This document shows positions 1 to 64,000 of a DNA stretch of 64,000 nucleotides, one piece after another. Every line of letters starts with the position of its first letter. Position 1 is the first letter of the stretch. The notes beneath the pieces are model-generated. The model was not told the origin of the DNA. It ran no database searches and saw only the letters and a program-made list of their open reading frames with translations. Where the stretch lies: positions 682,001 to 746,000 of the forward strand of contig NZ_WJIE01000004.1 in NCBI RefSeq assembly GCF_009649845.1. The letters run 5' to 3'. Origin of the DNA: Polyangium spumosum. GTDB lineage: Bacteria > Myxococcota_A > Polyangia > Polyangiales > Polyangiaceae. The translations under genes were made by a program, and so were the position numbers.

Positions 1-2383
1 GCGTGTTGAGCCAGAGCCACCGCCCATCCGCGGTGACGGTCGCCTCATCGACGTGCACCTCGGGCAGGACGATCCCGTCGACGTCCTCGTTCTCGAGCTT
101 CGGCACGACCGCGTCGCCGTTGCCGAGGACGTTCGAGCACCACCGCTCGACCGTCCAGTCGTTCGTGTTGATCTCGAGCAGGCTCGCGCGCTTGCCGACG
201 AGGAGCAGGCGTCCGTCGCGGAGCGCGGCGGTCAGGAACTCGATCGGGTTCGGCGTGCGGAGGGTGACGCGCGTGAGGAGCGCCCCCGTCGCCACGTCGA
301 TCACGCGGATGAACACCCACGCGTCTCTCGTCTGCGGGACGATCAGGACGATCTCCTCGTGATCGTCGCGCGTCCGCGCGAGCATCGTCTCCCACTTCCA
401 CCGCGACGGGAGGCGCGCGTCGTGGAGCGTCGCCGCCGGGGCTTCGCCCTCCTCGAACGTCTCGACGCGCACCGAGAATCGTCGCCGCACCTCCGCGCGG
501 ATCTCCCCGCGCAGCGCTGCGACCCGCGCCGCATCCTCGCCCTCCACGCGCGCCGAGAGCTCCTCGCACACCGCGAGCGCGCGCAGCGTATCGCCCTCGC
601 GCCGTAGCTGATCCAGCGACGTCCACAACGTCCGCCGCTCCACGACCCGCTGCACCTCCGCGTGGAGCACGTCGACCGCCGCGGCCTCCTCCTCCGGCAG
701 ATCCTTGCGCTGCACGTCGCCGAGGATCTTGTTCGCTTGCGCGGCGTCGCCCTCCGCCATGACCCGCCGCGCCGCCTCGACGCGCCCCCGCGCCACGCGC
801 CTTCGCTCCTCCACGAGCGCCGCCTGCGCCCTGCCGCGCACCTCCTCGGCGGGCCCGAAGCCGTGCAGGACCTTTCCGTGTGTATCGACGAGCTCCATCG
901 CCGCCTCCGGCGCTCGCTCGGCGATCTCCTCGGCGCGATGTAGCGCCACGATCGCGGCCACCGCGGCTTTCACCTTCGCCCCCTCGCCGGGCGGCGCGAC
1001 GACATCGATCCACGCGAAGAGCTTCGTCGACTCCGCGTGCTCCTTCACCTTCACGCGCCCCGCGGCGGGCAGCGCCGCGTACGCCGCGAGCCCCTCGGCG
1101 AGCGCGCCCGCGGCGACCTTCTCGGCGATCGCCGCCGCGTGTGCTTCTTCTTCCCGCGCGCGCGCCTCTGCGACCTGCGCGGCGATCCTTTGCTCCGCAG
1201 ACGTAGCCTCGTGCGACGGCAGCCCGAGGATCTTCGCCGCTTCGAGCAACGACGCGGCGCGCACCGTCTCTCCACGATCGAGCGCGTCGTGCGCGTCGTC
1301 GAGCTTCCTCCGCGCCTCGTCGAGCTTCTTCTGCTCCTCGATGGATCGCAGGATCCTCCGCGCGACCTCGCTCTCCGGGTGGTCCACGAGGATCTCACGC
1401 GCGCGCGCCTCCGCGCCGTGGAGGTCTCCTTCTGCGTGGAGCCGCGAGACTTCCGCCTCCGCGGGCCCTCGCGCCCCTGCGCGTGCCTTCGCGAGCGCGG
1501 CCGTGAGGCTGACGAGCTCCGCGTGTGTCGCGTCGAGCGCGCGTGCTCGCGCGAGATCGTCCGCGGCCGAGGCGAGGTCTCCCGCTGCGAGCGCGCCTTT
1601 GGCGAGCGCGACGAAGACCTCGGCGACACGTGTTGGTTGTGCCTTCGAGGTGGACGTCGTGAGCAGGCGGAGGGCGCGCGCGCGCTCGTCGAGGCGCGCG
1701 GCGGCGAGCGCGAGCAGGAGGCGCACGTGTACGTCGGCGAGCGCCTCCGCGGCGATCTTCTCCTCCAGGGCGAGCGCCGCTGCCGAGGCGCCGAGCGTGT
1801 CCACGAGCAGCAAGAGCAGCGCCTTCGTGGCCTCCGCGCCGCCGCCGCTCCTCTCGAGTGCTGCTTCGAGGTGTGTCTGCGCGAGCTCGTAGTCGTACGC
1901 GGCGAGCGCCTCGTCCGCCGCGCGGAGCAGCTCCGGGACCTCGCGCGGCGCATCCTCGTCTCGCTCGACGCGCGGGCCTTCTCCCTTCGGGGGCGTGGTG
2001 TACGCGGAGACGTCGGGGGTCGGGTCTGCGAGGTGCGCCGTGTCCAGGGCGTGCTGGACGAAGGAGCGTGCGTCGTCGTCGAGCTCGGCGAGGACGGCGT
2101 GGCAGGCGTCGAGGCCCGTGGGGCGATGGTGGAGGAGGACGACGCCGGGCTCGCGGGGCTCGGGTCGGACCTCGACGGCGTCGCGGAAGCGCGTGACGAG
2201 CACGCTCTGGAGGCGGCTCTTGAGGGCGTACCGCCGGGCGGCCTCGCGGCGATCGAGGCCGAGGCCGGTGGGGTTCACGTCGCGGATGAGGGCGACGAGC
2301 TCGCGCGCGTCGGGTCGCACGCGGCCGGTGAGGACGTCGTCGGGGGTGAGGGAGCCGCGTCGAGATTTCTTGTCGTGGGCCAT
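1..2383 (-). CDS. Helical-repeat protein with beta-rich C-terminal part, unknown function (3' end off window)
   Basis: One open frame runs from ATG at 2383 to the left edge without a stop (794 codons seen), so the gene is partial at its 3' end. Residues 1 to about 140 include a basic N-terminus (MAHDKKSRRGSLTPDDVL). About 140-620 is Ala/Glu/Arg-rich helix with TPR-like or coiled-coil character, including a stretch EEQKKLDEARRKLDDAHDAL. From about 630 the composition turns beta-rich, with repeats such as DVATGALLTRVTLRT and WTVERWCSNVLG, as in a beta-propeller. No signal peptide or catalytic motif is visible. I do not recognise the family. Regular composition and GC-rich third positions support real coding over the arginine-rich antisense frames. 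The gene is led by a periodic repeat array and has no obvious Shine-Dalgarno. Confidence 0.8.
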   Translation of the reverse strand, partial: MAHDKKSRRGSLTPDDVLTGRVRPDARELVALIRDVNPTGLGLDRREAARRYALKSRLQSVLVTRFRDAVEVRPEPREPGVVLLHHRPTGLDACHAVLAELDDDARSFVQHALDTAHLADPTPDVSAYTTPPKGEGPRVERDEDAPREVPELLRAADEALAAYDYELAQTHLEAALERSGGGAEATKALLLLLVDTLGASAAALALEEKIAAEALADVHVRLLLALAAARLDERARALRLLTTSTSKAQPTRVAEVFVALAKGALAAGDLASAADDLARARALDATHAELVSLTAALAKARAGARGPAEAEVSRLHAEGDLHGAEARAREILVDHPESEVARRILRSIEEQKKLDEARRKLDDAHDALDRGETVRAASLLEAAKILGLPSHEATSAEQRIAAQVAEARAREEEAHAAAIAEKVAAGALAEGLAAYAALPAAGRVKVKEHAESTKLFAWIDVVAPPGEGAKVKAAVAAIVALHRAEEIAERAPEAAMELVDTHGKVLHGFGPAEEVRGRAQAALVEERRRVARGRVEAARRVMAEGDAAQANKILGDVQRKDLPEEEAAAVDVLHAEVQRVVERRTLWTSLDQLRREGDTLRALAVCEELSARVEGEDAARVAALRGEIRAEVRRRFSVRVETFEEGEAPAATLHDARLPSRWKWETMLARTRDDHEEIVLIVPQTRDAWVFIRVIDVATGALLTRVTLRTPNPIEFLTAALRDGRLLLVGKRASLLEINTNDWTVERWCSNVLGNGDAVVPKLENEDVDGIVLPEVHVDEATVTADGRWLWLNT

Positions 2384-2502
2384 GGACGTGCGTGACGGCG
2401 AGGCTTCGGCGGTTCGGAGGCCCCCGCAGGCGCGGGAAACGTGCAGGAAGCGCCTCGGGTCGTGTGTGGCCCAACGATACCCGTGTTTGAAGGAAGCTCA
2501 GG

Positions 2503-2754
2503 CCCGTAGGAGGCGACGGCACGCGCCCGAGGAGCGGATTTTTCTTCCGTGGGAGCGAAATCCACGTCCGCAGGAGTGAATTCCTTTTCCGTTTGAAGGA
2601 GCCGCACTTCCGTTTGAAGGGAGGCGTGTGATGTAGCTATCTTTACCCGACGTGTCGGAAGCTTTTCCCATCGTGTGGGAGGGGAGGGCGCGTCGGTGGG
2701 AGGGGATCCGATGTCGGTTTGTTGCGATCGACGTCGGGGGGTCGGGGAGGGGAG
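2503..2754. repeat. Degenerate 21-bp tandem array, no gene
   Basis: The gap 2384-2837 has no convincing gene. Within it, units starting at 2524, 2545, 2566, 2587, 2608, 2629, 2650, 2671, 2692 and 2713 keep an exact 21-bp phase. Good copies read ttccgtgggagcgaa (2545), ttccgtttgaaggag (2587), tcgtgtgggagggga (2671) and gtcggtgggagggga (2692); 2629 is the weakest. Read on the minus strand the period gives heptapeptides of the form S-x-x-x-x-x-P (SNGSAAP, SHRRALP), but third-position GC is low for this genome, so non-coding repeat is favoured. It sits between the divergent side of the first gene and the asd-derived repeat at 2772. Confidence 0.6.
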
Positions 2755-2771
2755 ATGCGTGGTGGCTCCAC

Positions 2772-2830
2772 CTCAGCCACCCACGAGCCGCTCCGCGATC
2801 TGCACCGCGTTCAACGCCGCGCCTTTCCGC
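2772..2830 (-). pseudogene. Remnant asd 3' end, left direct repeat of the cassette
   Basis: These 59 bp match 5588-5646, the last codons and stop of asd, at 56 of 59 positions in the same orientation. The uninterrupted identical core is 2780-2808. Differences at 2779, 2809 and 2824 are all synonymous in the asd frame (Gly, Asn, Lys), and the fragment still encodes KGAALNAVQIAERLVGG plus a stop. Two copies of a 3' end with only silent changes fit an integration event that displaced one 3' end and supplied another, as islands do at tRNA genes. It lies 7 bp from the stop of the last cassette gene. Confidence 0.85.
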
Positions 2831-2837
2831 GCGAGTC

Positions 2838-3560
2838 TCATGCGCCGGGCCATGGCAGCTTCGACGCCAGCATGCTCGCTTGGGGCTCGACGTCCTCCGC
2901 GCCGACAGGCCATGTGCCGGGACCGAACAAGGACGCAGCCGCCACGTCGGTGGGACGATAACGGCGCGCTCCGAGGTCCTGCTCGACCCGCTCCTCGGCG
3001 CGTGTGAGGTCGGCGCCATGGATGGATCGCTGTATCCACTGGACGAGGACGTCTCCGATGTCGCGTTGCCATCGGAGATCCTCCTCGGTTGGCTCCCGCC
3101 ATCGTGAAACGTCGATCATCTGGACGCCTACCGATCGCAACATCGCGAGGACGAAGGTCGCGCAGGTGAACGCTGCGTCGTCGTCCGTGAGCGCTCCTGT
3201 CCCTTGGTCGAACGTTGCCGTGGCTTCGCCGAAGCCGTAGGCCAAGCCAGTATTCGCATACCGCCGCGCGACACGTCGGGCGAGGACCTGCAACGTCTCA
3301 TCGATCAGGGGATCGAGCGAGAGCTTGATGACCGCAGCGGGGAGCTTCACCTCGCCGCGGGTGATGATTCCCTCCAGAGGTTCGTCGCGCACGTCTCGGT
3401 GCCACGCGAGGTGCAAGACGGGCTCGTGCGGCTCGTCGTTGCGCCCGAGGCCGAGATGGAACTGCGTCCCGCGGATCCGCACGAGCACCGTGGTGCAGGT
3501 GAAACCGTCCACGCTTCGTTCACCGCGCAGCCGGAGCGGGAACGCTCCAACCCCGTTCAC
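2838..3560 (-). CDS. Cassette protein C, possible permuted papain-like (NlpC/YiiX/LRAT-type) cysteine peptidase
   Basis: 240-residue protein, third gene of the asd-integrated cassette. The start chosen is GTG at 3560, which overlaps the stop of the upstream gene as GTGA, implying translational coupling; the longer frame to 3626 has a low-complexity N-terminus and is not preferred. Seen: an N-terminal beta-rich part with HLGLGRNDEP and VLHLAWHRD, then a helix DDAAFTCATFVLAMLRSVGV. The Cys followed by hydrophobic residues resembles the nucleophile helix of NlpC/P60-like folds (DCSGFV), and the His cluster before the Cys would fit the circularly permuted YiiX/LRAT order. That assignment is inference; no search was possible. 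No signal peptide or membrane segment, so cytoplasmic. Less GC-rich than the flanking genes. Confidence 0.75.
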   Translation of the reverse strand: MNGVGAFPLRLRGERSVDGFTCTTVLVRIRGTQFHLGLGRNDEPHEPVLHLAWHRDVRDEPLEGIITRGEVKLPAAVIKLSLDPLIDETLQVLARRVARRYANTGLAYGFGEATATFDQGTGALTDDDAAFTCATFVLAMLRSVGVQMIDVSRWREPTEEDLRWQRDIGDVLVQWIQRSIHGADLTRAEERVEQDLGARRYRPTDVAAASLFGPGTWPVGAEDVEPQASMLASKLPWPGA

Positions 3561-4162
3561 TCCCGGAGCCCCCGCAGCATGTTGTCGACGTCCCTCTCGG
3601 TGCGTCCCGCTCGGCCGACGAGCCATCGCGTGAGGCGCGTGATGAAGGGTTCTCGCTCCATGAAGTGCGCGCGCGTCAGTCGTGTCGTCGCCAGCAAGAG
3701 GATCCCCATGGACTCCGGCGCTCGATCGAGATCGAGGCGCTCGAAGAGCTGGTCCACGTTCGCGGCGCCGTCCGCCGTCAGCCAGCCCTCGAAGGTGTCC
3801 AGAAACGTGTCGAGCACGTCGCGGGCTCGTGTGCCCTTCGCGTGGGCTTCGTACACGGCATCGAGGAGGTCAGTGACCTGGTCTGCGTCCTCTCGAATTG
3901 CGGACTCGACGGACGCGATCGTCTTTTGCGCGTGCGCCGCGCGCCCGCACGCAAGCTCGCGGATTGCAGGCTCGGTCCGCTCGCGCAGCAGGGCGGCGAG
4001 TTCTTCGGGCAACGGCGCGCCGTGCGCGTCCACGAACGTCAGCTCCACGACGAACCCCGCCCCCCGCAACGCGGCTACGCCTCGAGCGCGGCTGATGAAG
4101 TCGCGCTTCGGCGCTTTGGCGACGAACTGCACATGGCGGACGGGGGCGTGTGTGGTCTGCAT
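3557..4162 (-). CDS. Cassette protein B, unknown
   Basis: 201-residue protein between the ATPase and the possible peptidase. ATG at 4162 is 4 nt after the ATPase stop and the gene overlaps the next start by 4 nt, so the three genes form one tight transcriptional unit. The N-terminus (VRHVQFVAKAPKRDFISRAR) and a beta strand FVVELTFVDAHG are followed by mostly helical sequence (about residues 50-195) ending in a basic segment GRAGRTERDVDNMLRGL. No metal site, nuclease motif, signal peptide or membrane helix is evident. By position it could be a partner or effector of the ATPase, but I do not recognise the family. An upstream in-frame start at 4231 would overlap the ATPase by 65 nt and is less likely. 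Confidence 0.75.
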   Translation of the reverse strand: MQTTHAPVRHVQFVAKAPKRDFISRARGVAALRGAGFVVELTFVDAHGAPLPEELAALLRERTEPAIRELACGRAAHAQKTIASVESAIREDADQVTDLLDAVYEAHAKGTRARDVLDTFLDTFEGWLTADGAANVDQLFERLDLDRAPESMGILLLATTRLTRAHFMEREPFITRLTRWLVGRAGRTERDVDNMLRGLRE

Positions 4163-4166
4163 CGTG

Positions 4167-5501
4167 TCACCACAGGTCGAGCGCATGCAGGAGGTCCGAT
4201 AGGAGATCGAAGCGTGATTGCTGGAGCGCACGGGAGATGAGCTCGGACTCGCGATCGTCGAGCTGTCGCCAGCGGAGCTCGTTCGTATCGCTCTGGGCGT
4301 CGTGAACGGACTCGCAGAGGATGATACCGCGCTTGATGTCCTCCTCGGATTCGAACGGTACGGTGTCCACGAGGATCGGGTTCTGGCTGGTGAGGAAGCT
4401 TTGCCGATCGCGAAGCACGTTCACGCACCAGTCGATCCAATCGGAGTGGAGGCCGTTGACGAGCTCGTCGGCGATCGCGACATCGGGGTTGCATGCCAGG
4501 TACCAGGCGAACGAGAAGAGTCGTTGCTGGCCGAAGGAGAGCTGGTCGTGCCGCCGCACGGGTTTACCCCCGCGGAAGAACTGGAAGGAGGGCGAGGAGT
4601 AACGCCACCCGGAGTCCGTGGACGCGCCCGGGCCGAAGTATGCTTTCGCGTCATCGAAGCCGAGTTGCTCGATGACTGACTTCAGCAGCGGGTGGAGCGA
4701 CAACGGAAGCGAGATCGGTTCGCCCTTGCCCTCGAAATGCAGAGGAGGAGGAAGCCATGGGTGCGATTGAACCTTGGAGCTCAGCAGGACGGTCAAGCCA
4801 CCGCCCACCATCGCGCGGAGCGCGCCGAGCGCCTCATCGAACGGGGCAGTGGTGCCAGGATAGTCGAACACCCGGGCGAGGGCGGTGGGGATTGCCGGAT
4901 GGTCGAATGCGGGTGTGTCGGCGTTTTTTATGAACGCAGCGCTCAACAAGGGCAGCGCGACTGACAAGTCGAGGGGATCGTCTGCCCAGGCAAGTTCGTG
5001 GACCGGTGTTGCAGGTCCGTTTTCCGGGTCCTTCGTGAAGACACCGAGACCCTTGCCGGTGCGCGCTTGTATCCAATAGCAGAGCGAAGGGTCTCGTTGC
5101 TCGACACGAATCAAGACCTCCGCTGCTTCGTGTGTCGTGGGGCCCCCCAACGGGAGGACGACATCCGTCTCGAAAGTTCGACGGATCTTCGCATGAAGAG
5201 CGATTTCACCGACCGCAAAGGACGCCTCCACGTGGAACGGCGTCTCCGCGAAGAAGGGTCGACGAAAACTTAGCGTCGACATCGCGGCGAGCAGCTCCAC
5301 GAGCGTGCTTTTTCCCGATCCGTTCTTGCCGAGGATCAGGTGGAAACCGTCCCCGAACCGGAGCTCCGTCCCCGGTCGCACGTCGCGGAACGCATGCACC
5401 TTGAGCGACCGCAGCCGCAGCCTCGGCGTGGTCGCCTCCGCGGGCTCGCCACCTTCGCCGTGCGGGACAGAAGGCGCATCCTGGTCGTGCTCGCCGCTCA
5501 T
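4167..5501 (-). CDS. Cassette protein A, AAA/ABC-type ATPase (RecF/OLD-like AAA_15/AAA_21 class)
   Basis: 444 residues, first gene of the cassette. Walker A GKNGSGKST is at residues 58-66, an ABC-type signature LSFGQQRLF at 321-329, and Walker B DVAIADELVNGLHSDW at 340-355, with acidic DE at 345-346. A TSQN switch segment follows at 371-374. The long middle region (about 85-310) is the insert between the two ATPase halves, as in SMC/RecF/OLD relatives. Proteins of this class power many anti-phage systems (PARIS AriA, Septu PtuA, retron-associated ATPases), but no Toprim, HNH or reverse-transcriptase partner is present here. It is cytoplasmic and starts 87 nt from the right direct repeat. A 60-base sample at 4321 is about 58% GC, against about 75% at 7261. 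Confidence 0.85.
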   Translation of the reverse strand: MSGEHDQDAPSVPHGEGGEPAEATTPRLRLRSLKVHAFRDVRPGTELRFGDGFHLILGKNGSGKSTLVELLAAMSTLSFRRPFFAETPFHVEASFAVGEIALHAKIRRTFETDVVLPLGGPTTHEAAEVLIRVEQRDPSLCYWIQARTGKGLGVFTKDPENGPATPVHELAWADDPLDLSVALPLLSAAFIKNADTPAFDHPAIPTALARVFDYPGTTAPFDEALGALRAMVGGGLTVLLSSKVQSHPWLPPPLHFEGKGEPISLPLSLHPLLKSVIEQLGFDDAKAYFGPGASTDSGWRYSSPSFQFFRGGKPVRRHDQLSFGQQRLFSFAWYLACNPDVAIADELVNGLHSDWIDWCVNVLRDRQSFLTSQNPILVDTVPFESEEDIKRGIILCESVHDAQSDTNELRWRQLDDRESELISRALQQSRFDLLSDLLHALDLW

Positions 5502-5588
5502 GGGTCTCCCAAAGCGGTAGAACAGTCTCGTACCGCTGTCGAGACTCCTGCGCTCGCCAAGCTCTCTGTCTTCTTCCGCCTCAGCCGC

Positions 5589-6596
5589 TCAGCCGCCCAC
5601 GAGCCGCTCCGCGATCTGCACCGCATTCAACGCCGCGCCCTTCCGCAGGTTGTCCGCGACGATCCACAGGTTCAGCGCCCCCGGCACCGCCAGGTCGTCG
5701 CGCACGCGGCCCACGTAGACCTCGTCCGTGCCCGCCGCCTCGCGCGGCTGCGGGTGCCGGCCCGGCGCGTAGGGCTCGTCGAAGAGCCGCACACCCGGCG
5801 CGCGGCGCAAGAGGTCGCGCGCCTCGCTCGCCGTCATCGGACGGTGGAACTGCGCGTGTACGGCCTCGCTGTGGCCCGTGACGACCGGGACACGCACCGT
5901 CGTCGGCGTCACGCCGATCGATGCGTCGCCCAGGATCTTGCGCGTCTCGTGCACCATCTTGAGCTCCTCCTCCGACCAGTCGGGCAGGCTCCCGCTCTTC
6001 CAGTCCATGAGGAGGTTGCCCGCGAGGGAGCCCGGAAAGACGTTCGCCGTGGGCTCGGCGCCCGAGGCGAGCTCGCGCGTCTGCGTGATGAGCTCGTCCA
6101 TCGCCGCGTGGCCCTTGCCGCTCGCGGCCTGGTACGTCGAGACGACGATGTGCTTGAGCCGCGCGGCGGCGTGCAGCGGGCCGAGCGCGACGACCATCTG
6201 GATCGTGCTGCAGTTCGGGTTCGCGATGATGCCCTTCGGGCGGTCCTTCGCGGCGTCCATGTTCACCTCGGGCACGACGAGGGGACACGCGGGATCGGCG
6301 CGCCACGCGCTCGAGTTGTCGATGACCACGGCGCCACGCAGAGCCGCGAGCGGCGCGAGCTCACGCGAGGCCGCGGCCCCCGCGCTGAAGAGCGCGATGT
6401 CCACGCCGTCGAAGGCCTCCGCGCAGGCGAGCTTCACCTCGAGCTCGCCGCCCCGGAACGGCACGCGGCTCCCCACGCTGCGCGCCGACGCGAGGGCGCG
6501 CACTTCGGTCGCGGGGAAGCGCCGATGCTCCAGGGTCCGCAACATCTCCCGCCCCACCACGCCCGTGGCGCCCACGACAGCAACGACACACGACAT
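5589..6596 (-). CDS. asd: Aspartate-semialdehyde dehydrogenase
   Basis: 335 residues, usual length for the family. It reduces aspartyl phosphate to aspartate semialdehyde with NADPH, the branch point to lysine/diaminopimelate, threonine and methionine. The N-terminal nucleotide-binding loop is VVGATGVVGREML. The active-site cysteine lies in NPNCSTIQ (about residue 134) and the conserved histidine segment is GHSEAVHAQF (about 245-254). ATG at 6596 gives the expected MSCVVAVVGATG start. The last 18 codons and stop fall inside the right-hand 59-bp direct repeat, so the present 3' end may have arrived with the cassette or been rebuilt by it; the protein is intact. It is preceded by a 68-bp divergent spacer shared with the next lipoprotein gene. 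Confidence 0.95.
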   Translation of the reverse strand: MSCVVAVVGATGVVGREMLRTLEHRRFPATEVRALASARSVGSRVPFRGGELEVKLACAEAFDGVDIALFSAGAAASRELAPLAALRGAVVIDNSSAWRADPACPLVVPEVNMDAAKDRPKGIIANPNCSTIQMVVALGPLHAAARLKHIVVSTYQAASGKGHAAMDELITQTRELASGAEPTANVFPGSLAGNLLMDWKSGSLPDWSEEELKMVHETRKILGDASIGVTPTTVRVPVVTGHSEAVHAQFHRPMTASEARDLLRRAPGVRLFDEPYAPGRHPQPREAAGTDEVYVGRVRDDLAVPGALNLWIVADNLRKGAALNAVQIAERLVGG

Positions 6597-6664
6597 GCGC
6601 CCGCTCTAGCGCACGCGCCGCGGTCCACGCAAGAACGCTGCGGGCCGGCGAGCCGCGCGCTAGC

Positions 6665-9600
6665 ATGGCCGTGATGCGAGGCCGTACATCCCGCGCTTCG
6701 AGCCTCGTCGCGCTCCTCGCGTTCGCGACGCTCCCGGTGACAGGCTGCAAATCCGGCGCGTCGGGCGGCGCCACGAAGGGGTCCGCGTCGCCCGCGGAGA
6801 AGCCCGCCGCCGTCCCCGGAAAACTCGTCCCGATGGTCTCGCCCTCGCGGCTCTTGCCCGACGTGCGCGGCGATCGCGGGGTCATCGCGTACGAGGCGGG
6901 CGCGCGGCGCGTGCTCGTCGATCGCATGCGGCTCGTCACGTACGAGGACGGAAGGACCGAGCGGGCGAACGAGCTCCTGCCGCTCGGTCACGTGCGCTCC
7001 GTCGAGCTGCCGAGCCGGCTCGGCGGCGGGTTCGTCTTCCACGCGACCTCCGGCGGAGGCACGCAGCTCTGGCGCGCCTCGTCGTGGCTCGGGAAGCTCC
7101 GGCCGCTCGTGCAGTTCTCGTCGACCACGACGGACGTCGTGCCGGGGTTCGACAGGCTCTACCTCAGGCTCGCGTCGAACGGAAAACTCGTCGCGGTCGA
7201 CACCGAGACGGGCGAGGTGCGATCCCTCGCGCCGCTGCCGCCCGCCGCCGCGTACGGGGGGCTCGCGTTCGCCGACGGGTTCTCGGGGGTCGTCGACGCC
7301 GATCTGCGCGGCGTGCTCGCCACGTTCGACGCGGGCGCGACCTGGAGGCCGCTCCACCTGCCCGAGCGCCCCGCCGCGATCTCGGTCGTGGACGGCGAGC
7401 CGACGATGTTCGTCACGGGCGGCAAGTACGTGCTCGATGCGCGCGGAAACCTCACGTACCGCGCGAGCCAGGTCGCGACCGACGACGAGGGCGACGACAC
7501 GACGCCCGCCGCGCCGAAGGGGCCGTTCGGGAAGAAGGTGCTACGCGCCGCGGTGGAGGACGGCTTCCCGGACTCGCCACGCACGGCCGTCGTCGCGAGG
7601 CAAGGGGCGCTCGCGCGGGTCTCGCTCGACACGGGCGCGATCGTCGATCTGAACCTCACGGCGTTCCCCGAGCGGGAGGCGAGCTGCCACGCGACGCGCG
7701 TGGGCGCCTCGTACGGCTTCGTCTGCGGCGAGCGGGAGGGGCCAACGAACGTGTACACGTTCGCGCCGCCGCTCGTGATGAAGAAGGTCCTCTCGTTCAA
7801 GGGCCCGCGTTTCGTGTCGCCGAACGGCCAGGGCGCGCTCGTGGTCCGCGGGCCGTGCGGCGAGGAGGACGCGGGCGCGGCGAGTGATACACGTGTCTAC
7901 TGCGTGCGCGCCGCGAGCGGGGCGACACGCGAGGTGCGGGTGAAGGGGGATCTCGGCGTCGAGCGGGTCGTGGCGCTCTCGGACGAGCGGGTCGCGATCC
8001 TCGTGCCGCCACGCGCGGGCAGCACGGGGCAGCTCACGATCCTGAAGGGATCGGACATGACGAACGTGCCGCTCGTGTTGCCGCAGAAGCCACGCAGCGT
8101 GGCGCGGGAGCTCCGGCGCGGGATGTGGCTCGAGGGCTTCGAGGAGCGCGAGCCGGGCGTGCTCGGCGGCTGGGTGGAAGCAGGCGGCCCCGTGATCGGC
8201 GTGCGCGTCAAACTCGACGGCGCGGTGACCGCGGGGGAGGCGCGCGACAACGAGAACGGCGTGGTGGTCTCGGGGCGCTTCGCGCTCTCGCAAGGGGAGG
8301 GCGGGCGCTCGGCGGAGTCGACCGACGGCGGCATGACGTGGAAGGTCTTCGACATGCCCGAGCACGACGTCGCGCCGGGCGACGCGCCCACGCGCGCCTG
8401 CGGCCCCGTCGGTTGCGTGCTCGCGGGCTGGGTCCGCGTGGGCTGGGGCAAGCCCGCGATCTCCGGCGATCTACGCGCGGCGGAGGCGCCGCCTTCGCTC
8501 TACGTGCCGATGAAGACGACGCCGACGGTGCGGCTCACGTGCGCGCACGTGGGCAAACCCGTCACGGAGCCGCTGCCGGACAAGCCCGTGAAGAAGGCGC
8601 CGACGCCGCCGCCGCGGTCGTCGGGCACGTTCGGCATGGGCGGCTTCGGGGGCTTCGGGGGCTTCGGGCGTGTGTCGCCGCAGCCGCTGAAGACGCCCTG
8701 GAGCACGTTCCGCAACATGCCCGCGCCGACGCTCGACAAGGACGAGATCGGGATCGACAACGGCGCGCCGTACGACCTCGTGAGCCTGCGCGCGTACGCC
8801 TGGGGCAAGAAGGGCTCGGACTGGGCGCGCACGGGGCATTTTCTGGTCCGCTTCGACGATCGCTTCGATCCCGCGGGCGGCGTGCGCTCGACGGCGACGA
8901 GCGCGCCGCCCTGGCCCGACGAGAGCGCGACGGCCGACGGCATGGGCATCGGCTCGTACCCGCTCGCGTCGTGGGGCTCGTTCCTCGATCCGAGCGGGCG
9001 TCACGCGCTCTCGCACGTGTGTCGGGGGACGAGCTGCTCGCTGCTCGCGGCGAGCGAGGGGCAGCCGGTGCTGCTGCTCCGGGACGCGGCGGGGCGCACG
9101 ACGGGCCTCTCGCGGCCGTTGCCGCTGGGCGCGGTGCGGGTCGGCGAGAGCTGGTTCTTCCTCGCGCAGGGCACGTCGTACGACATGGTGTCGCTCTACC
9201 GCGTGGATCTCGGGGTGATACGGCTCGTGTCGTCGTTCCATCGGCCGAGCCCCTCGCGGTACACGATGCCGGAGCCGCCGCGGCTCGTGCGTCGCGCGCT
9301 CGGGACGGGCCTCGGCCTGCTCGTCACGAGCATCCCGGAGCCGGGCGAGCGCTTCGGCGGGATGTACGTGCACCCGGTGGATCCGGAGACGGGCGTGGTC
9401 TCCGAGCCCATCGCGCTCGGCAAGCGGGACCTCGGCGGCGCGCTGCCGCCGCGCTGCGTGGAAGGGCAGGACGGCTGGATCCTGGACACGTCGCTCGACG
9501 TGTCGCCGTCGCTCGAGACGCCGGGCGGCCGGGGGACGTTCGACTCGGTCGAGATGCGGCTGCGGCTCGATCCAGGACAGGCGTGCGTGGAGGGGATCGC

Positions 9601-9745
9601 GGCGCGCCTCGACGGCACGTTCCTGCCGCATGCGGAGGCGAAGGCGAGGCCGGCGGACAGACCGGCGCAGCCGGCCGCGGTGCCACTCGCGGCGACGGAG
9701 CGATCGACGGGGCGACGGTGGAGCTTCGTGTGCAGCCGGCGCTAG
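6665..9745 (+). CDS. Large lipoprotein with beta-propeller-like repeats
   Basis: 1026 residues. A signal peptide ends in lipobox LPVTGC, with Cys28 as the acylated residue. The mature protein is beta-rich with repeats typical of propellers, including an Asp-box-like ESTDGGMTWKVFD near residue 555, as found in sialidase and BNR proteins. A glycine-rich linker FGMGGFGGFGGFGR near 660 separates the N-terminal propeller from a second beta-rich half. Several cysteine pairs are compatible with an extracytoplasmic location. Start is ATG at 6665; ATG at 6674 is an alternative. It is divergent from asd and convergent with the following methyltransferase (4-nt gap). No catalytic site is apparent, so a role beyond a surface lipoprotein would be speculation. 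Confidence 0.9.
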   Translation: MAVMRGRTSRASSLVALLAFATLPVTGCKSGASGGATKGSASPAEKPAAVPGKLVPMVSPSRLLPDVRGDRGVIAYEAGARRVLVDRMRLVTYEDGRTERANELLPLGHVRSVELPSRLGGGFVFHATSGGGTQLWRASSWLGKLRPLVQFSSTTTDVVPGFDRLYLRLASNGKLVAVDTETGEVRSLAPLPPAAAYGGLAFADGFSGVVDADLRGVLATFDAGATWRPLHLPERPAAISVVDGEPTMFVTGGKYVLDARGNLTYRASQVATDDEGDDTTPAAPKGPFGKKVLRAAVEDGFPDSPRTAVVARQGALARVSLDTGAIVDLNLTAFPEREASCHATRVGASYGFVCGEREGPTNVYTFAPPLVMKKVLSFKGPRFVSPNGQGALVVRGPCGEEDAGAASDTRVYCVRAASGATREVRVKGDLGVERVVALSDERVAILVPPRAGSTGQLTILKGSDMTNVPLVLPQKPRSVARELRRGMWLEGFEEREPGVLGGWVEAGGPVIGVRVKLDGAVTAGEARDNENGVVVSGRFALSQGEGGRSAESTDGGMTWKVFDMPEHDVAPGDAPTRACGPVGCVLAGWVRVGWGKPAISGDLRAAEAPPSLYVPMKTTPTVRLTCAHVGKPVTEPLPDKPVKKAPTPPPRSSGTFGMGGFGGFGGFGRVSPQPLKTPWSTFRNMPAPTLDKDEIGIDNGAPYDLVSLRAYAWGKKGSDWARTGHFLVRFDDRFDPAGGVRSTATSAPPWPDESATADGMGIGSYPLASWGSFLDPSGRHALSHVCRGTSCSLLAASEGQPVLLLRDAAGRTTGLSRPLPLGAVRVGESWFFLAQGTSYDMVSLYRVDLGVIRLVSSFHRPSPSRYTMPEPPRLVRRALGTGLGLLVTSIPEPGERFGGMYVHPVDPETGVVSEPIALGKRDLGGALPPRCVEGQDGWILDTSLDVSPSLETPGGRGTFDSVEMRLRLDPGQACVEGIAARLDGTFLPHAEAKARPADRPAQPAAVPLAATERSTGRRWSFVCSRR

Positions 9746-9749
9746 CCGC

Positions 9750-10493
9750 TCAGGGCTTCTTCGCGACCACGATGTACTGATCGGGCAAGGTCTCCGGGAC
9801 GACCTCGGCTTCGAGGCCCGCGGACGCGAGCTCGGCGATCATGGCCTCGGGCGTGATGCGGTGCTCCTTCGGCGGGCCCTTCGTGGCCTCCATCGTGAAG
9901 TCGACGATGACGAGCAGGCCGCCGGGCTTCAGGCCGTCGCGCACCTTCGCGGCGTAGTCCTTTCGTCCGTCGATGTGGTGCCAGACGTCGACGATGAGCA
10001 CACGATCGACGGTGCCCTGGCCGAGGCCCGGATCGGCGAGCCCGACCTGACGCGCCTCCACGTTGTCGAGCTTCTCCTTCGCGGCGCGCTCGCGCAGGTA
10101 ACGGACCATGTCGGCCTCGACGTCGAGGGCGAGCACCTTGCCGCTCGGGCCCACGCCACGCGCGAGGTGCGGCTCGAAGTACCCCGTGCCCGCGCCGAGA
10201 TCCGCGACGGTCATGCCGGGCGAGAGGCGCAGCGCCGCGACGACCTCGTCCGGCTTCTGCCAGGCGTCACGCGCCGGATCGTCGAACTCCTTGGCCCAGT
10301 CCTCGGCCTTCTCGAAGCGATGCACGAGCGGCCCGCCGTGCCCGTGATGGCCGTGATGGCCGTGATGGCCGCCGTGCGCGTGGGCGCCTCCCGCGGGCTC
10401 GGCCGTCTTGGGGGCGGGTTGCGTGGCGCTCGCGCCGCCGCAGCCGGCGAGCAGAGGGAGCGCGAGGATCACGAGGAGAGGATGAAGTCGCAT
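9750..10493 (-). CDS. Lipoprotein-anchored class I SAM-dependent methyltransferase with His-rich linker
   Basis: 247 residues from ATG 10493. The signal sequence MRLHPLLVILALPLLAGC has its lipobox Cys at 18. A histidine-rich linker (about 37-53, HAHGGHHGHHGHHGHGG) follows, then a Rossmann methyltransferase: motif I VADLGAGTGYF near 96-106, acidic ALDVEADMVRYL, and post-motif strands VDRVLIVDVWHHID and GGLLVIVDF. The fold and motif I support SAM binding. The lipoprotein signal would place it outside the cytoplasm, where SAM is not expected, so substrate and even activity are uncertain; metal binding by the His tract is an inference. An upstream in-frame start at 10511 overlaps the trmO stop and would disrupt the signal peptide. 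It is convergent with the upstream lipoprotein and follows trmO. Confidence 0.88.
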   Translation of the reverse strand: MRLHPLLVILALPLLAGCGGASATQPAPKTAEPAGGAHAHGGHHGHHGHHGHGGPLVHRFEKAEDWAKEFDDPARDAWQKPDEVVAALRLSPGMTVADLGAGTGYFEPHLARGVGPSGKVLALDVEADMVRYLRERAAKEKLDNVEARQVGLADPGLGQGTVDRVLIVDVWHHIDGRKDYAAKVRDGLKPGGLLVIVDFTMEATKGPPKEHRITPEAMIAELASAGLEAEVVPETLPDQYIVVAKKP

Positions 10494-10504
10494 GACGCGC
10501 CCTT

Positions 10505-11362
10505 CTAGCACCTCGACTCCCCATCCTCCCGGCCGAACCGCGCGACGAACGCGCGATGCACGTCGACGGCAGGATCGTCGGAGAGCGCGAGATCGCGCTC
10601 GCGGTAGCCCGTCCCGATCGACAGGATCGTGACGTCGCGGCGATCGACGCGGAACCGGACGCGGAAGTCCTTGTACGCGAGGCGCAGCGTGCCGTCGGGC
10701 AGGGCGCGGATGCGGCGGTACGGGTGCGGCTGCGGGCCGAGGCGCAGCGTCCGATCGACGGGCGCGACGAGATCGATCCCGTGTTCGTCGCGGAGATACG
10801 CGGCCTGCGTGGAGGCGTGCGCGCTCCAGGTGACGGAGAAACCTGGCTCGGGATCCGCCGGCGCCTCGCCCGCGTGCTCGTCCGGGGCCGCGAGTGGCTC
10901 GAGCCAGCCCGTGCGCGCGCCGGGCCGCGCCTCCGCGTAAGGGATGTAGGGCTTGATGTCGAGCACGGGGCTCTCGTCGATCATGTCCACGTCGCGAACG
11001 TGGATCACGAGGCTCTCGACGGAGACGAGGCGCACGAGCGAGAGGCCGATGGGGTTCGGCCGATGGGGCGATCGCGTGGCGAGGACGCCGCGGCGTTTGC
11101 CGGCGCTGCGCGGGGGCAGGACCTTCGGCCTCCAGCCTTTGTTGAGGTGGAAGAGGAAGACGACCCAGAGGAACTCCCAGCCTTCGAGATCACTCACCGC
11201 GTGCTCGAGGCCGCGGCCGGCGGCGAGCTCGATGCGGCCCTCCGCGCCCTCCGAGGCGTGCGGCTGGCGCGGCGTGCTCACGCGATCGGGGAACGGCGTG
11301 CGCAGGATCCCGATCGGCGTGAGCGAAATCGGGCTGAGGCGGGGATCGTCGGGTCGTAGCAA
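10505..11362 (-). CDS. trmO: tRNA (N6-threonylcarbamoyladenosine37-N6)-methyltransferase TrmO (TsaA/YaeB family)
   Basis: About 285 residues. The N-terminal TsaA domain carries the family signature: IGILRTPF near the start, then GRIEL, DLEGWEFLWVVFLFHLN, GVLATRSPHRPNPIGLSLVRL and VLDIKPYIPY. TrmO adds a methyl group to t6A at position 37 of threonine tRNAs using SAM. The C-terminal part (from about residue 165, GFSVTWSAHAST onward) matches the YaeB-type extension. Start is uncertain: no ATG or GTG is well placed, and TTG at 11362 keeps the full domain while leaving the two 51-bp hairpin repeats outside the gene. The longer frame to 11914 reads through the repeats into the neighbouring esterase and is an artefact. 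It is probably cotranscribed with the methyltransferase lipoprotein (11-nt gap). Confidence 0.88.
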   Translation of the reverse strand: MLRPDDPRLSPISLTPIGILRTPFPDRVSTPRQPHASEGAEGRIELAAGRGLEHAVSDLEGWEFLWVVFLFHLNKGWRPKVLPPRSAGKRRGVLATRSPHRPNPIGLSLVRLVSVESLVIHVRDVDMIDESPVLDIKPYIPYAEARPGARTGWLEPLAAPDEHAGEAPADPEPGFSVTWSAHASTQAAYLRDEHGIDLVAPVDRTLRLGPQPHPYRRIRALPDGTLRLAYKDFRVRFRVDRRDVTILSIGTGYRERDLALSDDPAVDVHRAFVARFGREDGESRC

Positions 11363-11374
11363 TGTGATGGGGGG

Positions 11375-11477
11375 TTTGGGGGCGTAGCTCGGCTTGTCCG
11401 AGCGTAGCCCCCAAGCGTAGACCACGTTTGGGGGTGTAGCTCGGCTTGTCCGAGCGTAGCCCCCAAGCGTAGACCAC
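11375..11477. repeat. Two tandem 51-bp copies of an imperfect-hairpin repeat
   Basis: Unit 1 is 11375-11425 and unit 2 is 11427-11477; they differ at a single position (c or t after the G run). Each holds two perfect stem segments, gggggc/gcccccc-type outer and gctcgg/ccgagc inner, separated by a symmetrical gta/gta internal loop with a cttgt apex. The pair fills the space between the esterase stop (11482) and the trmO start, both on the minus strand. It could act as a processing or termination element, or be a dispersed repeat that has expanded locally. Confidence 0.85.
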
Positions 11478-11481
11478 CAAC

Positions 11482-14400
11482 TTACTCGGTCCACATCGCT
11501 TCGGACTCGCCCATCGTGCGGTACTTCGTGTCGATGTGGTTCATGAGCTCGAGCCACCACGACTCGAGCTTCGCGCCGCTCGCGAGCGGGCTCTCGCCGA
11601 AGAACGTGCCGCGGATGCACTCGGCCTTGCCGTCCGGACCCGTGCGGCAGCGGCCGTCCACGAACACCATGATCATCTTCGGCAGCCGGCTCTCCGTGCT
11701 GTCCGTCGGCGCGTTCATGAACGTCTTGATCAACGCCGACGCCGCCACGAGATCCTGCGGCTCCTGGCCGTAGCCGTGCAGCGCGTAGACGACCGGGTAA
11801 CGCCGCTCCTTCTGGTCCTTGTGCGCATAACCGGGCGGCAGCGCCACGCTGACCGGGCCGACGCGGCCGAAGGACGACTTGAACTCGAAGTTGCAAGCGC
11901 CCGCGACCTCGCACGGCTCGGCGTCCGGATCCGCGTCGTCGTTGCTCTCGAGCACGAGCGTGCGCAGCTCCGGATCGGGCCAGCGCGAGCCGATGAAGTA
12001 GAGCGCGCTCTGCAGGCGCGCCACGAGCTCGTTCGCCGTGCCCACGTGCTGGCCGCTGCCGCTCTCGATGTCCGCGGCCGTCGGATCGAGCTTGCCGTAA
12101 CGCTGCAGCACGATGCCGGGCAGGTCCGCGTACGGCACGCGCGAGGGCGCGTAGGCGTTGAAGTTGCCCGGCTCGAGCTCGGGGTGCTGCGTGAAGTCCG
12201 AGAAGTACGTCACGCTCCGCTTGCGCGCGCCGAACGCGCCCGCGAGGTGCTGCGCGCTCACCGCGAAGTTGAAGAGGTCACGCGTGCCGCCGTCGGTCCA
12301 CACGTCGATGCGCCGAAGCGCCGCGTCGTCGAGCTCGCCGCCGGGCGGCGCCTCGCGCGTGATGCGGTGGACGATCGAGTGCGCGTCGCGCTCCCAGAAC
12401 CGGTCGAGCCCGCTCGCGACCGTGAACTTCCCGTCGCCCTCGCCGACGTCGTAGCCGTCGCCCTCCTGCTGCCAGCCCCCGGGCGGCTGTTGCTTCGTGC
12501 CGGCGACGCCGTCGAGGCCGACGTCCTGGAAGGGCTCGCCCGCGTCGAAGCGCATGTTGCCCTCCGTGCCGCTCGGGTTGTACTGCGCGTCGTAGTCGTC
12601 GCCGGCCGGATCCTCGTTCACGCCCGGCATGTACCCGGGCTCCATCGTGCTCGGGATCCCGTCCTTGCCCACGTCGTCGAACGGCTCGTGGCCGGCGCGG
12701 ATGATCGGCTCCATCTCGTCGCGCTTGCCGTTGCCGTTGTAGTCGACCGCGAGCGCGAGCTCGAGCGGGTAGGTGTTGCCCTCGTCGGTCCACCAGTTCG
12801 CGTACGGCGAGCGCTCCTGCTTCTGCGGCGAGCCGTCGCAGACCGTGATCACCGGGAAGGTGCCGTCGGGGTTGAACTCGTCGTCGAAGTAGCTCGTCAG
12901 CGTGAGCGTGTTCGCGCAGCGCTCGATCGGGCAGTTCTGCTCGAGCTCCTGCTGCTTCTCCTTGTCCGGCCCGTCGAGCGGATCGACCCAGAGCGTGCAC
13001 TCGTCCGTGGGACGGCCGCCCGTCTGGCTCGCATCGTCCGGGCGAACGCCGGCGGGCAGGTTCTCCGCGCCGGGCGTGAGGTTCTCGCCGTTGGGGTTGC
13101 CGAACATGACGGCGAGGTCGCGGAAGATTTGCACGTACGCCCCGCGGTTGAAGCTGCCGCCGGTGCCCGTGCGCGGGTACTCGAACCACCACTGGTTGAA
13201 GACCTGCGTGTGCTCGTACGGATCACGCGGCGGCAGGATCCACGCGCACTTGCCGGGTGATCCGTCGATCACGCCGATACACGTCTCGTCCGCCGCGCAC
13301 TCGGCGTTCGTCTGGCAGAGCGTGGGCTCCATCGGGATGTCGCCGAGCACCGTGCCCTTCTGGATCGGCCGGAACCCGCCGACGTAGTGGCGCTTCACCG
13401 CGTCGAGCATCCACGTCCAGGAGACCGGCCCGCCGAGCGGCGCGAGGGCGTCGAAGAGGTGGTGGTGGCGCATGCCGAACATGGCCGTGCCGCCGCCGCC
13501 CATCGAGACGCCGAGGATCGCGCGGTGGGTCAACCTGCGCGGATACGTGTTCGTGCCGGCGTCCTTCGCCACGACGGCCTGGTAGGTGCCGAGCCGCGGC
13601 GCCTTGAACGAGAGCGCCCACGTGTCGCCGACCTTCACGAAACGCGCGTCCGCGACCGGCACCACGCGCGGCTCCTTGAAGGCCGGGCCCGAATACGCGA
13701 CCGAGACGTGGCGCAGGCGCGCCTTCTCCGGCAGACGCGCGGGGTTCACCGGGATGGTCATCGGCACGTCGCGCTGGAACCTCGAGGCGACGGGGCCAAA
13801 CGTGACGGGCGGGCCGAGCGGATCGTAGCCGGTCGGCAGCGTCGCTTCGCCGCAGGCGATCGTCGCGTCGAACGGCGCGACGCTCCACAGGTAGCTGCCG
13901 CTGTTCGGGTTGCTCGCGCCCTCGGGCAGGCCGAGGCTCGCCGCCGCGAGGCCGCCCTTCGCCGTGATCGTCTTGCCGCCCTCGACCTTGCCCGTCGCGC
14001 CGTCTCCCGCGGCGCAGGTGACGTCGGCCGCGCCGGACGTGTCGAGCACCTCGACTTCGAGCGTGGCCTCCACCTCGGTGCCGTCGCCGCGGGGCAAGAA
14101 GGCCTTCACCGTGGCGCTGCCGCCCGTCTTGCCAGCGGCGACGGCGACGTCGACGCCCGCCTTGTACAGGTCGAGCGTGTCGCCTGCGGGCGCGGGCGTG
14201 ATGTCCGCGCTCGACGTCTCGAAGCGGATCGGGGTCTTGGTGCAGAAGTCGGGCTCGGCGACGAGGCGGACCGTGCGCGTGGCGCACGCCGCGCCCTCGG
14301 CGCATTTCGCGACGAATACGCGGCTCGGCTCGAAGCGGAGCTTGACCACGTCGGGCGACGGCGCGGAGCAGAAATCACCGGGCCGGAGCGTCGGGTCGGT

Positions 14401-14538
14401 CCCGCCGGAGCTCGTGGGCGGGGTGGTCTCGGTGGTGCAGCTCGGCGCGGCGACGGCGCCGAGCGCGCCGAGGAGCGCGAGGACGGAAGCCGCGCGGAAA
14501 CGCGTGGAAGAAAAGCCCCATAGGCGAGCGGTCGTCAT
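11482..14538 (-). CDS. Large esterase-like lipoprotein with apparently circularly permuted alpha/beta-hydrolase fold
   Basis: 1018 residues. The signal peptide ends at APSC with Cys34 probably acylated. Residues 35-335 are beta-sandwich-like with several Cys. A nucleophile elbow RAILGVSMGGGGTAMFG lies at 339-355 (Ser345) followed by LFDALAPLGG, as in EstD/antigen-85-type esterases. The part of the fold normally N-terminal to the elbow (YPVVYALHGYGQ, then MIMVFVDGRC, GTFFGES and LMNHIDTKYRT) appears at the extreme C-terminus, about 900-1012. Between them sit Asp/Asn-rich calcium-loop-like segments (DYNGNGKRDEMEP, EGDGYDVGEGDGKF). The order suggests a permuted or split hydrolase; a catalytic acid and histidine are not assigned. 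Surface location is inferred from the lipobox. No operon partner defines a substrate. Confidence 0.88.
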   Translation of the reverse strand: MTTARLWGFSSTRFRAASVLALLGALGAVAAPSCTTETTPPTSSGGTDPTLRPGDFCSAPSPDVVKLRFEPSRVFVAKCAEGAACATRTVRLVAEPDFCTKTPIRFETSSADITPAPAGDTLDLYKAGVDVAVAAGKTGGSATVKAFLPRGDGTEVEATLEVEVLDTSGAADVTCAAGDGATGKVEGGKTITAKGGLAAASLGLPEGASNPNSGSYLWSVAPFDATIACGEATLPTGYDPLGPPVTFGPVASRFQRDVPMTIPVNPARLPEKARLRHVSVAYSGPAFKEPRVVPVADARFVKVGDTWALSFKAPRLGTYQAVVAKDAGTNTYPRRLTHRAILGVSMGGGGTAMFGMRHHHLFDALAPLGGPVSWTWMLDAVKRHYVGGFRPIQKGTVLGDIPMEPTLCQTNAECAADETCIGVIDGSPGKCAWILPPRDPYEHTQVFNQWWFEYPRTGTGGSFNRGAYVQIFRDLAVMFGNPNGENLTPGAENLPAGVRPDDASQTGGRPTDECTLWVDPLDGPDKEKQQELEQNCPIERCANTLTLTSYFDDEFNPDGTFPVITVCDGSPQKQERSPYANWWTDEGNTYPLELALAVDYNGNGKRDEMEPIIRAGHEPFDDVGKDGIPSTMEPGYMPGVNEDPAGDDYDAQYNPSGTEGNMRFDAGEPFQDVGLDGVAGTKQQPPGGWQQEGDGYDVGEGDGKFTVASGLDRFWERDAHSIVHRITREAPPGGELDDAALRRIDVWTDGGTRDLFNFAVSAQHLAGAFGARKRSVTYFSDFTQHPELEPGNFNAYAPSRVPYADLPGIVLQRYGKLDPTAADIESGSGQHVGTANELVARLQSALYFIGSRWPDPELRTLVLESNDDADPDAEPCEVAGACNFEFKSSFGRVGPVSVALPPGYAHKDQKERRYPVVYALHGYGQEPQDLVAASALIKTFMNAPTDSTESRLPKMIMVFVDGRCRTGPDGKAECIRGTFFGESPLASGAKLESWWLELMNHIDTKYRTMGESEAMWTE

Positions 14539-14569
14539 GGGGTCGGGAGGATACCGAAGAATGCCCCGT

Positions 14570-16225
14570 TCAGGGCGACGGCACTTCGGGCTCCGGCTCG
14601 GGCTCGGGGTCGGGGTCGGGCGCGGGGGGCATCTCCTCGGGGAGCGCGGGGAGCGCGCCCGTGACCGGCGACTTCTCGATCGACGCGACGAGCGCGCCGT
14701 CGGTCACGCTTCCCACCCAGGATCCCTGGAGCGAGACGGGCACCGCGATGTCGTCGACCTTCGCGCCGGCCGCGGCGAAGATCTGGACGAGGCCGATTTT
14801 TCCCTGGATGGCAGAACCATCCTGGGCCGCGTCCCAGCGCGCGGTGAGCGCCTCCTGACAGAGGCCGGCGAGGCACGTGGCGTCACAAGCGCCGAAGCTG
14901 CCGAGGGCCTGGCCGAGCGCGTCGCAGCCCGCGATCGTCGCGAGCGCGTCCCCCATCGTCGTGCCTTCGGGCGCGCCTTCGAGCGCCACGCTCTTGCACA
15001 CGCCGCCCACGTACCGCGTGGGCAACCAGAAAAGCTCTGCGCTCGTGGCGATGTTGTCCCCCGGCTCGGACGCGATCTTCACGAGGTGCGTGCCCGGCAT
15101 GCCGGCTTCGTCGGCCGGGACGACGCCGAGGCGCGACGGCGAGAAACTCCCGTAGCCGGGGACCGCCGTGAGCGCGGTCAAACGCCCGGTGAGCTCGCCC
15201 GGCGGCGCGCTCGAGCCCTGCGCGAGGAACGCCTCGATCGCCGCGCGCAGCGTCATCGGCTGCGCGGCGAGGTGGTCCTTCGTGATCGTGTCCCAGCCGC
15301 TCGCCGCGCGGGCGTCGGCGAAGAGCGCTCCATCGAGCTCGGAGACGCGCGCGGCCATCTCGTCGAGCAGCCACGTCGAGGCCTCCGCGCCCGCGGGCGC
15401 GAATCGCTGGAGCAAGTCCTTGCCCGCCGCGGTCATCATCGAGCCCCACGGCGTCGCCGCGGGCGTGAACACGAAGCTCACGTCGAGGTCGGTCTTCCCG
15501 ACGACGATGGGTTTGTCGATGATGTTGACCTTGATCTTCTCCGTCGTCCCCGCGATGAGGCCACTCGCCGTGGCGCAGCCCCACGCGTAACGGCCGGCGC
15601 GCACCGAGACCGCGAGCGTCGGGCCGACGGGGGCCTTCTCCACGAAGAGCGGCTCGGAAGCGGGCGCGCTCATCACGATGTCGGCCGGCGCGTCGTCCGG
15701 CAGGAGCGGCGCGACCGCCTCGCACGTCGAGCGCGGCAGCACGCTGACCGTCCAGGTCGTGACGTCGCGCTTGCCCTTGTACGTGGGCACGACCTCGAGC
15801 GTCGCGAAGCCGTCGCCGCTCACCGTCACGGGCAGCTCGGCCGCGGGGCCGTCCTTGATCCACGCGCGCAGGGTGAAGCTCGTCGCCTTGTTCGGCGCGC
15901 GCATCTGCACCGTCGCGGCGCCCTCCGCGTTCATCGGGGCCGCCACGCGATCGAGCGTCGCGTCGAGCGAATCCCCGAGCAGGACGAACCACACCTCCGA
16001 GGACGTCGGCGGCTCCGTTCGCACCGTGATCGTGGCCTGCTCGCGCATGCCCAGGTTCAGCGTGCCCTCGTTCGTGAAGAGGAGCTGCGTCTTGGGAGCC
16101 TCCTCCACGGGCGGCGACCACGGCGTCACCGCGGGCGCCTCGTCGTCACTCTCGGCGCAGCCGAGCAGCGCCGGCCCCGCCGTCGCGAAGAGGACAAACC
16201 ATGAAAGACGGAAAGGTAAGCGCAT
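14570..16225 (-). CDS. Lipoprotein, unknown function
   Basis: 551 residues. The signal peptide ends in ALLGC with the lipobox Cys near residue 23. Residues about 45-250 form Ig-like or bacterial surface beta domains (ATITVRTEPPTSSEVWFVLLGD, ATSFTLRAWIKDG). About 265-480 is helical with Cys-rich spots (CDALGQALGSFGACDATCLAGLC). The C-terminus is an acidic-proline tail of repeated P-D/E pairs (PDPDPEPEPEPE). No enzyme motif is visible. It sits 31 nt upstream of the large esterase-like lipoprotein gene on the same strand, so the two are probably coexpressed and both displayed on the envelope. Confidence 0.88.
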   Translation of the reverse strand: MRLPFRLSWFVLFATAGPALLGCAESDDEAPAVTPWSPPVEEAPKTQLLFTNEGTLNLGMREQATITVRTEPPTSSEVWFVLLGDSLDATLDRVAAPMNAEGAATVQMRAPNKATSFTLRAWIKDGPAAELPVTVSGDGFATLEVVPTYKGKRDVTTWTVSVLPRSTCEAVAPLLPDDAPADIVMSAPASEPLFVEKAPVGPTLAVSVRAGRYAWGCATASGLIAGTTEKIKVNIIDKPIVVGKTDLDVSFVFTPAATPWGSMMTAAGKDLLQRFAPAGAEASTWLLDEMAARVSELDGALFADARAASGWDTITKDHLAAQPMTLRAAIEAFLAQGSSAPPGELTGRLTALTAVPGYGSFSPSRLGVVPADEAGMPGTHLVKIASEPGDNIATSAELFWLPTRYVGGVCKSVALEGAPEGTTMGDALATIAGCDALGQALGSFGACDATCLAGLCQEALTARWDAAQDGSAIQGKIGLVQIFAAAGAKVDDIAVPVSLQGSWVGSVTDGALVASIEKSPVTGALPALPEEMPPAPDPDPEPEPEPEVPSP

Positions 16226-16291
16226 CGGGGGGGAGTTTACCCCGGAGCGAGGCCGGCGGCGACCTCTCTTCGCGTGATCTTCGCTGGTTCG

Positions 16292-18634
16292 TCAGGGCGG
16301 AAGGGGGACGTGGTCTGTCCGGACGTGCGAGAGAGCGCCCGCGGCGGGCAAACCCGGCGAGCCCGCGGCCTTGCCGGGTAGCCCGGGCGAAACCAGGAGG
16401 CGAGCCGCATTTCCGCAGAGGATCAAGGCCTCGCCGAGGGCCAGCGCCGCGGCCTCGAGCGGGCTGAAGAACCCCGCCGCGCAGAGCGGGATGACGGCCG
16501 CGTTGTACACGCCCGAGACGAGGAGCGTTTGCCGGAGCGTCGCCCGCAGGGCCCGCGCGAGATCGACGAGCCACGCGACGGTCTCCAGCCGGTCGTCGCA
16601 GAGCACGAGGGGCGCAGGTACGGCCACGGGCAAGGCGCCCGGGGCGACGGCGAGCGAGACGTCCGCCGGCGTCTTGCGCGCCCGGTCCTCGTGCCCGTCG
16701 CTGATGTGGAGGACACGCGCGCCGGCCTGCTGCAGCGCACGCACGTGCGAGGCCTTCTCCGCCGGGCCGAGCCCGCCGAGCGCCGGGACGCCCAGCCGAT
16801 GCGCGAGCGCGAGCGTCGCGTCGGGGCCGTCGCCGCTCACGAGACGGCAGCCGAGCCCGCGCTGGAAGAGGGCGCGGAAGGCCCGCTCGGCCCCGACCCG
16901 CGGCCCGTCCCAGAGCTCGAACCAGGCTTCGACGACCCCATTGCGGCGCACGCAGACCAGGCTCGCGCCCTCCCGCGCGTCCGGCGGCAGAGGATCCCCG
17001 CGCCGCGCCGCCGAGACCTCGACGAGCGCGCCGCGCGACCGGCCCACCACGCCGTCGGGCCGCACGTCGGCGGGCTCGTCGAGCGTGGAGGGGCGCACGC
17101 CGGCCACCACGAGGTGATGCGCGATGGCGCGGCCCGCGCGGTGCGTCGCGGCCATCTCCAGCGCGGCCACGTCCTCGAGGATCGAGATGTCCGGGAACTC
17201 GCGCCAGGCGAGGCGCGTGACCCGCGGCGTCCCCAGGGTCACGGTGCCCGTCTTGTCGAAGCAGGCGACCGTGGCCGTCGCGAGGCCCTCGAGCGCAGCC
17301 GGATCCTTGACGACCACGCCCGCCGCGCGCGCCCGCAGCACCGCGATCGTCCGCGCCGCCGGCAGCACGATCACGAACGCCGCGGGGGACGCGCCGATGA
17401 GCACCGCGATCGCCGTGAGGTAACCATCCGGGTGGAACGGGCCTCGGCCGAGCAGCGCGTGCACGACGAACGCGAAGCCGGCGAACGAGACGGACGCGAC
17501 CGACAGGGCGAGCGAGGCCACGTGCGCGAACGACTTCCCGCGGTGTTGCCGCGCGTCCCGCTCGATGCGCAGCGCGGCGCGGTGGACCTCGGCGTCGGCC
17601 GCGGCGGCGACCTCCGAGCAGGGGGCCCGCACCACGCGGCCTGTCACCTCGCCCGAGAGCAGCCGCGCGCCGGTCTCGACGATCTGCCCGCTCGCCCGGT
17701 CCTCGGCGCGTCCGTCCGGCAGCATGACCCGCGCGGCGCCTTCGAGCGCGATCTCCACGGGCGCGACGTCGCCTTCGCCGAGGCGCACGCGGTCGCCGGG
17801 CGCGAGCAAGGCGCAGGCGACGCGCTCGTCCACGCCGTTCGGGCCGATGCGGCGCACGCGGGCGTCGCGGGCCGCGGCGGCGCGCGAGAGGCCGCGGAAG
17901 GCGCGCGTGAGCAAGGCCGTGTGCGCGAAGAGCACGAGGATCGCGCAGCCCAGGATCGCGCCCGAGGCCTCGAAGGCCCGCAGCGCGACGCCGTCGAGCT
18001 CGAGCCCGAGGCGGGCGAGCCTCTCCGTGAGGGAGGCGGATCGGCTCGGATCGAAGGCCATCGCGGCGACGCCGAGCACGAACACGATCGAGGCGCAGGC
18101 GAGCGTGACGACCTCGCGGCCGACGACGCCGCGCCGCGCGAGGGCGCGGGCGCGATGGAAGAGCGGGGTGCCGGCCACGGCGAAGAGCAGCAGCGTGAAG
18201 CCGAGCTCGACCCAGGCGATCTCGCGCTCGGGCGCGCGCGTGGGCCTCCACGAGGCGAGGGCGAGCAGGTTCGCGAGCAGCGCGACGACCAGGCCGAACC
18301 GACCGGCGTCGAGCCGCGTTCGTTCGCTGGGTGGTGCGCCCGCGGCGGCCGTCAGCGTGAAGCCGCGTTGCGCCATGGCGGCCACGATCTCGCGTTCGCT
18401 CGTGACGCGTACGTCGTAGATGGCCTGGGCGATCTCGCCGAAGAACCCCACGGACGCAGCGCGGACGCCTGGCAGGGCGCGCAAGGCTTGCTCGGCGTGT
18501 CGGGCGCAGCTCCGGCAGGAGAGGCCTTCGACGTGGAAGGTCGCCTCGTGCTCGAACGTGGGCCGCGCGTGGCCGCCCTCGCGCCCGGGACGGGCGTCAC
18601 CCTCGACAAGCGCAATGGGAAAGGATTTGTGCAT
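16292..18634 (-). CDS. P1B-type (heavy-metal) ATPase homologue with degenerate core motifs
   Basis: 780 residues. An N-terminal heavy-metal-associated domain has GLSCRSCARH (CxxC at 40-43). Several membrane segments follow (about 113-128, 140-158, 175-192, 225-243, 370-395, 405-428). The phosphorylation loop CFDKTGT is intact (Asp460). Other hallmarks are not: the membrane metal site, normally CPC before ALG, reads GASPAAFVIVLP (414-425); the actuator TGE region reads LLSGEVTG; the HP motif reads THRAG; and the hinge GDGxND reads ISDGHED (644-650). Known P1B pumps need these residues for ion transport, so it may have altered selectivity, a regulatory role, or be decaying. Length and frame are intact. 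It is a monocistronic-looking minus-strand gene between lipoprotein genes. Confidence 0.88.
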   Translation of the reverse strand: MHKSFPIALVEGDARPGREGGHARPTFEHEATFHVEGLSCRSCARHAEQALRALPGVRAASVGFFGEIAQAIYDVRVTSEREIVAAMAQRGFTLTAAAGAPPSERTRLDAGRFGLVVALLANLLALASWRPTRAPEREIAWVELGFTLLLFAVAGTPLFHRARALARRGVVGREVVTLACASIVFVLGVAAMAFDPSRSASLTERLARLGLELDGVALRAFEASGAILGCAILVLFAHTALLTRAFRGLSRAAAARDARVRRIGPNGVDERVACALLAPGDRVRLGEGDVAPVEIALEGAARVMLPDGRAEDRASGQIVETGARLLSGEVTGRVVRAPCSEVAAAADAEVHRAALRIERDARQHRGKSFAHVASLALSVASVSFAGFAFVVHALLGRGPFHPDGYLTAIAVLIGASPAAFVIVLPAARTIAVLRARAAGVVVKDPAALEGLATATVACFDKTGTVTLGTPRVTRLAWREFPDISILEDVAALEMAATHRAGRAIAHHLVVAGVRPSTLDEPADVRPDGVVGRSRGALVEVSAARRGDPLPPDAREGASLVCVRRNGVVEAWFELWDGPRVGAERAFRALFQRGLGCRLVSGDGPDATLALAHRLGVPALGGLGPAEKASHVRALQQAGARVLHISDGHEDRARKTPADVSLAVAPGALPVAVPAPLVLCDDRLETVAWLVDLARALRATLRQTLLVSGVYNAAVIPLCAAGFFSPLEAAALALGEALILCGNAARLLVSPGLPGKAAGSPGLPAAGALSHVRTDHVPLPP

Positions 18635-18802
18635 CTTCGCGGCGAACCCGAGTGGTCGGGTGCGCTAGCGAACTTCGGGCCGCCCCTGGTCGGGTCGGCT
18701 CGGGCAAGACGTGCACGCGCGGAGGGGGGCGGGGACGCCGCGTAAATGCGGGAAATCGTGGGGGAAGGGGAGAGCCTGGAGAGGCGAGAACCTGGAGGGG
18801 CG

Positions 18803-19456
18803 CTACTTCTTGTAGATCTGGGCGGCGGCGAGGCCGGCGCCGGCCGTGGCCTTCACGATGATCTTGCCGGGGCCGCCGACGGGCAGCGGGTTCTTGAAGC
18901 AGCCGTTCGCCTTGCCGCCGAGGACGGCCGTGGCGCCCTGGCCCGAGCTCTGGGCGAGGACCTGCGGGGGCAGGGGCGCGGCGTGCAGGACGAGCTGGAT
19001 GTCGAGCTGCTGGATGCCGACGCCGGAGCCGATGACCGTGTAGCACTTGCCGGCCTCGATGTTGATCGCCTGCTCGAGGACCTGGCCCTCCTGGAACTGG
19101 GCGGCGAAGGGCGCGCCATCGGGCTGCATGCCGGGCGCCTCGGAGGCGGCGATGCCCTGGAGGGCGAGCGTCGCGACCTGGGCGGCGGCGGGGGCGATCG
19201 GGGTGGCGGGGGCGCCGGCGGCGGCGCCGCCGGGGGCGGGCGTCGTCGGGGCGGGCGTGACCGTGGTCGCCGTGGGGGCGGGCTGCTGGTACTGGCCGGG
19301 CTGCTGGTACTGGTTCGGGTTGTAGGAGCCCGGCTGCTGGCCCGCGTACTGGTTCTGCTGCTGCGACGGGTCGTTCGGGTCGGGCGTGTCGCTGCCGCCG
19401 CAGCCGACGGCGAAGAGGCCCAGCAGGGCCACGGGGACGATCATCGAGAGGCGCAT
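18803..19456 (-). CDS. Small Gln/Pro-rich lipoprotein
   Basis: 217 residues. Signal MRLSMIVPVALLGLFAVGC gives lipobox Cys19. Residues 30-90 are a low-complexity Gln/Tyr/Pro/Ala linker (QYQQPGQYQQP). The C-terminal domain, about 92-217, is compact and beta-rich with two cysteines (GKCYTVIGSGVG and NGCFKNP) that could form a disulfide. Family unknown. A run of A/G-rich sequence lies between it and the P1B-ATPase gene downstream. Expression is probably from the 165-bp gap upstream (19457-19621). Confidence 0.88.
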   Translation of the reverse strand: MRLSMIVPVALLGLFAVGCGGSDTPDPNDPSQQQNQYAGQQPGSYNPNQYQQPGQYQQPAPTATTVTPAPTTPAPGGAAAGAPATPIAPAAAQVATLALQGIAASEAPGMQPDGAPFAAQFQEGQVLEQAINIEAGKCYTVIGSGVGIQQLDIQLVLHAAPLPPQVLAQSSGQGATAVLGGKANGCFKNPLPVGGPGKIIVKATAGAGLAAAQIYKK

Positions 19457-19621
19457 GGTTGGCTCCTTGGAAATCTATGCTGCCGTGGTTCGGGAGCGCG
19501 GCGGCGTTGCCGCACCTCGGGAGACGCTCGGGGCCGACGATACGGCTCACCGATGCCTCGGGCTAGAGACGGGCCCAGGCGGTCGCTACTTACACCGAAA
19601 TCGTGCCCGGGGGGGAGTTTG

Positions 19622-20671
19622 TCACTTGGGCTGCTCGATGCAGCAGCCCGTGAGGCAGTAGAAGCCGGCGTCGCAGGGGTCCTGGCCGGGCAGGCCGCAG
19701 GGCTGGACGCCGTCCTCGCACTGCGCGGGGGGGTCGCCGGCGTCCGTGCCGCTGTCGGGCGTCCCTCCGTCGGGCGTCTCGAAGCACTCGGGCGGCAGCT
19801 CGTCCTTGCCGACGCAGAGCTCGCACTTGCCACATTCGTTGTAGCAGGCGCCCTTCACCTGCGTGCAGGGGGAGCACTTCTTGTCCTGGTCCGGCGTGCC
19901 GAGGGCGTCGAGGGTGCAGGCGGAGTTGCCGAGGCCGTCCTCGGTGCCGAGCCAGACCGGGCCGTACTCCTGGCCATTCTTGTAGAGCACGCAGCAGCCG
20001 AAGCAATCGCAGCCGTTCGGGGTGAGGTCCGGGCACATCTGCTCGCAGGTCGCCGGCTGGTTGTTGAGCAGCTCGTCGCAGCTCAGGCCGGTGCCCGGCG
20101 TGTTCGCGTTCTGGTTGTACTGGCACGCGGCGCCGTTCCACCACTCGGGGTAGTAGTCCGGCCCGACGGACTTCGGGTCGCATTGGTGGTTCCAGTAGCA
20201 CTCGTCGTTGCCGGAGCCCGAGTTCGAGTCCCAGAAGCAATCCTGGGTGCAGGCGGGCCCGCTGCCGCCGGGGATGCCGACGCCGAGGCCGGTCTCGGTG
20301 TTGTCGCAGGGGCCGAGGCACTCCGGGTCCTGCCAGTCGATGAGGCCGTCGCCGTCGTCGTCGATCGTGTTGCCGCACTGATAGACCTGGTTGACGCACG
20401 CGGCCTGGACGAAGCCGCCGTCCGGCCCGCCCCAGCCATCGGGCCCTGCGTCGAAGGCGCCCGTGCCGCCCACGCCGCCGCCTGCGCCGCCCGTGCCGCC
20501 CGTGCCGCCCATGCCGCCGGTGGAGATCCCGCCGCCGCTCGCGCCGGAGCCGCTCGCGCCGGAGCCGGAGGTATTCGTCTGGGGATCGTCGCTACAGCCG
20601 ACCGCAATGACGGAGGCGAGCAGCGGGCTCGCGAGGAGCAAGACGATTGCATTTCTGGAGAAGGACGGCAT
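19622..20671 (-). CDS. Cysteine-rich lipoprotein with Asp-rich calcium-type loops
   Basis: 349 residues from ATG 20671, chosen because it opens directly on a signal peptide ending VIAVGC (Cys24). The longer frame from 20782 adds an unsuited N-terminus. A Ser/Gly/Ala-rich spacer follows, then a Cys-dense region (about 95-300) with an Asp loop NTIDDDGDGLIDWQDPEC like thrombospondin type 3 or EF-hand loops, and many CxxC-like pairs (CNECGKCELC reading as CYNECGKCELC). The C-terminus holds CDAGFYCLTGCC. The pattern fits an extracellular, disulfide-stabilised surface protein of the kind common in myxobacteria. Function unknown. Confidence 0.88.
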   Translation of the reverse strand: MPSFSRNAIVLLLASPLLASVIAVGCSDDPQTNTSGSGASGSGASGGGISTGGMGGTGGTGGAGGGVGGTGAFDAGPDGWGGPDGGFVQAACVNQVYQCGNTIDDDGDGLIDWQDPECLGPCDNTETGLGVGIPGGSGPACTQDCFWDSNSGSGNDECYWNHQCDPKSVGPDYYPEWWNGAACQYNQNANTPGTGLSCDELLNNQPATCEQMCPDLTPNGCDCFGCCVLYKNGQEYGPVWLGTEDGLGNSACTLDALGTPDQDKKCSPCTQVKGACYNECGKCELCVGKDELPPECFETPDGGTPDSGTDAGDPPAQCEDGVQPCGLPGQDPCDAGFYCLTGCCIEQPK

Positions 20672-20900
20672 GTAAAGTCTCCTTGGCGGAAGCTCTGGCT
20701 CCGGGGGGCTCGGGTTCCCCGGGCCGTGTCCACGGACGCACGACTGCGAAAGCAGAGTGCACGAGACGCGCCAGGGGTGCAAGACGGGAAGGGCCGCCGA
20801 AAAGGCTCATTTCGTGCGCCCCGCGTGGTGGATGGTGGTTGCCCGAGTGACCAGGCATCGTTATCCGTCGGGGGCGCCGGAGGTGGGCCGGGTTATCCGA

Positions 20901-21692
20901 TCAGGCGACGAGCGCGACGGCGGACCAGAGGACGTGGACCGCGGCGTGCGAGAGCATCGCGGCCTCGAGGCTCCGGCGGACGTAGAGCCAGCCGAAGGCG
21001 AGGCCGGCCAATGCATTCAAAACGAGGATACGCGCCACGACGGGGGGCGAGAGCGGGATTCCTTGCGCGATCACGGCGGGCAGGTGACCTGCGCCAAAAA
21101 GGACGGCGGCGAGCGCGACGGCGGTCGCGAGCATCCACGCGGCGGGGGGCTCTTCGGGCTTGCCGCCGATCTTGTAGAGGATCCAGGCGAGGAAGGTGGC
21201 GAGCCCCCAGCGCATGAGGAGCTCCTCGGTGATCCCGCCATAAAGGACGCCCATGACCGTGAAGCCGAGGGTCCGCCCGCTGGTGATACGGAGATTGCGC
21301 CCGGCCTCGCCCAGGACAGGGAGCGTGAAATGGTCGATGGCGAGGATCAGGAGCGCGGTGAGCAGGGCGAGGCCGAGGGCGATCGGCACCTCTCTGGCGA
21401 AGGGGCGCGTCTCGGCGGGATGGTCTGCCGCCCACGCGGCGAGGTGGGACCGCAGGCGCAATCGCGGGGCGAGGGCCACGCCTCCCGCGACGGCCAATGC
21501 GAGGAGGAGGAGCGGCTGGAGGAGCGAAGCGGCGACGAGGACGGGCAGGGGAGGGAGGGGCTTGCCGGCGGCGAGGGTCTCGATTTGCCGCTGCAATTGC
21601 GGGACGAGGATGGGCACGAGGCTCGTGATGCCGAGGGCGCCCATGGCGAAGAGGAGGCCAAAGGGCTTCCAGAAAGGGAGGCGGTTGGGCAC
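20901..21692 (-). CDS. CPBP-family intramembrane glutamic protease (Abi/CAAX type)
   Basis: 263 residues with about seven hydrophobic segments. The CPBP motifs are present: EELLMR at 156-161 (motif 1, EExxxR), FGAGHLP with His203 (motif 2), and LSHAAVH with His249 (motif 3). These place the catalytic Glu pair and histidines in the membrane, as in Rce1-like proteases. Substrate is unknown; bacterial members process prenyl-like or bacteriocin-related peptides. The gene lies 20 nt downstream of the next minus-strand gene, so the two are likely cotranscribed. Confidence 0.9.
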   Translation of the reverse strand: MPNRLPFWKPFGLLFAMGALGITSLVPILVPQLQRQIETLAAGKPLPPLPVLVAASLLQPLLLLALAVAGGVALAPRLRLRSHLAAWAADHPAETRPFAREVPIALGLALLTALLILAIDHFTLPVLGEAGRNLRITSGRTLGFTVMGVLYGGITEELLMRWGLATFLAWILYKIGGKPEEPPAAWMLATAVALAAVLFGAGHLPAVIAQGIPLSPPVVARILVLNALAGLAFGWLYVRRSLEAAMLSHAAVHVLWSAVALVA

Positions 21693-21712
21693 GGGGGCTC
21701 CTGGGTTCTCCC

Positions 21713-22486
21713 CTATGCGTCGCCCCCCTGCTCGATCTCCCCCGTCTCCGGATTCACGTCCTCGATCGGCTTGCGCTCGCGCAGATACTTCCGGATCGCC
21801 TCATTCTGCACGAGGATCGGCTCGAGGAGCGCGCCACGCGCCTTCACGTCCGCCTCGTTGTCGGAGGGGTATTTGCCGAGGATGAGCGCCACGGCCTGGA
21901 GCATCAGCGATTGCCCCTTCGCGCGCGCGTCCTTCACGTGGGCGAACGTCAGGACCCCGCCCGGCCCCTCGATGGCGGCGCGGTATTGCGCTTCGAGGTT
22001 CTTCAGGCGCGCCACCTGCCGCGTGAGGCCGAGCTCGGTCACGAGCGTGTTGTAATCGGGCTGCGCGACACGATCGAGGATACGGTTCACCTCGGCGAGC
22101 TCCTCCACGAAGGGGAGGGACGTGACGCCGCCCGCGCCCTTCGGGAGCAGGACCGTGAGCATCTTTTGCGCCGCCTCCGCGAGCGGATCGTCCGGCGCCG
22201 ACGCCCGGATCTGCGCCTCCGCCCCGTCGCGGAAGGCCGTGATCGCGGCGTCCACGTAGATATCGAGCTGCCTGGCCTCGGGGGAATAGGTGGTGAGCTT
22301 GCGGCCCGCCCATTTCGCCTCCAGCGCGCGCGTGTCCTTGTCGTGCGTGATCGCCTCGTCCACGTGCAGGACGACGTCCGAATGCCCGGCGACGAGGGCG
22401 AGCTTCCGCACCTGGTACAGGGCGAAGAGGCGGCGGCCGGTCGAGAAGGTGTAAAAGGTGAGCAGAGAGGCGAGGAGGGGAGTCAT
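21713..22486 (-). CDS. Hypothetical protein, unknown family
   Basis: 257 residues from ATG 22486, preceded by a plausible Shine-Dalgarno (AAAGGA, 9 nt upstream). The frame continues upstream to 23353, but that extension runs through the 43-bp repeat array and has composition unlike a protein. The protein is mostly alpha-helical, with an N-terminal hydrophobic stretch PLLASLLTFYTFSTGRRLF that could be a weak anchor, and an acidic C-terminus (DVNPETGEIEQGGDA). A DUF6261-like four-helix family is a possibility I cannot confirm. It precedes the CPBP protease gene by 20 nt and probably shares its promoter. Confidence 0.85.
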   Translation of the reverse strand: MTPLLASLLTFYTFSTGRRLFALYQVRKLALVAGHSDVVLHVDEAITHDKDTRALEAKWAGRKLTTYSPEARQLDIYVDAAITAFRDGAEAQIRASAPDDPLAEAAQKMLTVLLPKGAGGVTSLPFVEELAEVNRILDRVAQPDYNTLVTELGLTRQVARLKNLEAQYRAAIEGPGGVLTFAHVKDARAKGQSLMLQAVALILGKYPSDNEADVKARGALLEPILVQNEAIRKYLRERKPIEDVNPETGEIEQGGDA

Positions 22487-22527
22487 GCGGGCGGTCCTTT
22501 CGGCGGTTGATGCGCAACGCAGGAGGT

Positions 22528-23172
22528 CGTGAGCCCGGACGCATGTTGCCCGAAACACGACGAAGAAGGCAAGGGGCTTTTCGGGGTGGGACAACGATGG
22601 CGGTTCGGGAGGGGGCGGGGGTCGCGAGGCGCGACGTGAGCGAGGGCGAAGGTGGCCGCGGGGGTCTTCCTTTGGAACACGCGCGCGGGCCAAAATGGGC
22701 GCGGGGGTCTTCGCGTCGCGCTCGACCGGCATGCGAGCAGGTCGCGGGGCTCGATACGCGCGACCCGAGCGCCGCGTGAGGCGGGGCGGGACCTCTTGTT
22801 TCGTCGCTCGTGTCACGAGGGAGGAGGTCGTTGCCCTTCCGCGTCGACGTCGACGTTCGAGAGGAAGAGGGGCGGGACCTCTTTGATCGAGGTTCGTGTC
22901 GCGTCTTCGGAGGGCGGAGGGCAGCTCTCGTCGGGCTCGCGTCGGCGCTCGAGAGGGGCGAGGGGTCCGATGTTCGCGCGCGGGAGCGAAACGAAGAGGT
23001 CGGAGACCATTTTTGTTCTCGCGCGAGAAGGAAATGAGGTGGGCGGAAGCCAGGTCGGTCGAGGTTCGGGTGAGGCGCGGCGAGGGGAGAGGGCACCTCG
23101 GCGGGGGGTCGAGCGAGGATCGGGGTGGGGGAAGGTCGCCGCGGAGGGGGTTCGACCTGGGTCGGGGGAGGG
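22528..23172. repeat. Degenerate 43-bp tandem repeat array (about 15 units), gene-free
   Basis: The 812-bp gap 22487-23298 has no convincing gene. Cutting it every 43 bp from 22528 gives units with the same architecture: a start such as cgcgggggtcttc (22657, 22700), cgcggggctcgat (22743) or gcgggacctcttg (22786, 22872); a middle g-c/t-tcg motif near offset 21; and an end reading gagg followed by g or t (ends at 22527, 22613, 22828, 22871, 22914, 22957, 23000, 23086). The gtc/ctc of the first motif recurs at 22621, 22664, 22707, 22750, 22793, 22879 and 22965, exactly in phase. Because 43 is not a multiple of 3, no frame is preserved, so the array is non-coding. Some units can form short hairpins pairing acctc with gaggt. 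Confidence 0.7.
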
Positions 23173-23298
23173 GGCAGGTCAGGTGGGTCGGGGCTCGACC
23201 CGGACAGGGTACGTCCGAGCCTTCTGCCTTTTGTCTTGCCCGACCCGTTCGTCCCCTTGATAGATAGGGCCAGACCTCATCCGAGGAGGGGATTCCAG

Positions 23299-24561
23299 AT
23301 GAGACGAGGGGATTTCTTCGTCGCGACGCTCGTCGTCGCGGCGTTCGTCGCATTCTTGTGCGTTTTGACCGGGTGCGCCCCGTCGCGCGACCCGATGATG
23401 GCCCGGGTCTTCGAGGCGCCGAACGTCATTCACGTCTGCGTGCGTCCGCCGAATGTGCCGAAGAATCAGGCGTCCTGGGCCGTCACCGCCAGCGGCGATC
23501 CCCTGACCGCGCCCTCGGAGGTGGACCTCGCGAGGCGAAATGGCCTCGCCGTGTACGTATTCGACCCGAATGCCCCTCCCCGAAGCGCGAAGCTCTTGCC
23601 GATTCCGCATCATCGGCTCGAATGCCCGGCGCCGCCGAAGCCTCGTGTCGTCGTGGCGAAGGTGGAGGGTGAGGGCGAGAAGAAGAAAGAGGAGACCAAA
23701 AAGGCCGAGCCCTCGAAGCCGAAGCCGCGGCCGATTGCGAAGCGGATCGAGCGTTGTCCCGAGGCGGGGCAGGCGCGGCGGCGTGGCGGCACGGGCTCCC
23801 GTACCTGCACGAGGGTCCTCATCAAGCGGCCAAGCCCGGAGCCCGTCGTGGCGGAGAACCAGCCGCCCCCCGGGCCGCGCCCGGTCGAGCCGCCCCTGCC
23901 GAAGCATCCGAGCGAGATAAACCCGGGTGAAGTATGGGTGTATGAGAAGACCTGGAGGTTGCCGCCGGAGGATGTGGCGCTGCTCGACCGAGCCTACGAG
24001 TGCGCCCAGGGAGTTTGCCATGCCCGGCACAAGAACTTCGCGCCGAATGCGGGGAAGCCCGCCGGGAAGCACAATGGGCAGTCGTTGTCAACGGCGAGCG
24101 GGAGCGTGGGGGGAGCGAAAATACCCCGGCCCGTGCGGACCACGACCGTCAAGACGAGGACGAAGACGGTCGGCAAGCCGAATGGCGGGGCGGCGGGGCA
24201 GGGGTCACCGGCGAATGCGGGCGCGGCGGCGAATGGGAGGCGCGTGCCGAATCCGGATGGCAAGAAGGGGGGGAAGGCGCATCGGGACAAGGTGGACGAG
24301 GTCGCGAAGGACATCAAGAAGCGCGGCCTCGACCCGGTGAAGGAGTATCCCGTCGACACCCCGGGCGGTCCGAAGAAGAAGCGCTACATGGACGTCGCCG
24401 GGGTTGACAGGAACACGAAGGAGCCGGTTGAGTTCCACCAGGTCGGGAAGCAGAGGAAGGATGGGCAGCCCGTGTCGCGTGAGCGGAAGCCTATCGACGA
24501 GGTGGAGCGCGCGAAGGGCATTCGGCCCAAGTTCCATCCCTACAACGACACGAAGAAGTGA
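23299..24561 (+). CDS. Lipoprotein with C-terminal PD-(D/E)XK-like nuclease toxin domain
   Basis: 420 residues from ATG 23299, with GAGGAGG upstream. The signal peptide ends in VLTGC (Cys26). The middle is Pro/Lys-rich linker (about 140-230), then a short Cys-containing segment ECAQGVCHARHKNF as often precedes toxin domains, and a Gly/Asn/Lys linker. The last 100 residues (321-420) hold KKRYMDVAG (Asp365) and EPVEFHQVGKQRKDGQPVSR (Glu378, Gln381), ending RPKFHPYN. The order D, then E-x-H-Q-V-G fits restriction-endonuclease-fold toxins of polymorphic systems, which I infer from motif memory. The adjacent gene 8 nt downstream would be its immunity gene. Surface anchoring of a nuclease toxin would suggest contact-dependent competition. 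Confidence 0.85.
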   Translation: MRRGDFFVATLVVAAFVAFLCVLTGCAPSRDPMMARVFEAPNVIHVCVRPPNVPKNQASWAVTASGDPLTAPSEVDLARRNGLAVYVFDPNAPPRSAKLLPIPHHRLECPAPPKPRVVVAKVEGEGEKKKEETKKAEPSKPKPRPIAKRIERCPEAGQARRRGGTGSRTCTRVLIKRPSPEPVVAENQPPPGPRPVEPPLPKHPSEINPGEVWVYEKTWRLPPEDVALLDRAYECAQGVCHARHKNFAPNAGKPAGKHNGQSLSTASGSVGGAKIPRPVRTTTVKTRTKTVGKPNGGAAGQGSPANAGAAANGRRVPNPDGKKGGKAHRDKVDEVAKDIKKRGLDPVKEYPVDTPGGPKKKRYMDVAGVDRNTKEPVEFHQVGKQRKDGQPVSRERKPIDEVERAKGIRPKFHPYNDTKK

Positions 24562-24569
24562 GGAGAGCC

Positions 24570-25097
24570 ATGGGACACCAGTCACGCTTCTACATGACGC
24601 CCAAGGACATGGCGGACTTCGAGCAGCGGCTCCGGGCGAAGACGGACTTCATCATCCTCCTCTCGGAGTCGCCCACGGCATCGCCGCGCGTCGTGGACTC
24701 GCTGAACTTCTCCGAGAACGGCAAGCCGTGGTACTTCAAGTACCTCGCACGGCCCGAGGACCTGGACGCGATCGTGATGCTACACCTGCCCGAGCAGGGC
24801 TACTGGTGGGTGCAGGACAGCCCTTCGCCCGTGATCGAGATCGGTCCTTGCCCTTTCGACGGGAAGTCACTTCGCCCGAGCCGCCTGTATTACGTCGACA
24901 CGTTCCTGGGTCCCGATCGCGAATGGACGGAGAAGAGCGAGGCCTTCCGGAAGTGGGCGAAGAGGGTGCACACGCTCCTCAAGAAGTCCTTGAAGTGGCG
25001 TGCTTCGTATAGCGACTACATCGGCGCGGACGCCCAGGCCTGGGTCGACGCCGGTGGACAGCTCGTGACCGATACCGGGCAGCCCATCACCTGGTAG
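24570..25097 (+). CDS. Probable immunity protein for the upstream toxin-like lipoprotein
   Basis: 175 residues from ATG 24570, 8 nt after the upstream stop and with a GAGGAGAG Shine-Dalgarno that overlaps that stop. No signal peptide, so cytoplasmic, as needed for protection from a nuclease. The sequence is mixed alpha/beta with many aromatic residues (GKPWYFKYLARPED, GYWWVQDSPSP, SRLYYVDTFLG), typical of small immunity proteins. I do not recognise a named family. The call rests on the tight coupling to the toxin-like gene. An upstream GTG at 24558 overlaps that stop and is less likely. Confidence 0.75.
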   Translation: MGHQSRFYMTPKDMADFEQRLRAKTDFIILLSESPTASPRVVDSLNFSENGKPWYFKYLARPEDLDAIVMLHLPEQGYWWVQDSPSPVIEIGPCPFDGKSLRPSRLYYVDTFLGPDREWTEKSEAFRKWAKRVHTLLKKSLKWRASYSDYIGADAQAWVDAGGQLVTDTGQPITW

Positions 25098-25156
25098 CGC
25101 GTAGCCTGTAGACGGAGCCCGGCGCATCGTCGGGTCCGCACCCCCGCCCGCGCCCA

Positions 25157-25226
25157 TTACACATCCATTACACGGCTCGACCCCGCCCCTCCCCGGCATC
25201 GCCCCGATCTGTAAGGGCCGCGTAAG
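25157..25226 (+). promoter_or_regulatory. Clustered TGTAA motifs upstream of the AidA-like gene
   Basis: The 232-bp gap 25098-25329 contains tgtaa-7-gtaagtg at 25210, and a reverse-strand pair of TGTAA words 11 bp apart near 25160-25180 (attacac repeated). The following gene at 26009 has the same arrangement, tgtaa-7-gtaattg at 25957. This could be an operator or promoter element shared by the two genes; the differing distance to the start codons (about 120 and 52 bp) is a caution. Confidence 0.4.
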
Positions 25227-25329
25227 TGCCTTTCGTCGAAAACGGTGACATCCTCTCCATCGTCGAAAGCGCAGCGCGAGACGCCGCGCCTGCAATGCAC
25301 ACGAGACCGAACAGAGAGGAACATCCATC

Positions 25330-25875
25330 ATGGCTCAGGATATCTTGATCATCGTCAACGCCGAGACGGGCACCGTGCAGATGTTCGCCGCCGATCCCTC
25401 CATCGTGCAGGGCAACTCGCAGGGCTCGAACGAGCTCTGGATCCGCGTCCCGGCCTCCGAGAACCTGCGCTGGCGCGTGGAGCCGCTCCAGCTCTCCGAG
25501 GGCGTCAGCGGCGAGGGCGACATGTATCACGCCATCATCAGCAGCGTCCGGCTCTGGGGCGCGAACGCCGGGCAAAACCAGGGGGACGCCGGCAACTACC
25601 TCGTGAACTGGGCCTCCAACAACGGCGCCGGCGATACCCCCTATTACAACCCCCCGGGCGACCTCATCCCCGGCAAGAACGAGGACGGCAAGCCCGCGTC
25701 CATCGGCACGCAGGGCATCAACCGTCCCTTCGTCGAGTGCACGACGCAGCTCTCGAACCGCGACGAGGAGACGAGCCTCAAGCTCGCTTACTCCTTCACC
25801 GTCGACATCTACCAGGGCCGGCAGAAGGTGCGCTCCATCAGCTGGGACCCCTATGTGACGGTCTACCGTCCGTGA
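25330..25875 (+). CDS. AidA/PixA-like inclusion-body family protein
   Basis: 181 residues, ATG 25330 with a GAGAGGA Shine-Dalgarno. No signal peptide. The opening DILIIVNAETG and the central segment ENLRWRVEPLQL, then HAIISSVRLWG, follow the pattern of AidA/PixA proteins (IVDTE..., DNIRWRxTxLS...). In Xenorhabdus PixA forms inclusion bodies; AidA is quorum-regulated in Ralstonia and Burkholderia. Biochemical role is unknown. The C-terminal part is a beta sandwich-like sequence (SLKLAYSFTVDIYQG, WDPYVTVYRP). Family call is from motif resemblance only. The next plus-strand gene shares an upstream TGTAA motif and may be coregulated. Confidence 0.7.
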   Translation: MAQDILIIVNAETGTVQMFAADPSIVQGNSQGSNELWIRVPASENLRWRVEPLQLSEGVSGEGDMYHAIISSVRLWGANAGQNQGDAGNYLVNWASNNGAGDTPYYNPPGDLIPGKNEDGKPASIGTQGINRPFVECTTQLSNRDEETSLKLAYSFTVDIYQGRQKVRSISWDPYVTVYRP

Positions 25876-26008
25876 GCACGTCCCCGAGCGGTCCACGCTC
25901 GGGCTCGAACAGGGCGGCCGCCGCTTTGCGCGCGCCGCCCTGTCTCCCGCCCTCCGTGTAACCGGCTTGTAATTGACGGGGCGCGCGCGCTCCGGTACGA
26001 GGGAGCGC

Positions 26009-26557
26009 ATGCAAAACGAGAAGAAACGTGACGAGTCCCGTGGCATCCATCCGCTGAACGCGCAGCTCGACCCGGGGCTGCTCGATTGGCGGTATTACAG
26101 GATCGAATGGGACGGGAGCCGGCGGTTCGCCGACATCATCGCGACCAACGTCGCCGGCGCAGGGTACAGCGCCGGAAAGGAATACTGGCTCGTCGACAAG
26201 TCGCAGCTCGAGGACGCGAAGGAGCTCGTCGTCAGCAACCTCGGCGACAAGTCCTGGACCGACGCGCGGCCCGCGGCCCCCTCGAGCTCGCAGGAGTTCG
26301 TCGCGGATTGCGCGGCGACTTGGACCCAGGTGGGCACCGACCTCACGACCGGCAGGCTCTACAAGCACGATACCGAGGACTATTACGTGCGGATCACGAT
26401 CACCGGCACGGCCCCGAACGCGACCATCACGACGCTGCGGTGGTATCAGGAGAAGTCGACGGCCCCGGGGCCGTCCTACGATCCGAGCGGGTCGTATACC
26501 GAGGTCTCGGCGCTCGGCTCCGGGACGATGTGGTACGCCGATTCGAAGTCACCCTGA
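26009..26557 (+). CDS. Hypothetical beta-rich protein, possibly coregulated with the AidA-like gene
   Basis: 182 residues from ATG 26009, with GAGGGAG just upstream. No signal peptide. The sequence is hydrophilic with alternating aromatic residues ([40 protein letters not shown]), suggesting a beta-sandwich fold. Family unknown. The tgtaa motif upstream matches that of the preceding AidA-like gene. Its 3' end overlaps the end of the convergent kinase gene by 9 nt. A longer frame from 25973 adds residues without a Shine-Dalgarno. Confidence 0.8.
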
Positions 26558-29116
26558 GCGCGTCGGCGCGTGATTCGTCACGCTCCGCGCGACCCGCAGC
26601 CCCACCGTCGCCCGCCGGATCCCAGGCAAAAGACCAAAGCGCCCCGCCGCGCGCGCAAAAGGAAGCGCGCTGCTCCATCCGCCGCCACGCACCGCCCGGT
26701 GCTCCGGATCGTCCGGCGACGCCTCGTCGACGAGCGCTCGCTCCCCCACGATCGCCGGCCCCTCGCGCCGCCACACGTTGCCGCACCAATCACGCGAGTT
26801 GCCGCTGAGGCCACGCACGCCGTACGGGCTCTCGTCGGCCGGATAGCTGTCCACCACGACGCGCCTCGGCACGCCCGCGTGGCTCTCGAGCACACACGCG
26901 AACGTCGCGTCCGGGTAATCACCCCACGGGTAGGCTCGGCCGTCCACCCCACGCGCGGCCTTCTCGCGCTCGAGCTCGTTCGGCAATCGCCAGGGCAGCC
27001 CCGTCCGCGCCGCGAGCCAGCGCGTGTACGAATACGCCGCGTGCCAATCGATGGACGCCACGGGCCACGCCGAGGAGAGCCGCGCGCCGGCCTCGTCGAC
27101 CGAAAGCACGAAGCGCCCCGAAGCATCACGACCAAAGAGCGGCCGCTCGTCCCTGGCCTCCGCCATCCCGTGCGCGGCGCGTGGCACACACGCGAGCGCC
27201 TCTTCCTCGCGGCCCTCGTCGAGCAGCGCGTTCAGGAACACGAGGTATTCACCATTCGTCACGGGGAAGCGGCGCAAGACGAACGCGTCGATCCATACCC
27301 GCCGGCCAGGCAAGCTGTCCGGCGCCTCCGGATCCCCGCCGATGTCGACATGGCCCGCGGGCACGAAGCAATCGTCCGGCCCGAGCTCGTGCAAGAAGGG
27401 CAACGCGAGGAGGCCAGGGCCCTCCTCGCCCGGCGGGGCGCCATTCCAGTGGGCGCCGCGCTCGATACATACCGGCAAGCGCACCTCCGCCCGCCCCGGC
27501 GCCGAGATCACGAGGAGATAACTGCCGCGGGGCAAGACCGCCTCGCGGATCGGCGCGCGCCCGAGGTGCCGCAAGGGCTCGGCCACGAGGCGCCTGTCGC
27601 GCGCGGCATAACGGCAGAGCAGCACCTCGGCGTCCTCGGGATCGGTCACGAGCGAGAGCGCGCCGTCGCCGCGCAAGATGGCCGCATATCGGCCCCGATC
27701 GTGGGTCCGGAGCATGGCCTCGGCGCGCGCCGCGTCCTCCTGCCGGCGCGCGCGTTCGGCGGCAAGGAGCTCGGCGCAATGGCGATCGGCGAGCAGGTCG
27801 TGCGCCTCGGGCAGCTCGGGGTCCAGGATCAGCGCGCCGTGCGCCGCTTGCAGCAGGGCCGCCTCGCGCAGCGCCGCGTCCTCGGCAATACGTGACGCTT
27901 CGTCCTCGAGCGCCCAGGCGGGTCGCTTGAGCTCCACGGGATCGTAGGGGCGCACGGCCTCCATGAGCCGCCGCGCGTGGGCCGTGACGTCACGCGCGCG
28001 CGCCCGCAGCTCCGCGATCTCGGGCAGGAGCGCCGCCGCCTCCGCGAGCGCGAGGCGGGCCTGCTCGCGGCGGCGCGCCCCGTCGAGCCAATCGAGGACC
28101 TCACGGCCGAGCGCGGCGGCGTCGGGGTACCGCGCGGCAGGATCACGCTGCATGGCGCGCTCGCATATCGCGACGAGCTCCCGCGGTAATACGAGGCCGG
28201 GCCGGGCCGCCTCGGCGAGCGGGATCGGGGGGCCCGCGAGCACCTGCCGCCAGACGGCGAGGCCGCTGCCCCGATAAGGCGGGCGCCCGGCGAGCAGGTG
28301 ATAAAGGATGGCGCCGAGGGCATACACGTCACTCGGCTTGCCATGCATGTCGCGCTCGCCGCCCGCCTGCTCGGGCGGCATATACGCGGGCGTGCCGAGC
28401 ACCTCGCCGTGGCGCGTGAGGCCTCCTTCGTCGGATTCGTGGATCACGCCGTCCTCGTCGAGCTCGCTCGGCAGCGGATCCCCCATGCGGCGCGCGAGGC
28501 CCCAGTCCATGACGAAGGCCTCGCCCTGCTCACCCACCATGAGGTTCATCGGCTTGAGGTCGCGATGAAGGATCCCCTCGCCGTGCGCGTACGCGACCGC
28601 CTGGGTGATACGCGCGAACGCGTCGACGGCGCGGCGGAAGGTCCAGCCCGAGGGCGCGGCCCCGAAGCCCTCCGGCCCCGCGGCCCCGTGGAGGTCCGCA
28701 ATGACGGCGTCGAACGTGCGTCCGCGGACCTCTTGCATGGTGAACCAGGGCCGACCGTCGTCGAACTGGCCCCGCTCGTGGACGGGGATGATCCCCGGGT
28801 GTTGCAGCCGCGCCGTGAGCTCGATCTCGCTGATGAATCGAGCGCGCATCCGCGTGTTCTCGACGTGCTCGAAGCGCAGCACTTTCATGGCGAGCACGCG
28901 CCCGAACCACAAATCACGCACGCGCCGCACGTCGCCGGCCCCGCCGCTGGCGATACGGCCGAGGTCCTCGTAGCGGCGCGGAAGCGGCGGCTCCTCGGCG
29001 CCCATCGGGAGGGCCGCGCGCACGCCGGAGTCGGTCTCGCCGGAGGCGTCCACCGTCACCGAAGGACCGGGGCTTTGATCCATGATGATGGCGTATACAC
29101 GGGCCTCGGCGGGCAT
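26549..29116 (-). CDS. Ser/Thr protein kinase fused to a formylglycine-generating-enzyme-like (SUMF1) domain
   Basis: 855 residues. The N-terminal kinase has a Gly-rich loop [16 protein letters not shown]-binding VLAMKVL, catalytic HRDLKPMN (near 184) and DWGLA in place of DFG, then [14 protein letters not shown] helical region (about 360-470) follows, then a beta segment and an FGE/SUMF1-type C-terminal domain (about 560-845) with [38 protein letters not shown] and [12 protein letters not shown]. No membrane helix. Myxobacteria often fuse kinases to sensor-like domains; the FGE-like domain may sense or bind rather than oxidise cysteine. Start could also be ATG 29083. It is divergent from the FHA regulator, a likely signalling partner. 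Confidence 0.9.
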
Positions 29117-29148
29117 GGTAGCCTGCGGTCCATCCTTCGGGGGCGCGG

Positions 29149-30072
29149 ATGGGGACGCTCAAAAACGAGTCGACACAGGCGTATGTCAGCCTCGGCGTGC
29201 GGTGCCTGATCGGGCGGCATTCGGCCTGCGACGTGCGCGTGGACGAGCGGCGCGTCTCCGCGGAGCACGCGAGCTTGCACTGGACGGGCGGGCGGTGGGA
29301 GCTGCGGGACCTCGGGAGCCGGAACGGGACGTGGCTGGGGGGTCACCGCCTTTCGCCCGGTGAGCGGGTGCCGCTCGCGGAGGGAATGGCATTTTCGCTG
29401 GGAGGCGCGGGCGCGACGTTCGTGCTTTGTGAGGGCTCGCCGCCGGGCGCGGCGGCGCGGCACCACGCGAGCGGCGCGCGGCGGGCCGCCTCGGGGGGCA
29501 TGCTCCTCCTGCCGGACGAGGAGCTGCCGCTCGTGAGCGTATTCGAGGACGGCGAGGGCAACTGGGTGACCGAGATCGGCGACGATGTGCAGCCCGTCGA
29601 GGATCAACAGGTCCTCACGATTGCAGGCGAGCCCTGGACGCTGGAGCTCCCGCCGCTCGACGGCGCGACCTGGCAGAGCGACATCCGGAGCCCTGCGCTG
29701 GAGAACATCCATTTGCGGCTGGCCGTGAGCCAGAATGAAGAGCAGGTGGCGGCGACGGTGGTGATGGGCGGGCGGGAGGCGGAGCTGCCGGCGCGCACGC
29801 ACCATTACCTTCTGGTCACGCTGGCCCGCGCATGGCTGGAGGATCACGACGCGCCGGCGGCAAAACGAGGCTGGCTCGGGCGTGACGCGTTATGCCGGAT
29901 GCTGGCGACGGACATGAACAAGGTGAACGTGGACATCCACCGCGCCCGCAAGCAGCTCGCGGTCCTGGGGGTGCAGAATGCCGCGGGGCTCGTGGAGCGG
30001 CGGGCGAGCACGGGGGAGATCCGGATCGGCGTGCGGAGCGTCGAGGTCGTCCGGATGGCCGCAGCTCGTTGA
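29149..30072 (+). CDS. FHA-domain protein with C-terminal winged-helix-like domain
   Basis: 307 residues. An N-terminal FHA domain (about 15-90) shows [20 protein letters not shown] and [14 protein letters not shown], the phosphothreonine-binding signature. A linker and a middle segment (about 100-200) lead to a C-terminal domain (about 205-307) with [34 protein letters not shown] and [12 protein letters not shown], resembling a winged-helix DNA-binding or OmpR-like domain. It would read kinase signals, possibly from the divergent kinase gene 32 bp away. No membrane segment, so cytoplasmic. Specific target unknown. Confidence 0.88.
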
Positions 30073-30141
30073 GAGGGTCGCCGTCGCTCCCGCGCGCGCA
30101 GGCTCGCTCCGCCGCTTCCCTTACGCTACGTTTCCCGCGCC

Positions 30142-30456
30142 ATGAGCGATGCCCGTCAAAGGATCCAGGAAATCATCCAGCAGAACCGCGTGGTCCTCTT
30201 CATGAAGGGGACGAAGACCTTCCCGCAGTGCGGCTTTTCCCAGCGCGCGGTGCAGATCCTCAAGGAGGCCGGGGCCGACTTCGTGGACGTGAACGTCCTC
30301 AAGGACCCCGACATCCGCCAGGGGATCAAGGAGTTCTCGAACTGGCCGACGATCCCGCAGGTGTACATCGACGGGAAGTTCGTCGGCGGCAGCGACATCC
30401 TGCTCGAGATGCAGAGCTCGGGCGAGCTCGGTCAGCTCCTCGCGCCGAAGAACTAG
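30142..30456 (+). CDS. grxD: Monothiol glutaredoxin (Grx4/GrxD family)
   Basis: 104 residues, typical length. The active site is the monothiol CGFS (in [11 protein letters not shown]) preceded by FMKGTKTFP, with [11 protein letters not shown] and GGSDILLEM defining glutathione binding. Grx4-type proteins hold and transfer 2Fe-2S clusters with glutathione and BolA partners. ATG 30142 is well placed. A GC-rich hairpin (30471-30498) just past the stop may terminate it. Confidence 0.95.
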
Positions 30457-30459
30457 GCC

Positions 30460-31206
30460 TCACCCCCCAACCCCCTCTCCACCTCCGTGGAGAGGGGGCG
30501 ATCGGCGCGCGCGCTCGAGCGCCGCGGCCAGGACCTCGTCGAACATCCCCTCCGTGAGCCGGCCCGTCTGCGTGTTCTGCTGGCTCACGTGGTAACTGCC
30601 GAACAACCACGCCCGACCGCCGCGGCCCCGCGGATCCGGGATCTCCGCCCGAACCCCGTGCCCGAAGGCCGGCACGTTCGACACGTCGCCGTGTCTCCTC
30701 GCCAGCGTGAGCACGGCGTCGTAGCCGATCTTGCCGAGGGCGAGGTAAACACGCGCCCGGTCGAGCAGCGCGAGCTCGGACTCGATCCACGGGCGGCAGG
30801 TGGTGAGCTCGGCAGGCGTGGGTTTGTTCGCGGGAGGGGCGCAGCGGCAGGGGGCCGTGATGAAGACGCCGCAGAGCTCGAGGCCGTCGTCGCGGCGCAC
30901 GCTCGTCGGCTGCGAGGCGAGGCCCGCGCGGTAGAGTCCCGCGTAGAGGAAGTCGCCCGAGCGATCCCCCGTGAACATACGACCCGTGCGGTTGCCGCCG
31001 TGCGCCGCAGGCGCGAGGCCCATGATCACGAGCGCGGCGTCGAGGTCGCCGAAGCCAGGGATCGGGCGGCCCCAGTAGGTCTCGTCGCGGTACATGCGCC
31101 GCTTCTCCCGCGCGACCTGCTCACGCCAGGCGACGAGGCGATCACAACGGCGACACTCGATGAGCGACGCGTGCAGCAGATCGAGCGCGCGTCGCCGCTC
31201 CGTCAC
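30460..31206 (-). CDS. Family 5 uracil-DNA glycosylase (UdgB-like)
   Basis: About 248 residues. GTG 31206 overlaps the stop of the upstream lipase gene (TGA within CGTGAC), indicating coupling. Family motifs: an N-terminal CRRC iron-sulfur ligand pair with later cysteines (APCRCAPP, TTCRPW), GLAPAAHGGNRTGRMFTGDR, and YHVSQQNTQTGRLT. Family 5 enzymes remove uracil and related bases from DNA in high-GC or thermophilic bacteria. The last residues (LHGGGEGVGG) are encoded inside a hairpin repeat shared with the glutaredoxin terminator region, so the natural C-terminus may be shorter. Confidence 0.92.
   Translation of the reverse strand: MTERRRALDLLHASLIECRRCDRLVAWREQVAREKRRMYRDETYWGRPIPGFGDLDAALVIMGLAPAAHGGNRTGRMFTGDRSGDFLYAGLYRAGLASQPTSVRRDDGLELCGVFITAPCRCAPPANKPTPAELTTCRPWIESELALLDRARVYLALGKIGYDAVLTLARRHGDVSNVPAFGHGVRAEIPDPRGRGGRAWLFGSYHVSQQNTQTGRLTEGMFDEVLAAALERARRSPPLHGGGEGVGG
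30471..30498. terminator. GC-rich hairpin between convergent genes, inside the 3' end of the UDG frame
   Basis: A perfect 12-bp stem, ccccctctccac with gtggagaggggg, closes a ctcc loop. It lies between the glutaredoxin stop (30456) and the UDG coding end, and is translated as the last residues of the UDG. It lacks a T run, so if it terminates transcription the mechanism is not a textbook intrinsic terminator. Similar ccccaaccccctctcc hairpins are common repeats in some high-GC genomes. Confidence 0.6.
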
Positions 31207-32414
31207 GACACCTCGCGCGTGCTCGCCGGCGCGCGCCTGGACGAGGCGGGCGCGCGCTCGGACAGAGGGGTACGCGCCTCGCGTAGCTCCTCGCCCACGA
31301 TCATGCCGGAGACGACACGATCCATCACGACGTCGAACCGCACGCGCTGGAAACGCGCGCCACTCGCGAGCCAGTCGGTGTGACCACCCGCGCCCGGGAA
31401 GTGGCCCACGATGTCGAGGTGGTCCGCTTTGCCCACCCAGACGAGATCCCCCCAGATCTGCGAGGTGAGAGGCACGACGCCGTCGTTCGCCGTCGGCGGC
31501 AAGGCCTCGCCGAGCATCGCCTTGAGCTTCGCTTGCGCCTGTCCATCCGCCGCGGCGCACGGGTACCGCTCGTCGAGGCGGCTCGTCAGGTTGTAGAGCG
31601 CCGTGAAGATGGTCGCGCTCATGGCGGTCCACGGCGAGCGCAACGCGCTGATCCAGTCGCGCACCGCGTTCGAGGGCGCATACGTCGCCACGCACTGGTA
31701 ACGCACGCCGGGGCGGTCCTCGACGCCGGCCTGGAAGAGGTCCATGGCCTCGGGCATGAGCTGCACGATGGCGCCTTGATCGCCGCGCAGGAGATCGAGC
31801 CAGGTGCGCAGCTCGCGGCTCGAGGCCTCGTCGAGGACCTTCGCGACGGCGTCGACGGCGCGGTTGACCATGTCGAGCTCGAAGTTGCCGATCGAGAGGC
31901 GGCCGAAAGCAGCGACGAGCGCCGAGGTGGCGGCGAGCGGAGGCGCGCCGAGCTTGAGCGCGGTCACGGTGAGCGCGCTGATCGCGTAGAGCATGCGCTG
32001 GCCGCTGACGGTCGCGAAGAAGGCGGCGAGCGGCGTGCCGTAGTGCGGCGTGTTCATGGTCGTGATCGAGGCGAGCCGCGGCAACCACGCGAGCTCCTTG
32101 CGCGCGACGCCAGGCAGGCGCGCGGTCGGAGAGGCGACGAGGCGCGCGTCGAGGCCACCCGTCGAGTGGCCGATCACGTGGATGGGGCCGTCGTCGTCGC
32201 CCGCCGTGGCGGCGATCATGTGCGCGAGCTTGGCCGCGCGGCGGCAGACGCTCGCCGTGGGGTGGACGTCGCAGACGAGGACCTTGGCGACGCGGCCGCG
32301 CTGGCGGAAGCGCTCTTCGAGCGCGACGACGAGGTGTTCGAAGTACTCGAACGACGCGAGCCGCGCGAAGCCGAACATGCCGGGGGAGAGGTAGATACGA
32401 ACAGGAGGCGCCAC
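31203..32414 (-). CDS. Lipase-like alpha/beta hydrolase
   Basis: 403 residues. The nucleophile elbow GHSTGG (in IHVIGHSTGGLDARL) supplies Ser, NDGVVPLTSQIWG a likely catalytic Asp, and DHLDIVGHFPG the His, the triad order of lipases of the triacylglycerol/acyltransferase type. No signal peptide is clear; the N-terminus begins directly with strand YLSPGMFG. The Arg/Ser-rich C-terminus (ERAPASSRRAPASTREVS) looks disordered. Stop overlaps the start of the UDG gene. Downstream of it, the neighbouring subtilase gene lies on the same strand; substrates are unknown. Confidence 0.9.
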   Translation of the reverse strand: MAPPVRIYLSPGMFGFARLASFEYFEHLVVALEERFRQRGRVAKVLVCDVHPTASVCRRAAKLAHMIAATAGDDDGPIHVIGHSTGGLDARLVASPTARLPGVARKELAWLPRLASITTMNTPHYGTPLAAFFATVSGQRMLYAISALTVTALKLGAPPLAATSALVAAFGRLSIGNFELDMVNRAVDAVAKVLDEASSRELRTWLDLLRGDQGAIVQLMPEAMDLFQAGVEDRPGVRYQCVATYAPSNAVRDWISALRSPWTAMSATIFTALYNLTSRLDERYPCAAADGQAQAKLKAMLGEALPPTANDGVVPLTSQIWGDLVWVGKADHLDIVGHFPGAGGHTDWLASGARFQRVRFDVVMDRVVSGMIVGEELREARTPLSERAPASSRRAPASTREVS

Positions 32415-32428
32415 GCGCCGATGGTAGC

Positions 32429-35400
32429 CTAGGCGCGCGCAGGCCGCCGCCTCCCGAGCACCGCGGCGAGGCCCACGAGCAAGAGCGCCGCCGCGCGCGT
32501 GTCGCCGCCGTCACGGCCGGCAGCTCGGCAATCACAGCCGCCGGACGCTTCGAGGGGGCGCGGCAGCCGGGCCTCCTCGCACGTGTCGACCGTGAGCGGC
32601 GCCTTGGCCTTGCGCAGCGTGCCCTGATCGAGCGGGACCTCGAGGTTGCCCGTGTTGCGGTTGTCGTGGTGGAAGCTCTCCCAGGCGATGACGCCGTCGG
32701 TCCGGCCGCGCGTGTGCCAGACGTACAGGAAGCCGCTGCGCGTGCCCGCCGCGACCTCGAGCGTGCCGTCGCCGTCGAGGTCGCCGACCGCGGCGGTGGA
32801 GGCGATCCACTGGCCCGTGAACTTGGGGAAGCCCGCGGGCTCACGGCCGCAGCCGTCGTACGCGTGGAGGAAGTAGCCGCCCGAGCCGGTGATGATCTCG
32901 GGGTAGTCGTCGCCGTCGAGGTCGGCGATCGCGTGGTTGTTGAAGAAGGTGAAGTCCTCGAGGAGGAAGGGCGAGCCGGGGAGCATGGCGCCGGTCTTGC
33001 CGCTCCACGCCGCGAGGAGGTGCTCGCCCCCGCCCGCGGCGTTGCCCTGGAGCGTGGAGGCGAGCAAGAGAGAGGCGCCCGAGGCGATGACGTCGGGCAC
33101 GCCGTCCTGATCGATGTCGCCGACGGAGGGGCTCGAGAAGAGCGGGAGCATGGCGTCGGGGCGCGAGGCCAAGGAGAGCGGGCCGTAGACGCTCGAGGGC
33201 TCGAGGCCGCGGAGGAGGCCGCCGGGCACGTCGGGATCGGGGCGGACGGGCAGGAGGTTCGCAGGTTGCGCGCCGAGCGAGGTCTGCGCGCCGGGATCGG
33301 CGGGCAAGACGAAGGGCATGCTGACGTTGCCGTGCGCGACGGCGGCGAGCGAGCCCTCGAAGCGCGCGACGACCGGGGAGTTCGGGACACCCTCGGCGAC
33401 GAGCGGGAAGATCTGGAAGGAGCTCATCGTGACGGGCCAGCCCGAGAGGATCGGACCACCTTCGGCGAGCGTGCCGCGACCATCGACGACGCTGACCGCG
33501 CCAAACTGTCCGCTCGCGCCGAGGCGCTCGTTCGAGCCGACGACGAGGTCCATGACGCCATCTCCGTTGAAGTCGGCGACGGCGGGTGTCGTGAGGATGC
33601 GGCTGCGCACGCTGGGGTTCTTCTCGGGATCGTGGCGGATCTCGACGGGGAAGCCGGGGAGGGGAGCGCCACTCGCGTCGAGGGCGTAGAGCTTGCCGTC
33701 GAAGGCGGCCTGCACGATGTCGAGGCGGCCGTCGAGATCGAGATCGACGAGCACGGGCGAGGCGAAGGCGCCGCGCGTGATGCGCTGGTCCTCATCCATG
33801 CAAGGGCCCGAGGGCGCAGGCATGTCGAGGGCGCGTGGGCAGGAGGGGACACGAGGCAGGCGGTAGGGGAAGCCGGCGCGCTGGGAGCCGTCGGGCCCGA
33901 GGACGTAGATCGTGCCGGCGAAGGAGGTGGCGACGATCTCGACGACGCCGTCGCCGTCGAGGTCGGCGATGGCAGGCGCGTTCATGAAGCCCTCGCGCGC
34001 GAGGTCGAGGGAGACCTTGCCCGAGGCATAACCAGGCGCGGCGGCGTGGCTCGGCGCGCCGTCGATCGGAGGCGAGGCGAGGCCGTCGAGGGGGTTCGTC
34101 TTGAAGGGGAAGCCAGGCAGCTCCGCGTGGCCGGTCTTCGTGAGCCTGAGGGCGTGGATCTTGCCGCCGCCCGTCGGGACGACGATCTCGCGCACACCGT
34201 CGCCGTCGAGGTCGGCCATCTTGGGGCTCGCCTCGATGCTGTCGCCGAGCCACAGCGGAAAACCCGCGGCGAGATCGGGATCCGAGTGCACGTAGTAGGT
34301 GCGGCGCATCTCGCCGGTGACGTCGCCGATGGCGCCGCCGTAGTGCGCGACGGCGCGGACACGGACGGTGATGGTGCGATCGTTCTCGCCGCGTGGGCTG
34401 TCGATGTCACGCGTGTGGTTCGGGCTGACGTTGCGGACGTCGAGGCGCGCGAGGGGCTCGGCGGCGCCGGTGACGACGGTGGGATCGACGTTCAGGCGCT
34501 GGGCGAGGACATGTTTGCCGAAGTCCTCTTCGAGCGGCTGCACGCCGCTCGCCCACTCGACGACGAAGTCATAAGCGTTCGCCCGCGGCGCGGCGATCGT
34601 CCCGCGGATCTCGATGGGGCCGGAGGCGCGATCCTTGTAGAGGACCTCGAACCAGCGCGGCGAGACGATGTCGACCGCGGGCGGGATGCGGCCGTCGCGG
34701 ATCGCCTCGAGCGCGCGGGCGGCGTTGACGCGCCCGTAGCCGAAGCGTTGATCGAAGCCGGGCTGCGAGAAGCGGTAGATCGATCCAGGCTCGCGCGACT
34801 CGGGCACGTCGATGTCGTCGGCCGTGAAGAAGAAGATCGAGTGCGCCTCGCCCGGCGAGAGCTGCGGCACGGTGTTGTACTTCTGCGCCGCCGCGTAGAG
34901 CAGGCCCGCGATGCCGCTGAGCTGCCCCGTGGCCTCGCTCGAGCACGAGGTGCCCGACGCGGAGAGGAAGTTCTGGCCGCCGTAGTTCGAGCAGGGGTGG
35001 AAGTCGAGGAAGCTGCGCGAGGCGCGGGCGCTCGGGCCGTCGAACTGGATGGCGTGCACGGGGAGCGTGTGGTTGCTCGCGGCCGGCATGTTGTGGTGGC
35101 GCGAGTTCTCGTCGGCCATCGAGGTCACGACGAGGACGTTTTTCTCGTACGCGTAGTCGAGCGCGGCCTGGGCGAAGCGCGTCATGTTGAGCGTGCCGAG
35201 CGCGCACTGCACGACCTTGGCGCCGCTGTCGGTGGCGTACACGACGGACTCGCCGAAGGCCTGCACGTCGCCGATGAAGCTGTCGCCGACGCGGAGCGGG
35301 AGGAACATGCAGCGCGGGCACGCGCCGGCCTTGGCGATGCCGTTGTTGGCTTGGGAGGACGAGTCCTCGGCCTCGCCCGTGCCGTGCCCGTAGCGCGTGT

Positions 35401-36052
35401 CGTCGTACGGGTCGTTGTCGTTCTTCATGAAGTCCCAGCCCGAGATGTCGTCGACGTAGCCGTTGCCGTCGTCGTCGATGCCATCGGAGTAGGCGAGGAT
35501 CAGATCCCCCGCGTCGAGCACGCCGTTGCCGTTGCGATCCCCCGCGGGCAGGGGCACCGAGATCGCGTAGTCGGAGACCGAGAGCACGCCGTCGCCGTTG
35601 CAGTCGAAGCCGGCGAGATCGCCGTCGCCGCCGCACGGCACGCCGCCCGCGAGGAAGGGCTTGTGCGTGAGGAGCTCGCGGCGGTTCAGGTACGCCTTGT
35701 CGACGAGATCGGGCTTCTCCCAGTGGATGCCGCTGTCCGTGACAGCGATGACGACGCGTGGATCGCCGATCGAGACGCGCCACGCGAGGTCGATGCTCAT
35801 GCCCGAGGCGACCTCGCCCGCGCGCCTCTCGACGCCCGGCGCGGCCGGGGGCAGGAACGAGAAGTAGTTCCACTGCCCGTCGCGATCGTCGGCGTAGCCG
35901 TAGCCCGGATCGTTTGGCCAGTTCGCAGGATCGGCCATGTCCGCGTCGGGCGCGGGAGGCCAGCCGGCGGATGCGGGGTGGGGCGCGAGTGCGCTCACGA
36001 GGGCCAGCGCGGCGAGCAAGCCGCCGCGCCACGAGGGGCGGTACGTTCGCAT
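32429..36052 (-). CDS. Secreted subtilisin-like serine protease with FG-GAP-like repeats and a MYXO-CTERM-like tail
   Basis: 1207 residues. A Sec signal peptide (1-30, ALAPHPASAG) precedes an S8 protease domain: Asp106 in VTDSGIHW, His223 in YGHGT, Ser369 in SGTSCSSEATG. Asp-rich calcium loops (DCNGDGVLSVSDY, DDDGNGYVDDIS) occur within it. Residues about 590-1150 hold FG-GAP/VCBS-type repeats such as DLDGDGVREIVVPT, DLDGDGVVEIVATSF and DFNGDGVMDLVVGS, a propeller. The C-terminus has CDCRAAGRDGGD, a hydrophobic stretch and RRRPARA, matching a MYXO-CTERM surface-sorting tail cleaved by myxosortase in other myxobacteria. Likely displayed or released for predation or nutrient digestion. Start ATG 36052. 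Confidence 0.93.
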   Translation of the reverse strand: MRTYRPSWRGGLLAALALVSALAPHPASAGWPPAPDADMADPANWPNDPGYGYADDRDGQWNYFSFLPPAAPGVERRAGEVASGMSIDLAWRVSIGDPRVVIAVTDSGIHWEKPDLVDKAYLNRRELLTHKPFLAGGVPCGGDGDLAGFDCNGDGVLSVSDYAISVPLPAGDRNGNGVLDAGDLILAYSDGIDDDGNGYVDDISGWDFMKNDNDPYDDTRYGHGTGEAEDSSSQANNGIAKAGACPRCMFLPLRVGDSFIGDVQAFGESVVYATDSGAKVVQCALGTLNMTRFAQAALDYAYEKNVLVVTSMADENSRHHNMPAASNHTLPVHAIQFDGPSARASRSFLDFHPCSNYGGQNFLSASGTSCSSEATGQLSGIAGLLYAAAQKYNTVPQLSPGEAHSIFFFTADDIDVPESREPGSIYRFSQPGFDQRFGYGRVNAARALEAIRDGRIPPAVDIVSPRWFEVLYKDRASGPIEIRGTIAAPRANAYDFVVEWASGVQPLEEDFGKHVLAQRLNVDPTVVTGAAEPLARLDVRNVSPNHTRDIDSPRGENDRTITVRVRAVAHYGGAIGDVTGEMRRTYYVHSDPDLAAGFPLWLGDSIEASPKMADLDGDGVREIVVPTGGGKIHALRLTKTGHAELPGFPFKTNPLDGLASPPIDGAPSHAAAPGYASGKVSLDLAREGFMNAPAIADLDGDGVVEIVATSFAGTIYVLGPDGSQRAGFPYRLPRVPSCPRALDMPAPSGPCMDEDQRITRGAFASPVLVDLDLDGRLDIVQAAFDGKLYALDASGAPLPGFPVEIRHDPEKNPSVRSRILTTPAVADFNGDGVMDLVVGSNERLGASGQFGAVSVVDGRGTLAEGGPILSGWPVTMSSFQIFPLVAEGVPNSPVVARFEGSLAAVAHGNVSMPFVLPADPGAQTSLGAQPANLLPVRPDPDVPGGLLRGLEPSSVYGPLSLASRPDAMLPLFSSPSVGDIDQDGVPDVIASGASLLLASTLQGNAAGGGEHLLAAWSGKTGAMLPGSPFLLEDFTFFNNHAIADLDGDDYPEIITGSGGYFLHAYDGCGREPAGFPKFTGQWIASTAAVGDLDGDGTLEVAAGTRSGFLYVWHTRGRTDGVIAWESFHHDNRNTGNLEVPLDQGTLRKAKAPLTVDTCEEARLPRPLEASGGCDCRAAGRDGGDTRAAALLLVGLAAVLGRRRPARA

Positions 36053-36154
36053 CGTCTCCTCCTCGGCGTCGCCCGGCGCGGTGATCGGCGAAGCCGCGGT
36101 GTGTGCTCAAAAAGTAGGGGAGAAGGAGTGGAGAGAGGGTAGATGTAGCAGCCG

Positions 36155-37555
36155 ATGGGCGAGGAGGAAACGCGAGGGAAAGACGGCGCGGATCTGCGGG
36201 GCATCCCACGGGTGGACCGTGTCCTCGCCAGTCCGTCCCTCCCAGAGGCGAAGCGTCGGCTCGGCGTCGCTTCGTTGACGCGCCTCGTGCGGCGCGCGCT
36301 CGACGAGGCGCGTGAAGCCGTGCGCGGCGGCGCGCCGTGTCCCACCGCGGAAGACGTGGCGGCGCGCGTGGCGGCGTACGCCGAGCAGACGCTCCGGACA
36401 CGCGCGCGGCGGGTGATCAACGCGACGGGCGTCGTGCTGCACACGAACCTCGGGCGCGCCCCGCTCGGCGCGCGTGTGGCCGAGGCGCTCGCGAGCTCCG
36501 CGGCGGGATACACGTCGATCGAGATCGATCTCGCGACAGGGAAACGCGGGCGACGCGGCGCGTTCGCCGAGGACGCGCTTTGCGAGCTCTCGGGGGCGGA
36601 GGCCGCGCTCGTCGTGAACAACAACGCGGCGGCCGTGCTGCTGATGCTCGGCGCGCTCGCCGCGGGCAGGCCCGTCGTCGTGTCGCGTGGCGAGCTCGTG
36701 GAGATCGGCGGTGGGTTCCGGGTGCCCGAGGTGATGGCGCGATCGGGCGCGCGTCTCGTCGAGGTGGGCACGACGAACAAGACGCGGATCGCGGACTACA
36801 CGCGCGCGCTCGACGCGGCGCCGGACGCGGCGGCGATCCTGCGGGTGCATCAAGGGAACTTCCGGCAGGTGGGCTTCGTCGAGCGGCCTTCGCTCGCGGC
36901 GCTCGCGGCGCTCGCGCGGGAGCGGAAGGTGCTCTTGCTCGAGGATCTCGGCGGCGGCGCGATCGTGGATCTCGCGCCGCTCGGGTTCTCCGAGCCGAGC
37001 GTGAAGAGCTCGATCGAGGCGGGCTCGGACGTGGTTTGTTTCAGCACCGACAAGGTCCTCGGCGGGCCCCAAGGCGGGGCGATCGTCGGACGCGCCGATC
37101 TCGTCGCGGCGTGCCGGAAGGATCCGCTCGCCCGCGCCTTGCGCCTCGGTCGCCTGCCGCTCGTCGCGCTCGAAGCCACGCTCGCCGCGTACCTCGAAGG
37201 TGACCTCGACGTGATCCCGACCCTGGCCGCGCTGCGGGCGCCGCTCTCGGCGGTACGAGCGCGGGCCGAGCACCTCCAAGGGGAGCTCGAACGTCGTGGC
37301 GTGACGTCGTCGGTCGTGGAGCTCGACGGGGCCGTGGGCGGAGGCGCGTGCGCAGAGGAGCCGCTGCCGTCGTGCGGCGTGGCGCTCGAAGCCACGGGCG
37401 GGCTCGCGGCGGCGATCGCCGAGCGTCTCCGGTCGGCGGATCCGCCGGTCTTGCCGCGTGTGCAGGAGGGCCGGATCCTCTTCGACGTGCGCACGCTGCT
37501 CGACGGCGAGGACATGCCTCTCGCCCTTGCGATCGAGCGCGCCGTCAAAGGTTGA
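36155..37555 (+). CDS. selA: L-seryl-tRNA(Sec) selenium transferase
   Basis: 466 residues, usual for SelA. It converts seryl-tRNA(Sec) to selenocysteinyl-tRNA(Sec) with selenophosphate. Domain order is an N-terminal helical part with INATGVVLHTNLGRAPL, then the PLP fold with VVNNNAAAVLLML, RGELVEIGGGFRVPEV and the PLP lysine Lys300 in FSTDKVLGGPQGG. C-terminal conserved segment ILFDVRTLLDGE. selB, selD and tRNA-Sec are not in the window, so selenoprotein synthesis depends on genes elsewhere. Divergent from the subtilase (102-bp gap) and convergent, with 3 nt, to the beta-CASP nuclease. Confidence 0.95.
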   Translation: MGEEETRGKDGADLRGIPRVDRVLASPSLPEAKRRLGVASLTRLVRRALDEAREAVRGGAPCPTAEDVAARVAAYAEQTLRTRARRVINATGVVLHTNLGRAPLGARVAEALASSAAGYTSIEIDLATGKRGRRGAFAEDALCELSGAEAALVVNNNAAAVLLMLGALAAGRPVVVSRGELVEIGGGFRVPEVMARSGARLVEVGTTNKTRIADYTRALDAAPDAAAILRVHQGNFRQVGFVERPSLAALAALARERKVLLLEDLGGGAIVDLAPLGFSEPSVKSSIEAGSDVVCFSTDKVLGGPQGGAIVGRADLVAACRKDPLARALRLGRLPLVALEATLAAYLEGDLDVIPTLAALRAPLSAVRARAEHLQGELERRGVTSSVVELDGAVGGGACAEEPLPSCGVALEATGGLAAAIAERLRSADPPVLPRVQEGRILFDVRTLLDGEDMPLALAIERAVKG

Positions 37556-37558
37556 GGT

Positions 37559-38962
37559 TCAAACGATCTCGAGCTTGTCGTTCGGCGCAGGGATCAAGAT
37601 GGAGTCGTGCCCGCGCTCGCGCATCTTGTCCGCGAGGACGCGCTGGGGCCTGGGATCGCCGTGCACGAGCGCGATCGTCGCGGCAGGCCCGCGCGCGCGG
37701 CACCCATCGGCGTAGGCCACGAGGTCGCGCTGATCGGCGTGCGCGGAGAAGCCGTTCAGGACCACGACGTCCGCGCGGCGCTCGCGCTCGACGCCGAAGA
37801 TCCGGACCCGCGCGCGTTGCTCGACGAGCCTTCGGCCGAGCGTGTGTTGCGCCTGGTAGCCCACGATGAGCACCGTGTTGCGCGGATCCTCCACGCCGTT
37901 CTTCAGGTGATGGAGGATCCGGCCCGCCTCGCACATGCCGCTCGCCGAGATGATGATCGCGCTGCCCTCGCCGCCGATCTCCTTGCTGCGCTCCTTGTCC
38001 TCGACGTACTCGAGGTCCGCGAAGTCGAAGGGCGTGTCCAGGCCGCGGAGCAACTCGCGCGCATCCGCGTCGAAGCACTCGGGGTGGAGCTTGAAGACGT
38101 CGGTGATGCGGACCGTGAGCGGCGAGTCGACGTAGACGGGGACGCGCGGGATCTTGTCGTCCTTCCGGAGCCTCTTCAGCGCGTAGATCACCTCCTGCGC
38201 GCGCTCGAGCGCGAACGAGGGGATGAGGACTTTTCCCCCCCGACCTATCGTCCGGTTGACGACACGCGCGAGGTCCTCCTCCATCTTGTCGACGCCGTCG
38301 TGCAGGCGATCGCCGTACGTGCTCTCGGTGATCAGGATGTCGGCGCCCTCGGGGATCTCGGGATCCCGGATGATCGGTCGGCCCGCGCGGCCAAGATCAC
38401 CCGTGAAGACGAGGCGCCGCTTCTTCCCGCGCTCCTCGAGGTCGAGCACCGTGATCGCGCTGCCGAGCACGTGCCCCGCGTCGAAGAAGGTCAGCCGCAC
38501 GCCGTCGGCGATGGGGATCGTGCGGTGATAGGGCACGGAGACGAAACGCGAGATCACGTCGAGGACGTCTTCTTCGCTGTAGATGGGCTCGACGAGCTCG
38601 TCCTCGCGGCCCTCTCGCACGGACTGCTTGTTCAGGTAACGCGCGTCGGCTTGCTGGATCGCCGCCGCGTCGCGGAGCATGAGCGCCGCGAGATCACGCG
38701 TCGCCGGTGTCGCGTACACGAGGCCGTCGAAGCCGTTTTTCCCGAGCATCGGCAGCGCGCCCGAGTGATCGATGTGCGCGTGGGAGAGGACGACGGCGGA
38801 GATCTCGCGCGCAGGCACGCGCAGGCGACGGTTGACCTCGAAGGACTCGCGCCGCCGCCCCTGGAACAGGCCGCAGTCGAGCAGCACGGTGGCGTGCTCG
38901 GTGCGGACGACGTGCATGGAACCCGTGACGCTCTGCGCAGCTCCGACGAACTCGATTTCCAA
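37559..38962 (-). CDS. Metallo-beta-lactamase / beta-CASP RNA nuclease
   Basis: 467 residues. The metal site is HAHIDH (in VVLSHAHIDHSG, motif 2) with GHVLGSA and later GDLGR, and the beta-CASP motifs are visible as ESTYG (motif 4 region), IPSFALERAQE, SASGMCEAGR and FSAHADQRDL. These form a zinc-dependent exo/endoribonuclease of the bacterial CPSF/RNase J-like family (YSH1-type). It likely acts in RNA processing or decay in the cytoplasm. It starts 11 nt downstream of the TonB receptor stop and may share its transcript. Confidence 0.92.
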   Translation of the reverse strand: MEIEFVGAAQSVTGSMHVVRTEHATVLLDCGLFQGRRRESFEVNRRLRVPAREISAVVLSHAHIDHSGALPMLGKNGFDGLVYATPATRDLAALMLRDAAAIQQADARYLNKQSVREGREDELVEPIYSEEDVLDVISRFVSVPYHRTIPIADGVRLTFFDAGHVLGSAITVLDLEERGKKRRLVFTGDLGRAGRPIIRDPEIPEGADILITESTYGDRLHDGVDKMEEDLARVVNRTIGRGGKVLIPSFALERAQEVIYALKRLRKDDKIPRVPVYVDSPLTVRITDVFKLHPECFDADARELLRGLDTPFDFADLEYVEDKERSKEIGGEGSAIIISASGMCEAGRILHHLKNGVEDPRNTVLIVGYQAQHTLGRRLVEQRARVRIFGVERERRADVVVLNGFSAHADQRDLVAYADGCRARGPAATIALVHGDPRPQRVLADKMRERGHDSILIPAPNDKLEIV

Positions 38963-38973
38963 CGGTCAGACCC

Positions 38974-41622
38974 TCAGAGCGTGTGCTGGAAGTAACCCAT
39001 GACGCGGCGCCCGACGCGGTTGCCGAAGGGGTGCATCTGCGGCGCTTCGTCGGCGAGGCCCGCGAGCGCGTTGTAGACGACGAGCGAGACCTCGCCCGTC
39101 GTGCCGGCGATCGGGAAGCGGTAGCCGATGCGCCCGTTCAGGAGCGCGTAGCCGGGCACGTCGAAGTACTGCACGCGGATGCCGGAGAGCGTCGAGACCT
39201 GCTCGCCCCAGTTCTGCGCCGACTGGTAGTGGAAGGTGATCTCGCCGTCGATGCCGGGCTTCGTGCGGAGCTGGACGCCGGCGTTGATCTTGTGCCGGCT
39301 CGTGCGCTGATCGGTCGGCTGGGTGCAGCCGTCGGGCAGCTCCTGCGAGCTGAGGTTCAGCGCATAGTTGGCGAAGATGTCGAGGCCCTCGACCGGGTAG
39401 ACGCGCGTGCCGACCTCGCCGCCGAAGACGTTCTGGATGTCGCAGCGGTTCAGCCATCCGCCGAAGCCGACGGTGTACCGCCCCGTCTCGGGGTTGAGCC
39501 CGCCGAGCCCATCGGCGCGGTTCGACAGCGTGAGCGGTCGCTCGCCGGCGAGCTGGATGAGGTCCGTGATGCGGTTGTAATAAGCCGTCGCCTCGAACTC
39601 GAAGCGATCACTCATCTGGTTCAGGTAACTCGCCTCGGCCGTGATGATGCTCTCGGGCCGCAGGCGGAAGGCCGGGTCCTCGTAACGCTGCGAGGCCGAG
39701 ATCAGCTCGACGCCCGGGAGCTGGAGCTGGATCGGCAGATCGAGGTACGACTCGAGGAAGGTCGTGTTGCGGAAGGCCGTCGAGCCGCTCACGCGGATCG
39801 ACTGGAGCTCGGTCGGCTTGATGATGAGCGAGCCGCGCGGCGAGACCTTCACGTTCTGGAGGTAGGGCACGTAGTCGGCGCGGCCCGAGACGACGAGCTG
39901 CACGGACTTGCCGAAGCGCAGCGTGTCCTGGAGGAAGAGCGAGCCCCAGTGCTCGAGCGGCGTGTCGTCGCGCAGGTACGTCCAGGTGATGGACTTCATG
40001 CGGTACGCGGCGCCGCCGCGGAGGCTGTGCTCGACGGACCTCGGCCAGGTGACGTCCTTGTAGAAGTTGAGCTCGGCGTCGACGACGTTCTGGTTCGCCT
40101 GGCTCGGGAAGAGCGTGTGGCCGTAGTAGTCGTGGTTCGACGAGGTCTGCGCGGCGATACGCGTGTAGAAGACGCGCGCGGAGAAGTTCTCCGTCCGGAA
40201 GAGCGCCGTGATGTCGGAGTTGTCGAAGCGGGCTCGGTAGTCGTTGAACGGGCCGATGCCGTAGACGTCGAAGTCGCTGCGCGCGAAGCCGCCGCCGATC
40301 TGGAGCTCGCGGTTGTTCTTGAACCGCTGCGACATGCGGATGTCGACGCGCAGGTTCTCCGCGCCGAGGTTCTGGTTCGGATCGAAGACCGTGATGTCCT
40401 GACGCCCGTTCTGCACCTCGCGGGTCCACCGCGGGTAACGCGTGTAGCCGACCGAGGCGCGATACCCGAAGTCGCCGTCGCGCCCCGTGGCCCACGCGGA
40501 GCCGTACCCCTGGCCGGTGTCGCCATACCCGACGCGGAAGCCGGTGCGGCCTTCGCCCGGCGCGATCGTGATGATGTTGACGACGCCCGCGAACGCGTTG
40601 GCGCCGTAGAGCGCGGAGCCGGGGCCACGCACGACCTCGATGCGCTCGATCTGATCGACGTCGATCGAGAGCGTCTCCCAGAACGTCGAGCCGAGGATGT
40701 CGTTGTACGCGGGCCGCTGCCCGTTGATGAGCACGAGCAGCTTGTTCGCGAGCCGGCTGTTGAAGCCGCGCATCGAGACGTTGGTGTCACCGCCCGTGAT
40801 TTGCATGACGTCCATGCCGGGCACGCGACGCAAGAGCTCGGGGATACGCGTGATGCCCGAGAGGCGGATGTCCTGCCGCGTGATGATCGTCGTCGAGTTC
40901 GGCGAGTCGAGCGGGCTCTGGGCGCCGCGTGAGGCCGTGATGACCGTCTCGCGGTAGACGTCCTCGTCGCGCGCCTTGCCGACGATCTTGTTGACGTCGG
41001 CCTGCGCTTGCTCGTCGCCCGGCTTCGTGTCGCCGGCGCTGGTGTCACCCGGTTTCGTGTCGCCAGCGCTGGTGTCACCCGGTTTCGTGTCGCCGGGCTT
41101 GGTGTCGCCCGGCTTCGTGTCGCCGGGCTTCGTGTCACCCGGCTTCGTGTCGCCGGGCGACGCGACGCCGTCGCCCGTCTTCGGCGGCTCCGTGGCCTTG
41201 GCCTGCTCGGCGCGCTGCAGCGCGAGCTTCTCCTCGAGCTGCTTCAGGATCTGCGCGGACTCGGCGCGATCGGGCGGATCGGACGCGACGTACTGCTTGT
41301 ACGCGTTGATGGCTTGCTCGAGGTTGCCGGCCTCGGCGTGCGCGCGCGCGATGTTGAAGAGGACGTTCGGGTGCGGGAGGATCTCGTTGGCGAGCTCGAG
41401 CTCCTTGATGCCCTCGTCGTACTTGCCCTTGCTGATGAGCTCCATGCCCGCGCGGAAGTGCCGCCGCGCTTCGGTGCGGGCGTCGGCCATCGCGGGGCCC
41501 GAAGCGAGGGCCGTGGCGAAGGCGAGGGCGAGCGCGACGAGCGCGCGTGTCGTGCGCGAGCGTCGTGGTTTCGCGGAGGCGGAGGGCGCGTCACGGTGGG
41601 CGGATGAAGGCTCGGGCGACAT
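38974..41622 (-). CDS. TonB-dependent receptor with N-terminal TPR domain and KPGDT repeat linker
   Basis: 882 residues. A signal peptide (about 1-46, ending SGPAMA) leads to a TPR-like segment (about 48-145: ARRHFRAGMELISKGKYDEG, NVLFNIARAHAEAGNLEQAI), an unusual N-terminal extension. Residues 155-203 are (K/S)(P/A)GDT pentapeptide repeats. A plug domain follows from about 222 (VITASRGAQSPLDSP, LRRVPGMDVMQITGGDTN, IERIEVVRGPGSALYGANAF) and a 22-strand barrel-like C-terminal part to MGYFQHTL. It probably imports a siderophore, vitamin or other nutrient. It lies downstream of a gene set headed by a cobalamin riboswitch, raising but not proving a link to B12. Confidence 0.92.
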   Translation of the reverse strand: MSPEPSSAHRDAPSASAKPRRSRTTRALVALALAFATALASGPAMADARTEARRHFRAGMELISKGKYDEGIKELELANEILPHPNVLFNIARAHAEAGNLEQAINAYKQYVASDPPDRAESAQILKQLEEKLALQRAEQAKATEPPKTGDGVASPGDTKPGDTKPGDTKPGDTKPGDTKPGDTSAGDTKPGDTSAGDTKPGDEQAQADVNKIVGKARDEDVYRETVITASRGAQSPLDSPNSTTIITRQDIRLSGITRIPELLRRVPGMDVMQITGGDTNVSMRGFNSRLANKLLVLINGQRPAYNDILGSTFWETLSIDVDQIERIEVVRGPGSALYGANAFAGVVNIITIAPGEGRTGFRVGYGDTGQGYGSAWATGRDGDFGYRASVGYTRYPRWTREVQNGRQDITVFDPNQNLGAENLRVDIRMSQRFKNNRELQIGGGFARSDFDVYGIGPFNDYRARFDNSDITALFRTENFSARVFYTRIAAQTSSNHDYYGHTLFPSQANQNVVDAELNFYKDVTWPRSVEHSLRGGAAYRMKSITWTYLRDDTPLEHWGSLFLQDTLRFGKSVQLVVSGRADYVPYLQNVKVSPRGSLIIKPTELQSIRVSGSTAFRNTTFLESYLDLPIQLQLPGVELISASQRYEDPAFRLRPESIITAEASYLNQMSDRFEFEATAYYNRITDLIQLAGERPLTLSNRADGLGGLNPETGRYTVGFGGWLNRCDIQNVFGGEVGTRVYPVEGLDIFANYALNLSSQELPDGCTQPTDQRTSRHKINAGVQLRTKPGIDGEITFHYQSAQNWGEQVSTLSGIRVQYFDVPGYALLNGRIGYRFPIAGTTGEVSLVVYNALAGLADEAPQMHPFGNRVGRRVMGYFQHTL
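41014..41160 (-). repeat. 15-nt coding minisatellite (KPGDT/SAGDT repeats)
   Basis: Within the TonB receptor, about ten copies of a 15-nt unit encode PGDTK or AGDTK pentapeptides. Near-identical adjacent copies suggest slippage and possible length variation between strains. The stretch is a flexible linker between the TPR part and the plug domain. Confidence 0.9.
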
Positions 41623-41697
41623 GGCGGTTCCTCGGGGGCAAACCGCACTCTACACGAGCAGAGAACGCGCCTCACCGCCATTTCGGCGGCGCGCGCG

Positions 41698-43404
41698 TCA
41701 GTAAGGATCGCCCTTGTACGGGTCCGACTTGTAGTTCGGGTTCTTGCCCCCGCCGGTCTTCGTCGTGACGGGCGGGGTGCGCACGGGGCCTGCGACGGCG
41801 TCGAGCGTGACCTTCACCTTCTCCTCGACGACGGTGACCTTGATGGTCTTCGTCTGGTAGCCCTTCTTCGACAGCGTGAGGCTGTGCACGACGTCGGCCG
41901 CGGCTCCGGCGCCGCGGAACGTCACGTCGCAGGGCGTACCCCCGCAGAGCGTCTCGTTGCCCTCCACGACGCTCGCGCCGGAGGGCTCACTCTCGATGTG
42001 CACGACCCGATCGCCGGGGCGCGCCGGCGCTTGTTGCGTGGGCGTGGGCGCGGGCGGCGGCGTCGCGGCGGGCGACGCGCTCGACGCCGTCGTCTCTCCG
42101 GCGCCGCGTGTCTGCGTGAGCGTGATGATGATGCCGACGAAGCCGAGCACGAGCACGCCCGTGATCAACATGAACCGACGCTTGCCGCTCTGGCCCGAGA
42201 GCGCGTCCGGATCCGGCAAGGGCATCGGCTGCGAGGCCGCGAGCGGATCGACGAGCGAGTTCGGGCCGCTGAAGCCGAGCGCCGCGGGGCGCGCGCCGGA
42301 GAGCGAGAGCGACGTGGAGGGGCCGCTGTCGCCGGGCGGACCCGAGGGGCGGCGGAGAGGCCCCGAGAGCCCGGTGGTGTCGCCGGGCGGGAGGCTGTCG
42401 AGGTGCCTCGCGCGGGTGAACGCGCCCGACTGCGAGTAGGCCTGGTACGGCCCCGTCATCATCTCCTCGGCGCCGCCGCCGCAACGCTTCAGCGCCGAGA
42501 GCAGCTCGTCCATCGAGCCGAACCGGCGCATCGGATCCTTCTCGAGGCAGCGGAGGACGATGGCCTCCATCTCCTCGGAGATCATGAGGTTCGGGTTGTA
42601 GTGGATCATCGGCGGCGGCGGGTCGTTCACGTGCGCCATCAGCGTGCCGACGCCCGGGCCCTTGTCGAAGGGCACCTTGCCGCAGAGCATCTCGTAGAGC
42701 ATCACGCCGAGCGAGTAGATGTCGGTCCGCGCCGAGACCTCCGCGCCCACGATCTGCTCGGGCGCCATGTACTTCGGCGAGCCCATGAACAGGCCTTGCT
42801 GCGTGAGGTCCTCCGCCTCGCCGGTCACGTCCTTGACGAGGCCGAAGTCGAGGACCTTGACGTTGTCCCGCTCGTCGCCGTGCTGCGTGAGCAGCACGTT
42901 GCCCGGCTTGAGGTCGCGGTGCACGACGCCGATCTGGTGCGCCTCGCGGAGCGAGCGGCAGATCTGGCGCGCGATGTGGCAGGTGCGGCTCTCGCTGAAC
43001 GGGCCCTCTTCGCGCAGCACGCGGTGGAGCGTCTTGCCGTCGACGAACTCCATCGCGATGTAGTAGATGTCGTCGCTTTGCCCGTAGTCGAACACGGTCA
43101 CCGTGTTCGGGTGCGTGAGCTTCGCGGCGATGGACGCTTCGAGGAAGAAGCGCTTGTGGAACTCCGGATCGCGATCGCCCTCGTACTTCGGGGAGAGCAC
43201 TTTCAAGGCGCAGATGCGTCCGAGCGGCGCTTGCTCGGCTCGGTACACCTTGCCCATGCCGCCGCGGGCGATGACGCCGACGATCTTGAAGCGACCGCCG
43301 ATGGTCATCCCGATGAGGGGATCCGGCGCGGCCCCCCTCGGGTCATCGACGCCCTCCGCCTGGTGGTCTTGTCGGGACGTGCCCATATTTGGAAGCTGGG
43401 CCAT
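41698..43404 (-). CDS. Membrane-anchored Ser/Thr protein kinase (Hanks type)
   Basis: 568 residues from ATG 43404; a longer frame to 43524 adds an N-terminus without support. Kinase motifs: Gly loop VIARGGMGKVYRAE, CALKVL, HRDLKPGNVLLT, DFGLVKDV, GSPKYMAPEQI. After it comes a Ser/Pro-rich segment, one transmembrane helix near 400-425 (FMLITGVLVLGFVGIIITL), and an extracytoplasmic PEGA-like domain (VVHIESEPSGASVVEG, CGGTPCDVTF, YQTKTIKV). PEGA domains often sit at the cell envelope in myxobacterial kinases. It is between the small hypothetical gene and the TonB receptor on the same strand. Confidence 0.92.
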   Translation of the reverse strand: MAQLPNMGTSRQDHQAEGVDDPRGAAPDPLIGMTIGGRFKIVGVIARGGMGKVYRAEQAPLGRICALKVLSPKYEGDRDPEFHKRFFLEASIAAKLTHPNTVTVFDYGQSDDIYYIAMEFVDGKTLHRVLREEGPFSESRTCHIARQICRSLREAHQIGVVHRDLKPGNVLLTQHGDERDNVKVLDFGLVKDVTGEAEDLTQQGLFMGSPKYMAPEQIVGAEVSARTDIYSLGVMLYEMLCGKVPFDKGPGVGTLMAHVNDPPPPMIHYNPNLMISEEMEAIVLRCLEKDPMRRFGSMDELLSALKRCGGGAEEMMTGPYQAYSQSGAFTRARHLDSLPPGDTTGLSGPLRRPSGPPGDSGPSTSLSLSGARPAALGFSGPNSLVDPLAASQPMPLPDPDALSGQSGKRRFMLITGVLVLGFVGIIITLTQTRGAGETTASSASPAATPPPAPTPTQQAPARPGDRVVHIESEPSGASVVEGNETLCGGTPCDVTFRGAGAAADVVHSLTLSKKGYQTKTIKVTVVEEKVKVTLDAVAGPVRTPPVTTKTGGGKNPNYKSDPYKGDPY

Positions 43405-43542
43405 CGGGTTTGGATCCTCGGCGAGCGGCGGCCCCCTGAGGCACGCTCGGATGCGCGGAAAAGTCTGCCGGTGGCGCGCTCTTGTGTCAATTGTGCTGAC
43501 CACCTGCCCCGTGGGATGGTCCACGGGGCAAGCGGAATGTGG

Positions 43543-44172
43543 TCAGCCCAGGGAGGTTCGTCCGGGTGGCGTGGGCGTCGAAGGGACGACCCGCCCCGAC
43601 GTGGGAGGCGGCCCAGGCGGCGGCGTCGACGGGTTGATGGGCGCCCGCGGCGCCGATGGAGGCGATGGAGGCGCGTCCGACGCGGCGGCGTCGCCGAGCG
43701 GGAGGTCCATCGCGACCCCGCGCGGCATGGGCGCGGACTTGGGGATCACCGGGACCTGCGCGGAAGGTGGCGTCACCGCGAGCATCGCGGGGGTGCTCAC
43801 CTTGGTGGGGGACAGCGGCCGCGTATCCGAGCCCTCCACGAGCACGCCGTTGACTTCCATCATCAGCGTCGGGGAGGTGACCACGATGTGTCGACCGAGG
43901 CGCTTGACGAGCAGCACCGCGCGCGCTCCAGGCGACCAGCGCGGCGCGACGCGCGCCTTGTCCGACTCCTCGTCGACGAGCCAGCCGACGAGCTCCGAGC
44001 CCACGAGCTGCGACGACGTCGCGGCCACGAGCTTGCCACCGGCCATGCGGTAGCGGCTGTTCTTCGTTTCGAAGACCCGATCGCCCGACGCGTCGGGGCG
44101 AAGCCTTCCCTCCAGGAAGGCGTCGATGCTCATGCGTACGACGCGATCGGTGTCGGGCTCGAGGAAGTTCAT
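43543..44172 (-). CDS. Hypothetical protein with Pro-rich tail
   Basis: 209 residues from ATG 44172, preceded by GGGAGG 6 nt upstream; ATG 44184 is an in-frame alternative. The N-terminal part (about 1-130) is compact (RVVRMSIDAFLEGRLRP, KLVAATSSQLVGSELVGWL, GRHIVVTSPTLMMEVNGVLVEG). The rest is Pro/Ser/Thr-rich and disordered (PSAPRAPINPSTPPPGPPPT). No signal peptide or known motif. Same strand and direction as the kinase downstream and the riboswitch-led lipoprotein upstream, so possibly part of one transcript. Confidence 0.82.
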   Translation of the reverse strand: MNFLEPDTDRVVRMSIDAFLEGRLRPDASGDRVFETKNSRYRMAGGKLVAATSSQLVGSELVGWLVDEESDKARVAPRWSPGARAVLLVKRLGRHIVVTSPTLMMEVNGVLVEGSDTRPLSPTKVSTPAMLAVTPPSAQVPVIPKSAPMPRGVAMDLPLGDAAASDAPPSPPSAPRAPINPSTPPPGPPPTSGRVVPSTPTPPGRTSLG

Positions 44173-44323
44173 GACGCCTCCCATGCGGGGACCCCGTCTT
44201 ACCTCGCTTATCACGCCCCTCGCCGAAGAAACATCCCCGGCGCGCAGGCATCGAGAGACCACCCGCCTCGCGTTGGGTCGAGTGGTCTCCCGGCCTACCG
44301 GATCCGGCGAGGAGAGGCGGCGA

Positions 44324-45535
44324 TCAGGGGACGCGGCTGACGACCGCGGTGACTGTCGTGTCGCTCCCGCGCTGGCCGATCACCCAGAGCCGATCTTGAT
44401 CGTCGGTGAAGAAGGGCAGCGGCGTGCCGGCCGTGGCCGCCGTGAGGAACACGCCGGGCTCGCCCTCGGCGACGATGGCGCCGCCTTCCACGCGGTAACG
44501 CTGCGCGATGACGTCGAGCCCTTCGAACGTATTTCCGTCGACGGGCTGGAGCGCGAGCACGCCGGCTTCGCCCGACGCAGGCGCGATCGCGGCGAAGCTG
44601 CCCGCGTAGCCGGGCACCGTGAAGAGCGTGGCGCCTGCGGCAGGTCCCGCGCCTCGCGCGACCTTCTCCGCTGCGTAGCCGCGCGCCTCCTGAGCGCCGA
44701 TCGCCCCTGACATGAGGGCGAAGACGTTGCCCTGCGAGTCCGCGGCCATCGGCCCCGAGTAGTCCCCGAACGTGTCGACCGCGATCGGCGCGGCGCACGT
44801 CATGTCGCCATCGGGCACGAGCCGCGGCGTGGCGCCCTCCGCGCCACAAGCGTCGGCTGCGTAGAGCGCGTTCGTCTTCGTCATGGCGTCGTTCACGGGT
44901 GACAGACCCGTGTAGAGCAAGCGCCCGAGCGCGCCGGCCTGCCCCACGCCCACGCCCGCGAAGAACCCGTTCACCGGGTAACGCGCGGCGACGGTCGTGC
45001 CGTCGAGGAGGACGATCTCGCCCGTGAGATCACCTGCCGTGTACGAGACGAGCGTCCATCCGAAGAAGGGTAGATCGATCGCTTGAGCTCCAAGGAACGT
45101 CATCGCCGGGATCTTCGCGTCGACGTCCGTCGCCTCGACCGTGAGCTTGCCCGTGGCGCCTGCGGGCGGCGTGAGCCGCTCGATCGTCACGGCGCCCGGC
45201 GCGGGCGCGGGGCTCACGGCGAGAGGGCCGCCGTGACCGCCCCACGTCGACGGAGATCCCACGAGCGTGTCGGACTCGTAGAGCGCCACGACGCAGAACC
45301 CTGCGTCCTTCACGGTGAAAAGATCCGCGTACGTCGAGGCGTCGAGGCACCCGTCGGCGCCGCCGCTTCCGCCGGTGCCGCCGCTTCCGCCGGTGCCGCC
45401 GCTGCCGCCGCTTCCGCCGCTGCCGGTCGTGTTCGATCCGTCGCTGCAGGCGACCAGGACGAGGCTCGCGCTCATGACGAGGGCGAGCGCGACGTGCGCG
45501 CTACGAGAGCGCTTCGATTCGTCGTTCATGTTCAT
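44324..45535 (-). CDS. Lipoprotein under a cobalamin riboswitch, unknown function
   Basis: 403 residues from ATG 45535 (MNMNDESKRSRS), with a purine-rich site (GCGGAG) upstream. The signal peptide ends LVLVAC (Cys about 30). A Gly/Ser repeat linker (GSGGSGGTGGSGGTGG) follows. The mature part (about 60-403) is beta-rich with segments such as GWTLVSYTAGDLTGEIVLLDG and VFLTAATAGTPLPFF and a few Cys. I do not recognise the family. The upstream cobalamin riboswitch predicts repression by B12, so a role in capturing or sensing cobalamin at the surface is plausible but unproven. A longer frame to 45892 reads through the riboswitch and is an artefact. Confidence 0.85.
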   Translation of the reverse strand: MNMNDESKRSRSAHVALALVMSASLVLVACSDGSNTTGSGGSGGSGGTGGSGGTGGSGGADGCLDASTYADLFTVKDAGFCVVALYESDTLVGSPSTWGGHGGPLAVSPAPAPGAVTIERLTPPAGATGKLTVEATDVDAKIPAMTFLGAQAIDLPFFGWTLVSYTAGDLTGEIVLLDGTTVAARYPVNGFFAGVGVGQAGALGRLLYTGLSPVNDAMTKTNALYAADACGAEGATPRLVPDGDMTCAAPIAVDTFGDYSGPMAADSQGNVFALMSGAIGAQEARGYAAEKVARGAGPAAGATLFTVPGYAGSFAAIAPASGEAGVLALQPVDGNTFEGLDVIAQRYRVEGGAIVAEGEPGVFLTAATAGTPLPFFTDDQDRLWVIGQRGSDTTVTAVVSRVP

Positions 45536-45575
45536 CTCCGCATCGGGCGACACACCCGCGCCCTCGGGTCTCGTG

Positions 45576-45597
45576 GGCGGGATCGAGTGATCCCGCC
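45576..45597. terminator. Hairpin between the riboswitch and its lipoprotein gene (possible expression platform)
   Basis: A perfect 9-bp stem ggcgggatc with gatcccgcc around a gagt loop lies about 95 nt downstream of the riboswitch core on the minus strand, before the lipoprotein start. There is no T run, so termination could be Rho-dependent or the hairpin could instead mask translation. It is the best candidate expression platform. Confidence 0.5.
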
Positions 45598-45689
45598 GTG
45601 GAGCGGCGCCGACGTGGACATGGACGGAGAGACACGACGCGAGGGTCCCGCCGCCGCATGCTCCACCCCGGAGACCGCGGTCGGGCCTC

Positions 45690-45890
45690 GACGCAGCAGG
45701 TTTCCTGGCTCCCGGATCGTCCTCGGGCGGACCTTCCCGCGCCGCGGCGCTTCCCGGCTCGCACCGGAGAGGCGCTCTTTGCGCAGTGGATCTTCCGCCT
45801 TCGTCCCCGGCTACAGTGGCGGGGGCCGCGCCGGCGTTGGACCGGCTTCCCTGTTGTCCGGCGCGCGCGTCCGGCGAGCCTCGGCTCTCC
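45690..45890 (-). promoter_or_regulatory. Cobalamin (B12) riboswitch
   Basis: Read on the minus strand, the segment contains ordered cobalamin riboswitch elements: CAACAGGGAAGCCGGTCC at about 45857, the CCGGCGCGGCCCCCGCCACTG core (a GCxGGTCCCGCCACTG-type sequence) near 45830, and the B12 box AGCCAGGAAACCTGC at 45696-45710. These are the conserved core, P3-P6 region and B12 box of the family. It heads the minus-strand lipoprotein gene, with a hairpin in between. Binding of adenosyl- or methylcobalamin normally represses the downstream gene. Class within the family and 5' boundary are estimates. Confidence 0.92.
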
Positions 45891-46286
45891 ACATGCGCGC
45901 GCCCACTGCTCGAGATCGGCGGCCCCCTGAACCTGGATTCCGGGGCCCGCAGGGGCGGCGTAGGCGATGAACGAGCGCGCAGTCAAGAAGAGGTTCATCG
46001 ATCGTCGCGCCCGCTTCCTCGATGCGCTCCGGGGGCGTGGGGGGGCGACCACGGGGGGGCCACAAAGGGGCGGGAAGGGGGGTACGTGGAAGAGGGGTCA
46101 CGGGCCAACCGGGCCGCGTGGTGGGTCCGGACCGACCCTGAACCCCCGGAAAACGTAGGGGCTCGTGGGAAGGTACTCGTTCTTGAAAAGGACTCGTTGC
46201 GCTCTCGCCCGAGATGGACGACGCTTGTGGGAAACCAGCACCGTCCCGACCCACTGGGCAACGAGGCGGCTGACCCTCTTCTCGTC
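45891..46286. other. Spacer between the riboswitch and the plus-strand kinase, no gene seen
   Basis: This stretch carries only short unlikely frames (for example MNERAVKKRF at 45967). It contains G-rich runs and an actcgtt repeat 17 bp apart near 46175, and probably holds the divergent promoters for the riboswitch-led gene and the kinase. Confidence 0.5.
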
Positions 46287-47975
46287 GTGACCAACAGAAC
46301 TCCTCCCCCCCCGATCACTCCCGGAACGGTCATCAACGACCGATACGAAATCCGACAAAGCCTCGGCAAGGGTGGCATGGGCGAGGTCTTCCTCGCATTC
46401 GACCGATCGACGCAGCAAGAGGTCGCGCTGAAGGTCGTGCGCGAGGAATCGCGCATGCCTGGCGACGACGAGGCGCTCCGGCAGGAGCTCCTGCTCGCGC
46501 GATCGGTCGCCCATCCCAACGTTTGCAAGGTCTTCGATCTCGCCCCGAGCCTCTGGGGGCCCATCCTCGTGATGGAGAAGATCGCCGGACAAACCCTCCA
46601 CACGCACATCCGGAAGAAGAAAGCGCAAGGCGGCTACACCGCCGACGAGTTCCGGAAGATCGCGGCGGAGGTGTGCAGCGGCCTCGCGGCGATCCACGCG
46701 CAGGGGCTCGTGCACGGTGATCTCAAGCCGGGCAACGTGATGGTGAGCGAAGGCCGCACCGTCATCCTCGACTTCGGCTTCGCGCAGGAGCGCGCGCGCG
46801 CCTCGGCGCGCAGGCCCGGGGCGCCACCGGACGGCGGCACGCCGAACTACATGTCGCCCGAGCGCCTGCGCAACGGCGGCGCCAGCGTGGACGACGACGT
46901 CTACGCCATGGTGCTCACGCTCTGGGAGATGTGGACCTGCCGCGTCCCCGAGCCGGGCTACAAGCCGCGCGCGCGGCCCATGCGCCAGCAGATCATGTTC
47001 GACGTGCCCGCGGGCCTCGCGACCGACGAGGTCAAGCAGATCTTCCGCGGCATGAACGAAGACCCGACGATGCGCCCGCAGGCGCGTCACCTCCGGTTCT
47101 TCAACCCGACGCAGCTCACGACGAGCCCGATCCAGCTCCCGCGCGAGCGCCTCGAGCCAGGGCCTCCGCCGGGCCGCGCCCAGACCGCCGCGTTCACGCC
47201 CGGCGCTCAGTCCTTGCTCATCACGTACGCGACGAACGCGCCGGAGATCGTCGGACAGATCCTGCCCCTCGACAAACCGATCATGACGCTCGGGCGTCGC
47301 GCCGATCAGGACCTCGTGATCCCCGAGGCCACGGTGAGCGGCCAGCACGCGCTGCTCCGTTGCCAGTCGGGATCGTGGACGATCGAGGACCTCGGCAGCA
47401 CGAACGGCAGCTACGCGGAGTTCGGCTTCGAGCGCAAGAGCCAGATCACCTTCATGCACAACGGCGAGGTGCAGGTCGGCGAGTGCCGCTTGAAGCTCGT
47501 CAGCTTCGGCCCCGAGTCGCCCTCGCACAAGCGCGCGCGCCAGTACCTCGCGAAGCGTGACGGCTTGACGGGTCTGCTCGTGCGCGAGCACCTCATGAAG
47601 GCCATCGACGAGGACGGGCTCTTCGCCGAGTGGGCCGAGGTGAACGTGCAGGTCGCGCGTTACGAGCTCCGCGGCCCGAACCGGCAGGTGAGCGAGCGGC
47701 CGACGATCCTCGAGATGCTCGCCCTGCGCAAGGCGGCCCAGCGCGTCGTCGACCTGACGGAGATGCTCATGTTGAGCCTCACGCCCGTCGTCGCCGGTCG
47801 CACCGGACCGCTCAAGTTCGTCGTGTCGATGGTGGGCCACTCGCTCGAAGAGGCCCGCCACGTCGTCGAGCAAGTCCTCTCGCAGGTGCAAGGCACGCTG
47901 CCGGACTCGCTCGAGCTCACCGCCACCATCGTCAAGGGCGAGCCGGGTCGACCGGCCCGGACCCTCCTCGACTAA
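46287..47975 (+). CDS. Ser/Thr protein kinase with FHA domain
   Basis: About 562 residues. Kinase motifs: Gly loop SLGKGGMGEVFLAF, VALKVV, HGDLKPGNVMV (HGD for HRD, catalytic Asp kept), DFGFAQE, GTPNYMSPERL. From about residue 320 an FHA domain shows MTLGRRADQDLVIPEATVSGQHALL and IEDLGSTNGSY. The C-terminal region (about 420-562) has no clear membrane segment. Coexistence of kinase and FHA in one chain suggests self-regulation by phosphorylation. The GTG 46287 start gives a complete kinase; ORFs extending to 45786 cross the riboswitch and are less likely. Upstream region lacks a strong Shine-Dalgarno, so the start could shift. Confidence 0.88.
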   Translation: MTNRTPPPPITPGTVINDRYEIRQSLGKGGMGEVFLAFDRSTQQEVALKVVREESRMPGDDEALRQELLLARSVAHPNVCKVFDLAPSLWGPILVMEKIAGQTLHTHIRKKKAQGGYTADEFRKIAAEVCSGLAAIHAQGLVHGDLKPGNVMVSEGRTVILDFGFAQERARASARRPGAPPDGGTPNYMSPERLRNGGASVDDDVYAMVLTLWEMWTCRVPEPGYKPRARPMRQQIMFDVPAGLATDEVKQIFRGMNEDPTMRPQARHLRFFNPTQLTTSPIQLPRERLEPGPPPGRAQTAAFTPGAQSLLITYATNAPEIVGQILPLDKPIMTLGRRADQDLVIPEATVSGQHALLRCQSGSWTIEDLGSTNGSYAEFGFERKSQITFMHNGEVQVGECRLKLVSFGPESPSHKRARQYLAKRDGLTGLLVREHLMKAIDEDGLFAEWAEVNVQVARYELRGPNRQVSERPTILEMLALRKAAQRVVDLTEMLMLSLTPVVAGRTGPLKFVVSMVGHSLEEARHVVEQVLSQVQGTLPDSLELTATIVKGEPGRPARTLLD

Positions 47976-48013
47976 CCCGGTGTTGTCCCGGTGATCGAGA
48001 GTTTCGGCCGACG

Positions 48014-48652
48014 ATGATCAGGCCCCCGCTGTCGTCGAGCCCGCCGTCGCAGCCGTCCCCTTACCGCTACCTCGGTCGCGGCGGGGGCGAGCGACCCGTG
48101 CGCATGCAGATCATCTTTGCGCTCGTCGCCGGGATGATCCTCGTCGCCGTTCCGCTCTACCTCTGGCGCGGGCCGCGGCCCGACTCGATCCCCTCGGCCG
48201 ACGCGGCCGTCGCGGACGCGGGCCCTTCGGACGCGAACGCCCCTGTGTTCGTGGTCGACGCGGGGCCGCCGCCGGTCACGCTCTCTCCGTTCACCACGAT
48301 CCGTTGTATGAACCCGGGGCCGGGGAAGACCCCACCGGAGCGGTGTGATCACGTTACCTTCTTCGAGGACGGCCTCGCCCGTGCCATCCGCGAGAACACA
48401 GCGTGCGCGCCCACCGGAAAGAAGCAGACCACCGTGAGCTTCGTGCTGGAGATGGACTTCCGCTCGAAGAAGACGAACCTCTTCGTCGGCAGGTCGTCGA
48501 GCATCAAGCGCGACAAGGCGAAGGAGCTCCTCCGCTGCGTCAAGCGCGCCATGCCGAAGCCCGACTGGCCCACGATCCCGCACCAGTACGTGCGGTACAA
48601 GATCAACGTCGTCGCGACGTATCCGCCGGCCGACGACAAGCTCTCGCTCTAG
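48014..48652 (+). CDS. Membrane-anchored hypothetical protein (possible AgmX/PglI C-terminal-like domain)
   Basis: 212 residues from ATG 48014. A transmembrane helix (about 34-55, IIFALVAGMILVAVPLYLW) precedes an Ala/Asp/Pro-rich linker and a C-terminal domain with two Cys (TIRCMNPGPG and ERCDHVTF) and RCVKRAMPKPDWPTIPH near its end. The arrangement recalls the envelope C-terminal domain seen in AgmX/PglI gliding-motility proteins, which is inference. Its 3' end overlaps the region where the following outer-membrane gene must begin. Confidence 0.75.
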   Translation: MIRPPLSSSPPSQPSPYRYLGRGGGERPVRMQIIFALVAGMILVAVPLYLWRGPRPDSIPSADAAVADAGPSDANAPVFVVDAGPPPVTLSPFTTIRCMNPGPGKTPPERCDHVTFFEDGLARAIRENTACAPTGKKQTTVSFVLEMDFRSKKTNLFVGRSSSIKRDKAKELLRCVKRAMPKPDWPTIPHQYVRYKINVVATYPPADDKLSL

Positions 48653-50427
48653 CGCTCTCGGCGCTCCTCGTTTCGTCCTTCTCCGCGCCCCTCGCGAAGG
48701 CGGCCGAGGCGGACGACGAAGCGCTGCCGCCGCCCTCGTATTCGCCGTACGAGCTCGAGACGATCAAGGCGGTCGTCGCGGCGCAAGGCAAGGCGCTCGA
48801 CGCGTCTCCCGAGGGCAAGATCATCGAGGCGGTCGACATCGTCACGCTCGACGTCATCGAGCAGCGTGATCCCGTCCCGAACTTCCTCAACATCTTCCAC
48901 GCCACGACGCGCAAGTACGTCGTGCGTCGCGAGGTCCTCCTCGAGCCGGGGCAACCGTATCGGCAGGACCTCGCCGACGAGACGGGGCGAAACCTCCGCA
49001 ACATCCCGCAGTTCTCGCTCGTGCTCGTCCTCGCGGTGCGCGGCAGCAAGCCCGATCGCGTGCGGCTCGTCGTCGTCACGAAGGACGTCTGGAGCCTGCG
49101 CCTCGCCATGGGCTTTCGTTTCGCCTCCGGCACGTTCGAGTACCTGCTCATCCAGCCGAGCGAAGAGAACCTCTTCGGCACGCATCACGGCGCGCTCGTG
49201 CAGGCGTACATCCAGCCCGAGACCTACGCGCTCGGCGCTCGTTACTCGATCCCGCGTGTCGGCGGCAGCCGCATCCTCTTCAAGGCCGAGGGCAACCTCG
49301 TGTGGAACCGCGAGAGCGGCAAGCCCGAGGGCTCCTTCGGCTCGTTCCAGTACGGGCAGCCCCTCTACTCGACGCGCGCCGAATGGTCGTACCTCACGCA
49401 GATCAACTGGCGTTACGAGATCGATCGTCGTTACGTCGGCGGACGCCTCGCCACCTTCGACGCGAAGTCCACCGAGGAAGACGACGCGATCCCCTTCCGC
49501 TACCGCGCCGACGTGATCGGCGGCTCGTACACGCTCACGCGATCGTTCGGCACACGCACGAAGCACGACTTCAGCATGGGCGTGGAGGTGAGCCGCCGCG
49601 TCTACCGGCAGGACGACCTCTCCCGCTACGCGCCCGAGGCCGCGCGTGACTTCGTCGACTTCGCCGTGCCGCGCAGCGACACGCGGATCGGCCCCTTCGC
49701 CCAGGTCCGCGCCTACTCCACGCGTTTCATGCGCGTGCTCGACTTCAACACGCTCGGCTTGCAGGAGGACATCCGGATCGGCCACGACGTCATGCTGCGC
49801 GTGTATCCCGTCTTCTCGGGGATCGGATCGAGCCGCGACTTCCTCGGCGCCATGGCCTCGGCGAGTTACACGTTCCCCATGGGCGACGGCATCACGCGTG
49901 TCTTCGCCGAGGGCATCGTCGAGGCGCAGCCGGATCGTATCGCCGATGCCTCGCTCGAGGCCGGCGCGCGTATCCAGACCCCGCGCACCGGCATCGGCCG
50001 GCTCGTCCTCGACGCCCGCCTCCTCCGGCGCTTCCGCAACTACATGAACCGACGCTCCGTGCTCGGCGGCGACACGCGGCTCCGCGGCTACACGACGCTC
50101 GCGTACATCGGCGCCGACGTGCTCTCGTACAACCTCGAGTACCGCGCGCGGCCCTTCCAGCTCTTCTCCTTCCAGATTGGCCCCGTCGCCTTCCTCGACG
50201 CCGGCGACGCCTTCGACGGCTTCGAGGAGATGCGCATGAAGCACTCGGTCGGCGTGGGCCTGCGCCTGGTCTTCCCGCAGATCGACCGCTCCGTCATGCG
50301 CCTCGACTGGGGGTTCCCCCTGACGCGCGAGTTCGCCCCGAAGGGCCCCTTTCCCGGCGAGTTCGTCGTCACGTTCCAGCAGGCCTTCCCGATGCCGCAG
50401 ATCCCGCTGCGCGCGACCGACTTCTAG
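48565..50427 (+). CDS. BamA/TamA-like outer-membrane protein (start uncertain)
   Basis: About 620 residues if the CTG at 48565 is used. No ATG, GTG or TTG in this frame lies near the signal peptide; the upstream GTG at 48403 would overlap the previous gene by 250 nt. The signal peptide ALALSALLVSSFSAPLAKA is intact. A POTRA-like region (VRREVLLEPGQPYRQDL, SLVLVLAVRGSKPDRVRLVV) is followed by a beta-barrel of the Bac_surface_Ag/BamA superfamily (GAMASASYTFPMGDGI, GGDTRLRGYTTL, SVGVGLRLVFPQID, ending PLRATDF). It ends convergent with the next gene with overlapping stops (CTAG). Role in outer-membrane protein assembly or transport is inferred from family. Confidence 0.82.
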   Translation: MAHDPAPVRAVQDQRRRDVSAGRRQALALALSALLVSSFSAPLAKAAEADDEALPPPSYSPYELETIKAVVAAQGKALDASPEGKIIEAVDIVTLDVIEQRDPVPNFLNIFHATTRKYVVRREVLLEPGQPYRQDLADETGRNLRNIPQFSLVLVLAVRGSKPDRVRLVVVTKDVWSLRLAMGFRFASGTFEYLLIQPSEENLFGTHHGALVQAYIQPETYALGARYSIPRVGGSRILFKAEGNLVWNRESGKPEGSFGSFQYGQPLYSTRAEWSYLTQINWRYEIDRRYVGGRLATFDAKSTEEDDAIPFRYRADVIGGSYTLTRSFGTRTKHDFSMGVEVSRRVYRQDDLSRYAPEAARDFVDFAVPRSDTRIGPFAQVRAYSTRFMRVLDFNTLGLQEDIRIGHDVMLRVYPVFSGIGSSRDFLGAMASASYTFPMGDGITRVFAEGIVEAQPDRIADASLEAGARIQTPRTGIGRLVLDARLLRRFRNYMNRRSVLGGDTRLRGYTTLAYIGADVLSYNLEYRARPFQLFSFQIGPVAFLDAGDAFDGFEEMRMKHSVGVGLRLVFPQIDRSVMRLDWGFPLTREFAPKGPFPGEFVVTFQQAFPMPQIPLRATDF

Positions 50428-51371
50428 CGCTTCGGTTTCGGCGGGAACGCCGCGCGGATCCGCGCGACGTGCGCGTCGAACGGCGCGCGTAAGGACGTCG
50501 GGATCGGCTCTTTCTGGAGAGCCTCGAGCGTGGCTTCACGCGCGCGGCCTGCGCGCAGCGCGTGCCACGCCTTCTCCAGGGCGCGCCGCGCGCGTGTCGC
50601 GTCCTCGACGGGCTCGTCCTTCTCCTTCCGCGGCGCCGCGTCGGCGCGACGCGCGTGCCACGCGATCGCCACCTCCGAGCGCGCGCGATACCTCCCTGCC
50701 TCGAACGTCGCGACCTCCAGGAACGCGGGCCGGATCGGATCGTCCTCCGGCACGGCCACGCGGCCCACGAGATCGAGGTGCCCGTCCTCGTCGATGTCGG
50801 CGACCTCGGTCGGCGCGAGCGTCATCTCGACCTCGTACTGCGCGGATCCCGTCGGGAAGATCCGGTGCACCTCGAGCGCGCCGCCGCGTCCTCGCAGCAC
50901 GACGTCGAGTGTTCCATCCCCGTTGAGATCCGTCAGCGCGCGGAACGCGCCGTCCTCGTATCCGCCGCTCGGGCCTGGCACGAGCGCCGGGAGCAGCTCC
51001 GTCGCGTGCTCTCCGGCGTCACGTGGACCGACGGCCAGCACCACGCCGTGCACCGTGGCGACACGTACGGCGAAGGTCTTTCCTCCAACGACGTCCGTTC
51101 CTTCGTACCCGCGGACGACCACCGGTCCGCCTGCGCGCGGCAGTTTGGCGTGTATCTCCGAGGTTTTCTGCAGGCCGAGGGCCGAGGTCTCGGCGTCGAT
51201 CGCGGAGAGCTTTACCTCGATGTCGGGCGGCGCGGCGAACGCCGTGAGAGGCGGCATTCCTCCGCCTCCCCAGGGTGAGACCCGGTGGCCTTCGGTGCAC
51301 CCCGAGAAACCGATCGTCGCCACGACGACGAACAACCGCGCTGCCTTTTCTGCTACCGTTCGCCCTCGCAT
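50424..51371 (-). CDS. FG-GAP-like lipoprotein
   Basis: 315 residues from ATG 51371. The signal peptide ends IGFSGC with the lipobox Cys near residue 25. The mature part has VCBS/FG-GAP-type repeats with Asp loops (LTDLNGDGTLDVVLRG and DIDEDGHLDLVGRV), and a helical C-terminus (ARRALEKAWHALRAGRAREATL). Its start codon shares two bases with the divergent serA start (CATG), so one or both genes may use a downstream start; GTG 51356 would keep the lipobox. Its stop overlaps that of the BamA-like gene. Confidence 0.85.
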   Translation of the reverse strand: MRGRTVAEKAARLFVVVATIGFSGCTEGHRVSPWGGGGMPPLTAFAAPPDIEVKLSAIDAETSALGLQKTSEIHAKLPRAGGPVVVRGYEGTDVVGGKTFAVRVATVHGVVLAVGPRDAGEHATELLPALVPGPSGGYEDGAFRALTDLNGDGTLDVVLRGRGGALEVHRIFPTGSAQYEVEMTLAPTEVADIDEDGHLDLVGRVAVPEDDPIRPAFLEVATFEAGRYRARSEVAIAWHARRADAAPRKEKDEPVEDATRARRALEKAWHALRAGRAREATLEALQKEPIPTSLRAPFDAHVARIRAAFPPKPKR

Positions 51372-52578
51372 GCGCCTCTTGATCGCCGACAAGATGGACA
51401 CCCAAGCGCTCGAGGAGCTCCGCGTCCTGGGTGTCGAGATCATTTCCCGCCCCGAGCTTACCAAGGAGACGTTGCCCGCGGCCCTCGACGGCATCGGCAT
51501 CCTCGTCGTTCGATCGACCGAGGTGACGGCACGCGCCATCGAGGCGGGCCGCCACCTCAACCTCATCGTGCGCGCGGGCGCCGGCGTGAACACGATCGAC
51601 GTCGCCGCGGCGAGCGCGCGTGGCGTCTACGTGGCGAACTGCCCTGGCAAGAATGCGATCGCGGTCGCCGAGCTGACGATGGGCCTCGTGGTCGCGCTCG
51701 ATCGCCGCATCGTCGACGCGACGATCGATCTGCGCGCGGGCAAGTGGGAGAAGACGCGTTACGCGCAGGCGGAGGGGCTCTACGGCCGGCGCATCGGCGT
51801 GGCGGGCCTCGGCGCGATCGGCCGTGAGGTCTTGCATCGCGCGCGTGCCTTCGGGCTCGAGCCGTACGCATGGTCGCGCTCGCTCTCGTCGAACAAGGCG
51901 CAGCGGCTCGACGTCGGCTTTGCCCGCACGCTCGAGGAGCTCGCGGCGCGCTCGCACGTGTTCACGATCCACCTGCCGCTCGACAGCCGGACGCGTGGCA
52001 TCGTGAACCGCAACGTCCTCGACGCGCTGCCGGACGGGGCCATCGTGGTGAACACGGCGCGCAGCGAGGTGATGGACTACGAGGCGCTCGAGGTCGCCAT
52101 CGCGAAGAAGGGCTTGCGCGTCGGCCTCGACGTGTTCCCGAACGAGCCGGATCGCGGCACGGGCACGTTCGAGCCGCGTGTCCTCGGCAGGGGCCTCGTC
52201 TACGGGACGCCGCACATCGGCGCGTCGACCGAGCAGGCGCAGCGTGCGATCGCCATGGAGACGGCGCGTATCATCCGCGCCTTCATGACCGAGGAGACGG
52301 TGCCGAACGTGGTGAACATTTGCGCCACCTCGCCGGCTCGTTACGTCGTCGTGATTCGCATGCTCGACAAGGTGGGCGTCCTGGCGAACACGCTGAGCGT
52401 GCTCAAGCGCCATGGCATCAACATCGAGGAGATCTCGAACACCGTCTTTGACGGCGCGCTCGCGACGTGCACGAAAATGCGTGTGTCTGGACGTCCGGGG
52501 GACGCCTGCCTGAAAGAAATCGCCGCGTTCGACGAGGTCTTGCACGTGGACGTGGTATCGTTGCCGAACCTCGCCTAG
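51370..52578 (+). CDS. serA: D-3-phosphoglycerate dehydrogenase
   Basis: 402 residues. First step of serine synthesis, oxidising 3-phosphoglycerate with NAD. The Rossmann loop is GVAGLGAIGREVLHRAR, the catalytic Arg lies in VVNTARSEVMD, Glu in VFPNEPD, His in YGTPHIGAS. The C-terminal ACT domain (about 320-395, VVVIRMLDKVGVLANTLSVL) provides serine feedback. MRLLIADKMDTQALEEL matches the family start, so the divergent lipoprotein start overlap is real in the sequence. Followed by the translation operon, beginning with an attenuator-like hairpin. Confidence 0.95.
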   Translation: MRLLIADKMDTQALEELRVLGVEIISRPELTKETLPAALDGIGILVVRSTEVTARAIEAGRHLNLIVRAGAGVNTIDVAAASARGVYVANCPGKNAIAVAELTMGLVVALDRRIVDATIDLRAGKWEKTRYAQAEGLYGRRIGVAGLGAIGREVLHRARAFGLEPYAWSRSLSSNKAQRLDVGFARTLEELAARSHVFTIHLPLDSRTRGIVNRNVLDALPDGAIVVNTARSEVMDYEALEVAIAKKGLRVGLDVFPNEPDRGTGTFEPRVLGRGLVYGTPHIGASTEQAQRAIAMETARIIRAFMTEETVPNVVNICATSPARYVVVIRMLDKVGVLANTLSVLKRHGINIEEISNTVFDGALATCTKMRVSGRPGDACLKEIAAFDEVLHVDVVSLPNLA

Positions 52579-52729
52579 TCCCTGGCGAGACCGGGCCTGC
52601 CCGCTGGAGAGGCCGCTGAGAGGCGGATTTTCCTGGGCTTTTTGCTCGTGCGAGGTGGGCGTCCATGCCCCCTTGCGTATCCGCCCAGGTTCGTTTAGAG
52701 TCACCCCGACAAAACTAGGCGGATCCGCG

Positions 52730-52769
52730 GAGCCGGATTCCCAAGTTTGGGAATCGGCTCTTTTTTTTT
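52730..52769 (+). terminator. Rho-independent terminator in the rimP leader (possible attenuator)
   Basis: gagccggattcccaa and ttgggaatcggctc form a long stem with one bulged G and a short gt loop, followed by nine T residues. It lies about 80 bp before the rimP start on the coding strand, after the serA stop. It could terminate serA transcription or regulate the rimP operon by attenuation; rimP leaders with such hairpins are known in other bacteria. Confidence 0.9.
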
Positions 52770-52847
52770 CTGGGCCCCCGCGAGGCGGGCGTCCGGGGCG
52801 AAGACGGGCTACCGCCGCGCGGGGCCTCGCGCCCTTCCCTCTCAGGC

Positions 52848-53435
52848 ATGCAGCAAGCGTCGAACGAAGAACCCAGCAAGAAGACCGTCGATTTCGACCG
52901 CATCCGCGCGGCCGTCGGCCCCGTGCTGGCGACGCACGGCGTGGTCTTCGTGGATCTCGAGTGGTTCACCGACCAGGGGAGCTGGACCTTGCGCCTGACG
53001 ATCGAGCGTGAGGGGCTCTCGGACTCGTCGGATCCGGCGGGAGGCGTCTCGCTCGACGATTGCGTGGAGGTCTCGCGGGACGTCTCGACGGTGCTCGACG
53101 CCCACGAGGACGCGATCCCGCACCACTACAGCCTCGAGGTGTCTTCGCCCGGCCTCGAGCGGCGGCTCAAGAGCGTCAGCGATTTCAGGCGATTCCGCGG
53201 CAAACTGGCGCGGGTGAAGCTCGCCCGCCCGGCGCCCGACGGCCAGAGCCTCCTGCGCGGCGAGCTCGTGGAGGCGCCGGACGACAAGGTCGCCGTCATC
53301 GTCGACGGCAAGCGGATCGAAGCGCCTTTCGCGGATGTCGTGGAGGCGCGTCTCGTGTTCGAACTCGCGACGCAGCCGAAGAAGCAGAAGAAGAGCGGGC
53401 GCGCGGGCAAGTCCAAGCAAAGCGGTAACCGGTAG
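52848..53435 (+). CDS. rimP: Ribosome maturation factor RimP
   Basis: 195 residues. Two domains: N-terminal with LATHGVVFVDLEW, TLRLTIERE, VSLDDCVEVSRDVSTVLD, YSLEVSSPGLERRLKS and a C-terminal SH3-like part with RFRGKLARVKLARP. RimP assists late 30S maturation. The C-terminus is extended by a basic tail (KKQKKSGRAGKSKQSGNR), longer than usual. First gene of the rimP-nusA-ylxR-infB-ylxP-rbfA cluster, 25 nt before nusA. Confidence 0.95.
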   Translation: MQQASNEEPSKKTVDFDRIRAAVGPVLATHGVVFVDLEWFTDQGSWTLRLTIEREGLSDSSDPAGGVSLDDCVEVSRDVSTVLDAHEDAIPHHYSLEVSSPGLERRLKSVSDFRRFRGKLARVKLARPAPDGQSLLRGELVEAPDDKVAVIVDGKRIEAPFADVVEARLVFELATQPKKQKKSGRAGKSKQSGNR

Positions 53436-53459
53436 TTGAGATCAGGAGAGCGAGCAGCC

Positions 53460-55112
<1,653 letters not shown>

Positions 55113-55136
55113 GAGGGCGCGGCTCGGCGCATCGAC

Positions 55137-56072
55137 ATGGGTGAACGAGCCGCGACCAGGGAAGCAGACGGGATGATGGAAGCACGGACAGACGAGCAGC
55201 GAGCGACGCCGCAGGCGGACCGGGATGGTTCGTCGCGGGTGCGCACGTGTGTCGGCTGCGGGGAGCGGGTGGAAGTCCCGCGCTCCGGGGCGGCACCGTC
55301 GGTGCTCGTCCGTCTCGTGCTCGGCCCGAGCGGCGAGGTCGCGGTGGACGCGGCGGGCGGCGGCTTCGGCCGAGGCGCGCATGTGCACCCGCGGCCGTCG
55401 TGCGTCGAGAAGGCGGCGCAGAAGGGTCTTTCGCGCGCGGCCAAGGGCAAAGTGAGCCTGCTCTGGGACGAGGGTCCCGAGGAGGCGGGCGAGGAGGCGC
55501 CGTCGGGGACGGCAGCTTCCGGCAAGCTCGTCCCGCTCGACGCGGGCTCGCTCTCGCGTGTGATCGTGCGCGCGCTCGATCGGCGGGTGCAGGGGCTCAT
55601 CGTCGCAGCGGCTCGGTCGCGGAAGATCGCGGTCGGGGCGGACGCGGTGACGGGCGCGGACGTACGGGGCGAGGCGGAGATGATCGTGGTCGCGACGGAC
55701 GCGGCTGCGGGCTCGGAGCTCTCGGCCGTGCGTCGCGCGGTCTCCGATGGGCGCGCCGTCGCCTGGGGGACGAAGAAGGTGTTGGCTACGTTGTGCTCGG
55801 CCGCGGCTTCGTCGAAGCGCGCGGAAGGGCTCGCCGTCGTGGCGATCAAGGATGATCGGATCGCGGCGGCGCTCAGGGAGGCCGTACAGGCGGCCTCGGC
55901 GCTCGCCGCGCCTCCGCTTTCAGGTGCGGCGGCGGGCCGCAAGCGCCATGATGCGAGGCGCCCCGGTGGTACCGGGCAGGAGTCCACATCCAGGTCCAAG
56001 CCGGAGGATGCGGGCGGCGGGATCGATGATGATGGGGCGCGGTCCGATCGGGATCGTCGTGCGGACGGGTGA
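55137..56072 (+). CDS. YlxR (RnpM)-L7Ae fusion protein
   Basis: 311 residues. The YlxR domain (RTCVGCGER with Cys38 and Cys41, GRGAHVHPRPSC) is followed at about 130-260 by an L7Ae/YlxQ-like segment (SRVIVRALDRRVQGLIVAAARSRK, EMIVVATDAAAG). YlxR/RnpM modulates RNase P in Bacillus and L7Ae-like proteins bind kink-turn RNA. In Bacillus the two are separate adjacent genes; here they are fused in the same slot. A low-complexity, charged C-terminal tail (about 265-311) is poorly conserved. Confidence 0.9.
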   Translation: MGERAATREADGMMEARTDEQRATPQADRDGSSRVRTCVGCGERVEVPRSGAAPSVLVRLVLGPSGEVAVDAAGGGFGRGAHVHPRPSCVEKAAQKGLSRAAKGKVSLLWDEGPEEAGEEAPSGTAASGKLVPLDAGSLSRVIVRALDRRVQGLIVAAARSRKIAVGADAVTGADVRGEAEMIVVATDAAAGSELSAVRRAVSDGRAVAWGTKKVLATLCSAAASSKRAEGLAVVAIKDDRIAAALREAVQAASALAAPPLSGAAAGRKRHDARRPGGTGQESTSRSKPEDAGGGIDDDGARSDRDRRADG

Positions 56073-56102
56073 GTCGGGTTTGTCGTATTGGAGCGAGGTG
56101 GC

Positions 56103-59306
<3,204 letters not shown>

Positions 59307-59327
59307 GCTTCGCGAGGGACCGCGCCC

Positions 59328-59447
59328 TGGGTAGCGCCGGCCCGCGCCGGCGCGTAGGGGGCATCGCTGGGTAGCGCCGGCCCGCGCCGGCGCGTAGGGG
59401 GCATCGCTGGGTAGCGCCGGCCCGCGCCGGCGCGTAGGGGGCATCGC
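59328..59447. repeat. Three tandem 40-bp hairpin repeats between infB and ylxP
   Basis: Units 59328-59367, 59368-59407 and 59408-59447 are identical 40-mers (tgggtagcgccggcccgcgc and onward to gcatcgc). Each contains a perfect 8-bp inverted repeat gcgccggc with gccggcgc around a ccgc loop, so a strong hairpin forms. The array fills the 155-bp gap inside the translation operon. It may set infB/ylxP transcript stability or relative expression. Confidence 0.95.
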
Positions 59448-59461
59448 CCCCTGGTACAAAA

Positions 59462-59836
59462 ATGTTTGTTGGTGTGTTGAGGCTGAGGCTGGACGTGCCC
59501 GGGGCGCGATCGCTCAAGGACAGACGGAGCGTCGTGCGCTCGTTCAAGGAGCGCGTGCAGAGCAGGCTGAAGGTGGCGGTCGCGGAGGTCGGGGTGCTCG
59601 ACGATCCGCGGCACGCCACGCTCGGGGTCGCGGTCGTGTCGAACTCGCACACGGTTTGTGATCAGATGATCTCGAGCGTGGTGAGCATGGCCTCCACGCT
59701 GCCGGATGCTCTGCTCGCCGATCGGGCGAGCGAGATCGTGAGCTTTGGTGAAGGCGGTCGAGGGGTCGTGGGCGGGATCGAGCAGACGCTCGGGCATCTC
59801 GGCCACGACGACGACGACGAAGGGGATTCCGCGTGA
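59462..59836 (+). CDS. ylxP: YlxP (DUF503) family protein
   Basis: 124 residues. The family core GARSLKDRRSVVRSFKERVQ is visible near residue 15, then VSNSHTVCDQM. YlxP sits in nearly all infB-rbfA clusters and is thought to take part in ribosome or translation functions; role unclear. It ends in an acidic tail (DDDDEGDSA) and its stop overlaps the rbfA GTG start by 4 nt. Confidence 0.92.
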   Translation: MFVGVLRLRLDVPGARSLKDRRSVVRSFKERVQSRLKVAVAEVGVLDDPRHATLGVAVVSNSHTVCDQMISSVVSMASTLPDALLADRASEIVSFGEGGRGVVGGIEQTLGHLGHDDDDEGDSA

Positions 59837-60213
59837 GTGGACAGGGATTGCGGTCGGCTCGGGTCGCGGCGCGGGTCCGGGAAGAGCTCGCGGCGCTCTT
59901 GCGGGACATGGCGGATCCACGCCTGCACGGCGTGCTCATCTCGCGCGTGGAGATGACCGACGATCTGCAGACGGCGCGGATCTTCGTGCGGAACGAGCTC
60001 GGCACGACGCTGGGCGAGCAGGAGCGCCGGTCGATGCTGAAGGGGCTCGAGGCGGCCGGCGGGCGGCTCCGGCGCGACGTCGGCAAGGCGGTTCAGCTTC
60101 GGAGGGCGCCGGACCTCAAGTTCATCTACGACACGGGCCAGGACAGCGCGTATCGGGTCGAGGAGATCCTGCGCGAGATCCGGGACGACGACGCGAGCCG
60201 GGACAAGGGCTGA
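59833..60213 (+). CDS. rbfA: Ribosome-binding factor A
   Basis: 126 residues from GTG 59833, overlapping the ylxP stop (GTGA). KH-type core: RVAARVREELAALLRDMADPR, VLISRVEMTDDLQTARIFV, LRRAPDLKFIYD. RbfA helps 16S rRNA maturation in the 30S subunit. Last gene of the rimP cluster. No terminator is obvious in the 63-bp gap to the next gene. Confidence 0.94.
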   Translation: MSGQGLRSARVAARVREELAALLRDMADPRLHGVLISRVEMTDDLQTARIFVRNELGTTLGEQERRSMLKGLEAAGGRLRRDVGKAVQLRRAPDLKFIYDTGQDSAYRVEEILREIRDDDASRDKG

Positions 60214-60276
60214 CGAGGCGCCTGGCCCGCGTCGAATGCGGCTCACCGTAGCGGATGCCGTGGTATTCTCCGCGCC

Positions 60277-61812
60277 GTGAGCCTTTCGGCCGGCGCGCTC
60301 GTCGGTACCAACGTGCGTCTGCTTCGTCCGCTCAAGCGCGGCGGTATGGGCAGCGTGTGGCTCGCAGAGCACCTGACGCTCCGTACGCAGGTCGCCGTGA
60401 AGTTCATGTCCGAGCGCCTCGCGCAGGACCAGGAGTACGTGGCTCGCTTCACGCGCGAGGCCATGGCGAGCGCGCAGATCAAGAGCCCGAACGCCGTTCA
60501 GGTCTTCGATCACGGCATCGCCGAGGGTACGCCGTACATCGTGATGGAGCTGCTCGAGGGCGAGGACCTTCGGATGCGGCTCTCGCGGGTCGGCACGATC
60601 GGCCTCGATGAAGCGGCGACGATCGTCGTGCACGTCGCGCGCGCCCTCTCGAAGGCGCACGCGCTCGGCATCGTTCACCGGGACATGAAGCCCGACAACG
60701 TCTTCCTGTGTGATCAGGACGGCGAGCTCTTCGTGAAGATCCTCGACTTCGGCATCGCCAAGCACGCGACAGCCGAGAGCGAAGGGCTCGACGGCATGAC
60801 GGGCACGGGCGCGATGGTGGGCACGCCGCACTACATGAGCCCCGAGCAGATCTTGAGCGCGCGACGCGTGGATCATCGGGCGGATCTGTGGTCGGTGGGC
60901 GTCGTGTTGTATCGAGCGTTGACGGGGCAGGTGCCGTTTCAAGGCGAGACGCTCGGCGCGGTTTGTATCGCGATCGAGCGCGGGAGCTTCGTGCCGCCGA
61001 GCCAGCGGCGGCCCGGCCTCCTGCCCACGCTCGACGCCTGGTTTCTGAAGGCCCTCGCGCGGGATCCGGCGCAGCGGTTCCAGTCCGCGAAGGAGCTCGC
61101 GGACGCGTTCCTGTCGGCGCTGGCTGCGGGCGGGTATGTGCCGCCGGCGTCGCCGTTCCGGCTCGACACGACCGCGGCGAGCATGCACCGCTCTGCGCCG
61201 TCGCAGGCGCCGGGCAGCATGACGCCGCTGCCGGGGAGCGGCGCTGCAGCCTCGGGAGCCGCCACGTGGGTCTCGGGCGCGACGCCGCCGACGATGATGG
61301 GCACGGGTCCGTCGGTCGCCACGCCGCCGCCGTCGCCGCTCACGGCAGAGCAGCCTCCGTGGGCCATGAGCGGCGCGGCGAACGCGCCTCCACCGCTGCA
61401 GACGTTCCACGGCTCCTCGGTCACGCACGCCGAGTGGAAGAGCTCGTCGCGGCGGCGCGCGATGGTCACGGTCGTGTCGGCTGGGCTCGGGCTCGTCGTG
61501 CTCGTGCTGATCGTGATCGTCGTGCTCACGAAGGGTGATGGCGCGGAGAGCGGCAACGCTGCGGCAGCGCTGCCCGCCGACGTGACGACGACGGCGAAGG
61601 AGGTCGCGGCGCCCGCGCCGACGCCTGCGCCCACGCCGACGCCTGCGCCCACGCCCGAGCCGGTCGCGCTCCCGCTGCCGACGCCGACCGAGGTCGCCGC
61701 GCCGCCGCCGTCTGCGTCCGCGAAGGCCTCGGGAGCCGCGGCGCCCGCCAGGCCGATCTCGACACAGACCTCCACCTCGACGGGGAAAACGAGACGTGAT
61801 CGTGGCTTCTGA
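60277..61812 (+). CDS. Membrane-anchored Ser/Thr protein kinase (Hanks type)
   Basis: 511 residues from GTG 60277. Motifs: Gly loop LKRGGMGSVWLAE, Lys42 in VAVKFM, HRDMKPDNVFL, DFGIAKH, GTPHYMSPEQI. A Pro/Ser/Thr/Ala linker leads to a transmembrane helix near 390-412 (VVSAGLGLVVLVLIVIVVL) and a Pro/Thr repeat-rich C-terminal segment (PTPAPTPTPAPTPEP). Its 3' end overlaps the start of the PEGA/TPR-like gene by 17 nt, so the two are coexpressed. Confidence 0.92.
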   Translation: MSLSAGALVGTNVRLLRPLKRGGMGSVWLAEHLTLRTQVAVKFMSERLAQDQEYVARFTREAMASAQIKSPNAVQVFDHGIAEGTPYIVMELLEGEDLRMRLSRVGTIGLDEAATIVVHVARALSKAHALGIVHRDMKPDNVFLCDQDGELFVKILDFGIAKHATAESEGLDGMTGTGAMVGTPHYMSPEQILSARRVDHRADLWSVGVVLYRALTGQVPFQGETLGAVCIAIERGSFVPPSQRRPGLLPTLDAWFLKALARDPAQRFQSAKELADAFLSALAAGGYVPPASPFRLDTTAASMHRSAPSQAPGSMTPLPGSGAAASGAATWVSGATPPTMMGTGPSVATPPPSPLTAEQPPWAMSGAANAPPPLQTFHGSSVTHAEWKSSSRRRAMVTVVSAGLGLVVLVLIVIVVLTKGDGAESGNAAAALPADVTTTAKEVAAPAPTPAPTPTPAPTPEPVALPLPTPTEVAAPPPSASAKASGAAAPARPISTQTSTSTGKTRRDRGF

Positions 61813-62791
61813 CAGGGCGCGCAGAGCGCTCGTCGCGTGCCTGTTCGGCGTCACGACGATCGTGGCGGCAGAAGCCGTCGCGCACGCGCAGACGAAGACC
61901 GAACGCGACATGGCGCGCGCGCTCATGGATGAGGGCGACGCCAAGGTCGAGAAGAAGGACCTCGAGGGCGCGCTGCGCGCCTATCGGGCGGCGCACGCGA
62001 TCATGGGCGTGCCTTCGACCGGCATCGAGGTCGCGCGCACCGAGGAGAAGCTCGGGCACCTCGTCGAGGCGCACAAGGCCGCGCTCGAGGTCGCGCGTTC
62101 GCCCGAGAAGCCGGGCGAACCGAAGCCGTTCACCGAGGCGCGCGAGGCCGCGAAGAAGCTCGCCGCGGAGCTCGAGACGCGCGTACCCACGATCACCGTC
62201 GTCGTGCAAGGCGTGCCCGAGAGCGCGCCCGTCGAGGTGAAGATCAACGGCGTGCTCTTGCCGAGCGAGGCCGCGCGTGACGCACAACCGGTCAATCCGG
62301 GCAAGCACGAGGTCTCGGCGGCGGCGACGGGCCTGCCGCCCGTGTCGAAGGAGGTCGAGGTCGCGGAGGCGCAGCGGCTCCGGGTCGCGCTCGCGCTCGG
62401 CGACGCGGCTGCGTCGGGCGGCGGCAGCGACAAACCCGGCCGGCGCGTCTCGCCGCTCGTCTACGTCGGCTTCGGCGTCGGCGGCGCCGGGCTCATCGCG
62501 GGGACGGTGACCGGCGTGCTCTCGCTCTCGCGCGCGGGCACCGTGGAAGATCTCTGCCCCGCGGGCACGTGTCCGACGCAAGCGGCGCTCGACGAAGCTA
62601 CGCCCGTGAACGACTCTGCGAAGACGCTGGCCAACGTCTCCAACGTCGCCTTCGCGCTCGCCGTCGTGGGTGTCGGCGTCGGCGTGGCGGGGATCTTCCT
62701 CTCGGGGGGCGAGGCCAGGAAGAGCCCCGAGCAGACCTCGCTGCGGCTCAACGTCGGGCCGACCGGGCTCGGGCTCGTCGGTCGGTTCTGA
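61796..62791 (+). CDS. PEGA/TPR-like membrane protein
   Basis: 331 residues from GTG 61796; GTG 61802 is an alternative. A signal peptide or N-terminal helix ends AVAHAQ (about 31). The mature part has a TPR-like helical region (ALMDEGDAKVEKKDLEGALRAYR), a PEGA-like beta segment (PTITVVVQGVPESAPVEVKI), and two C-terminal transmembrane helices (VYVGFGVGGAGLIAGTVTGV and VAFALAVVGVGVGVAGIFL). It could be a sensor partner of the kinase it overlaps. Confidence 0.85.
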   Translation: MIVASDRARRALVACLFGVTTIVAAEAVAHAQTKTERDMARALMDEGDAKVEKKDLEGALRAYRAAHAIMGVPSTGIEVARTEEKLGHLVEAHKAALEVARSPEKPGEPKPFTEAREAAKKLAAELETRVPTITVVVQGVPESAPVEVKINGVLLPSEAARDAQPVNPGKHEVSAAATGLPPVSKEVEVAEAQRLRVALALGDAAASGGGSDKPGRRVSPLVYVGFGVGGAGLIAGTVTGVLSLSRAGTVEDLCPAGTCPTQAALDEATPVNDSAKTLANVSNVAFALAVVGVGVGVAGIFLSGGEARKSPEQTSLRLNVGPTGLGLVGRF

Positions 62792-64000
62792 TCAGCGCAG
62801 GACACGAAGAGCGACGAGGAAGCCTGCCGCGACGACGGCGAGCAGCGCGACGATCATGAGCATCGTCGTCTGCTGCTTGCCCTTCTCGACCTCGGCGGGC
62901 TTGTTCTGCTGCGTTGCCGTCGCGCTGCGCGCCGCGCCGCTCGTCGATCCGGCCGCGGGGCGCCTGCGCCAGGGTACGGGCGCGCGGAGCGGACGGACGC
63001 CGCCGGGTGGCGGGGCCGCGATTTGCTCCTCGGGTATCGGCGCGGGCGGGTGGAGCGGCGCAGCGGCGGGGATGCCGCTTCGTCGCTCGGGCGCTGCGGC
63101 GGGCTCGGCCGGGCGGGGCGGGATGTTCGACGTACGCTCGGGGCGCGTGGGCAGGGCGGAGATGCGCTCGGGGCGCGTGGGCAGGGCCGAGGTGCGATCC
63201 GTGCGGCCGGGCAGGACCGAGATGCGATCGCGCCCGCCGGGCACGATGGAGGGGCGGTCGGGGTTTCGACCGGGCAGGGCGGAGATACGATCGGCGCGGC
63301 CGGTACCGCCGGATGAGGTGGGTCGCTCCGAGCCCGTGGCGGCGGGCCGCTCGGAGCCGCTGCGTGTCGGCGCGGACGGGTGCTCCGAGGGGATACGCGC
63401 GGCGGCAGGCTCCTCGCGCGGGCCCGAGGGGAAGGTCGCGTCGAGGATCGGATCCGGCGGCAGCGAGCCCGCGTCGCTCGGCGGCTTGGGCGCGCGAATG
63501 GCGGAGGTCAGCGTCGCGTCGAGGATCGGATCCGGCGGCAGCGACGACGCCTCGTCCGGCTTCGCTGCGGGCTGCGAGGTGCTGATGGCGTCGAGCCGCG
63601 GCAACGTCGGCGGCTCGGAGAACGGCTGCGGGATGTTCTCCAGCGTCTTCGGCGGCTCGCTGATGGTCGCGGGCGGCTTCGCCTCCGGCATGGGCGGGGG
63701 CGTGGGCGCGGGCAAGGGCAGCGCCCTCGGCGCGGGCAGCGGCAGCGGCGGGATCGCGCTCTTCCGTTGCGTGCGCATGAACGGCATCGGCCGCTCGAGG
63801 CGACGCGTCGGCGTGTCGGGCGCGTCGTCGTCGTCGTCCGGCATCGCCTTGGGCAGCGCGCCTCTCGGGAGCACGTCCACGCGCATCGTCGCGGGCTCGT
63901 CGTCGACGACCTCGGGCGCTCGGTTCTGCGCGATCGGCGCCGTGGGCATGACGTCCGTCGTGTCCCAGCGCGGGCGGATGTTGCTCGCCGACAGCCCGTC
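62792..64000 (-). CDS. Pro-rich disordered protein with C-terminal membrane anchor (5' end off window)
   Basis: The frame stays open from its stop at 62792 to the right edge; in-window ATG at 63949 is possible, but upstream codons (SNIRPRWDTTDV) read like protein, so the start is probably beyond 64000. The seen part is highly Pro/Ala/Arg-rich, with repeats SLPPDPILDAT (twice) and RTDRTSALPTRPERISALP, and a C-terminal transmembrane helix (about the last 25 residues, MLMIVALLAVVAAGFLVAL). It may be the C-terminal tail of a kinase-like or scaffold protein. Its stop abuts that of the PEGA-like gene. Confidence 0.75.
   Translation of the reverse strand, partial: DGLSASNIRPRWDTTDVMPTAPIAQNRAPEVVDDEPATMRVDVLPRGALPKAMPDDDDDAPDTPTRRLERPMPFMRTQRKSAIPPLPLPAPRALPLPAPTPPPMPEAKPPATISEPPKTLENIPQPFSEPPTLPRLDAISTSQPAAKPDEASSLPPDPILDATLTSAIRAPKPPSDAGSLPPDPILDATFPSGPREEPAAARIPSEHPSAPTRSGSERPAATGSERPTSSGGTGRADRISALPGRNPDRPSIVPGGRDRISVLPGRTDRTSALPTRPERISALPTRPERTSNIPPRPAEPAAAPERRSGIPAAAPLHPPAPIPEEQIAAPPPGGVRPLRAPVPWRRRPAAGSTSGAARSATATQQNKPAEVEKGKQQTTMLMIVALLAVVAAGFLVALRVLR

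Follow-up and report, generated by a model that had tools for sequence, protein, structure and literature searches.

A predicted circularly permuted PF00756-type serine esterase of Polyangium spumosum and its homologues across the phylum

Features of the locus

The window analysed, i.e. the whole stretch of 64,000 nucleotides taken from contig NZ_WJIE01000004.1 of Polyangium spumosum, carries on its reverse strand an open reading frame (P0001) in which the following parts were delimited; coordinates are those of the window, and residue numbers refer to P0001.

11482..14538, reverse strand, whole gene P0001, 1018 residues plus stop (basis: open reading frame)
14437..14538, reverse strand, signal peptide with a likely lipobox APS-Cys34, residues 1-34 (basis: sequence)
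14029..14436, reverse strand, beta-rich domain 1, residues 35-170 (basis: AlphaFold model, otherwise poor, with strands whose block-mean pLDDT reaches 77)
13546..14028, reverse strand, beta-rich domain 2, at most ZU5-like, residues 171-331 (basis: sub-threshold ZU5 match in the relative L030)
13363..13545, reverse strand, ELB part: nucleophile-elbow strand with the next helix and strand, residues 332-392 (basis: match of profile 255-295 to 7xrt 145-184)
13504..13506, reverse strand, predicted catalytic Ser345 (basis: 92 of 92 ORFs)
12319..13362, reverse strand, CAP: long insertion from the elbow part to the Asp strand, residues 393-740 (basis: family alignment)
12709..12744, reverse strand, EF-hand-like loop D599-x-N-x-N-G-x-x-D-x-x-E610 (basis: conservation in 92 ORFs)
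11965..12318, reverse strand, DH part: predicted catalytic Asp/His region, residues 741-858 (basis: conservation and part-profiles)
12277..12279, reverse strand, putative catalytic Asp754, assigned from conservation and position (basis: 92 of 92 ORFs)
12046..12048, reverse strand, putative catalytic His831, assigned from conservation and position (basis: 91 of 92 ORFs, one gap)
11884..11964, reverse strand, predicted linker that joins the former C- and N-termini, residues 859-885 (basis: family alignment)
11485..11883, reverse strand, HG part: LPPGY, YPVVYALHGYG, VDGRC, C974 and a helix ending HIDTKYRT, residues 886-1018 (basis: Pfam and PDB profile matches)
11767..11778, reverse strand, HGYG, predicted oxyanion-hole loop, residues 921-924 (basis: role from homology; G922 and G924 in 90 of 92 ORFs)

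From its N-terminus, P0001 comprises the signal peptide with the lipobox, two beta-rich stretches, the elbow part with GVSMGG (residues 343-348), the acidic insertion, Asp754 (within DVWTDGGTRD), His831 (within SGQHVG), the linker, and a C-terminal part that extends from LPPGY (900-904) through YPVVYALHGYGQ (914-925) and MIMVFVDGRC (VDGR, 960-963) to HIDTKYRT (1001-1008); the chain stops 10 residues further on. The elbow segment, RAILGVSMGGGG, contains Ser345, and the ELB part forms the new N-terminal end of the predicted permuted fold; the HG part, which is the usual N-terminal half of PF00756-type esterases, is here the last in the chain. The sequence-only reading of this gene had placed the GVSMGG elbow with Ser345 first and the YALHGYG, VDGR and HIDTKYRT strands last, and the motifs, their positions and their order were all found to be correct.

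P0001 is probably exported and lipid-anchored, as judged from its N-terminal sequence, presumably in the outer membrane; the lipobox APSC at residues 31-34 is not a strong one. A simple regular expression, applied to the stop-to-stop ORFs of the family, detected a hydrophobic stretch followed by a lipobox-like motif in 64 of the 92 ORFs and gave no match in the other 28; six of the 92 are truncated where the locus begins.

For the beta-rich domains 1 and 2 of P0001 no Pfam match was obtained, and one of four relatives scanned (L030) gave a ZU5 match below the threshold (15.7 bits at a cut-off of 21; E 0.019). Domain 1 is an add-on that is absent from compact relatives (e.g. L058, L062), in which the signal peptide is followed by a short low-complexity linker and then by the elbow strand, whereas the Polyangium protein has the two beta-rich stretches between the export signal and the elbow strand.

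Occurrence and part order in the phylum

P0001 found matches in 99 of the 377 genomes of the host's phylum, the host included (E <= 1e-10), and a profile of the cap found matches in 107 of the 377 (E <= 1e-6); in eight of these 107 genomes only the short cap motif was found, and three of the eight ORFs with the cap part alone were examined with Pfam, each of which was LptD. Four named Polyangium records carry a homologue of P0001 (89-90% identity), and for 11 genomes of the same family no match to P0001 was listed. Within the host genome, no second match to P0001 was obtained at E up to 10. The same genome has 11 places matching PF00756, including four ORFs listed with both motif patterns; in two of these (L041, L043) the HG pattern clearly precedes the elbow, and the two from L040 are uninformative. 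A scan of viral contigs with the family alignment gave 30 pattern matches, none of which was confirmed, and a scan of plasmids gave three weak matches in Candidatus Manganitrophus, each to residues 599-669 only.

The loci examined cover all 99 genomes matched by P0001 except one (G237). The first 106 loci yielded 95 hit ORFs; 92 of these have 690 residues or more and were aligned, and the three shorter ones were left out. Four part-profiles, which were built from this family alignment and so favour family members by construction, detected 109 ORFs with the cap and another part, and 102 of them have all four parts (100 distinct sequences, since two proteins were fetched twice each). The order ELB-CAP-DH-HG was found in 102 of these 102 ORFs, and the canonical order in none; the other seven of the 109 (L106, L223, L225, L073, L224, L088, L103) run off contig ends. 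Among the canonical esterases used as controls, the two with both halves (L118, L126) have the order HG-ELB; another 13 ORFs have the elbow part only and 13 the HG part only, and are uninformative on order.

Judged by these part-profile matches, the swapped order is a fixed architecture of a phylum-wide family, and not a peculiarity of one gene. An assembly or annotation artefact, i.e. a rearranged or chimeric contig or a wrong frame, has a next to negligible probability: no point was found in its favour, and the order recurs in one open frame in all four-part ORFs, from many separate assemblies.

Conserved residues, cap and linker

In the alignment of 92 ORFs, Ser345, Met346 and Asp754 are invariant, and His831 is kept in 91, with a gap in the remaining one; at position 749, 90 ORFs have Asp and two have Glu. 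G922, G924, C964 and C974 are kept in 90 ORFs, with gaps in two; at position 921, 76 ORFs have His, 14 have Pro and two have a gap. A Ser-Asp-His triad and an oxyanion HG loop are present and conserved in the family, with the putative roles of Asp and His assigned from conservation and position. The same order, together with intact catalytic residues across many myxobacterial families, argues that the rearrangement is real and old, and that the enzyme probably still works.

The cap comprises 276-371 residues between the alignment columns of residues 388 and 749, and its invariant residues in the 92 ORFs are D599, E610, D622, D626, D672, D676, D697, C541 and C567. In the EF-like loop, D607 is kept in 89 of the 92 ORFs, and N601 in 85, with Asp in the other seven. 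The spacing of the motif from D599 to E610 is that of the EF-hand loop consensus, and the cap is predicted to bind calcium. At E <= 0.1, the cap matched the PDB only once, in a short acidic segment of SprA (E 0.0057); the outer-membrane proteins SprA (6h3i) and LptD have this short acidic motif in common with the cap and nothing else, and are not esterases.

The linker, measured between the columns of residues 854 and 901, is 34-59 residues long in 90 of the 92 ORFs, and the remaining two have 0 and 15 residues there; L088 and L103, which are part of this alignment, are cut by contig ends before the linker. In 74 of the 92 ORFs, the chain ends 10-14 residues beyond the column of Arg1007.

Evidence for a circular permutation

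For native P0001, Pfam PF00756 placed only the C-terminal part (residues 890-931 to profile positions 4-34), with 27.8 bits and hence above the gathering score of 22, and 41 of the 45 A2 members matched PF00756 at E <= 0.001. When searched against the PDB with phmmer, P0001 matched 7xrt in two parts in swapped order, i.e. residues 336-407 to 7xrt 144-215 (23.2 bits) and, weakly, residues 893-931 to 7xrt 42-77 (7.0 bits). A native profile of 45 members aligned to the same chain with positions 721-800 (chain 26-105; 38.5 bits), weakly with positions 861-887 (chain 117-144; 8.7 bits), and with positions 255-295 (chain 145-184; 26.9 bits); the Asp/His region gave no significant PDB alignment of its own with this profile (-2.5 bits). 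The C-terminal piece ends at 7xrt residue 144 and the elbow piece starts at 145, so that the two join on the reference without gap or overlap.

A native profile of eight diverse members matched 7xrt as two domains (34.7 bits for chain 30-144 and 24.0 bits for 145-189; total 57.9), and the same eight members, when rotated and with the cap omitted, matched it as one domain (6-196 to chain 38-202; 67.1 bits, total 68.3). Upon rotation, the score of this profile rose from 48.8 to 61.1 bits for 8z91 and from 36.6 to 47.3 bits for 7b5v; the match to 1jjf was still split (50.5 to 52.9 bits). The core of P0001 was covered by PF00756 in two stretches in the native order and in one when rotated (14-234 to profile 4-194), with a total score that hardly shifted (32.0 to 33.4 bits), and all eight rotated members matched PF00756 at E <= 0.01. 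In a rotation scan, the references were 32 canonical PF00756 proteins from the host and its relatives, most of them distant; with one truncated family row dropped, the scan had a shallow optimum (mean best-domain score of 17.6 bits for the native order, 19.1 for the best rotations, with starts at 783-843, and 12.4 for the worst); the scan agrees with a permutation and proves little.

These alignments support the prediction that the chain of P0001 is a circular permutation of a PF00756-type esterase, and the order Ser - Asp - His - HG in all four-part ORFs marks a permuted PF00756 relative, rather than an ordinary member. The sequence-only reading had proposed either a circular permutation or a swapped domain; the permutation is borne out by the abutting pieces and by the collinear match after rotation, and a domain swap is not needed. 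In a domain-swapped dimer each half would complete the sheet of another chain, and the long cap that separates the elbow part from the Asp strand could permit such swapping; however, the cut and fusion points are as expected for a circular permutation, the old termini are spanned by 34-59 residues in 90 of the 92 ORFs, and swapping would add to the permuted order and not replace it. We regard a swapped dimer as highly improbable.

It is also very unlikely that P0001 consists of two independent domains, i.e. of an N-terminal elbow-like fragment and a separate C-terminal esterase-like fragment with no common active site. Independent domains would suit the distance of about 490 residues that separates the halves in the chain, and also the low confidence with which either half was modelled, but the halves are complementary and non-overlapping and abut at 144/145 on one esterase chain, and the residues of the triad and the oxyanion hole are kept together in the aligned set; furthermore, a half-sheet of either kind alone is an incomplete alpha/beta-hydrolase. 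AlphaFold models of residues 34-1018 (985 residues; pLDDT 35.8) and 735-1018 (284 residues; pLDDT 37.0) were obtained from the same six sequences (the window protein and L002-L006), and their low pLDDT is most likely due to too few diverse input sequences. Since both models are poor (pLDDT 36-37), the alpha/beta-hydrolase fold is predicted here from sequence.

Comparison with other hydrolases

The family resembles the CE1/feruloyl esterases of PF00756 (7xrt, 1jjf, 5vol, 7b5v) in its GxSMGG elbow, in LPxGY...YPVxYLLHGxG and in the helix ending YRxR, and differs from them in its permuted chain and in the cap between the elbow and the Asp strand. EstD, S-formylglutathione hydrolase, antigen 85 and PS1 mycolyltransferase have the canonical chain order and resemble the family in the elbow part only (6sx4, PS1, 36.8 bits; 3e4d, 20.0 bits, E=0.0019; 1sfr, 13.9 bits, E=0.13); this group as a whole is a weaker match to the family than the CE1 esterases. 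The canonical order, which the initial reading had taken from esterases of the EstD/Ag85 type, is indeed swapped in P0001, but the nearest solved relatives are of the CE1/feruloyl type (7xrt, 1jjf, 5vol).

The family might also represent a divergent type 2 extracellular PHA depolymerase, and thus an already known permuted alpha/beta-hydrolase with no independent event, which we consider unlikely. The structure paper on the P. funiculosum PHA depolymerase reportedly describes the fold as permuted. According to PMC2666664, the oxyanion hole of type 2 PHA depolymerases is located C-terminal to the triad; the order of triad and oxyanion segment in these enzymes (e.g. of P. funiculosum, 2d80/2d81) is identical to that in the family, and an alpha/beta-hydrolase of such an order is therefore not unprecedented. 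For a fungal enzyme with 69.2% identity to 2d81, Ser39, Asp121 and His155 were predicted (PMC12345228), and permuted peripheral strands occur in the superfamily according to a 2024 classification review (PMC11878206).

Against a type 2 PHA depolymerase, no sequence relation to these enzymes was found in the best 60 of 62 PDB matches of the A2 profile (E up to 10), and both halves match CE1 esterases instead. In NCBIfam, where a type 2 model is perhaps not included, none of five members matched a model of that name, and P0001 matched the type 1 model weakly (18.5 bits at a cut-off of 150). We know of no such EF-loop cap in type 2 PHA depolymerases.

Predicted enzyme

P0001 is very probably an exported serine esterase of the PF00756 type (CE1/feruloyl-esterase-like) with a circularly permuted chain and, probably, a lipid anchor. 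In the proposed permutation, the chain would have been opened in the loop that leads from the helix ending YRT to the nucleophile strand, and the short linker would join the old N- and C-termini, with the resulting order Ser345 - cap - Asp754 - His831 - oxyanion HGYG. The triad residues are located away from the opened loop, and the active site should therefore survive the permutation; once folded, the chain would have an ordinary Ser-Asp-His active site and cleave esters through the usual acyl-enzyme cycle, in a pocket shaped by the large acidic cap with its probable calcium.

The substrate is possibly an acylated or feruloylated polysaccharide. A comparison of the neighbourhoods of 39 loci (up to 20 kb each, with crude gene calling) gave no operon evidence for a substrate among the clusters listed, which were the top 25 at most, with at least four loci each; many of these clusters were antisense or shadow ORFs of the esterase gene itself, and the neighbours that recurred at similar distances were shared within groups of related loci.

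Evolution and significance

A phylogeny was calculated with FastTree and rooted at the midpoint for 82 members, i.e. the 92 aligned ORFs minus the truncated L088 and L103 and minus L002-L009, which are the MAG L006 and the other loci from Polyangium. The tree clusters by GTDB family label, with the members of f1, f2, f4, f5, f11, f27, f35, f49, f51 and f53 each together. That the gene tree follows the taxonomic family suggests a single old permutation and mainly vertical descent thereafter, with losses or gaps; the permutation probably arose once, before the divergence of the sampled families, and perhaps through a tandem duplication from which the outer halves were lost. We consider it likely that a CE1/PF00756 esterase was permuted independently and on a single occasion, at the root of the Myxococcota or close to it, with vertical inheritance thereafter, and that the permuted order is linked to an invariant, calcium-dependent cap, which may explain its fixation; in the compact branch, no structured element would precede the catalytic strand apart from the export signal and the linker.

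To our knowledge, few natural circular permutations of alpha/beta-hydrolases are known. Circular permutation of these enzymes has been used as an engineering method, as with Candida antarctica lipase B (from the reference list of PMC2395249). No description of this family was found among the openly licensed papers searched. The family is a new, phylum-wide and probably independent example of a type of rearrangement that is already known.

Genes of this type are readily mistaken for fragments or for unknown proteins in annotation, since Pfam places only one half of P0001 in its native order. The permuted esterase is deeply conserved, with about a hundred homologues and with canonical relatives of solved structure, which makes the evolution of a permuted enzyme directly testable.

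Gene neighborhood and 3' region of the esterase

The following features were predicted around the permuted esterase gene of P. spumosum (window coordinates and strand):

6665-9745 (+), large lipoprotein-like ORF
9750-10511 (-), SAM methyltransferase with a His-rich, lipoprotein-like N-terminus
10505-11914 (-), downstream ORF matching TrmO_N (129.9 bits), a domain of tRNA methyltransferase O
14570-16225 (-), large lipoprotein-like ORF
16292-18634 (-), heavy-metal P-type ATPase (HMA, E1-E2_ATPase and hydrolase domains)

No Pfam matches were obtained at E 0.001 for the two large lipoprotein-like ORFs.

A few bases beyond the esterase stop codon, a 52-nt tandem duplication is located at window 11374-11477. 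The two copies are 98% identical, and folding predicts a strong minus-strand hairpin in each, one at -29.2 kcal/mol (z -5.2) and the other at -25.5 kcal/mol (z -4.2); the pair is possibly a doubled terminator.

Acidic repeats and the acidic cap motif

In the relative L101:1143-4394, acidic double-disulfide repeats were detected with NF033662 at 72 bits, the best stretch being 839-863. From the hit boundaries, these repeats were placed between the PPGY and HGYG strands. Extra residues are also found at this place in the loci L049, L100, L102 and L104.

An acidic motif resembling that of the esterase cap (the long acidic insertion) is present in eight ORFs that match the cap profile without the other esterase parts (L206, L208-L214); all three of these that were tested are LptD-type outer-membrane proteins. 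A similar stretch is also found in SprA (6h3i). The acidic motif of the esterase cap, the LptD-type proteins and SprA may represent a common calcium-binding module of outer-membrane proteins.
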